Origin: Candidatus Aerophobota bacterium
Lineage (GTDB): Bacteria; Aerophobota; Aerophobia; Aerophobales; JAGGXI01
NCBI GenBank assembly: GCA_021163155.1
Contig: JAGGXI010000031.1
Span: forward strand, 1-35,673
DNA: 35,673 bases
Direction: 5' to 3'
Shown: piece after piece, positions 1 to 35,673 of the stretch
How positions within the stretch are numbered: position 1 is the stretch's first letter
How the letters are laid out: every line of letters starts with the position of its first letter
The notes under the pieces: model-generated
What the model saw: only the letters and a program-made list of their open reading frames with translations
The model's database searches: none
Told to the model about the DNA's origin: nothing
Program-made: the position numbers and the translations under genes

Positions 1-143
1 ACCATAATCTATCCTCCTTCATATTATTTAAGAAGAAGGATAGCATATATAATTTGTTTTGAGAAAGATCTGTGGATATACTCCACTTTTAAACTTTAAT
101 TACTCCAGTTTTAAAATTTAATTAACATACGTTTAAGAAATTC

Positions 144-172
144 TTGACAACTTGAAAATAATAATATAAATT
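144..172 (+). promoter_or_regulatory. Candidate sigma-A promoter of the NEW3/ABC operon
   Basis: A perfect -35 box TTGACA lies at 144-149. The AT-rich stretch after it offers TATAAA at 165-170 (15-nt spacer) or TAAATT at 167-172 (17-nt spacer) as -10. It lies about 65 nt upstream of the first gene, which has its own GGGAGG ribosome site at 219-224. The -10 assignment is ambiguous. Confidence 0.5.
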
Positions 173-234
173 AAAATGAAGGATAGCTTTATTAAAAAAT
201 TAAAGAACCTAAAAATCTGGGAGGTAAAGAGAGG

Positions 235-1476
235 ATGAACACCAAAGCTAAAGTTTTAATCTTTTTCTTTTTTATATCAGCATTAGTGATAAGTGGAAGT
301 TCTGGAATTGCCCAAAATGAGAAGCCTCAAAAAGACTTCTCTATTTTCCCTAAATATACAAATATAGTTGTTGAAAAAGGTAAAGAAGTAGAGATAGATG
401 TAAAGATTATTAATACAGGGAAAGAAGAAGAAGCGGTGGTTCTTTCAGTTATTTCAGAAAAGAAGGCAAAAAATTGGAATGCCCGCCTGGAAACCCAATG
501 GGATAAGATGAAGATTCGTAGTTTATATTTGCTTCCGGAAAAGCCCGACAATACAGCAAGTTTAAAATTTTGCATCAATCCTCCAGAAAGTGCAAAAGAA
601 GGAGATTATAACTTTATTCTAAGGGGGATTACAAAGGACAAAAAAGTTCATAAATCCGTCCCTATTACAATTGGCCTTATAGCAAAAGCAGAAGAGCAAC
701 ATCCAAAAAAGGTTCCTGGAGAGATAAAACTCATCACAAAATACCCGAGTGTGAAGAATCCTGCAGGGAAAAATTTTGAGTTTGAAATTGAAGTGAAAAA
801 CAATACAGATAAATCCCGTATAATAAACTTAGGAATTAAACTTCCTGTTGGATGGCGCGCCTATTGTAGTCCAAGATGGGAAAAAGAAAAAAGAATTTCC
901 GCAGCGAAGATAGATGCTAAAAGTTCGGAGCATTTACTCCTTACCATAATTCCACCTATAAATGTTTCCAAGGGAGATTATCCTATAACCTTTGCTGTTA
1001 CCTCAGAAAAGGAGACGGAAACTATTGAGCTTAAGGCAGCAGTTACCGGTACTTACAAACTTAAAATGGGCACAGAAAAAGGACAATTAAACGTTGATGC
1101 AATTGCCGGTAAGGAAAAGCATTTTATCATTTATCTATGGAATGAAGGTTCGACGGCAATTGATGATATAAGCTTTTTTTCCAATAAGCCTGAAGAGTGG
1201 GAGGTATCTTTTAAACCAAATAAACTCTCCTCTCTTCCTCCTTATGAAGAAGCACAAAAGCCTGAGAAAGTGGAGGTAGCTATAAAGCCTTCTATCAGAA
1301 CTCTACCAGGAGACTATATGGTTACCATAACCGCTGCCGGCAAACAAGACCAAAATAAGGTAGATTTAAGAACTACTGTAAAGGTATCTACAAAATGGGG
1401 ATGGGTAGGAATTATAATTATCATTGTAGTAATAGCTTCCCTTGCAGGAATATTTATTCGATTAAAGAGGAGATAA
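235..1476 (+). CDS. Membrane-anchored extracytoplasmic protein with NEW3/CARDB-like Ig domains
   Basis: This 413-residue protein has an N-terminal signal sequence (hydrophobic core about residues 7-22, likely end near GIAQ at 24-27). Beta-rich repeats of about 100 residues follow, and a single C-terminal membrane helix (about 390-408) is capped by RLKRR. The repeats, roughly 35-145, 165-265 and 275-385, carry the pattern of NPCBM-associated NEW3 domains, including phrases such as LPVGWRAYCSP and LPGDYMVTITA. The bulk should face outward, held by the C-terminal anchor. The start is supported by GGGAGG at 219-224. Its stop codon abuts the ATG of the downstream ABC ATPase, and proteins of this class often sit beside ABC-2 exporters, so it is probably an accessory of that transporter. 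The specific ligand is unknown. Confidence 0.8.
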   Translation: MNTKAKVLIFFFFISALVISGSSGIAQNEKPQKDFSIFPKYTNIVVEKGKEVEIDVKIINTGKEEEAVVLSVISEKKAKNWNARLETQWDKMKIRSLYLLPEKPDNTASLKFCINPPESAKEGDYNFILRGITKDKKVHKSVPITIGLIAKAEEQHPKKVPGEIKLITKYPSVKNPAGKNFEFEIEVKNNTDKSRIINLGIKLPVGWRAYCSPRWEKEKRISAAKIDAKSSEHLLLTIIPPINVSKGDYPITFAVTSEKETETIELKAAVTGTYKLKMGTEKGQLNVDAIAGKEKHFIIYLWNEGSTAIDDISFFSNKPEEWEVSFKPNKLSSLPPYEEAQKPEKVEVAIKPSIRTLPGDYMVTITAAGKQDQNKVDLRTTVKVSTKWGWVGIIIIIVVIASLAGIFIRLKRR

Positions 1477-2409
1477 ATGGAGTGGATTGTAGAAACTGAT
1501 AAGCTTAGTAAAGCTTATAATGGAATTAAAGCGGTTGATCAACTAAATTTTAAGATAAAAGAGAGTGAAATATTTGGATTTCTTGGACCTAATGGGGCAG
1601 GAAAGACAACTACCATCCTAATGATTTTAGGACTTACAGAACCTACTTCGGGTAAGGTGAAAGTTTATGGGCATGATGCTACAAGGGAAGCACTTAAAGT
1701 TAAACGGGTGACAGGATATCTCCCTGAAAATGTCGGTTTTTATGAGGATTTAACTGCAAAGGAAAACCTAAGATATATAACAAGGTTAAATGGCATACCA
1801 GATAAGAAGTCGCTCCCAAAGATAGATGAGATTTTAGAAGAAGTAGGCCTTTCAGAGGTAACCGATACAGAGGTAGGAAAATTTTCCAAAGGAATGAAAC
1901 AGCGTTTAGGGATGGGAGCTGTCTTTGTTAAAAATCCAAAATTTGCCATTTTAGATGAACCTACCGCAGGAATAGACCCTGAAGGAGTTGACCAAATCTT
2001 AAAGTTTATAGTAAAAATAAGCAGAGAGCAGAATATCACTATATTATTATCTTCTCATCTTCTCTATCAAGTTCAAAAAATTTGTGACCGAGTAGGAATA
2101 ATTACAAAAGGGCATATGATAGCTCAAGGCTCTATGGATGAGATAGGAAAGGAAATAATAAAAAAAGAGGAGACTCTACTTGAAATACAAGTATCTAAAG
2201 TAACCCCAAATCTTATTAATTCCATAAAAGAGATAGAAGGAGTAAAAAATATTGAAAAATCGGATAATCATTTCCTTGTAAAGTGCGACAGAGATTTAAG
2301 AGAAAAGATATCGAAAACTATTGTAGAAAATGGAAGCCTTCCTCTACAAATAAAAACTCAAGACTATACATTGGAAGAAATTTATATAAAATATTTTAGA
2401 GAAGGGTGA
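1477..2409 (+). CDS. ABC transporter ATP-binding protein (ABC-2/NatA-NosF type)
   Basis: This 310-residue protein is an ATPase of an ABC-2 type exporter. Visible motifs are Walker A GPNGAGKTT (37-45), a YLPEN segment (81-85) where the Q-loop lies, signature FSKGM (136-140), Walker B FAILDE (156-161) and switch histidine H194. The C-terminal about 80 residues (from about 225) form an extra domain typical of NatA/CcmA-like ATPases. The ATG directly follows the stop of the NEW3 protein with no gap, so translation is probably coupled. The next gene, a membrane permease, starts 7 nt downstream and supplies the channel. The substrate cannot be told from sequence. NosF-like and drug/polysaccharide exporter ATPases look alike. 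Confidence 0.92.
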   Translation: MEWIVETDKLSKAYNGIKAVDQLNFKIKESEIFGFLGPNGAGKTTTILMILGLTEPTSGKVKVYGHDATREALKVKRVTGYLPENVGFYEDLTAKENLRYITRLNGIPDKKSLPKIDEILEEVGLSEVTDTEVGKFSKGMKQRLGMGAVFVKNPKFAILDEPTAGIDPEGVDQILKFIVKISREQNITILLSSHLLYQVQKICDRVGIITKGHMIAQGSMDEIGKEIIKKEETLLEIQVSKVTPNLINSIKEIEGVKNIEKSDNHFLVKCDRDLREKISKTIVENGSLPLQIKTQDYTLEEIYIKYFREG

Positions 2410-2416
2410 TTTTCAA

Positions 2417-3358
2417 ATGTCAAGACTTAAAGTTGTGTTTTGGAAGGAATTTGCTGATTATTTTAGTAGCCGAAGATTTTTAATATTATTTATTATTATC
2501 TGTATTACCGGAAGCTCAATTACATACATCGCCAGTCAAATTATAGGCCAAGATATTACTAAAGCCTCTGTGGGGTTTATCTTTCTTAAACTTTTTACCT
2601 CCTCTGCTGGAGCTCTACCTTCATTTACTTTCTTTATCAGCTTTTTTGGACCACTCATAGGGATTATCCTCGGATTTGATGCTATAAATAGCGAACACTC
2701 GAGAGGGACAATGAGCTTGGTCTTATCTCAACCAATTTTTAGAGACTCTTTAATTAATGGTAAATTCTTAGCTGGACTGGCCACAGTAGCTATAATGTTA
2801 ATAAGTATTATTTTGGTTATCTCAGGATTGGGCCTCTCTACGCTTGGGATTGTTCCTAACTTAGCAGAAATTTTAAGAATAGGAATTTTTTTTGTAGCTA
2901 GTGTAATTTATATAGGATTTTGGTTAAGTCTGGGAATCCTCTTTTCAATTTTATTTAGACGAACAGCAAGTTCTGCCTTAGCCTCAATAGCTGTATGGAT
3001 TTTTTTCACTTTTTTTATTTATATGGTTGCCAGTGTTATTGCTGACCAATTAGTTCCTGTTACTCATACTGCTACCGCAGAAATGATAACTAAAAATGAA
3101 TATCTTAAGAAAATGATTATGCGCATTTCTCCAGCAACTCTTTTTGAAGAGATTGCAGTTGCTGTGCTCAATCCTTCGGTGAGAGTTTTTGGTTTTGTCC
3201 TTCCCGCTCAAGTAAAGGGTCTAATCCCTAATCCCTTATCTTTAGGTCAAAGCATTATGGTGATATGGCCACAGTTTGTAGGACTAATAGCTTTAATGGT
3301 TATATGTTTTGCTATTTCGTATGTAATATTTATGAGACAAGAAATAAGAGCTACTTAA
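2417..3358 (+). CDS. ABC-2 type transporter permease
   Basis: This 313-residue polytopic membrane protein has about six hydrophobic segments, the first at about 21-41 and the last at about 288-307. It begins MSRLKVVFWKEFADYFSSRR, the usual cytoplasmic KEF-type amphipathic lead of ABC-2 permeases. The phrase GFDAINSEHSRGTMSLVLSQP (about 88-108) matches the conserved E-x-x-x-G-T loop of this family (ABC2_membrane_2/NosY-like). A start at 2417 is supported by GAAGGGTG over the end of the ATPase gene. It is the last gene of the three-gene operon. About 70 nt separate it from the next promoter, and I see no clear terminator hairpin there. Confidence 0.88.
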   Translation: MSRLKVVFWKEFADYFSSRRFLILFIIICITGSSITYIASQIIGQDITKASVGFIFLKLFTSSAGALPSFTFFISFFGPLIGIILGFDAINSEHSRGTMSLVLSQPIFRDSLINGKFLAGLATVAIMLISIILVISGLGLSTLGIVPNLAEILRIGIFFVASVIYIGFWLSLGILFSILFRRTASSALASIAVWIFFTFFIYMVASVIADQLVPVTHTATAEMITKNEYLKKMIMRISPATLFEEIAVAVLNPSVRVFGFVLPAQVKGLIPNPLSLGQSIMVIWPQFVGLIALMVICFAISYVIFMRQEIRAT

Positions 3359-3427
3359 TTTTCTTCTTTAAATTTCTTCCTGGAGAAAAAGTCGTTTATC
3401 CCTCCATCTGCCCATCTACATTCTTAT

Positions 3428-3455
3428 TTGACTAATTAAAATTTTCTGATATAAA
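3428..3455 (+). promoter_or_regulatory. Extended -10 promoter upstream of the sigma factor gene
   Basis: The -35 box TTGACT (3428-3433) and -10 box TATAAA (3450-3455) are separated by 16 nt. A TG dinucleotide one base before the -10 gives an extended -10 element. The expected start site lies about 45-50 nt upstream of the GTG start at 3513. It could drive sigma factor, rpsF and ssb as one transcript. Confidence 0.62.
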
Positions 3456-3512
3456 GAAAGCGACAGGTAGTAATTAACCCTTTCATAGAAAGTAGTATCG
3501 TAGGAGAAAAAA

Positions 3513-4673
3513 GTGGAAAAGATGGAACTTGAAAAAGAGATAAAAAAAGAAAATATTAGTTCCTCATCAACTACAGTAGAAAAATATTTGGAAAAAATAG
3601 GCGAGACTCCCCTGCTTACAAAAGAACAAGAAATGGAATTAGCTAAAAAGATGGGGGAGCAAAGAGAAAAATTAAGAGAACTTATCATAAAGGTAGTTGA
3701 TATTATTAAAAATAACCAAGAGCTTCTTGCTCTTTTTAAAGAAAAAAAGAAAATATATAAGAGTTTAACCAATTTTAAAACAAATTTAAATAAGATAATA
3801 AAAATAGCTGATTTTCTGAAACAAAAAAAGGATGAGATATGTAAAATAAGATTTAATGGAAATAGGGAGGAATGGGGAAAAATTTTAGAAGAAATCGAAA
3901 AGACAGTTCTCACTTATAAAATGTATAAGAAAAAGATGATGAAAGCTAATCTACGATTAGTAGTAAGCTTTGCTAAAAAGTACACAGGTAAAAGTATCTC
4001 TTTTTTAGATCTCATTCAAGAAGGAAACATTGGTCTTTCCCGTGCTGCAGATAAGTTTGATTATAAATGCAATAGACGATTCAGCACTTATGCTAGTTGG
4101 TGGATACGACAATCTTTAAAAAGAGCTATCATTGACCAGCCTCAAATCATTCGTCTTCCTGCTCATGTTGCCTATATATTGAAAAAATTGAGTAAAGTTT
4201 CCAGGGAATTAGAACAAGAACTTAAAAGAGAACCTACCATTGAAGAGATTGCTGGACGAATAAACGTTTCTCCAAAAAAAATTAAAGAAACTATGGGGAT
4301 AAGTCAGAATATTGTTTCCTTTGATACGCTTGTGGGAGAAAATAAGGATATACCCTTGATTGATTTCATTCCCAATTCTTCCATACCCCCTCCCGTTTAT
4401 AGATTTACTTTAGATACGCTTAAAGAGGAAGTTCGAGAATTATTAGAAAAAGTTGTAAAAGATAAACGCGAAATGGAAATATTAAAATTAAGATTTGGAT
4501 TAGAAGAGAAAGGAGGGTATTCTTTGCGAGAAATTGGTAAAAAATATGGAGTAAGTCGGGAAAGAATTAGACAAATTCAGGAAAGAGCTTTAAGCAGGCT
4601 ACGAATCCCTGCAGAGAAAAGAGGCTTGAGAAGCTATCTCCAATTATTGGATGCTCTTAGGACAAACTTATAA
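3513..4673 (+). CDS. rpoD: RNA polymerase primary-type sigma-70 factor
   Basis: This 386-residue sigma-70 factor has region 1.2 at about 21-50 (VEKYLEKIGETPLLTKEQEM), regions 2.1-2.4 at about 140-215 including FSTYASWWIRQSLKRAIIDQ, region 3 at about 220-300, and region 4.2 with helix-turn-helix LREIGKKYGVSRERIRQIQE near residue 340-360. Region 1.1 is lacking and the non-conserved region between 1.2 and 2.1 is short, so it is at the small end of RpoD/SigA proteins. A group-2 paralogue cannot be excluded. It starts with GTG, chosen because TAGGAG at 3501-3506 is well spaced; an ATG three codons later is possible. It lies just 32 nt upstream of rpsF, an unusual position for a sigma gene, and is probably co-transcribed with it. 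Confidence 0.9.
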   Translation: MEKMELEKEIKKENISSSSTTVEKYLEKIGETPLLTKEQEMELAKKMGEQREKLRELIIKVVDIIKNNQELLALFKEKKKIYKSLTNFKTNLNKIIKIADFLKQKKDEICKIRFNGNREEWGKILEEIEKTVLTYKMYKKKMMKANLRLVVSFAKKYTGKSISFLDLIQEGNIGLSRAADKFDYKCNRRFSTYASWWIRQSLKRAIIDQPQIIRLPAHVAYILKKLSKVSRELEQELKREPTIEEIAGRINVSPKKIKETMGISQNIVSFDTLVGENKDIPLIDFIPNSSIPPPVYRFTLDTLKEEVRELLEKVVKDKREMEILKLRFGLEEKGGYSLREIGKKYGVSRERIRQIQERALSRLRIPAEKRGLRSYLQLLDALRTNL

Positions 4674-4705
4674 TAAAAATATCAGAATAAAAAGGAGATT
4701 CATAA

Positions 4706-5077
4706 ATGTCTTTATATAAGTTAACTCTTATTCTTAAAATAGAATTAGATAAGGAAAAAAGAGAAGAGTTGCTAAAAAAGATTAAAGATACTATTAATAA
4801 TAAGGATGAAGGGGAGATAAAAAATGTCTCTGATGGAAAAGTAAGAAAGCTTGCTTATGAAATAGACAAAAATAAAGAAGGGATTTTTACAACAATTGAT
4901 TTTGAGATACTTCCTTCAAAAGTCAAAGAAATTAAAGATTTCCTTAAAACTCAAGAGGGAGTAATAAGAGCAATGATTACAAAGGTAGAAAAACCTTTAA
5001 AAGCAAGTAACAAAAAAAAGAAAAAGGAGGTTACCCAACTTGAATCGAGTAATCTTAATAGGCAATCTGACTCGTGA
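4706..5077 (+). CDS. rpsF: 30S ribosomal protein bS6
   Basis: This 123-residue protein has the bS6 fold signature: MSLYKLTLILKIELDKEKRE at the start, then VRKLAYEIDKNKEGIF and a C-terminal LKTQEGVIRAMITKVEK. S6 binds S18 on the 30S platform. It is longer than the usual 95-100 residues because of a lysine-rich tail (KKKKKEV) and about 12 extra codons that overlap the start of ssb by 38 nt. The start is set by AAGGAG at 4692-4697. The canonical order rpsF-ssb-rpsR-rplI is kept downstream, although rpsR is now separated by repeat DNA. Confidence 0.95.
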   Translation: MSLYKLTLILKIELDKEKREELLKKIKDTINNKDEGEIKNVSDGKVRKLAYEIDKNKEGIFTTIDFEILPSKVKEIKDFLKTQEGVIRAMITKVEKPLKASNKKKKKEVTQLESSNLNRQSDS

Positions 5078-5477
5078 TCCTGAGCTTCGATATACTCCTG
5101 ACGGGACACCCGTAGCAAGTTTTACAATAGCTATTGACCGTCCTTTCACAAGTCATCAAGGGGAAAAGCAAACTGACTTTATTCCTATTGTGGTATGGCG
5201 AAAAGCAGCGGAGAATTGCTCAGAATATTTATCAAAAGGAAGCCAGGTAGCTATAGATGGGAGATTACAAATACGTTCTTACGAAGATAAGGACGGGATT
5301 AAAAGAAAAGTATCCGAGGTAATTGCCTGGAAAGTAAAATTTTTACAGAGATTTAAAAAGCGTGCACCGGCAGAGAATGTTGAGGAAGATATAGAAAATG
5401 AGATAGATAAAGTCCATCTTGATGAAAAAAAACAAGAAAGTGGAGAGAGCGAAGACGCTATCCCCTTCGGAGAGTAA
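5040..5477 (+). CDS. ssb: Single-stranded DNA-binding protein
   Basis: This 145-residue SSB has an OB-fold (about residues 1-105), beginning with the family hallmark MNRVILIGNLTRDPELRYTP. An acidic disordered tail follows. The start is TTG, which the conserved N-terminus makes certain. Its AAAGGAGG ribosome site (5023-5030) lies inside the lysine codons of rpsF, so the two genes overlap by 38 nt and translation is probably coupled. The tail ends SEDAIPFGE instead of the usual terminal DDIPF, adding two residues after the phenylalanine whose carboxylate normally docks partner proteins. The protein binds single-stranded DNA during replication and repair. Confidence 0.95.
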   Translation: MNRVILIGNLTRDPELRYTPDGTPVASFTIAIDRPFTSHQGEKQTDFIPIVVWRKAAENCSEYLSKGSQVAIDGRLQIRSYEDKDGIKRKVSEVIAWKVKFLQRFKKRAPAENVEEDIENEIDKVHLDEKKQESGESEDAIPFGE

Positions 5478-5491
5478 AAAGCGGAAAAACA

Positions 5492-5523
5492 GGATTAGAG
5501 GATTAGAGGATTAGAGGATTAAA
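5492..5523 (+). repeat. GGATTARA octamer tandem array (4 units)
   Basis: Three perfect units of GGATTAGA are followed by one of GGATTAAA. The same octamer array appears on the opposite strand at 8044-8075, 26492-26523 and 26576-26615. Confidence 0.9.
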
Positions 5524-5586
5524 GGGAAAACAAAAAAGCCGAAGAAAAAACCAAGAAAAACAAGAAAAACAGGATTAGAGATACTG

Positions 5587-5610
5587 GTAGCCGCAACTTT
5601 TAAGTTGCGC
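5587..5610 (+). repeat. REP-like element, type A (GTAG head plus palindrome)
   Basis: GTAG at 5587-5590 is followed, after one base, by arms CGCAACTT (5592-5599) and AAGTTGCG (5602-5609) around a TT centre. A second, identical copy begins at 5622. The GTAG head plus palindrome is the classical architecture of REP elements mobilised by RAYT (Y1) transposases. No such transposase lies in this window. Confidence 0.8.
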
Positions 5611-5621
5611 AAAATCAGAGG

Positions 5622-5675
5622 GTAGCCGCAACTTTTAAGTTGCGCAAGTAAACGCAGGCTGAAACCTGCGGCTAC
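5622..5675 (+). repeat. BIME-like inverted REP pair (type A then type B)
   Basis: A type A REP (GTAG 5622-5625, arms 5627-5634 and 5637-5644) is followed by a type B palindrome in the opposite orientation (arms CGCAGGCT at 5653-5660 and AACCTGCG at 5663-5670, with one mismatch), ending in CTAC (5672-5675). The spacer is AAGTAAA-like. A head-to-head REP pair of this kind is the definition of a BIME. It is nearly identical to the reverse complement of 7935-7988. Confidence 0.8.
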
Positions 5676-5702
5676 CAATCAAGTAATTAAAGGATTAAAA
5701 AT

Positions 5703-5724
5703 ACTACCGAATTCATTCGGTAGT
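5703..5724. repeat. Perfect 22-bp palindrome bounded by CTAC/GTAG
   Basis: Arms ACTACCGAAT (5703-5712) and ATTCGGTAGT (5715-5724) flank a TC centre. CTAC and GTAG lie at both ends, so it may be a self-complementary member of the same REP-like repertoire. It could also act as an intercistronic hairpin upstream of rpsR. Confidence 0.65.
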
Positions 5725-5744
5725 AGCTTATGTCTGTCGACGAA

Positions 5745-5764
5745 ACGGTAACTTTAGTCACCGT
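5745..5764 (+). other. Imperfect hairpin just upstream of rpsR
   Basis: ACGGT (5745-5749) pairs with ACCGT (5760-5764), and inside it ACT pairs with AGT across a TT loop, with one A/C mismatch. It lies 32 nt before rpsR. It may be another dispersed palindrome or a leader structure. I cannot assign a function. Confidence 0.4.
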
Positions 5765-5796
5765 CCTATATAATTTAATCAAGGAGGAAAGATTTA

Positions 5797-6015
5797 ATGG
5801 GTAAAATTATGTTAAGAAAAAAAAAGGTCTGTAATTTTTGCCGAACACAAAGTAATTTTATAGATTACCATGATATAAAAACTTTACATTACTATGTAGA
5901 TAATCGAGCTCGAATAAAAAGTAGAAGACGCACGGGTATATGTGCTAAACATCAGAGAATGCTTTCCAAAGCTATTAAGAAAGCAAGAGAGATGGCAATT
6001 CTTCCTTATAAATGA
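5797..6015 (+). CDS. rpsR: 30S ribosomal protein bS18
   Basis: This 72-residue protein has the typical bS18 core: YYVDNRARIKSRRRTGICAKHQRMLSKAIKKAREMAILPY (about 33-71). The N-terminal CNFC pair (residues 12 and 15) together with C49 and H52 form a potential zinc site, the C+ form of S18. S18 partners with bS6 on the 30S platform. AAGGAGG at 5781-5787 is an excellent ribosome site. It is separated from ssb by about 320 bp of repeats, but rplI follows after 14 nt. Confidence 0.95.
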   Translation: MGKIMLRKKKVCNFCRTQSNFIDYHDIKTLHYYVDNRARIKSRRRTGICAKHQRMLSKAIKKAREMAILPYK

Positions 6016-6029
6016 TACAGGAGTAGAAA

Positions 6030-6479
6030 ATGAAAATTGTACTAATGCAAGATATAGAACATTTAGGGAAAAAAGAGGAGATAGTAGAAGTAAGTGATGG
6101 TTATGGACGTAATTTCCTTCTTCCAAAAAAAATAGCCCTGCAAGCTACCCCTGCCAATATTAAACAATTGGAGGAGAAAAAAAGAACAGTCCAAGAAAAA
6201 AAAGAAAAAGGGAAATTGAAAGCTCTAAAAATAGCTAAAAAATTAAAAGGAGCTAAATTAACAATAGAAAGAGAGTTAGGAAAAGAAGGAAAATTGTTTG
6301 GTGCTGTTACTTCACATGACATTGCTCAAGAGATAGAAAAAAAATTTCATTTAGATATAGATCATAGAAAGATTAATTTAGAAGAACCTATCAAAGTTAT
6401 AGGGATTGAAAAGGTTTCTCTTAAACTTCATCCTGAAGTAAGGATTGAGGTAGAGGTAGAGATAAAAAAGAGAGATTAA
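6030..6479 (+). CDS. rplI: 50S ribosomal protein bL9
   Basis: This 149-residue protein is full length for bL9. The N-terminal RNA-binding domain begins MKIVLMQDIEHLGKKEEIVE and contains VSDGYGRNFLLPKKIALQAT, the L9 signature. A long charged connecting helix (about 50-80) leads to the C-terminal domain (about 85-149, with LFGAVTSHDIA). AGGAG at 6019-6023 serves as ribosome site. The gene ends the ribosomal cluster. Its stop codon overlaps the stop codon of the convergent murC by two bases (TTAA at 6476-6479), so no room is left for an intergenic terminator. Confidence 0.95.
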   Translation: MKIVLMQDIEHLGKKEEIVEVSDGYGRNFLLPKKIALQATPANIKQLEEKKRTVQEKKEKGKLKALKIAKKLKGAKLTIERELGKEGKLFGAVTSHDIAQEIEKKFHLDIDHRKINLEEPIKVIGIEKVSLKLHPEVRIEVEVEIKKRD

Positions 6480-7855
6480 TTCATTTCTTTTAAAAAGACC
6501 TCGCCAACTTTCTCTATATCACCGGCTCCCATAATTAAGAGAAGGTCTCCTTCTTTGGCCTTTTTTTTTAAAAAGTTAATTAGTTGTTTAAGGGAGGGGA
6601 AATAGTAAGTTTCTTTTTTTCTCTGTTTCTTAATCTCTTCAAATAATAATTTTCCGCTTATACCGGGAAGGGGGCGCTCTCCTGCAGAATAAATAGAGCT
6701 TAAAAGTAGGACATCCGTCTTCTTAAAAGCTGCGGCAAAGCGGTGTAGAAATATTTTTGTCCGCGTGTAACGATGAGGTTGAAAAACTGTTATAATTCGT
6801 CTATTTAATCTTTTAGCAGCAATTAATGTCTTTTCAATCTCTGTGGGATGGTGAGCAAAGTCATTTACTACTAATATATGAGAGGAAATTTCTCCTATTT
6901 TTTCGAACCTTCTTTTTACTCCTTTAAATGAAGAGAGCGACTTTTTTATCTTATCCCAGCCTATTTTCAGTCTTATCCCTACCCCTATGGCTCCAAGAGA
7001 ATTATATATATTATGTTCACCGGGCAAGGAAAGTTTAACCTCCTCAACTACATCTCCTTTATATTTAACTCGATAAAGAGAAGTAAATTCTCTTAGCCTT
7101 ATTTTATCAGCACATAGATCTGCTTCGGAGTTAATACCATAAGTAATCATCTTCTGTAAGGGATGAAGATGTATTCTTCTTAAAATTTCTCTTAATCGAG
7201 CGTCATCTCTATTTATAATTAGTGTTCCTCCAGGTTTTAACTTCTCTATAAATTGAACAAATGAGTTAAATAGGTTCTTTTTTGATTTGTAAAAGTCTAA
7301 ATGATCATCTTCTAAACTGGTAAGTATACAAATTTTAGGATGGAGAAATAAAAAAGAACCGTCCGACTCATCGCTTTCGACTATTGCATACTCATCATCT
7401 CCCAATTTACTATTGCTCCCTATCGCATTATCCTCTCCTCCAACAAATATAGTAGGGTCTTTACCTCCCTCTCGAAGAATAGAATATATAAGGGAAGAGG
7501 TGGTTGTTTTTCCGTGAGTTCCAGCAATAACAATATTTTCTCTTTCATTAGTAAGATAAGCTAAAAGTTTTCCTCTGGAGATGAGGGGAATATTTTCTCT
7601 TTTTGCCCTCTTAAGTTCAGGGTTATCAGATAAAATAGCGGAAGAAACTACTACTGCATCAGTATTGTTTATATGGGAAGAACTATGTCCCTGGTAAATA
7701 GTTGCCCCTCTTGTCCTTAGTTCCTCAGTAAACTTATTTCCTTTTATATCTGACCCGCTGACTTTATATCCCATTTTCAATAATACCTTTGCCAATCCGC
7801 TCATCCCTGCTCCCCCAATGCCTATAAAATGAAGAGAGGTAACTTTGTTTAACAT
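6476..7855 (-). CDS. murC: UDP-N-acetylmuramate--L-alanine ligase
   Basis: This 459-residue enzyme adds L-alanine to UDP-MurNAc in the cytoplasm, the first amino-acid step of peptidoglycan precursor synthesis. The N-terminal nucleotide-sugar domain has GIGGAGMSGLA (12-22). The central ATPase domain has GTHGKTTT (112-119). The C-terminal ligase domain contains NDFAHHPTEIEKT, the MurC hallmark. Length is normal. Upstream AGAGGA is a modest ribosome site. It follows murG in the same direction as in dcw clusters, but 359 bp of REP-type repeats have come between them. Confidence 0.96.
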   Translation of the reverse strand: MLNKVTSLHFIGIGGAGMSGLAKVLLKMGYKVSGSDIKGNKFTEELRTRGATIYQGHSSSHINNTDAVVVSSAILSDNPELKRAKRENIPLISRGKLLAYLTNERENIVIAGTHGKTTTSSLIYSILREGGKDPTIFVGGEDNAIGSNSKLGDDEYAIVESDESDGSFLFLHPKICILTSLEDDHLDFYKSKKNLFNSFVQFIEKLKPGGTLIINRDDARLREILRRIHLHPLQKMITYGINSEADLCADKIRLREFTSLYRVKYKGDVVEEVKLSLPGEHNIYNSLGAIGVGIRLKIGWDKIKKSLSSFKGVKRRFEKIGEISSHILVVNDFAHHPTEIEKTLIAAKRLNRRIITVFQPHRYTRTKIFLHRFAAAFKKTDVLLLSSIYSAGERPLPGISGKLLFEEIKKQRKKETYYFPSLKQLINFLKKKAKEGDLLLIMGAGDIEKVGEVFLKEMN

Positions 7856-7877
7856 TTTCTTAATCCTCTTCTTAAAG

Positions 7878-7899
7878 GGCGATTAGCCTCACCCCCACT
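7878..7899 (-). repeat. Decayed copy of the GGGCGA-type GTAG palindrome
   Basis: The 22 bases match the reverse complement of the element at 18678-18699 at 19 of 22 positions. The head has changed from CTAC to CCAC and the arms no longer pair fully. It lies just upstream of murC. Confidence 0.55.
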
Positions 7900-7934
7900 C
7901 AAATCCAAATAGCAGCTATTTACTAACTTGATTG

Positions 7935-7988
7935 GTAGCCGCAGGCTTCAGCCTGCGTTTACTTGCGCAACTTAAAAGTTGCGGCTAC
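7935..7988 (-). repeat. BIME-like inverted REP pair (types B and A)
   Basis: GTAG at 7935-7938 leads arms CGCAGGCT (7940-7947) and AGCCTGCG (7950-7957) with a TC centre. After a short spacer come arms CGCAACTT (7966-7973) and AAGTTGCG (7976-7983) and CTAC at 7985-7988. Here the type B palindrome is perfect. Confidence 0.82.
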
Positions 7989-8043
7989 CAGTATCTCTAA
8001 TCCTGCTTTTCTTGGTTTTTTCTCTGTTTTTCTTTACTTTCCC

Positions 8044-8075
8044 TTTAATCCTTTAATCCTCTAATCCTCTAATCC
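8044..8075 (-). repeat. GGATTARA octamer tandem array (4 units)
   Basis: On the plus strand it reads TTTAATCC twice, then TCTAATCC twice. On the murG/murC sense strand it is the same purine-rich GGATTARA array as at 5492-5523. Confidence 0.9.
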
Positions 8076-8169
8076 TGTTTTTTAATCCTGCTTTTCTTGG
8101 TTTTTTCTCTGTTTTTCTTTACTTTCCCTCTATCCTTCTTTTCTTGTTTTCCCTTTAATCCTTCTTTTG

Positions 8170-8218
8170 CGCAGGCTTCAGCCTGCGTTTACTTGCGCAA
8201 CTTAAAAGTTGCGACTAC
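8170..8218 (-). repeat. Partial third copy of the BIME module, overlapping the murG stop
   Basis: Type B arms at 8170-8177 and 8180-8187 are intact, but the GTAG head on that side is gone. Type A arms follow at 8196-8203 and 8206-8213, and CTAC at 8215-8218. The GTAG of the sense strand contains the TAG stop codon of murG. Confidence 0.8.
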
Positions 8219-9372
8219 CAGTATCTCTTTCCCTTTAATCCTTCTTTTTCTGCTTTTTCTGTTTTTTTTGCCAAACTATAGATTATCTTTACTATTTCTT
8301 CTGTAGCCTCAGGCTTTCCCAATGCTTTACCTTTCTTTCCCATTTCCTTAAGCAGATTTCTATCATTAATTAATTTTAAAATGTTCTCTTTTAGCCCCTC
8401 TCCTCTAAGCTCTTTCTCTGTAATAATAAGGGCTGCTCCATTTTTTTGCAAAACTTCCGCATTTTTAAGTTGATGCTCCTCTGTAGCATAGGGGTAAGGA
8501 ATTAATATGGCAGGAAGCCCTAAAGCAGTAATTTCAGAAATAGTTGTTGCCCCACTTCTACAAATAATTAAATCAGATGCATTATAAGCGTATTCCATTT
8601 GATTCAGGTAAGAAAGAATTAGAGATTTAATTTTTACAGTTTTTAAAGATTCTTCTACCCATTTGAAATCATTTTTTCCTGTGATAAAGATTACCTGTAT
8701 CTTCTTATCCGAACCCTCCTTTTTTTCTAATAGTTTAATTGCTTCAATTGCGGATAAATTAAGCGAGTGAGCTCCCTGACTGCCTCCAGTAAAAAGCAGA
8801 GTAAACTTATCCTTATCTAAACCTAATTTTATTAGAGCATCTTCTCTTTTTAATTTAAAAATTTGTGAACGAAGAGGATTGCCTGTAAAATATAATTTAT
8901 TTCTTACTTTAAGAGGAAAAAAATCTTTCGTTTGAGGGAAACTGATGGCTATCTTTGATGCCCATCGACAAAGAAATCTATTACTGAGGGAAGGATGTAA
9001 ATTTTGTTCACAGATTAAAGTGGGAATGCCCAAAAAAAAGGAAAGCATTACTATTGGATAAGAGTGAAAACTCCCCGCCCCTACCACTACTTGAGGTTTA
9101 AACCAGAGAATTATTACTAACGACTGCGCAAAAGATATCCATAAATTTAACCAGAAGGTTGCCCATTTTATAGACAAAGTTCTTGGATAACTCTGGATGC
9201 TGATTTTCTTAAATTTGAATCCTTCAGAAGAGACAATTTTAAACTCAAGCGTTCTTTTTCCCCCTACCCATAAAATACAATTGGTATAGTCGATTTTCTT
9301 AAGATATGAAGCTATAGCTAAAGCAGGATAAAGGTGTCCTCCTGTTCCTCCCGCCGCTATTAATACTTTCAT
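8215..9372 (-). CDS. murG: UDP-N-acetylglucosamine--lipid-I GlcNAc transferase
   Basis: This 385-residue GT28 glycosyltransferase converts lipid I to lipid II on the inner face of the membrane. Motifs are GGTGGHLYPALA (8-19), CEQNLHPSLSNRFL for the acceptor region, GGSQGAHSLN (G-loop 2), and RSGATTISEITALGLPAILI with downstream EEHQLKNA for UDP-GlcNAc binding. The ATG overlaps the secF stop in ATGA, so translation is coupled. The last 13 or so codons (KAEKEGLKGKRYW, about 8215-8254) and the stop are made of the dispersed repeat module, so the tail is not ancestral MurG sequence. The catalytic part is intact. Confidence 0.96.
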   Translation of the reverse strand: MKVLIAAGGTGGHLYPALAIASYLKKIDYTNCILWVGGKRTLEFKIVSSEGFKFKKISIQSYPRTLSIKWATFWLNLWISFAQSLVIILWFKPQVVVGAGSFHSYPIVMLSFFLGIPTLICEQNLHPSLSNRFLCRWASKIAISFPQTKDFFPLKVRNKLYFTGNPLRSQIFKLKREDALIKLGLDKDKFTLLFTGGSQGAHSLNLSAIEAIKLLEKKEGSDKKIQVIFITGKNDFKWVEESLKTVKIKSLILSYLNQMEYAYNASDLIICRSGATTISEITALGLPAILIPYPYATEEHQLKNAEVLQKNGAALIITEKELRGEGLKENILKLINDRNLLKEMGKKGKALGKPEATEEIVKIIYSLAKKTEKAEKEGLKGKRYW

Positions 9373-10493
9373 CTTCTCTTAGTCTTATCCTCTCCCCAGG
9401 TATATACCACAGGAGTGGCTACAAAACTGGATGAGTAGGTGCCTACTATTACACCTACTAAAAGAGCAAAGGCAAACCCATGAATTGCTGCTCCTCCCCA
9501 TAAGAATAAAGCTAAAACTACCACAAAAGTAGTTAAAGAAGTGATTACGGTTCTTGACAAGGACTGATTGATGCTTAAATTAAAAACCTTTTTATAGGGA
9601 AATCTTTTTTTGCGATAAGTTTTAAAATTTTCCCTAATTCTATCATAGATAACAATAGTATCATTTAAAGAATATCCAATAATGGTAAGTAAGGCAGCTA
9701 TTACAGTAAGATTAAATTCAAAATTACATAAGGAGAGAGCTCCTACACTAATAAATACATCATGAGTTAAAGCAACCACTGCTCCTACAGCAAACCTTAA
9801 TTTAAAACGCCAGGAGATATAAATAAGCATTCCTACTAAACTAAATGCTATAGCCAATAAAGCGCCTTTTCGAAGTTCCTCGCTTATTTTAGGACCTATT
9901 AAATTAATACTTCGGACTATAAATGCATTTTTTCTCTCTTTAAATTCTTCTTTTACTGCCTTCTCTATCTTAGCAGACATTTTTTGAGATGTAATTTGCT
10001 GAAGAAGAGGGGCAAGAGAATCCTCTTTTATTTGGTTAATATTTATTTTATCCTTTTGAGAAGGATTAATAGTAATAAATTTAACTAAATTTTCATACCC
10101 AATGCTATTTATTCCCCGAATATCCTTTAATTCTTCAAGAGTGGTAAATTTGCCATTTTTCTCTCGATAAGCGACTATTTCAGAAGCAATATTCTTAGAA
10201 ATTTCCTCTACTCCAAATCTTACAAGAACCAGGTTCTCATCCTTTTTACCATAAGATTGAATAACAGCGTTTCCTAAACCTATTTTAGATAATCCTGCTC
10301 TTACACGACTGATAGGAGTAAATTCATTAAACTTGAAATGGACTTCAATCCCCCCTGTAAAATCTAAACCAAGTTTCGGCCCTCCCTTTAATGCAAGAGA
10401 AATAATACCTATGCATATAGCAATCCCTGATATAACAAAAGCTACTTTTCTTAATCCAATGAAATCTATATTTGTTTTTCCAAAAAATTGCAT
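9369..10493 (-). CDS. secF: Protein translocase subunit SecF with an inserted helix-hairpin-helix segment
   Basis: This 374-residue SecF works with SecD to drive late steps of Sec export using the proton or sodium gradient. TM1 is at about 15-36, followed by LGLDFTGGIEVHFKF (41-55). The C-terminal five-helix block includes LTHDVFISVG and IIGYSLNDTIVIYDRIRENF (about 272-291), both SecF hallmarks. It is about 70 residues longer than usual. The extra part, about 98-142, reads NIASEIVAYREKNGKFTT then LEELKDIRGI, which looks like a ComEA-type helix-hairpin-helix. It sits in the extracytoplasmic domain between TM1 and TM2. SecD lies 9 nt upstream and murG overlaps by 4 nt. Confidence 0.94.
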   Translation of the reverse strand: MQFFGKTNIDFIGLRKVAFVISGIAICIGIISLALKGGPKLGLDFTGGIEVHFKFNEFTPISRVRAGLSKIGLGNAVIQSYGKKDENLVLVRFGVEEISKNIASEIVAYREKNGKFTTLEELKDIRGINSIGYENLVKFITINPSQKDKININQIKEDSLAPLLQQITSQKMSAKIEKAVKEEFKERKNAFIVRSINLIGPKISEELRKGALLAIAFSLVGMLIYISWRFKLRFAVGAVVALTHDVFISVGALSLCNFEFNLTVIAALLTIIGYSLNDTIVIYDRIRENFKTYRKKRFPYKKVFNLSINQSLSRTVITSLTTFVVVLALFLWGGAAIHGFAFALLVGVIVGTYSSSFVATPVVYTWGEDKTKRR

Positions 10494-10502
10494 CTACTCC
10501 TC

Positions 10503-11795
10503 CTAAATACTTAATCGTTTTATCGGTCTTCCAGCTAAAAGAAGATTAAAGATAGTCTTAGTCACTACTATGGCTGTAAAGAGACTGGCTAAAATTCCAA
10601 TGGATAAAGTAGTAGCAAATCCCTTTATAGGACCACTACCAAACTGAAGGAGAATAAGAGCTGTAATAAGAGTGGTTATATTTGCATCTAAGATAGTTCT
10701 AAGAGCTCCACTGTAACCAGCATCTAAAGCAGAGCGAGGAGCCCTCTCCTTCCTTAACTCCTCTCTAATTCTTTCAAAGATGATTACGTTAGCATCAACA
10801 CTCATACCAATGGTGAGAATAATTCCTGCAATACCAGGAAGAGTTAGTGTGGCCTTAAGACCAGCTAAAGCTCCTAATAAAAAAAGTAGATTTAACAAAA
10901 GAGCAACATCGGCAATTAATCCTGCCTTTTTATAGTAAAATACCATGAAAAAAATAACACAGATAAAGCCAATAATTCCTGCCCAGAATCCTTTTCTTAT
11001 AGAATCCTGTCCTAAAGAAGGGCCTACTGTTGTATTCTGGATAATATTAAAAGGGACAGGTAAAGCACCACTTTTAAGAACAATACGTAATTCATTAGCT
11101 TTTTCCATAGTAAAATTTCCTTCAATGATTGCTTTACCATCGGGAATTCGAGTTTTTACCACCGGAGCAGTCTTAACCACATTATCCAATACTATAGCAA
11201 GCCTTTCTCCTACATGTCTTCCTGTAATTTGAGCAAACTTATCTGCTCCTTCTTTATCAAAGCTTAAAGTTACATAGGGCTGTCCCCATTGTCCTATCTC
11301 TACTCGTGTATCCTTTATAGTTTTACCCGTTAGAAGAGTCTCTTTCTTTAATAGATAAGGCTCGCCTTTTGAGTCATATAATACCTCATCTTCTGAAGAA
11401 ATTTTTCCTTGAAGAGCTTCGTTTAAATTTCCCTTTTCATCCAATAACTTAAACTCAAGTAAAGCGGTTTTCCCAACAATGTCTATTGCCCTCTGAGGGT
11501 CTTCTATTCCTGGAAGGTCTACTATTATTCTTTTATCTCCTTGACGAACAATTGTAGGTTCTTTCACTCCAAATTGGTCTATTCTATTTCTGATAATCTC
11601 TAAACCTGTGTTCATTGCATCTTTGAGGTCTTCTTCTGGAGGAAGTTTACTTTCATCTGCCTCTAATACCAGATGCATACCCCCCTTTAAGTCTAATCCC
11701 AGGTTTATCTTCTCCCCGGGAGGAAATATAGCCCAGACAGCCAACGCTATTATTCCCACTATTGACAACATTACCCATTTATCATATCGACGCAT
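10503..11795 (-). CDS. secD: Protein translocase subunit SecD
   Basis: This 430-residue SecD has TM1 at about 8-24, then LGLDLKGGMHLVLE (32-45), and a large extracytoplasmic domain with EIIRNRIDQFGVKEPTIVRQ. The C-terminal membrane block contains GMSVDANVIIFERIREELRK, with the conserved aspartate and the cytoplasmic arginine-rich turn. The length fits short SecD proteins. GGGGAGGA lies about 9 nt before the ATG. secD, secF and murG form a tight unit, and no yajC is seen upstream. Instead proS diverges at 12078. Confidence 0.96.
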   Translation of the reverse strand: MRRYDKWVMLSIVGIIALAVWAIFPPGEKINLGLDLKGGMHLVLEADESKLPPEEDLKDAMNTGLEIIRNRIDQFGVKEPTIVRQGDKRIIVDLPGIEDPQRAIDIVGKTALLEFKLLDEKGNLNEALQGKISSEDEVLYDSKGEPYLLKKETLLTGKTIKDTRVEIGQWGQPYVTLSFDKEGADKFAQITGRHVGERLAIVLDNVVKTAPVVKTRIPDGKAIIEGNFTMEKANELRIVLKSGALPVPFNIIQNTTVGPSLGQDSIRKGFWAGIIGFICVIFFMVFYYKKAGLIADVALLLNLLFLLGALAGLKATLTLPGIAGIILTIGMSVDANVIIFERIREELRKERAPRSALDAGYSGALRTILDANITTLITALILLQFGSGPIKGFATTLSIGILASLFTAIVVTKTIFNLLLAGRPIKRLSI

Positions 11796-11828
11796 TTATT
11801 CTATCCTCCCCTAATCTATTTCTGCTTT

Positions 11829-11856
11829 AATTTAACATAGATAAGTAAAATGTCAA
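11829..11856 (-). promoter_or_regulatory. Candidate promoter for secD-secF-murG
   Basis: On the minus strand TTGACA (11851-11856) is followed after 16 nt by TAAATT (11829-11834). It lies about 35 nt upstream of the secD start. The -10 matches 4 of 6 consensus bases. Confidence 0.5.
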
Positions 11857-11860
11857 CCAA

Positions 11861-11891
11861 TCAGGGTCAGGTTTCAATATTTGTGATATTG
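11861..11891 (+). repeat. Possible relic of a GTCAGGT-type transposon end
   Basis: TCAGGGTCAGGTTTCAATAT precedes a small hairpin with arms CAATAT (11875-11880) and ATATTG (11886-11891). From memory, GGGTCAGGT-like motifs mark ends of Y1-transposase (IS200/RAYT-like) repeats in several phyla. No transposase lies nearby. This is a weak assignment. Confidence 0.3.
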
Positions 11892-11993
11892 ATCTTCTTT
11901 TCCCTCTCTCTTAATAAGTATAAGTGCAAATTTTAAATTGTGTATAAGCATAGGCCCTTAGTCCTGTCAACTGCAATTTTTAAATGCGAATGT

Positions 11994-12021
11994 TTGACAA
12001 AAAGAGATTTTCAAATATACT
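11994..12021 (+). promoter_or_regulatory. Promoter of proS
   Basis: A consensus -35 TTGACA (11994-11999) and near-consensus -10 TATACT (12016-12021) are separated by 16 nt. The start codon is about 56 nt further downstream. I found no T-box specifier structure in the short leader. Confidence 0.75.
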
Positions 12022-12077
12022 TTGTATTCACAGAAAAATAAATCATTTTGCAAAACAATTAAAAAAGAGAGGAGAAA

Positions 12078-13508
12078 ATGGAGAATAGAATTACACGAAA
12101 AGAGGAAAATTTCTCACAGTGGTATATTGATGTTATTTTAAAAGCTAAACTTGCTGATTATGCCCCAGTAAAAGGATGTATGGTAATTCGCCCAAATGGT
12201 TATATTCTTTGGGAAAATATTCAAAAAAATCTTGATAGAATGTTTAAAGAAAGTGGACATGTTAATGCTTACTTCCCTCTTCTTATCCCTGAAAGTTTCA
12301 TTCAAAAAGAGAGTGAGCATATGGAAGGCTTTTCTCCAGAATGTGCAGTGGTAACTTATGGAGGAGGGAAAAAACTAAAAGAGCCTTTGATTGTCCGCCC
12401 TACTTCTGAGACTATGATATGGAGTATGTATGCTCGGTGGATTACTTCATACCGAGACCTACCCCTTCTTATAAATCAATGGTGTAACATCGTTCGCTGG
12501 GAGCTTCGACCACGTCTATTTTTAAGAACTTCAGAGTTTCTCTGGCAAGAAGGCCATACAGCACACGAAACTTATGAAGAAGCAGATAAAGAAGCTCTTA
12601 AAATGCTGGGAATTTATAAAAAGTTCGTTGAGGAATATATGGCTATCCCTGTATATAAAGGGCAGAAAAGTGATAGTGAGCGTTTCGCAGGAGCTCTTCA
12701 AACTTATACCATTGAAGCTCTTATGCAAGATGGGAAAGCCCTTCAGGCAGGGACCTCCCATAATTTAGGACAAAATTTTGCACGGGCTTTTAATGTTAAA
12801 TTTGCTACTAGAGAAGGGGGAGAAGATTATGTCTGGGCAACATCCTGGGGTGTAAGTACCCGTCTTATCGGAGCTCTCATTATGGCTCATGGTGATAATA
12901 AAGGCATAATAATACCCCCTAAATTAGCCTCTCTAATTGCAGTTATAATTCCTATATATTATAGTGCTAAAGAACGAAGCAGAGTTCTCTCCTATATCCA
13001 ATCCCTGTATTTAAATTTAAAAAATGATTTTAATGTTAAAATAGATGATAGAGAAGAATATCGCCCCAGTTATAAGTTTAATGAATGGGAATTGCAGGGA
13101 ATTCCCTTAAGGATAGAGGTAGGACCAAAAGATGTGGAGAAAAAACAGGCAATTTTAGTGCGACGTGATACAGGCAAGAAAATCATCTTACCTTTTAATG
13201 AAGTTTCTCTTAGATTTTCTACTCTTTTAAATGAGATTCAGAAAAATCTTTTTGAAAAAGCTAAAAGATTTAAAGAAGAAAACACCTTTAAAGTAGACAA
13301 CCTTGATGATTTTCAGAAAGTAATTGACGATAAAGGAGGATTTATTTATGCTCATTGGTGTGGTTCACCAGAATGTGAAGCTAAGATAAAATCTCTTACT
13401 AAAGCTACTATTAGGTGTATTCCTTTCCATAATGAAAAAGAGGAAGGAAAATGTATTTACTGTGGAGGGAAATCCTCTCAGCGGGTTTTATTCGCCAAAG
13501 CTTATTAA
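12078..13508 (+). CDS. proS: Prolyl-tRNA synthetase, eukaryote/archaeal-like (type 3) form
   Basis: This 476-residue class II synthetase charges tRNA-Pro. Residues include RPTSET (108-112), RWELRPRLFLRTSEFLWQEG (140-159) for motif 2 and the proline pocket, and motif 3 GVSTRLIGALIMAHGDNKG. There is no editing insertion of the long bacterial ProRS. The anticodon-binding domain is followed by a C-terminal zinc-type domain with C428, C433, C459 and C462, as in archaeal/eukaryotic-like ProRS. This form also occurs in a minority of bacteria. GAGAGGAG at 12067-12074 is the ribosome site. It is monocistronic between a good promoter and a strong terminator. Confidence 0.95.
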   Translation: MENRITRKEENFSQWYIDVILKAKLADYAPVKGCMVIRPNGYILWENIQKNLDRMFKESGHVNAYFPLLIPESFIQKESEHMEGFSPECAVVTYGGGKKLKEPLIVRPTSETMIWSMYARWITSYRDLPLLINQWCNIVRWELRPRLFLRTSEFLWQEGHTAHETYEEADKEALKMLGIYKKFVEEYMAIPVYKGQKSDSERFAGALQTYTIEALMQDGKALQAGTSHNLGQNFARAFNVKFATREGGEDYVWATSWGVSTRLIGALIMAHGDNKGIIIPPKLASLIAVIIPIYYSAKERSRVLSYIQSLYLNLKNDFNVKIDDREEYRPSYKFNEWELQGIPLRIEVGPKDVEKKQAILVRRDTGKKIILPFNEVSLRFSTLLNEIQKNLFEKAKRFKEENTFKVDNLDDFQKVIDDKGGFIYAHWCGSPECEAKIKSLTKATIRCIPFHNEKEEGKCIYCGGKSSQRVLFAKAY

Positions 13509-13511
13509 TAA

Positions 13512-13540
13512 ATAGGGGGGATATTAACTCTCCCCCCTAT
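13512..13540. terminator. Bidirectional terminator hairpin between convergent genes
   Basis: Arms ATAGGGGGG (13512-13520) and CCCCCCTAT (13532-13540) form a strong stem, extendable by one A-T pair. AT-rich flanks lie on both sides. It sits between the stop codons of convergent proS and the C69 peptidase gene. Confidence 0.72.
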
Positions 13541-13562
13541 ATTTAAACTATTCTCGTCTCTC

Positions 13563-15170
13563 CTATTGTGCAGATACAGGCACTGTGTACTTCTTTAGTA
13601 TCTCCATCCATTCTTTATTTACAGTAGTGCGTGGTTTACCATCAGCATATTTTGCTATCAACGAGTAGAATAAATCTCGAGCTTCATTTTCAGCCTTTAG
13701 CGCACAATCACCAGAGAAATTGGTTAAAAACCTCTGTGCTAAAGCTGGGTCTATCTTATATAATTCAGAAGCCGCTTTATCAATATAAGGTTGCATAGCA
13801 AGCTCTATATCTTCAGTACGGTCAAAAACTGCCCTTACATCTGCATTCATTTCATTAAATCTAAGACAGGAATAATTATCCAAAGCCTGAAAATACCATC
13901 GCGCTGATTCTTTAGAGAATTTAGTAAAGTCTCCTGTTCGCCATGATTTCGGAGTCTGCGAAATTCCAACATAAAAAGGAACATAACAGCTGGAATGAGG
14001 ACAATCCAAACCAAACCAGATAACTCCTCCTATCCAATCCGGCAACCAACTTCTTGCTTGCGATACCCATGAATAGCTTGTTCTTGGGATACAAATATTA
14101 CGTTCAAATGTAATATCTGATATGGATGGACGCTCCGGACAACCAAATGGACCTGCAGGAATACCCTTAGTTAAGTCATAAGGAGTCCCCTCTAAATGAT
14201 CTCTCCAAATATTGTTTATCCACCACTGAGGTGATATCTTCTTATCTGGTTTAACTGAGAAGGGATAAATTAACGCATTAGGGTCCCACTTTTTGGAGGG
14301 ACAGAGAAGACTTAACATTCGCCATTCACGGCGCCTATTACCCCAGCTATTCCTATTACTTTCTGTATTATATATTTTTTCAAAATTGAATGGACCGTCT
14401 TTCTCAGGATCGTAGAGTCCCTTTTCTTGAGCATTTTTAATGAGATTTGGTGAGGCCATAAAATAATCTGGATTGCTAAGATCAATCTCTCCTATTCTCA
14501 TTCTATTTGCATGAGGACAAACTTGATCATCCGGAATTCTCTCAGCTACCCACTCATTTGTATACCCAGGGATTTCCATACACCAAGCCTCATTGGGGTC
14601 TGTTATCAGGAAGCTCTCACCGCAGGATAAACCACCAGCACCACCAAGTCCATATTTTCCAATTATTTCTCCTAAAGCTTTGATAGCTTCTCTTGCTGTT
14701 TTCCCTCTTTGGAGAGCTAATGCCGCAGCCTGAGTCCAATCTATTAGACCTTCTTCCGCTGATAATGTTTGCAACTCTTCCTTTGTACCGCAGGTATTTT
14801 CACCAAAGAATACCTGGTGTTCATTTCCAATAGGACATTCAATCTGAAAGTAAGTATAGGTTACCGGTGCTTGAGGTATTTCAGTCTTAATTTCATGTCC
14901 AAACCCACCAGGAAGCCCAGGCCACTCGATACGATACATCTCACCGGATTTATGTGTTCCACCTGGCACAACCTTAAGGGTGAAATCACAGTTACCATCA
15001 CAGGTGTGACCGCTCATTGTACATCCACTTACTGTGGCAAGTTTTCCTGCTGCAAATGAACTACACCCTCCCTTTTTGCAAGAAGAACATGAGGCAAAAG
15101 ATACTACTACCAACGCAAAGGAAAGTGTTAATACAAGAACTGTTCCTAAAAATAATCTTTTAGGTTTCAT
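13563..15170 (-). CDS. Exported dipeptidase, peptidase family C69
   Basis: This 535-residue protein resembles the PepD/secernin-like C69 dipeptidases, which are N-terminal nucleophile hydrolases. A hydrophobic leader (about 6-26) suggests export. Two CxxC-like cysteines follow, then the family start GGCSSFAAGKLATVSG, in which C36 is the expected nucleophile once the leader is removed. GHTCDGNCDF (55-63) and VVPGGTHKSGEMYRIEWPG match the conserved substrate-loop region. A cysteine (C28) at the end of the leader might alternatively be a poor lipobox. AAGGAGG precedes the ATG. It is the last gene after the two flavin oxidoreductases, with a 100-bp gap that may carry its own signal. It likely frees amino acids from dipeptides outside the cytoplasm. 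Confidence 0.85.
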   Translation of the reverse strand: MKPKRLFLGTVLVLTLSFALVVVSFASCSSCKKGGCSSFAAGKLATVSGCTMSGHTCDGNCDFTLKVVPGGTHKSGEMYRIEWPGLPGGFGHEIKTEIPQAPVTYTYFQIECPIGNEHQVFFGENTCGTKEELQTLSAEEGLIDWTQAAALALQRGKTAREAIKALGEIIGKYGLGGAGGLSCGESFLITDPNEAWCMEIPGYTNEWVAERIPDDQVCPHANRMRIGEIDLSNPDYFMASPNLIKNAQEKGLYDPEKDGPFNFEKIYNTESNRNSWGNRRREWRMLSLLCPSKKWDPNALIYPFSVKPDKKISPQWWINNIWRDHLEGTPYDLTKGIPAGPFGCPERPSISDITFERNICIPRTSYSWVSQARSWLPDWIGGVIWFGLDCPHSSCYVPFYVGISQTPKSWRTGDFTKFSKESARWYFQALDNYSCLRFNEMNADVRAVFDRTEDIELAMQPYIDKAASELYKIDPALAQRFLTNFSGDCALKAENEARDLFYSLIAKYADGKPRTTVNKEWMEILKKYTVPVSAQ

Positions 15171-15270
15171 TACTTTTCCTCCTTGTTTTTAATTTTCCCA
15201 GCTATCTGGTTATATTTACTTTCTCACCTCCTCTCTCTTCGAGATTATCCTCAGATTTAAGCTTGTACAC

Positions 15271-16422
15271 CTACTTAAGCTTCTCTTCACCGGTGAAATC
15301 TCTATATAGACTTACAGACTTCAAAGTATCCTCATCATCTTTTGAAAGATTATTTGTTAGAATCCTTGTAATTAATTTTCCGACTCCTGGACCAAGCATA
15401 AATCCCTGACCGCACATTCCTACTGCAAGAATAAAACCGTCTATTTTTGTTTTACCTACAATTGGAGAGCCATCTGGTGTCTCTGGATAAAGTCCACGCC
15501 AGGTCCGCCTGACTTTTATATTTTTTAATTTAGGGAATAAATCAATCATTCTTCTGGATATCTGTGGTAGGAAAACTGAGGTGGAACGAGCATCTGTTCC
15601 ATTAATAGGTGGCTCTGGTGTAAGGCAAAAAACTACCTGTTCTTCTGAATCTTGATAAAAGTAGCAGTTGCTTGAACCGGGTCCGTATCGTAAATCCACA
15701 ACCATCGTCTTAAAAAACTTTTGTACAGGCTCTGTAACTCCAGCTTCATGACAGTCTGGATGCACAGGAATGTCTATCTCAACCATTTGGCCTAGTTTTT
15801 TAGCATCGGCTCCTGCGGCATTAATTAAGATTTTACAATTGTAATTCCCTCTATTGGTTTTAATGCCGACAATTGCCCCGTTTTTCTTCTCAACTCCAAT
15901 AATTTCTTCATTAAAATGATATTCAGCTCCAAATTCTTTACTCTTAAAATAAAATGCATTCACTGATAGAAGCGGAGAAGCATTACCATCTTCAGGAGAA
16001 TATGTTGAGCCGCGTAAACCTTCTCTATTTATTCCAGGAACTAATTTTACATATTCCTCGGGTGAAACCCACTCTATATTCAAACCAAAACTTTTTTGTA
16101 TTTTAAGAAGATCTTTTAATGTCCTCTCATCCTTATCTGTATAAGCCGGGTAAGAATATCCATCTGCTCGCCACCCAATATCATCACCGTATTTCTCTTC
16201 CCATGTGGAAAAAACTTCAATAGATTCAAGACCTATATGTATCTTTGCCTTATCAGAAAATGTAGCGCGAATTCCACCAATTGCTTTTTTACTCTGACCT
16301 TGTCCTGGTGCTGTCAATTTATCAATAACTAACACGCTGAACTTCTCTTGAGAAAGTGATAAAGCGGTTTGCACTCCAATAGAGCCGGCACCAACAATAA
16401 TTACATCATAATTTTTTTCCAT
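15271..16422 (-). CDS. FAD-dependent amino-acid/imino-acid dehydrogenase, DAO family
   Basis: This 383-residue flavoprotein of the D-amino-acid oxidase/sarcosine oxidase beta family has the FAD dinucleotide motif GAGSIG (11-16), GIRATFSDKAK near 49-59 and the family C-terminus GFILAVGMCGQGFMLGPGVG. Members oxidise secondary or D-amino acids such as sarcosine, D-proline and cis-4-hydroxy-D-proline. It lies 49 nt after an iron-sulfur oxidoreductase and downstream of a proline racemase/hydroxyproline epimerase. The simplest reading is the catalytic subunit of a D-hydroxyproline (or D-proline) dehydrogenase. An HcnC-like or opine oxidase role is an alternative. AAGGTG is the ribosome site. Confidence 0.85.
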   Translation of the reverse strand: MEKNYDVIIVGAGSIGVQTALSLSQEKFSVLVIDKLTAPGQGQSKKAIGGIRATFSDKAKIHIGLESIEVFSTWEEKYGDDIGWRADGYSYPAYTDKDERTLKDLLKIQKSFGLNIEWVSPEEYVKLVPGINREGLRGSTYSPEDGNASPLLSVNAFYFKSKEFGAEYHFNEEIIGVEKKNGAIVGIKTNRGNYNCKILINAAGADAKKLGQMVEIDIPVHPDCHEAGVTEPVQKFFKTMVVDLRYGPGSSNCYFYQDSEEQVVFCLTPEPPINGTDARSTSVFLPQISRRMIDLFPKLKNIKVRRTWRGLYPETPDGSPIVGKTKIDGFILAVGMCGQGFMLGPGVGKLITRILTNNLSKDDEDTLKSVSLYRDFTGEEKLK

Positions 16423-16471
16423 ATTTGCACCTTAATCTTATTTATAATTTCTACATAGTATAATTATCTTA

Positions 16472-18568
16472 CTATTTTGTTTTAGCAAAAGTTCCGAAGG
16501 GAACTTCAATAAATAATGGACGTTTTGTGTTTCTCATAATTTCCTTTAAACTATATCCTTCTTCTTTATAAATCTTTAAAATTAGATTTTCGCATGTCTT
16601 TGAGCCGCAAGCACCCATTCCAGCACGTGTTATTTGCTTAAGCTGATTCATATCAGTAACACCTTTTCTTATCCATTTACGGATTTCTCCAGCAGTAACT
16701 CTTTCACAACGACAGACAATGACATCATCCTTAGTGACTTTTGGAATTATAGGTTTAGACAAAGGTCGTAAAACTTCCTCATCCTGGATTCTGATACCAG
16801 CGATTTTTTTAGCAATAATTTTTGGTGACTTGACTTGAATAATTTGGGTCCTGGTTTTCGTATCCCGTACTCTTAAAACCTTAAGTCTATCCAAGAAATT
16901 ACCCTCTAAATCAACAACACTCACCTTCTCACCCACTTTTATAGGATGGACTTTTTGCACTTCATACGGCACAGAAACTATAGGAGACTCTTTATCTTTT
17001 CGATAATCGACCAATGTAATTGCAAGTCCTGGGCAGATTGTTAGACATTTTCCACACCCTGTACACTTATCTTTCCTTACAAATTTCGGAATACCTAATA
17101 AACCATCATTTTCAATTTTTATCAAATTTAATGGACAGACAGAGATACAGGGATTACATGGAATCTCCTGAATGCAATGCAATATGGGACCTACCCCTGT
17201 CTCCCATTCCGGGATTACATAAGGATGGACCTCTCCTGGAGGACTCTTAAGAATTTCCGCTTTTTGACTCCATTCTCCTGGTATATCCTCTTTGTATTTT
17301 CCCAGTTCTTTTGCAATTTTTAAACCCGCAATCTTTCCATTGAACATTGCCGATGAAGCTTCTGCAATCTCCTCAGCATCACCAGCGGAATAAACCTTCA
17401 TATTTGCTTCTTCTGCCTCTTTCCGAAATTCATTTATTGAATCCAATCCCACAGCAATAAGAATTGTATCACATTTAACGGTCTTCTCTGTACCATGAAT
17501 ACAATTGAAATGTTCATTAACCTTTGCAATAGTAACTGACTCTACCCTTTCTTTCCCATTTGCAGAAATAACTGTATGTGAAGTATATACAGGGACTCCC
17601 AATCGCTTTAATTTATCTAAATGGACTTTATAACCTCCACATTGTGGCATAACTTCTGCCAGGCCTACAACAGTGATACCAGCCTGTAATGCATGATAAC
17701 CAGCAATTAACCCTACATTGCCACCACCAACTATGAAAATTCGCCTGGATGGTAAAACTAAATCACGATTAACAAGTGTTTGAAAAGCACCAGCACCATA
17801 AATACCGGGAAGTGTATTCCCCGGAAAAACAAGCATTTTTTCTCGAGCACCTGCAGCATTAAGGATTATTTCTGATTTTACAAGAACATATTCATTGTTC
17901 CGTAAAATTCCAATCTTTTGATCGCTAAAAACAAAAAGCACAGTACTGTTTGTCCAAACTTTTGCAGATGGGTAATCACTTAATTTCTTAGCTAAAATTT
18001 TTGCAATGTCTATTCCTCTTGTCCCAGCAAAACAGTCTTCTATAGAACCAAAAAATTTATGAGTCTGTAAAACAAGCTTTCCACCCAATTCCACCCTATC
18101 ATCAACTAATATTAATGAAACATTATGTTTACACAATTCAATTGCGGCAGAAAGTCCAGAAGGTCCACCGCCAATGATTAATACTTCTGTATCTATTGTC
18201 TCAACTGGTTTAAATTTTAGATTATTTTTTACTTCCGGTAATTTCGGAAGTCCATCACAGCTCTGAACAACCATATTTTCTTGAACAGGAGTCATACATG
18301 ACTTTACTGGAAGTCCATTTGCTATAACAGTGCATTGAGCACATTGGCTATTTGCACAAAATATTCCCTGTGGACTTTTATCTTTATAATGATAACCAAA
18401 GGTGTATATACCATTCGCGATTAAAGCAGAGGAAATCATTTCACCTTCATAAGCAAGTAACGACTTACCATTCCAAGAAAATGAAATTGTCTTTCTTTCT
18501 TTTATCTCTAAAATTGGATGACTTGTTAGTCGGTTCATTAGTCTTGAGTTATGATTACAAATTGGCAC
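16472..18568 (-). CDS. Multi-cluster iron-sulfur FAD/NAD oxidoreductase (HcnA-HcnB/OoxA-like fusion)
   Basis: This 698-residue electron-transfer subunit is a fusion of modules. An N-terminal [2Fe-2S] Fer2_4 domain has C71, C76, C79 and C91. A pyridine-nucleotide oxidoreductase has FAD motif GGGPSG (133-138) and NAD motif GGGNVG (281-286). Two [4Fe-4S] sites follow (C465, C471, C474, C478 and C502, C505, C508, C512). The C-terminus is BFD-like with C619, C621, C654 and C659. The subunits of hydrogen cyanide synthase, opine oxidase and D-hydroxyproline dehydrogenase carry some of these parts on separate chains. The start is GTG, supported by AAGGAG 8 nt upstream. It should pass electrons from the DAO-type subunit 49 nt downstream to NAD or ferredoxin. 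Confidence 0.88.
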   Translation of the reverse strand: MPICNHNSRLMNRLTSHPILEIKERKTISFSWNGKSLLAYEGEMISSALIANGIYTFGYHYKDKSPQGIFCANSQCAQCTVIANGLPVKSCMTPVQENMVVQSCDGLPKLPEVKNNLKFKPVETIDTEVLIIGGGPSGLSAAIELCKHNVSLILVDDRVELGGKLVLQTHKFFGSIEDCFAGTRGIDIAKILAKKLSDYPSAKVWTNSTVLFVFSDQKIGILRNNEYVLVKSEIILNAAGAREKMLVFPGNTLPGIYGAGAFQTLVNRDLVLPSRRIFIVGGGNVGLIAGYHALQAGITVVGLAEVMPQCGGYKVHLDKLKRLGVPVYTSHTVISANGKERVESVTIAKVNEHFNCIHGTEKTVKCDTILIAVGLDSINEFRKEAEEANMKVYSAGDAEEIAEASSAMFNGKIAGLKIAKELGKYKEDIPGEWSQKAEILKSPPGEVHPYVIPEWETGVGPILHCIQEIPCNPCISVCPLNLIKIENDGLLGIPKFVRKDKCTGCGKCLTICPGLAITLVDYRKDKESPIVSVPYEVQKVHPIKVGEKVSVVDLEGNFLDRLKVLRVRDTKTRTQIIQVKSPKIIAKKIAGIRIQDEEVLRPLSKPIIPKVTKDDVIVCRCERVTAGEIRKWIRKGVTDMNQLKQITRAGMGACGSKTCENLILKIYKEEGYSLKEIMRNTKRPLFIEVPFGTFAKTK

Positions 18569-18677
18569 TTTAACATCTCCTTATTTTTACTTTTTATTTT
18601 GAGGCGATTTAAGAACTTCTTTCCCTCTATTTTTAACCTACTTCAACCCACCAAAATTTTAGACAACCCACTTGTGA

Positions 18678-18749
18678 GTAGGGGCGAGACTAATCGCCCT
18701 TTGTGAAGCAAGAGTTAAAAAGCGATTGGGAGGCTAAAGCCTCCCCTAC
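18678..18749. repeat. BIME-like pair of GTAG-headed palindromes
   Basis: GTAG (18678-18681) leads arms GGGCGA (18682-18687) and TCGCCC (18694-18699). The inverted partner has arms GGGAGGCT (18728-18735) and AGCCTCCC (18738-18745) with an AA centre, and CTAC at 18746-18749. The stem sequences differ from those at 5587-8218, but the head and paired layout are the same. It lies in the 235-bp gap between the racemase gene and the iron-sulfur oxidoreductase gene, where it could form an intercistronic hairpin. Confidence 0.75.
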
Positions 18750-18803
18750 CCAGGTGGAGAATTTTAATGAGCTCTTTCATTCTAACAAAATTGTAGGTCA
18801 AAA

Positions 18804-19808
18804 TCAAATTTTTAATTCAAATCCATATTTAAATGGATCCTCTTCATCCATAACGAATTGCTGAATACCAATGATATGAGCGCTTCCTGTAATCTCCGGT
18901 ACCACTGCCTTATAATCTCCAGCTTTTGTCTCTTCCACTATTTTTCCATAAAATTCTGTGCCAATTATGCTTCTGTATTTATATATTTGTCCAACTTTTA
19001 GTCTGTTATGTGCGTGTAGCATTGCCATCTTGGCGCAGGTGCCTGTTCCACAGGGAGACCTATCCACCTGTCCTGAACCAAATATTACTACATTTTTTGG
19101 CAAAGGTTTTTCTTCAAATATCTCAACTAAATCTACCTTCCCTTTCTTTCCTGTTACTGGATGAACTATGCTTATCTTATTATTTACTGTTTCTCTGATA
19201 TCCAGCCCAAATTCTATCAGCTTCTTAATTTCCTCAAGTTTTATTTTTGTATTTAAACTCTTTGCATTTATCAAAGCAAAAAAATTACCTCCATAAGCAA
19301 TATCGGCAGGGACGTTCCCTATTGATTTAACTTTTATATTTACTGAGGAGTAAAAAAAAGAGGGAACATTTCTAATAGTTACCTCTTTTACCTTTCCATT
19401 CTCTATTCTTGCCTTAGAGTATACTTTACCGGCAGGGGTATCTAAGATAACCTCTTTTTGCTCTTTGGCTAAATTTTCACATTTTATTATTCCTGTCTCT
19501 ATTAAAACAGTTACCACTCCTATAGAACCATGGCCACACATATCTAAGTAGCTTCCACTATCCATAAAGATAATTCCTATATCTGCATCATCTGAAGTTG
19601 GCTCTGTAATTATTGCCCCAAACATATCCCTATGCCCTCTCGGCTCCCACATTAGCATCCTGCGAAGATAATCTCGATTTTTTGCTATCCATTCTCTCTT
19701 TTCTTTCATATTATTTCCCGGGATATAAGGAATCCCACCAGTTACTACCCTGCTTGGCTCTCCTGCTGTATGTGAATCTACCGTAGTAATCATTCGGGAA
19801 ATTTTCAT
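18804..19808 (-). CDS. Proline racemase / 4-hydroxyproline 2-epimerase
   Basis: This 334-residue enzyme of the proline racemase family interconverts L and D forms at C-alpha without cofactor, using two cysteines. The first site is DMCGHGSIG with C91 and H93. The second is VDRSPCGTGTCAK with D249 and C253. Two cysteines mark it as a racemase or epimerase, not the related dehydratase, where the second residue is threonine. Neighbouring dehydrogenase genes point to 4-hydroxyproline epimerase, but proline itself is possible. AGGGGAG is a good ribosome site. It is the first gene after the IS3 remnant, whose left end lies 76 bp upstream. Confidence 0.9.
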   Translation of the reverse strand: MKISRMITTVDSHTAGEPSRVVTGGIPYIPGNNMKEKREWIAKNRDYLRRMLMWEPRGHRDMFGAIITEPTSDDADIGIIFMDSGSYLDMCGHGSIGVVTVLIETGIIKCENLAKEQKEVILDTPAGKVYSKARIENGKVKEVTIRNVPSFFYSSVNIKVKSIGNVPADIAYGGNFFALINAKSLNTKIKLEEIKKLIEFGLDIRETVNNKISIVHPVTGKKGKVDLVEIFEEKPLPKNVVIFGSGQVDRSPCGTGTCAKMAMLHAHNRLKVGQIYKYRSIIGTEFYGKIVEETKAGDYKAVVPEITGSAHIIGIQQFVMDEEDPFKYGFELKI

Positions 19809-19847
19809 TATTGACTCCCCTTCAATTAAATTTTTTATTTTTTCTAA

Positions 19848-19876
19848 AGCATACCGAAAAGTTTAGGAATCCACAA
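19848..19876 (-). promoter_or_regulatory. Weak candidate promoter of the racemase operon
   Basis: On the minus strand TTGTGG (19871-19876) and TATGCT (19848-19853) are spaced by 17 nt. Both boxes are poor matches. The IS3 left end begins 8 bp further upstream, so any older upstream control sequence has been displaced. Confidence 0.3.
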
Positions 19877-19883
19877 AATATAA

Positions 19884-19903
19884 TGGACCCCAAAAATTGG
19901 ACA
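19884..19903 (+). repeat. IS3 left terminal inverted repeat
   Basis: Twenty bases beginning TGGACCCC and ending TTGGACA. They pair with the right end at 21109-21128 at 15 of 20 positions. Confidence 0.85.
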
Positions 19904-19944
19904 GTATGCTAAGTTACAGATAGAATTAAAAATGGAGGTCCATT

Positions 19945-20274
19945 ATGCGAAGTATCAGGAGAAAATATCCACCAGCATTTAAGGCAAAAGTAGCTCTGGA
20001 ATCTAAATCTATTAGAGGAGAAAGGACTTCAGCTGAATTAGCCAGTGAATATGAAGTCCATCCCGGGCAGATAAGAAGATGGAAAAAAATAGCTACTGAT
20101 GGAGTAATAGAATTATTTACAGACAACAGGCAAAGAAGAGACAAAGAGTAAAGCATGCTCATTGAAGAACTTTATAAGCAAATTGGACAGCTAAAAGTAG
20201 AACTTGATTGGCTTAAAAAAAAATCTGGGCTTATCACCCCGGGAGAAAGCCTTGCTTATAAACCACGAAGATAA
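19945..20274 (+). pseudogene. IS3 orfA, interrupted by an in-frame stop
   Basis: The frame starts MRSIRRKYPPAFKAKVALES and contains the usual helix-turn-helix SAELASEYEVHPGQIRRWKK. After 68 codons a TAA (20149-20151) interrupts it. The same frame then continues with SMLIEELYKQIGQLKVELDW, the expected leucine-zipper region, up to a stop at 20272-20274. An A9 run at 20215-20223 lies where IS3 elements normally slip into orfB. The ATG has GGAGGT just upstream. Confidence 0.85.
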
Positions 20275-21108
20275 AAAAATACCTATAGCCAGACAGGCAC
20301 AGCTGTTGGGAATAGCACGCTCAACGATTTATCATAAGCCAAAAGTTAACTCCTATAATTTAGAGCTCATGCATTTAATAGATGAGCAGTATACAAAAAC
20401 TCCATTCTATGGTTCCAGACGAATGGTAGAGGCACTAAAGAGAAAAGATTATAAAGTCAATAGAAAAAAGGTACAAAGACTGATGAGGTTTATGGGCATT
20501 GAGACTATTTATCCAAGACCTGATTTAAGTAAGCCTCATCCCGGTCACAAAATATACCCTTATTTACTTAAGAATCTTAAAATAAACAGGGTTAACCAAG
20601 TCTGGGGTACTGATATAACTTACATCAGATTAAAACACGGCTGGCTCTATTTAGTAGCCATAATGGACTGGATGAGTCGCTATGTCCTATCCTGGGAGCT
20701 GTCTATTGACCTGGATGTTAGTTTTTGTATAATGGCTTTAGAAAGAGCGTTTACGATACGATTGGTACTCCTGAAATCTTTAATTCTGATCAGAGTTCCC
20801 AATTCACCAGTTTAGCCTTCGTCGAGCAGTTAAAACAAAAGAATATCCAAATCAGTATGGATGGCAGAGGTAGAGCAATGGATAACATTTTCACTGAAAG
20901 ACTCTGGCGATCTGTAAAGTATGAAGAAGTTTATCTCAAAGATTATCAGAATGTTCATGAAGCAAAACAGGGCATCGGTGACTATATGACCTTTTATGAC
21001 CAAGAGAGACCGCATCAGTCTCTTGGTTACAAGACACCGACTGAAGTATATTTTGATAACGATAATCAAAAAAGAAAACTTATCTGTAACTTAAATATGG
21101 CAAATTAG
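20204..21108 (+). pseudogene. IS3 orfB transposase with internal frameshift
   Basis: The first part (20204 to about 20755) has SPREKALLINHE, FYGSRRMVEALKRKDYKVNRKK and the first catalytic aspartate in WGTDITYIRLKHGWLYLVAI. Between about 20753 and 20763 the frame is lost. The second part resumes in another frame with GTPEIFNSDQSSQFTS (second aspartate; the usual DQGSQ has become DQSSQ) and ends with the catalytic glutamate in NIFTERLWRSVKYEEVYL and the YNxxRPHQSLGYKTP-like terminus. Relative to orfA it lies in the +1 register, whereas IS3 normally uses -1, so a single-base change near the A9 run is likely too. Confidence 0.88.
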
Positions 21109-21128
21109 TGTCCGATCAATTGGGTCCA
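21109..21128 (-). repeat. IS3 right terminal inverted repeat
   Basis: Twenty bases whose reverse complement begins TGGACCCAATTG and ends CGGACA, partner of 19884-19903. Confidence 0.85.
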
Positions 21129-21333
21129 CCTTATAATCCCTTTGTATTGATAACTATAATGCCCCCAGGAATCACATTTAAAAGAATTTTAGGCCTTAAG
21201 AATTTCTTCTTTATCTGTTTCATGAAATTGCCCTGTTTAAAAATTTAATAACTAAACTCCCTTTCATAGAGGTTTCGGAGATAGAATAATAAGAGGTTAA
21301 GCTCAAAATTTTTCTATTCACTATTCACTGCAT

Positions 21334-22425
21334 TTATATAAGTTCTCGTTTAACTTTTGTTAAAATCTCATAACCATTTTCTGTAATCAGAATCATATCC
21401 TCCACTCTTGCTGCCCCTATCCCCGGAATATATATCCCGGGTTCCACAGTGAGAACCATCCCTGGAACAAGTTCTATTTTACTTCCTTTATCAAGGAGCG
21501 GTGCCTCGTGATCTTCCAGGCCAAGTCCATGACCAGTCAAGTGTGGGAAATATTTACCAAAGCCGGCTTGCGTGATAAAGTTTCTAGCTACATGGTCAAC
21601 CTCTTCTCCTCTAATTCCAGGTTTCAACACCTCAATTGCTCGCTGTTGCGACTCATACGCTACTTGAAAAATTTTCCTTGCCTGAGTAGAAAGACCGCCC
21701 AAACTAAAAGTACGGGTAAGGTCGGAGCAATAGCCCTCAAAAATAGCGCCTATATCAAGCAAAATTAACTCACCCTTTGCTAATTTCTTGTGCGAGGATA
21801 TACGTTGAGGAAGCCAGGCGTTTTCCCCAGACATCATAAAAGGTTCAAAGGATTCTCCCTCTGCTCCTTCCTCCCCCATAATATATTTAGCATAAGCTGT
21901 CATTTCGAACTCTGTATCTCCTTCCTGTACCTTTTTTATAACTTCTTTCATTGCTTTATCAGTAATCTGTGCAGCTTTACGAATGGCAACAATTTCATTG
22001 ACACATTTTACCATCCGCATTTTCTCTAATACTTCAGTAACATCCACAAATTCTACTTCATTACTAAACAATTGACGCAAATATTTTATTTGATTGTAAG
22101 AAATAGTAGATAGCTCAACTCCTACTCGAGAGATCTTGACTCCTGCTAATGGCTCTTTAATAACGGCTAAGTAATCTGATGTATCCTCTGGGAAATGGAT
22201 TATTTGTTTCAGAAAGCATCTTTTTATAGCTCTCTGATAATCAAGTAAAGGCACAACAAACACTACAGAGCCGGTTGGCTTGATGATTAAAATATTGTTT
22301 GTTGCTCTGTTCATTCGGAACGCACTAAAATATCGCACATTAGCACGGCCAAAGAGAATAGCAACGTCAACCTTTGTTTGATTCAACCATTCACAAAAAT
22401 AAGGAATACGTTTATTGAATTCCAT
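21334..22425 (-). CDS. M24 family Xaa-Pro peptidase (prolidase/aminopeptidase P-like)
   Basis: This 363-residue metallopeptidase has an N-terminal creatinase-like domain (about 1-140) and a C-terminal pita-bread domain. The five metal ligands are visible: D224 (LLDIGA), D235 (CSDLTRTF), H299 (LTGHGLGL), E328 (VEPGIY) and E342 (RVEDM). Such enzymes cleave X-Pro bonds in dipeptides or at peptide N-termini in the cytoplasm. It is the last gene of the hydantoinase/DUF917 group, 7 nt after the small unknown gene. With the racemase next door it suggests use of proline- or hydroxyproline-rich peptides. The ribosome site is weak (AAAGGT). Confidence 0.92.
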   Translation of the reverse strand: MEFNKRIPYFCEWLNQTKVDVAILFGRANVRYFSAFRMNRATNNILIIKPTGSVVFVVPLLDYQRAIKRCFLKQIIHFPEDTSDYLAVIKEPLAGVKISRVGVELSTISYNQIKYLRQLFSNEVEFVDVTEVLEKMRMVKCVNEIVAIRKAAQITDKAMKEVIKKVQEGDTEFEMTAYAKYIMGEEGAEGESFEPFMMSGENAWLPQRISSHKKLAKGELILLDIGAIFEGYCSDLTRTFSLGGLSTQARKIFQVAYESQQRAIEVLKPGIRGEEVDHVARNFITQAGFGKYFPHLTGHGLGLEDHEAPLLDKGSKIELVPGMVLTVEPGIYIPGIGAARVEDMILITENGYEILTKVKRELI

Positions 22426-22432
22426 AATTTTT

Positions 22433-22714
22433 TTAACCTTTCAAAATTTCTTTCACTTCTTTTTCAATATCGGGATTTAAAAGATAAATTTTTTTAGGAA
22501 TACGGGATTCAATACTGGAATTCGCTTGACTGGCAAGCTCGAAAATCAACATCGGCTGCTGTAATTTTTTTAATGCTTCATCAAAATCAATTTTATTTAA
22601 ACCGGTTAACTCAATGAGAGAGTGTCGTTCTATATAAGGATTATTTAAAACCATTTTAACGATCTTATTACAATGAGAATCTTCCAGGATTAACCTTCTA
22701 CTCTCTTCTTTCAT
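22433..22714 (-). CDS. Small protein of unknown function, possibly winged-helix-like
   Basis: I do not recognise this 93-residue protein. It is predicted mostly helical up to about residue 60 (NPYIERHSLIELTGLNKIDF resembles a helix-turn-helix lead), with a possible beta strand KKIYLLNP near 74-81 before a final helix. There is no signal or membrane segment. It overlaps the end of the DUF917 gene by 17 nt, and AAGGAGG lies 6 nt before its ATG, so it is probably translated with that gene. It may be a regulator or a subunit of the DUF917/hydantoinase enzyme. That is inference from position only. Confidence 0.7.
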   Translation of the reverse strand: MKEESRRLILEDSHCNKIVKMVLNNPYIERHSLIELTGLNKIDFDEALKKLQQPMLIFELASQANSSIESRIPKKIYLLNPDIEKEVKEILKG

Positions 22715-23879
22715 CCTCTTCCTCCTTAAAATTAAGCTCTTCTACTGGAATATAATCCAAATTATATCCGAAATGCCTTGGCCCAAATATAGTAATACCT
22801 TTATCTGTTCGCATGCGATTGTGAGCTGGAATGAGAACAATTGACCCACGATAGCCGTATTTCATAATATCAGTCCTGATTGGTTCACCGGTCTCTAAGT
22901 CAAGTATTGCAATGAGGTCTGGTGGCATACATCGCACCTTTCCATTAATTCTAAGATTCAACCATTCGTTTTGAAAGTCCAGAAAAGCTGTATTTCCTTT
23001 ATCCTTCTCAATTCCCTCCATTGTTACCTGGCCGCTGGTGAATCCCTTTGTCATTTCGCTGCCAAACTCTCTCTTAATATCAACAATTTTCCCCTTGAAT
23101 ACATTATATCCTTCTACATCTCGACTTTCCTTAAGGCTGCGAAGAACTTCTGCTACAGGGTCACAATGGCTGCGCCGAGCTCTCAGAACTGCTCTGCCAA
23201 TCGCCCAGGCAATTGACTGCGAATTAAGGATGGATGTCTCTTTAACTTCTTTACCACTCATTGGATAGGTAGCGATCCAGGAGATTCCCCCATAGGCCAT
23301 TGCTGCCCGACGACAAAGAGTTTCTGCGCGAAGGTCGTCTTCCCTGGTGTCAATTATTGTTACATTTCCCCGATTATCAACGGATACAGTAGGCGAGGAA
23401 TGAACTCCATGGGTAACCCATGAAGTCATTTGAAGCTCAGGGAAGGCCCGGTTCATCCCATCAACATCAATTACTGGCACCCCAAGCTCACCAGCAGCAG
23501 CATAGGCAACCGGTGAATTAACTCCACCGCATTCAATAGGAACAGTTGCTTTGAGCTTCTTCCCTATGTAGCTTTCAAGTTTTGAAACCGCTAAATTAAG
23601 GACACCTCTACTTGGAGGCTTCTCTGTCAAAACTAAAGCTGCTCCTAAACAGGCTGGACTTGCTACAAGAATGTCATCTGGCACATCCTTTGGGTCAACC
23701 ATAATAATCTCTTTTCCCTCTTCAATTACCTTATAGGTCCAAAGAAGGCCAATTTCTGGGTCTCCACCGCCTCCAGTAGCAAGAATCGATGCTCCAAGAG
23801 TAATCTCCTCAATTGCTCTTTTATCAATTACACGAAAATCATTAAGTCCCCATTCTCTCAAAACTTCCCGTACATTCAT
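22698..23879 (-). CDS. DUF917 domain protein (hydantoinase-associated)
   Basis: This 393-residue protein matches the DUF917 family (S-methyl-thiohydantoin desulfurase-like domain). Recognisable parts are SILATGGGGDPEIG (31-44), VPIECGGVNSPVAYAAAGEL, then VPVIDVDGMNRAFPELQM, and near the end IVLIPAHNRMRTDKGITIFG. Members usually sit next to, or are fused to, hydantoinase/oxoprolinase proteins, as here: the HyuA-like gene ends 14 nt upstream. The reaction is unknown for most members. AGGAGG is a good ribosome site. Confidence 0.87.
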   Translation of the reverse strand: MNVREVLREWGLNDFRVIDKRAIEEITLGASILATGGGGDPEIGLLWTYKVIEEGKEIIMVDPKDVPDDILVASPACLGAALVLTEKPPSRGVLNLAVSKLESYIGKKLKATVPIECGGVNSPVAYAAAGELGVPVIDVDGMNRAFPELQMTSWVTHGVHSSPTVSVDNRGNVTIIDTREDDLRAETLCRRAAMAYGGISWIATYPMSGKEVKETSILNSQSIAWAIGRAVLRARRSHCDPVAEVLRSLKESRDVEGYNVFKGKIVDIKREFGSEMTKGFTSGQVTMEGIEKDKGNTAFLDFQNEWLNLRINGKVRCMPPDLIAILDLETGEPIRTDIMKYGYRGSIVLIPAHNRMRTDKGITIFGPRHFGYNLDYIPVEELNFKEEEDERRE

Positions 23880-23893
23880 CTAATTAATGCCTC

Positions 23894-25492
23894 CTACTTA
23901 AATATCTTACCTTTTACTCTGATTCTAATTTTTTCGCGCTTTCCGGGCATATAGGTAAATGGAATTTCTTCAACATCGATCACTTCAGTAGTTTCTCTAT
24001 TTGCACCAGCAGCAACAGCATTATTCCTGGCTGTCTTAATGACATTTTCAATTGCTCTATTGCGTTTTTCTATTTCAAGGTCGACAACCCCTTCTGCATA
24101 TGCTCCAATCTCAGCAATTGTAGTACCAACTGCACCGCCAACCTCAAAATGCTTCGGTCGAACTATCTCACTTGTTCCAATAATATCCTTCATAGGAACA
24201 ACCATTGCTCCACCACCAATGAAGATTGTTGGAACGTCTCCAGCACTTGTTTTCATATTATCAATTGATTCCTCTAATCTCTTCTTAATTTTGGCAAAGG
24301 CATTCTGCACAAGGGCAGGGGAAAGAGAATCAACCCTTGAGGTATCTGTGCAGTAATCTGTATCAAAGATATCGAATTTTTGATTAAGGATGCCGGTAGC
24401 AACAGCAATATCATGCACAGTAAGGAGAGGGCCACCAAAGGAGCGGGCAAGCCGTACAAGGTTATATCCAACGCTCTCCGGACCAAGACCGCCAACTGTG
24501 ACACCATCATATTTAATGAGCGTTCCACCACCAAGAGCAATTGATAAAAGATCAGGACAGCGGATATTTGTCTTCACACCGCCAATGTTGACTGTAATTG
24601 ACGATTCGCGAGGAAACCCCTTAACAATGTAGGCAAAATCAGTTGAGGTCCCGCCAATATCAACAACTATTCCATCCTTAATTCCAGATAAATAGACTGC
24701 TCCACGAACACTGGCCGCAGGACCAGAGGCTACAGTAAAAATTGGATACTCGCTGGCATAATCTGCAGCCATCACGCTCCCATCATTTTGCACAATAAAA
24801 AGATTAGCATTAATTCCACGTTTATCGATTGCTTCTTTAAGAGAACTCACTGCCTGACGCATCACAGAAATCACAGCGGCATTAAGAATCGTTGAGTTTT
24901 CTCTCTCTAAAATTGAAATAGACGCGATGCGATTAGAAAGAGTGATAGAGATATCTTCACCGAGGACCTCCCGCACAATCTCTGCTGCTCGTTCCTCATG
25001 TTTGGAGATAATCGGAGAGAAAACCCCAATAATCGCCACTGAATTAATTTTCCCTTTCATCTCTCTACAAGCTAAAGCAATTGCCTTCTCATCCAGAGGA
25101 ACAATATCTTGCCCATCATACTCCGACCCTCCTCTAATAATATGCACATTCTCCATCCCACCCAGAGCCTTCTTCAAGTCATCTGGCCATCCAGTAAGTG
25201 GTGGGATAGCAGTAGTTGCCGGTGCTCCCAGGCGAAAGACACCTACTTTACTTAAATTACGGCGCTCAATAATAGCATTTGTTGTATGAGTAGTCCCAAA
25301 TGACACCATCTTGATCTTTGCTGAATCAATGGCACTCTCTTTTAAAATCTTATCCAATACAACAATGATTCCGCTGGTTACATCTTCTGTTGTTAAAGCT
25401 TTTGCTTTGGCAAGGACACTCTCGCCTGAAACAAGAACTCCATCAGTAAATGTTCCTCCAACATCAAATCCTATTCTGTAATTACCTTCCAT
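23894..25492 (-). CDS. Hydantoinase/oxoprolinase family protein (HyuA-type)
   Basis: This 532-residue ASKHA-fold protein begins with the phosphate-binding loop RIGFDVGGTFTDGVL (6-20). It has VSFGTTHTTNAIIERR and the second loop VVDIGGTSTDFAYI, the two marks of Hydant_A_N and Hydantoinase_A. It is of the short kind (about 520 residues) that pairs with DUF917 proteins, not the about 680-residue HyuA that pairs with HyuB. The family cleaves cyclic amides with ATP, for example hydantoins and 5-oxoproline. No HyuB is present. AGGAGAG precedes the ATG. The racemase gene lies 25 nt upstream. Confidence 0.9.
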   Translation of the reverse strand: MEGNYRIGFDVGGTFTDGVLVSGESVLAKAKALTTEDVTSGIIVVLDKILKESAIDSAKIKMVSFGTTHTTNAIIERRNLSKVGVFRLGAPATTAIPPLTGWPDDLKKALGGMENVHIIRGGSEYDGQDIVPLDEKAIALACREMKGKINSVAIIGVFSPIISKHEERAAEIVREVLGEDISITLSNRIASISILERENSTILNAAVISVMRQAVSSLKEAIDKRGINANLFIVQNDGSVMAADYASEYPIFTVASGPAASVRGAVYLSGIKDGIVVDIGGTSTDFAYIVKGFPRESSITVNIGGVKTNIRCPDLLSIALGGGTLIKYDGVTVGGLGPESVGYNLVRLARSFGGPLLTVHDIAVATGILNQKFDIFDTDYCTDTSRVDSLSPALVQNAFAKIKKRLEESIDNMKTSAGDVPTIFIGGGAMVVPMKDIIGTSEIVRPKHFEVGGAVGTTIAEIGAYAEGVVDLEIEKRNRAIENVIKTARNNAVAAGANRETTEVIDVEEIPFTYMPGKREKIRIRVKGKIFK

Positions 25493-25517
25493 ACAACTCT
25501 CCTATCAAACTAGAATA

Positions 25518-26294
25518 TTACCACAATCCCTTCATCTCAGGGTATTGATTAGATAATTTCCATTCCTTAATCTCAGAAATTGGTGGAGATTCATAGCCAC
25601 AGATTTTACTATGGCCCCAGCCGAAGTTCTTGCGAAGCTCAACCATAAACTCAGCATATTTAAGGGGAGCTAATATAGCATCTATCACAGGGATATTAAG
25701 TTCTTCTTGAAGCTTTTTATAAAAACCAAATTCCATGGTGCAGCCAAGGATAATTACCTCAGCAAGTTTTTCATGAACTGCCCGCTCTGCTGCTTTACGT
25801 ATTCGCCGTGCAGTCTCTGACTTATCCTTTTGAAAATCATATACTCCTAAATCAACTGACTCAAATGATGCTAAACGACTAATAAGGCCGTACTTAACAA
25901 CATTTTCATACATTTGGGGAATCCACTTATTCCGTCCAACGATAATTGAGAACCGATGACCTAGGCCAGCGGCAATTAACATACTTGCTTCAGCTGGGGC
26001 AGCGATTACAATTCGATCAGTAATCTCCCTTGCCTCTCGAAGACCCGGGTCATAAAAACATCCAATTATTGCAGCATCGTAGCCTTCCTTTTCTGCCCTT
26101 TTAACCCGGTTTAATGTATCGCTAAGGACCAATGCCTCATAATAGTAGTACTCAAGATGCATTGGCCCTCGCTTGAGAGAAACTACATCTACCTGTGTAT
26201 CCACTCGTTTTGCTGTATTAATAAACTCTGCAATTGGCTTATCAAAGGCAGCCACCTCACTTGCTGGATTAATCCAGAGAATACGGCTTCCCAT
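25518..26294 (-). CDS. Asp/Glu/hydantoin racemase family protein
   Basis: This is a 258-residue racemase-fold protein. Two cysteines in symmetric halves fit the catalytic pair: C79 in AAIIGCFYDPGLREA and C185 in VIILGCTMEFGFY. The frame is open up to 26360, but the first 22 codons there are read from a 16-bp tandem repeat. The ATG at 26294 is preferred because AAGGAGG lies 8 nt upstream, and the family N-terminus RILWINPAS follows at once. It heads the operon with the HyuA-like and DUF917 genes and probably racemises their hydantoin-like or amino-acid substrate. Confidence 0.88.
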   Translation of the reverse strand: MGSRILWINPASEVAAFDKPIAEFINTAKRVDTQVDVVSLKRGPMHLEYYYYEALVLSDTLNRVKRAEKEGYDAAIIGCFYDPGLREAREITDRIVIAAPAEASMLIAAGLGHRFSIIVGRNKWIPQMYENVVKYGLISRLASFESVDLGVYDFQKDKSETARRIRKAAERAVHEKLAEVIILGCTMEFGFYKKLQEELNIPVIDAILAPLKYAEFMVELRKNFGWGHSKICGYESPPISEIKEWKLSNQYPEMKGLW

Positions 26295-26308
26295 TTTCTT
26301 TACCTCCT

Positions 26309-26340
26309 TGTGTAATAGTGTAGTTGTGTAATAGTGTAGT
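26309..26340. repeat. 16-bp perfect tandem duplication
   Basis: TGTGTAATAGTGTAGT occurs at 26309-26324 and again at 26325-26340. It lies immediately upstream of the racemase ribosome site. Confidence 0.92.
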
Positions 26341-26455
26341 TTTCTTAAATTATTACTCATTCACTCATTTCCTCAGCAAGTAAATGGGATGATGGGATAA
26401 TGAGTTGATGGGATAAAACTTTTTAGTACTATTTCTTGCAGCTCCTTCACCTATA

Positions 26456-26626
26456 TTTCCCTATCTTCTCTTTTCCTCTTTTTCTTTTCCCTTTAATCCT
26501 CTAATCCTTTAATCCTCTAATCCTGCTTTTTCCCTATCTTCTCTTTTTCTTCTCTTTTCCTCTTTTTCTTTTCCCTTTAATCCTCTAATCCTTTAATCCT
26601 TTAATCCTCTAATCCTGCTTTTTCCC
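26456..26626 (-). repeat. Direct repeat of purine-rich tract with GGATTARA arrays
   Basis: Two copies of a unit read TTTCCCTATCTTCTCTTTT, then a CTTTTTCTTTTCCC tract, then octamers and CTGCTTTTT on the plus strand. Octamer arrays lie at 26492-26523 (4 units) and 26576-26615 (5 units). On the oppF sense strand this is the same GGATTARA array and AAGAAAA tract as in the ssb and murG modules, but without the REP pair. Confidence 0.85.
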
Positions 26627-26645
26627 CATTTACTCATTTACCCAT

Positions 26646-27626
26646 TTACACGTGAGTATTTGTATAAAGATGGCATCTAACAGTATGACCTTTACTCACT
26701 TCTACCATAACCGGGTCCTCCCGTGAGCAGATGTCCATTTTATTAGGACAACGCAAATGGAAACTACAGCCAGGAGGAACGTTTACCGGACTTGGAATTT
26801 CTCCTTTAGATATTATCTTCTTTGGTTTAAGCGCCTCTTCTTCATCAGAAATTACTGAAATAGAAGAGAGAAGCATTTGTGTATAAGGATGGAGTGGATT
26901 CTTAAAAAACTCTGAGGCTGGTGCTATCTCGCAAATTTTCCCAAGGTACATAATAGCAACTCGTGAGGCTACATTCCTCATTAAACTTAAATCATGAGTA
27001 ATAAAGAGATACGACAAATTGAACTTCTTTTGAAATTGAATCAACATATTAATAATCTTTGCCTGCACTGAGACATCAAGAGCTGATGTAGGCTCATCCA
27101 ACAGAACAAAGGAAGGATTCGTGGCTAAAGCTCTGGCAATTGCTACCATCTGTTTTTCTCCGCCTCCAATCATCAAGGGGTATTTGTAAATATAATCTAC
27201 TGGTAGCTGAACCATTTTAAGGAGCTCTTCAATTTTATTAACTATGTCTTTATGGTTTCTACTAAGGTTATGTATTTTAAGTGGTAGTTCTAATATCTGT
27301 CTAATACTTCTTGCAGGATTTAAAGAAGTACCAGGGTCTTGAAAAACAATCCGTATTTCCTTTTTTAGTGCTTGAGAACGTTTTTTACTCTCCTGGCTAA
27401 TATTCTTTCCTCTATATAGAACCTTTCCTTTGGTAGGTTTATACATTCCAATCACCGTATAGGCTACTGTACTCTTTCCTGAGCCAGACTCACCTACAAG
27501 ACCAAATGTCTCACCCTCTTTTACAGAAAAACTAATCCCATCCACTGCTTTAACAATTCCCTGACGGGTGACAAAATGTTTTTTAAGCTGTTCTATAGTT
27601 AATATGTTATTTGTCAATATAATCAC
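26646..27626 (-). CDS. oppF: Oligopeptide ABC transporter ATP-binding protein, OppF-like
   Basis: This 326-residue protein has Walker A GESGSGKS (45-52), Q96, Walker B VLLDE (174-178), switch H211 and a C-terminal oligo_HPY segment with cysteines (CSFHLRCPNKMDIC). The ABC signature, normally LSGGQ, reads IGGGE (153-157), with serine and glutamine lost. This may make one of the two ATP sites of the OppD/OppF pair weak. The start is GTG, giving a GTGA overlap with the oppD stop. A TTG three codons later, five bases after AGGTGA, is also possible. Confidence 0.92.
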   Translation of the reverse strand: MIILTNNILTIEQLKKHFVTRQGIVKAVDGISFSVKEGETFGLVGESGSGKSTVAYTVIGMYKPTKGKVLYRGKNISQESKKRSQALKKEIRIVFQDPGTSLNPARSIRQILELPLKIHNLSRNHKDIVNKIEELLKMVQLPVDYIYKYPLMIGGGEKQMVAIARALATNPSFVLLDEPTSALDVSVQAKIINMLIQFQKKFNLSYLFITHDLSLMRNVASRVAIMYLGKICEIAPASEFFKNPLHPYTQMLLSSISVISDEEEALKPKKIISKGEIPSPVNVPPGCSFHLRCPNKMDICSREDPVMVEVSKGHTVRCHLYTNTHV

Positions 27627-28609
27627 CTATGATTTTGAAATAAAAAACAAGCAACTTCGTGGTCCTTACCGACCTTAAAGAAGGGCGGTTTTTTATCCTT
27701 GCATATGGGCATTGCCTGCTTACATCTTGGATGAAACCGACAACCTGTTGGTGGATTAATATATTCAGGAATACGACCATCAATCCCCTCTCCTATTCCC
27801 CCACCAGTTAGTCTGGGAGTAGCGGCTAATAAGCCTTGAGAATATGGATGCAATGGATGAGCAAAGAGTTCTTTTGTCTTCGCCACCTCTACCATAGAAC
27901 CAGCATACATAACATAGAGTCTATCTGTCATACCCCTAACTGCCCCTAAGGCATGACTAATTAAAATAATTGATGTATTCCTTTTCTCTGCCAATTCTTT
28001 TAATAGTCTTAGAATTTGGTCTTTTATTGTTACATCAAGAGATGTCCCAGGCTCATCAGCAATAAGTAGTTCATTGGTACTTACAAGAGCCATAGAGATA
28101 CAAACTCTCTGGCGCATACCTCCAGAGAGTTGAAGAGGATAGTTTTGGAGCACTCTCTCCGGGTCTGGTAGTGAAACCTCCTTTAATACCTGTATTGCAC
28201 GTGTTCTGATACCCTCTTTTTCCGTATTCTTCCCCGACTTCTCCGCAAATCTAATAGTATCCTGAAGTTGAGTGCCTATTGTAAAAACAGGATTGAGAGC
28301 GGCTGTGGGGTCTTGAAATATCATAGAAATCTCCTTTTTCCTGAGATGTTGGAGTTTTACTTGTTTCATCTTTAGAATATCCTGGCCCTTAAATAAGATT
28401 TCTCCCCTGGGAATTACTGCCGGCGGCATAGGAAGTATCCTCATTATGGCTTTCATCGTGGTTGTCTTTCCGCAACCCATCTCCCCAACTAAACCTACCT
28501 TCTCACCGGGATAGACGATAAAATTTACCCCATCTAATACTTTAAGTATCCCTCCAAAAACTTTAAACCATACATACATATCTTTAATTTCAAGTAACGG
28601 TTTAGCCAT
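27623..28609 (-). CDS. oppD: Oligopeptide ABC transporter ATP-binding protein, OppD-like
   Basis: This 328-residue ATPase of the inner-membrane peptide importer has Walker A GEMGCGKT (42-49), Q99, signature LSGGM (161-165), Walker B LLIADE (181-186) and switch H219. The Walker B/D-loop reads DEPGTSLD in place of the usual DEPTTALD. The C-terminal oligo_HPY region has CRFHPRCKQAMPIC. It begins 5 nt after oppC and overlaps oppF by 4 nt. Confidence 0.93.
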   Translation of the reverse strand: MAKPLLEIKDMYVWFKVFGGILKVLDGVNFIVYPGEKVGLVGEMGCGKTTTMKAIMRILPMPPAVIPRGEILFKGQDILKMKQVKLQHLRKKEISMIFQDPTAALNPVFTIGTQLQDTIRFAEKSGKNTEKEGIRTRAIQVLKEVSLPDPERVLQNYPLQLSGGMRQRVCISMALVSTNELLIADEPGTSLDVTIKDQILRLLKELAEKRNTSIILISHALGAVRGMTDRLYVMYAGSMVEVAKTKELFAHPLHPYSQGLLAATPRLTGGGIGEGIDGRIPEYINPPTGCRFHPRCKQAMPICKDKKPPFFKVGKDHEVACFLFQNHR

Positions 28610-28614
28610 AGAGT

Positions 28615-29505
28615 TTATCCCCCTTTTGCTCCAAGCATATCACGAATTCCATCTCCTAAAAGGTTGAAAGCTAATACAACCAACATGATAGCAAAGGCAG
28701 GAAATACTGCTATCCACCATTGGTCAGGCAGATATTTGGAGCCATCGGCAACCATACTCCCTAAATCAGGGGTAGGTGGCTGAACACCAAGTCCTACGAA
28801 GCTTAAACTCGCTCCGATTAGAATCACCCAACCCATATCCAGGCTCATTTTAGTAAAAATAGGTGCTATACAATTGGGGAGAATTTCCTTGAATAGTATA
28901 TGACCTCTACTTGCGCCTCCCACCTCTGCTGCCTGAACAAAAAACTCGCCTTTAAGAGAAGAGGCAATTCCATATACCATCCTTGTATACCATGGCCACC
29001 ACATCAAAGAAACCGCCATCATAGCATGGAATATACCAGGAGTTAAAACAGAACAGACTGCTAAAGCTAATATTAAAGGTGGAACAGCAACAAAAATATC
29101 AGTAATTCGCATAATTATTGTATCTAACCAGCTGCCTCTATAGTATCCAGCTATTAATCCAAGAGCCACACCTACAGGGACAACCAATGCCAGGACAACT
29201 ATTCCCATCATCAAGGAGAATCTGTAACCAAAAAAGACACGCGTTAAAACATCTCGACCGAATACATCTGTTCCGCATAAATGAGCTGAATTTGGTGGTT
29301 GACTTGCTTCATAAAAGTTTATAAATTTACCAGCTGACTTAGGATATGGAGAGATATAAGGAGCAAATATGGCAGCAAATAAAATAATACAAACCACTAC
29401 CAGCCCTATAATAGAAAGAGAATTACGTGAAAATTTATACCAATACCTTCGGATATCTTCCCATTTTCTGAACAGTCCTTCTTTCCTACGGGAGTCTTTT
29501 TGCAT
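28615..29505 (-). CDS. oppC: Oligopeptide ABC transporter permease, OppC-like
   Basis: This 296-residue membrane permease has six predicted helices, TM1 at about 30-50. It carries the N-terminal OppC_N segment (KFSRNSLSIIGLVVVCII) and the binding-protein-dependent EAA loop around AAEVGGASRGHILFKEILPN. The HLCGTDVFGRDVLTRVFFGY motif (about 75-94) is typical of DppC/OppC. It starts one nucleotide after the oppB stop. The ribosome site AAAGGA lies within oppB. Confidence 0.94.
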   Translation of the reverse strand: MQKDSRRKEGLFRKWEDIRRYWYKFSRNSLSIIGLVVVCIILFAAIFAPYISPYPKSAGKFINFYEASQPPNSAHLCGTDVFGRDVLTRVFFGYRFSLMMGIVVLALVVPVGVALGLIAGYYRGSWLDTIIMRITDIFVAVPPLILALAVCSVLTPGIFHAMMAVSLMWWPWYTRMVYGIASSLKGEFFVQAAEVGGASRGHILFKEILPNCIAPIFTKMSLDMGWVILIGASLSFVGLGVQPPTPDLGSMVADGSKYLPDQWWIAVFPAFAIMLVVLAFNLLGDGIRDMLGAKGG

Positions 29506-29506
29506 T

Positions 29507-30535
29507 TTATTGAGTCCTTTCTGCTCCTAGGCGAATCCTGGGGTCAAGATAGCCAACAATTAAATCTACAATGATATTAACAATTATGAAAACTAACCCA
29601 AACACGAGGATTACAGCTGTCATAGCGTTAAGGTCTTTTCGCAACATTGCATTCATCCCATAGCGTGAGAGCCCGGGCCAATTAAAGATTAACTCAATTA
29701 AAAAGGCGTTACCTAAAAGAGAGGCGAAATCCAACCCGTATATGGATATAGTTGGGATAAACGATGGTTTTAAAAGATACTTAAACATAATAGTTCGTTC
29801 AGGTATACCACATGACCGCTCAGATGCAATATAGTCTTTATTCACATTATCAGTTAAAGCCGAGCGAGTAATTCTTGCTTCTTGAGCCATTCCTCCCATA
29901 GCTAAGCTAACCGCTGGTAAAAAAAGGTGCTTTAGGGCATCAAAAAATACAGCAAAATGGCCTGTAATTAATGCATCAAACGTAATCATCTTTGTTATAA
30001 GAGGAGGATGTACCACACCTGGGGTAAGTCTACCCATTGTAGGAAAAATTTCTAAAACATAGCCAAAGATTAACACAAAAAAAATAGCAAATACAAAAGA
30101 GGGAGTGACAATTCCTATATAAGAAATTATCCGTACTAAATTATCTATCCATGTATTATTGTACCATCCAGAAATTGTGCCAAGTATGATTCCCATGATC
30201 CCCATAAAAATTCCGGCATAGAGGGTAAGCTCTAAACTTGCAGGAAAGAACTCTCTAATATCGTTGGCAACACCACGTCGGGTAACCAGAGAAACTCCAA
30301 AATCACCATGTAGAGCATCCTTAGCCCAATAGTAGTATTGAACATAAAGAGATTCATTAAGATGCATCTCTTCTCTTAGTCTCTCCACAGCCCAATCGGG
30401 GGCTCTTGATCCTAAAGCCATTCTTGCTGGATGACCCGGCATTACACGAGCAATAGTAAATATGAGAATGGAGAGCCCTATTAAGACAAACACAGAGTAT
30501 ACTAATCGTTTTGCTATAAATATTATAGTTCTCAT
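29507..30535 (-). CDS. oppB: Oligopeptide ABC transporter permease, OppB-like
   Basis: This 342-residue permease starts MRTIIFIAKRLVYSVFVLIG and has six predicted helices. Family marks are MPGHPARMALGSRAP and the EAA loop near ASERSCGIPERTIMFKYLLK, ending LIVGYLDPRIRLG. A strong hairpin (30545-30569) stands just 9 nt upstream of the ATG. The only good AGGAGG near the start is inside its 5' arm, so initiation may depend on unfolding or on low-level reinitiation. Confidence 0.94.
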   Translation of the reverse strand: MRTIIFIAKRLVYSVFVLIGLSILIFTIARVMPGHPARMALGSRAPDWAVERLREEMHLNESLYVQYYYWAKDALHGDFGVSLVTRRGVANDIREFFPASLELTLYAGIFMGIMGIILGTISGWYNNTWIDNLVRIISYIGIVTPSFVFAIFFVLIFGYVLEIFPTMGRLTPGVVHPPLITKMITFDALITGHFAVFFDALKHLFLPAVSLAMGGMAQEARITRSALTDNVNKDYIASERSCGIPERTIMFKYLLKPSFIPTISIYGLDFASLLGNAFLIELIFNWPGLSRYGMNAMLRKDLNAMTAVILVFGLVFIIVNIIVDLIVGYLDPRIRLGAERTQ

Positions 30536-30541
30536 ATTTGG

Positions 30542-30569
30542 GTAGGGAGGAGTCTATTAAACTCCTCCC
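30542..30569. promoter_or_regulatory. Intercistronic hairpin between oppA and oppB, with a GTAG head
   Basis: Arms GGGAGGAGT (30545-30553) and ACTCCTCCC (30561-30569) with a 7-nt loop form a 9-bp stem, and GTAG occupies 30542-30545. In the minus-strand mRNA it follows the binding-protein gene and precedes the permease gene, as REP hairpins do in several sugar and peptide transport operons. It probably limits read-through or protects the oppA 3' end. Confidence 0.65.
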
Positions 30570-30580
30570 TTTACCTCCTT

Positions 30581-32200
30581 TTACTTTAACAGTTCGCTTC
30601 GTTTATCTGGATATACTTTAATGAAACGCGCAGCAAAGTTATAACCCATAACAGGGATAACCTCTCCCTTAGCTGTAGGCCAATCTACATAGGTTGCCTG
30701 ATAGGCATGTTTCTCCACCTGGTCAAATAAGAAGAGAGTAGGACAAAGGTCTGTAATATAGTGCTGTATCTTGCCATATTTGACAAATCTTTCTTCTCTA
30801 TCGACAGTCTTAATGGCATCATCAATCATTGTGTCGAGTTCGGGATCAAGCAACCATTCGTTCTGTTCCCATGTGGCAGCTGACTCGGACTTGTATCGCG
30901 ACTCAAGCAAGGACGCGGCTTCTGGATAGTGGGCAGAATCAAATATTGTCACAATATTTGGGCTTGTCTCTTCTGTTGCACATTCCTCTATCATTGACAT
31001 CCAGGGAGTCTTCACTACTTTAACATTTATTCCGATATCGGCCATGTTAGACATAAATAAAAGCGCTACCTTCTCCTCATCAGGCACCTCAGCGCACCAG
31101 TGAACAGTAACAGGATACTTATCTAATTGACCGTAGTATTTGGACCGTTTTAATTCCGCCTTTGCTTTATTTAAGTCTCGATAGTATTGGAATACTGTAG
31201 GGTCAGCACCAGGGAGTGTCTGAGGAACCGGGCCCTTTGACTGGATACAACCAGGGAATAACTTATCCACGACAGTCTTGTAATCCATAGTCCAGGCTAT
31301 AGCCTTTCGGAAGTGGATATCATCGGTTGGAGATTTTTTGGTATGCATCATATAATAGAATTCGGTTCCTGGGAAAAATCCCGCAATATCTACGCCTTTA
31401 ATCTTATCCAATGCCGTAAGTGCCTCAAGTGATTGCCACTGGTCTGTGATTTCAAGTTCTCTACGTGATATCATTGTTCTAACTGTTACTGGCTCTGTTG
31501 TTCCGATCATCTTAAACTCATCAGGAGCATTCAGGTCAATTTGCTGCCAGTAGTTCGGATTTATAACCATAAGTAAGTATTCTTCAAGCGGAAACTTTTT
31601 CACCATATAGGGTCCGGAGCCAGCATCATGAGTAAGAAGGTACTCTTTACCATAATCACCCATATCACCATAAGGTCCGGGTTTTTTGATATTGGCCATA
31701 ACCACATTCTTATTTACAATATAAAGCCTATATAAAGTTGTAAGAAATGGTCCAAATGGCTCCTTAAAATGAAAAACTATAGTATGTCTATCCGGGACAT
31801 CGATACTAACAATTTTTCCTACAAATAAGAAACCATAACCCTCTCCAATGGTTGTTAACCTATTCATACTAAACTTAACATCCTCTGCTGTTAATTCAGT
31901 ACCATCATGAAACTTAATCCCTGGACGCAGATGAAATGTCCAGGTTAGTCCATCGGCTGATGTCTCCCAGCTCTTTGCAACATTAGGTTGAGCGTCTCCT
32001 TTAACATCAGGATAGACAAGAGTATCGTATAGATTAACTAAAGCAACCGAGCTTGAAAAATCAGAGCCTACTGCAGGGTCGATATATGTGGGCCAAGCCC
32101 ATGTAATTCTGAGAGGCCTTTCAGCCGCTCCCGCAACTCCTAAACTCAATACTCCAATTAGGCATAAACTAATCAATAAAATCTTCATTATTTTACTCAT
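30581..32200 (-). CDS. oppA: Periplasmic/extracellular peptide-binding protein, SBP family 5
   Basis: This 539-residue solute-binding protein has a signal peptide (about 1-25, cleavage likely after VAGA). There is no lipobox cysteine, so it would be free in a periplasm or on the surface. Family 5 marks include PDVAKSWETS-like PNVAKSWETSADGLTWTFHL (about 74-93), KFHDGTELTAEDVKFSMNR and the GSGPYMVKKF region. It delivers peptides, or another SBP5 ligand, to OppBC. AAGGAGG precedes the ATG. The 162 bp upstream show no clear promoter. Confidence 0.93.
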   Translation of the reverse strand: MSKIMKILLISLCLIGVLSLGVAGAAERPLRITWAWPTYIDPAVGSDFSSSVALVNLYDTLVYPDVKGDAQPNVAKSWETSADGLTWTFHLRPGIKFHDGTELTAEDVKFSMNRLTTIGEGYGFLFVGKIVSIDVPDRHTIVFHFKEPFGPFLTTLYRLYIVNKNVVMANIKKPGPYGDMGDYGKEYLLTHDAGSGPYMVKKFPLEEYLLMVINPNYWQQIDLNAPDEFKMIGTTEPVTVRTMISRRELEITDQWQSLEALTALDKIKGVDIAGFFPGTEFYYMMHTKKSPTDDIHFRKAIAWTMDYKTVVDKLFPGCIQSKGPVPQTLPGADPTVFQYYRDLNKAKAELKRSKYYGQLDKYPVTVHWCAEVPDEEKVALLFMSNMADIGINVKVVKTPWMSMIEECATEETSPNIVTIFDSAHYPEAASLLESRYKSESAATWEQNEWLLDPELDTMIDDAIKTVDREERFVKYGKIQHYITDLCPTLFLFDQVEKHAYQATYVDWPTAKGEVIPVMGYNFAARFIKVYPDKRSELLK

Positions 32201-32362
32201 TACATCCTCCTTATAAATGAGCTATTTTAACCAAGGGAGCAATTTGCTATTTTCTATATACTCATCGCCTCCTTCCTTAAATATATCTTAATCCAGTAAA
32301 TACTTTAAAACTTATCACTATCTAACGAAGTAGATATCCAATCTATATACTTTATATTCACC

Positions 32363-32653
32363 TTATCCAGCCTCCTTTAATCTTCCAACCATCTTTAGGA
32401 CCAGATCGTCCAGGAATGCTACAAATCCCTCTTCATCTGTCATCATCTTATACTTATTAGCCTCAATTATAGTTCTCACTTGAGAGATGAATTCGTCATG
32501 AATCCCATTTTTTTCTAAAATCTCTATTAATTTATTGGCAGTATCTACCAATCTAAATGGACCGTATATCCTTGGTTCCTGATGCAGGTTTCTTGCACTT
32601 ACTATTATATAACACAGTAGTTCAAATATTTCCTTTTTCAATTTATTTTCCAT
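32363..32653 (-). CDS. Small DUF6092-like protein
   Basis: This 96-residue, mostly helical cytoplasmic protein contains ELLCYIIVSARNLHQEP followed by RIYGPFRLVDTANKLIEIL, which resembles the small DUF6092 family. That match is from memory. The frame is open from a TTG at 32674, but the ATG at 32653 is preferred because GAGGAG (32667-32672) precedes it. It overlaps the nitroreductase gene by 11 nt. Function unknown; the position suggests it acts with the nitroreductase or with the Opp system. Confidence 0.68.
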   Translation of the reverse strand: MENKLKKEIFELLCYIIVSARNLHQEPRIYGPFRLVDTANKLIEILEKNGIHDEFISQVRTIIEANKYKMMTDEEGFVAFLDDLVLKMVGRLKEAG

Positions 32654-33173
32654 TTGTGCTTTTATACTCCTCAAAGAAGTAAACCTCTTTAAACTTTCTT
32701 TTTGGAGGCTTTGGAGACTCTGCTGGGTAACCTAAGGAGATTAACAATTCTGGCACAATCCGCTCCGGAAGATTAAGTAATATCTGTACTCCCCTTTTAT
32801 GAAAAGACAAAACTGGGCAGAAGCCGAGCCCCTCATCATAAGCTTGTAGCATAATATTTTGGCTGGCCATAGCAGCATCCATTATAGACAACGTATCTCT
32901 ACCAAGCTCTCCCCCTTTTTTATAAACAAGTTCCTTATCCTGGCAGACCACAATTAAAGCATTAGGTGTCCCTAATATTCCTGGACTCACTGCTTTTATC
33001 TTTTGAATCCTACCGCGATCGGTAACAATTATAAATACCCATGTCTGTGCATTTCCTCCTGTAGGAGCCCAGATACCTGCCTCTACAAGCTTCTGTAAAA
33101 TCTCTTTTTCTATTGAACGATCTTCAAATTTTCGAATACTTCGTCGTCCTTTAATTACCTCAAAGACTCTCAT
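32643..33173 (-). CDS. Nitroreductase-family FMN oxidoreductase
   Basis: This 176-residue FMN flavoprotein has the N-terminal phosphate-binding GRRSIRKFEDRSI (9-21), AGIWAPTGGNAQTWVFIIV (32-50) and the late GLGFCPVLSFHKRG and ELLISLGYPAESPKPPKRK. It transfers electrons from NAD(P)H to an unknown acceptor. It lies 12 nt after the M20 peptidase gene and overlaps the small gene downstream. The ribosome site is GGAAGGAATAGG. Confidence 0.9.
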   Translation of the reverse strand: MRVFEVIKGRRSIRKFEDRSIEKEILQKLVEAGIWAPTGGNAQTWVFIIVTDRGRIQKIKAVSPGILGTPNALIVVCQDKELVYKKGGELGRDTLSIMDAAMASQNIMLQAYDEGLGFCPVLSFHKRGVQILLNLPERIVPELLISLGYPAESPKPPKRKFKEVYFFEEYKSTNGK

Positions 33174-33185
33174 TCCTATTCCTTC

Positions 33186-34262
33186 CTAACTTAATTCCTT
33201 GAAGATATGATGAATTATATCTCTTCCTTTTACCATATCTTTTACAGCTATATTCTCCTCTTTAGTATGTTCCCCCTTGGCTCCCATCCCTATAACTACT
33301 GTCTCGATGCCCTTTTCATTGTAATTGGAGGCATCGGTTCCTCCACAGATAACTTCTACCTTTGGTTTTAAACCTACACTACTCACTGCTCTTTTGGCTA
33401 CTTTCACCATTTTGGCATCCTCTGAAATGTGGGAAGCTTTTATTGTCAGGTCCATTTTAACCTCTGCTCGAGCTCCTATAGACTTAGCCGCAGTGAGAAA
33501 CACCTCTTTAATTAAATTGCTCTGGCGAAGACATTTCTCATGAGATTGACTTCGACATTCAACCTTGACATTTGTTTTCTCTGGAACAGCATTGAGCACT
33601 TGACCACCTTTAATAATCCCAACATTTACAGTTGTCTCCTCATCAATCCAACCTTCTTTCAACATTGAAATTGCGTATGATGCAGCTTTAATTGATGATA
33701 TACCCTTTTCTGGTTCCATCCCGGCATGAGCTGCCTTTCCTGTAATATCTACATTAATAGTCATATAGGATGGTCCACCAATAACAATATCCTCAAGGGT
33801 ATCCATATCGACTACAAATCCAATCTTTGATTTAAGTAAAGAAGCGTCGAGATTTTTAGAGCCAAGAAGCCCAACTTCTTCTTGTTTTGAAACTACAATC
33901 TCCAAAGGGGGATGCTGATCAGCTGTTCTGATTGCTTCAAAGAGTTCTGCAATACCAGCCTTATCATCTGCACCTAAAATTGTTTCTCCTTTGGAGCGGA
34001 TTATCCCATCTTTTAAAACAGGTTCAATATTCTTGCCCGGCTTAACTGTGTCAGCATGAACACCAAAGAAAACAGGTTCTGTACAAGTAGTATTTTTGGC
34101 AGAAATCTTTGCTATAAGATTGCCATAACTATCAGTGATACATTCTGCTTTAAGTTCCTTTGCGAAAAGGTCTTTTAGGTATGCAATGAATTCCTCTTCC
34201 TCGCCTGACTCACTACTAACTCGAACCATCTTAAAGAAGATATCAACTAATTCTTTGCTCAT
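33186..34262 (-). CDS. M20 family metallopeptidase, PepT-like
   Basis: This 358-residue dizinc aminopeptidase of the PepT/YqjE type has metal ligands H69 and D71 (GVHADTVKPG), bridging D99 (LGADDKAG), catalytic E128 with E129 (KQEEVGLLGS), D152 (VVDMD) and H332 (GEHTKEEN). The dimerisation domain follows GKAAHAGMEPEKGIS. It probably trims tripeptides in the cytoplasm after Opp uptake. CAGGAGGG is the ribosome site. Confidence 0.92.
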   Translation of the reverse strand: MSKELVDIFFKMVRVSSESGEEEEFIAYLKDLFAKELKAECITDSYGNLIAKISAKNTTCTEPVFFGVHADTVKPGKNIEPVLKDGIIRSKGETILGADDKAGIAELFEAIRTADQHPPLEIVVSKQEEVGLLGSKNLDASLLKSKIGFVVDMDTLEDIVIGGPSYMTINVDITGKAAHAGMEPEKGISSIKAASYAISMLKEGWIDEETTVNVGIIKGGQVLNAVPEKTNVKVECRSQSHEKCLRQSNLIKEVFLTAAKSIGARAEVKMDLTIKASHISEDAKMVKVAKRAVSSVGLKPKVEVICGGTDASNYNEKGIETVVIGMGAKGEHTKEENIAVKDMVKGRDIIHHIFKELS

Positions 34263-34341
34263 TAGTCCCTCCTGGTATACTGTTCACGATAAAGTTGTTA
34301 TTATGATTTAAGTCATTTTTCTTATGTCTCCATTAATCTAC

Positions 34342-35409
34342 CTAATCTTTCCCGAGTTTCTGAGCAAGTTTTATAAGGTCTGACTCAACCATTTTCCCCT
34401 CGTCCATAATCTTCTTTCCATCCAACCATACAGATGTATTCAAACATATCCCATCAGTATGTGAGGGCGCCTGTATTCCGTTTGGTTCAATTAATATAGC
34501 ACCAACATTACCAATACCCCATTCAGTACAGCCCCAAACTCTCTCATCTTCTAATATATCTCCAGTGAGTCTGGCACCTGGATTAAAACCGTAACAGACA
34601 TGTGCTAATTTAAGCATACGTGGATGGTTGAAACTCTTCAACCAAGCCTCAAATTCTACAGCTTGCTTCCCACCCTCAACTTTGGTAATCTCTCCTGACT
34701 TGATTGTCAGGCGAACCAGCTCTTCAAGCTTACCACACGGTGGAACAAGTGAACCATCAAAGACTATTGTCCCATTAACTGACTCAAGAGCAGGTGCCCA
34801 TCCAATTTGACCGGCCATCATATGCGATCCAGGCACACCAGCATATCCAAGACTGGCAGTAAAAGGATGAGTTGGGTCAGGTTTTCTGCCCTCAATTTTA
34901 GCATTATCGAACTCCACATCTTCGCCAGCAGGTGTAGTCATACGAATATGTTTAGCATTCTTAGTCATCTCTGTAATTTTTTCCATAAATTCCTTTAGTG
35001 TTGGATAATCAACTCGACCAATGCACCTCGTCATCATATCAGCATTCATTCCTACAAGACACATATGTCGAAGTTTCTTGTTCTCTTTCACAGCAATATC
35101 ATATGGTGTTGAATAAAGCAACCATTGATTATTAAATTCTACCCAGGCATCTGTCTCTTTCAATACTGCCGTGAGCGCTTCTACAGGAAGCATAGGGTCT
35201 GCAGCTTTCCCTACACCCAAAGGTGATGCCAACCAGATTACCATCGGTTTTGCACCAACAGCAAATGCAGCACTTGCGGTAGCATCTACAACTCGAGGGT
35301 CGCTTTCTGTATCCGCTGTTATAACAAAAGTCTCTCCCTGTTTTAATTTAAAAAGATCTCTTGTAAGTATATCACTAGCTTTACCTAATTCATATTCATA
35401 AAGAAACAT
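34342..35409 (-). CDS. M29 family aminopeptidase (AmpS/aminopeptidase T-like)
   Basis: This 355-residue protein of peptidase family M29 has typical segments: KQGETFVITADTESDPRVV near the start, then MTTPAGEDVEFD, VFDGSLVPPCGKLEELVRL, FNPGARLTGDILEDERVWGC and GNVGAILIEPNGIQAPSHTDG with the C-terminal metal-binding glutamates and histidines. An ATG four codons upstream (35421) overlaps the GGAGG ribosome site, so the start is placed at 35409. M29-like proteins also include the ring-cleaving dioxygenase NicX, so a non-peptidase role cannot be fully excluded. Confidence 0.87.
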   Translation of the reverse strand: MFLYEYELGKASDILTRDLFKLKQGETFVITADTESDPRVVDATASAAFAVGAKPMVIWLASPLGVGKAADPMLPVEALTAVLKETDAWVEFNNQWLLYSTPYDIAVKENKKLRHMCLVGMNADMMTRCIGRVDYPTLKEFMEKITEMTKNAKHIRMTTPAGEDVEFDNAKIEGRKPDPTHPFTASLGYAGVPGSHMMAGQIGWAPALESVNGTIVFDGSLVPPCGKLEELVRLTIKSGEITKVEGGKQAVEFEAWLKSFNHPRMLKLAHVCYGFNPGARLTGDILEDERVWGCTEWGIGNVGAILIEPNGIQAPSHTDGICLNTSVWLDGKKIMDEGKMVESDLIKLAQKLGKD

Positions 35410-35442
35410 TTTAACCTCCATTTTTTAAAAAATTTTTCTATA

Positions 35443-35468
35443 AGAGAACGGTCGCAACCGTTCTCTAC
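35443..35468. repeat. GTAG-headed palindrome downstream of the livF-like gene
   Basis: Arms AGAGAACGGT (35443-35452) and ACCGTTCTCT (35457-35466) surround CGCA. CTAC at 35465-35468 gives a GTAG head on the minus strand. It is another stem sequence on the same plan, and lies between the livF stop and the M29 gene, where it may act as a terminator or processing hairpin. Confidence 0.7.
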
Positions 35469-35496
35469 CACTCTCTCCGGGATAATAAACCCTTTA

Positions 35497-35673
35497 CTAA
35501 AATTTTTCCCCTCCCAGATAGGCTTGCCGAACACGGTCATCTGCTCGTAATTTATCAGCAGTACCTTTAAGAGCAACCCGTCCAGTTTTAAAAATATAGC
35601 CTCTGTTAGCAATTCCGAGAGCCTTACGGGCATTCTGCTCTACCAGTAAAATTGATACTCCTTGAGTATTGAT
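35497..35673 (-). CDS. livF: Branched-chain amino-acid-type ABC ATPase, C-terminal fragment (LivF-like)
   Basis: The last 58 codons of a gene that runs off the window. The peptide includes [20 protein letters not shown] and, further on, [14 protein letters not shown], which is the characteristic LivF ending (the LLVEQN switch region and the YLGG terminus). LivF is one of two ATPases of the LivFGHMK high-affinity branched-chain amino-acid importer. The stop TAG is at 35497-35499. It is followed by a palindrome and then the M29 gene. Confidence 0.88.

Follow-up and report, generated by a model that had tools for sequence, protein, structure and literature searches.

A ComEA-like helix-hairpin-helix insert in the P4 domain of SecF from Candidatus Aerophobota

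The secDF locus

SecDF is a near-universal motor whose periplasmic domains are believed to pull on proteins as these emerge, or to hold them. In this study, we analyzed a window of 35,673 nucleotides from a Candidatus Aerophobota bacterium, which represents contig C47 of a 1.83 Mb genome (G000) and encodes both subunits of this motor side by side on the reverse strand:

9369..10493, reverse strand: SecF, 374 aa, with an insert in the P4 domain (open reading frame; PF02355 231.5 bits; TIGR00966 307 bits, cutoff 160)
10503..11795, reverse strand: SecD, 430 aa, partner subunit, directly upstream of SecF (TIGR01129 479 bits, cutoff 244; PF21760 and PF22599)

By its TIGR00966 score the identity of SecF is secure. 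It shares with the SecF of known SecDF motors (TIGR00966, PF02355) the same core, the adjacent SecD and the beta-alpha-beta-beta-alpha-beta pattern of P4, but differs from them by a helix-hairpin-helix insert of 66 residues within P4 helix 2. In SecD, no unusual domain was found with Pfam and TIGR profiles. Downstream of secF on the same strand lie a murG-like gene (8215-9372), its end overlapping that of secF, and next a Mur ligase gene (6476-7855), which places genes of cell-wall synthesis beside those of the export pump (6476-10493).

The genome bin contains a second SecD-SecF pair on contig C76 (L123, 1-4069). Its SecF has 320 aa and no insert, shows 51% identity over residues 179-365, and is placed outside the Aerophobota SecF clade. 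GC content (35%) and tetranucleotides do not distinguish this pair from the window, and it represents either contamination or a transferred second pump.

Homology and extent of the insert

Two features define the insert at the sequence level:

10071..10211, reverse strand: match to HHH_3 (ComEA-type helix-hairpin-helix), SecF residues 95-141, profile positions 19-65 of 65 (Pfam, E 1.1e-11)
9978..10175, reverse strand: 66 residues (about 107-172) that the insert-free SecF proteins of the phylum do not have (alignment; boundaries ± a few residues)

A preliminary description of this DNA had noticed a ComEA-like helix-hairpin-helix at SecF residues of about 98-142 (10068-10202), had located it in the extracytoplasmic domain between TM1 and TM2, and had estimated SecF to be about 70 residues longer than usual. 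All three points agree with our data. The HHH_3 match reaches 45.1 bits at a Pfam cutoff of 27, alignment and structural model place the insert in P4, and the 66 extra residues, counted against the insert-free SecF of another genome of the phylum (G006), lie inside P4 helix 2 between ...ASEI and ...KIEKAVKEEF. Furthermore, the insert profile matched the ComEA structures 8dfk and 8dss with E-values of 1e-4 and 0.005. With the C-terminal domain of ComEA (HHH_3, PF12836) the insert shares a helix YREKNGxF, a helix LEEL, a hairpin, a further helix, a closing strand, and an INxN motif. Judged by these sequence comparisons, it is a descendant of a ComEA-type helix-hairpin-helix.

The HHH_3 match corresponds to a partial domain, with the N-terminal half of the profile not covered. 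The segment after the match (ININQ..., residues 150-183) resembles this missing half, and because it follows rather than precedes the match, the two ComEA halves appear to stand in permuted order. In most SecF, a profile of the first ComEA half, derived from ComEA-like proteins of the phylum, likewise falls after the second half, each of these matches being weak (E ≥ 0.03); together with the structural model they suggest the permutation. In contrast to the ComEA domain, the insert thus has its halves probably permuted, has lost one hairpin and the GxG motif, carries the reversed charge, and resides within a membrane pump.

The description had also likened the segment to K proteins of type II secretion systems (T2SS). 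The minor pseudopilin GspK (PF03934/PF21687, NF037980) matches the same helix-hairpin-helix segment weakly, and membership was rejected with the full protein at scores below the cutoffs (NF037980, 35.2 of 130 bits; PF21687, 16.8 of 26.2 bits).

Predicted structure of P4

For structure prediction, AlphaFold was run on SecF residues 38-205, comprising P4 alone, with an alignment of seven sequences. The model had a mean pLDDT of 86, with about 90 over P4 and insert, whereas prediction of full-length SecF was poor (mean pLDDT 59.5), including the membrane part. From the P4 model, the following elements were assigned:

9885..10379, reverse strand: P4 extracytoplasmic domain, residues 39-203 including the insert (AlphaFold, 38-205)
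10155..10208, reverse strand: helix B, residues 96-113, ...IASEIVAYREKNG, in which the first part of native helix 2 continues into the ComEA-like YREKNGKF helix (model; conservation)
10122..10139, reverse strand: helix C, residues 119-124, LEELKD, opening the helix-hairpin-helix that is retained (model)
10083..10121, reverse strand: hairpin and helix D, residues 125-137 (helix D 128-137), IRGINSIGYENLV, with the conserved GYENL (model; conservation)
10041..10076, reverse strand: short strand pair, residues 140-141 with 150-151, joining the two halves (DSSP on the model)
9945..10025, reverse strand: long helix, residues 157-183, similar to the ComEA N-terminal half, without hairpin, running into native P4 helix 2 (IEKAVKEEF)

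According to the predicted secondary structure, the b1-a1-b2-b3-a2-b4 pattern of the SecF fold is kept, and all elements of the insert, from helix B to the long helix, are located between b3 and b4. Foldseek returned no significant match for the P4 model and no helix-hairpin-helix structure; the best hit was the P4 domain of SecDF, 2rrn, at a probability of 0.89 and a weak E-value of 0.2. Within the insert, a single helix-hairpin-helix is predicted instead of the two in order 1-2 of a ComEA-type (HhH)2 domain. The helix-hairpin-helix noticed in the preliminary description is present once in the model, and the other hairpin is predicted as a continuous helix. In this model, helix B, helix C, the hairpin and helix D would be the counterpart of the second half of the ComEA domain, and the ININ strand with the start of the long helix probably that of the first half. 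Weak profile matches and the model suggest that the place of the helix linking the ComEA halves is taken by native helix 2 and that the first hairpin is gone.

Hairpin residues and charge

Helix-hairpin-helix domains typically bind DNA through backbone contacts. For ComEA, the DNA contacts consist of bonds to backbone phosphates and of lysines (PMC9747964). We compared the respective positions in the 13 insert-bearing SecF of the phylum with those in 11 ComEA-like proteins of the same phylum. The GxG hairpin expected for HHH_3 was found in none of the 13 SecF and in all 11 ComEA-like proteins (GIG or GMG). At the GIG site of ComEA, the window SecF has GIN and most relatives have GIE; EIE, ALE and similar variants also occur. 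The basic residues that follow the hairpin are lost in the SecF inserts as well. Over a segment of 48 residues, the mean net charge was −2.1 in SecF vs. +2.1 in the comparison set (the 11 ComEA-like proteins and one Tex protein, L109), and it was negative in 11 of the 13 SecF inserts. Given the missing GxG and a net charge of about −2 instead of +2, binding of DNA by the SecF insert is unlikely as far as sequence and model can tell, and the suggestion of the preliminary description that the insert could bind DNA was dropped.

Distribution and conservation

Among 17 sampled Aerophobota genomes, 12 encode a full-length SecF with the insert, and a SecF fragment in G002 covers the insert, giving 13 genomes from five families (f1, f3, f4, f5, and f6). 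SecF of G001 and G006 lacks the insert, only the C-terminal half of SecF is present in G011, and the search of G016 gave no SecF core. The two genomes without the insert imply that SecF of this phylum can do without it. The named relatives carrying the insert are mostly metagenome-assembled genomes (MAGs) of Candidatus Aerophobetes. Since 12 genomes besides that of the window have the insert, at a mean identity of 58%, it is neither a chance match nor a frame or assembly artefact. This mean pairwise identity of the helix-hairpin-helix part compares with 62% in the N-terminal portion of P4 and 75% in the membrane helices further on, and the motifs GYENL and INxN are conserved. As conservation of the insert is close to that of its host domain, the insert appears to be under constraint, and the sequences point to purifying selection similar to that on the host domain.

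In a survey of 386 genomes, the Aerophobota insert profile scored 127-152 bits in Aerophobota and at most 40 bits elsewhere. A combined insert profile detected 17 SecF at 72-132 bits in the same genomes, followed by a next match at 43 bits, and the insert was found nowhere in this profile survey beyond Aerophobota and two other small phyla. Both were recognized from matches spanning the profile and from long SecF frames. The first, with two genomes sampled (G034 and G181), has SecF with a P4 insert. In the second, with 14 genomes sampled (including G136), all 11 intact SecF (467-543 aa) carry the insert, and two further secF genes are interrupted by a stretch of Ns or divided between contigs. 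At spanning matches in G195, G064, G271, G046, G318, G152, G331, and on contig C64 of G136, no SecF frame was found. The assumption that no standard SecF has this domain can thus be kept in the sense that the insert is unusual, being absent from almost all phyla surveyed, but not in the sense that it is unique. Our literature search, limited to open-licence papers, returned none that joins SecF with a helix-hairpin-helix or Aerophobetes with a protein translocase, and we rate the helix-hairpin-helix-bearing SecF as a new variant of SecF.

In both other phyla the insert is similar, has the same place, and lacks GxG; SecF is longer there (467-543 aa) and has a second repeat-like segment after helix 2. 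In SecF of the G136 phylum (L078-L089), this is an INxN-helix segment, as if the module were repeated, and in L082 and L083 an acidic linker is also present. In the alignment, the order of strand, helix, hairpin segment, INxN segment and helix is common to all three groups, and 16 of the 19 insert segments in the three phyla matched HHH_3 with E ≤ 0.01. Independent insert profiles of Aerophobota and the G136 type could be aligned along 90 columns (probability 98.8%, E 4.5e-17). The link to the very divergent G034-type insert, for which no Pfam HHH_3 match was obtained, is weaker and relies on colinearity and the mixed profile, since the comparison of profile A5 with the G034-type profile A6 gave a probability of 24.9% (E 0.0008).

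Origin of the insert

When outgroups were included, the rpoB tree placed G001 and G006, which lack the insert, at the base of Aerophobota and united the insert-bearing genomes in a clade (82/91); G034 stood weakly next to Aerophobota (85/57), and the G136 phylum was located elsewhere. On this tree, at least three changes are needed to explain the distribution of the insert. Without outgroups, the two insert-free genomes grouped together (91/90), and their nesting depends on the root; they are probably basal in Aerophobota. Neither the SecF core tree nor the SecD+SecF tree settled the order inside the phylum. A clade of all Aerophobota and both other groups was not rejected with SecD+SecF (p-AU 0.154); when G001 and G006 were left out of the clade of insert-bearing SecF, its rejection was trivial. 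The insert may stem from a single old origin followed by losses, from a transfer of either the operon or the domain, or from repeated gain.

Proposed function

P4 of SecF and the SecD P1-base change position as protons flow, and the beta-sheets of the two can combine to form a single barrel (PMC8669966). Since the insert is placed in helix 2, it would lie on the helical side of P4 and leave the sheet free for the SecD P1-base; the fold suggests that it faces away from the sheet. We consider it probable, at roughly 0.6, that the window encodes an ordinary SecDF subunit whose P4 carries a repurposed helix-hairpin-helix without phosphate binding, which would provide the helical face with a platform for structural support and protein contacts. 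The ComEA-type module, built into the second helix of periplasmic P4, would touch a putative partner (another envelope protein, YidC, or the emerging substrate) or would stiffen the moving P4/P1 assembly. Either role, protein contact or stiffener, fits all data. If the insert binds protein, this binding may help export. SecF of Escherichia coli contacts YidC (PMC8669966), and the periplasmic domains of SecDF contact BAM (PMC7695460). Protein binding by this fold has a precedent in a ComEA-type helix-hairpin-helix protein that reportedly binds fibronectin (PMC2601033). We infer that a module for protein interaction at the Sec channel exit, the other option named in the preliminary description, is a better reading than DNA binding.

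The insert might also be neutral, an accidentally added domain that the outside of P4 tolerates and that is conserved for fold stability only. The insert-free SecF in two Aerophobota and in nearly all other bacteria surveyed, and the varying insert length between phyla, speak for this; retention in 13 genomes of five families at an identity like that of the host domain, with GYENL conserved, and in every intact SecF of the G136 phylum speaks against it, and we regard it as unlikely, though with some weight. It is clearly unlikely that these proteins form a distinct class of Sec motor, spread over three or more phyla, whose permuted helix-hairpin-helix arm on SecF would bring a dedicated envelope partner or nucleic acid to the channel exit, adding an export step absent from model organisms.

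Helix-hairpin-helix and related folds often pair, which would favor self-association, the faces of two SecF forming SecDF dimers or clusters of the holo-translocon. ComEA itself oligomerises, but via another domain (PMC9747964), and we find self-association very doubtful. Least credible, at a very small chance, is an arm that binds periplasmic DNA like ComEA and thereby links Sec to DNA uptake or holds DNA at the export site: the ComEA-type homology is clear and ComEA-like proteins are also encoded in most genomes of the phylum, but the hairpin of the N-terminal half is not formed in the model, GxG and the basic residues are lost, and the net charge is mostly negative.

With a repurposed helix-hairpin-helix as platform, P4 would have been rebuilt at one and the same position in three phyla around a fold that originally binds DNA, marking where this domain tolerates or uses a contact surface. 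Aerophobota provide natural pairs with and without the insert inside one phylum. Annotation of a helix-hairpin-helix in a membrane protein need not mean DNA binding.

Regarding HHH_3 in general, at least 11 to at least 15 matches per genome were counted in G034, G181, G044, G083, G109, G148, and G285. In G034 and G181, the two genomes with the divergent SecF insert, some of these matches are located in frames of 1000-1650 aa.
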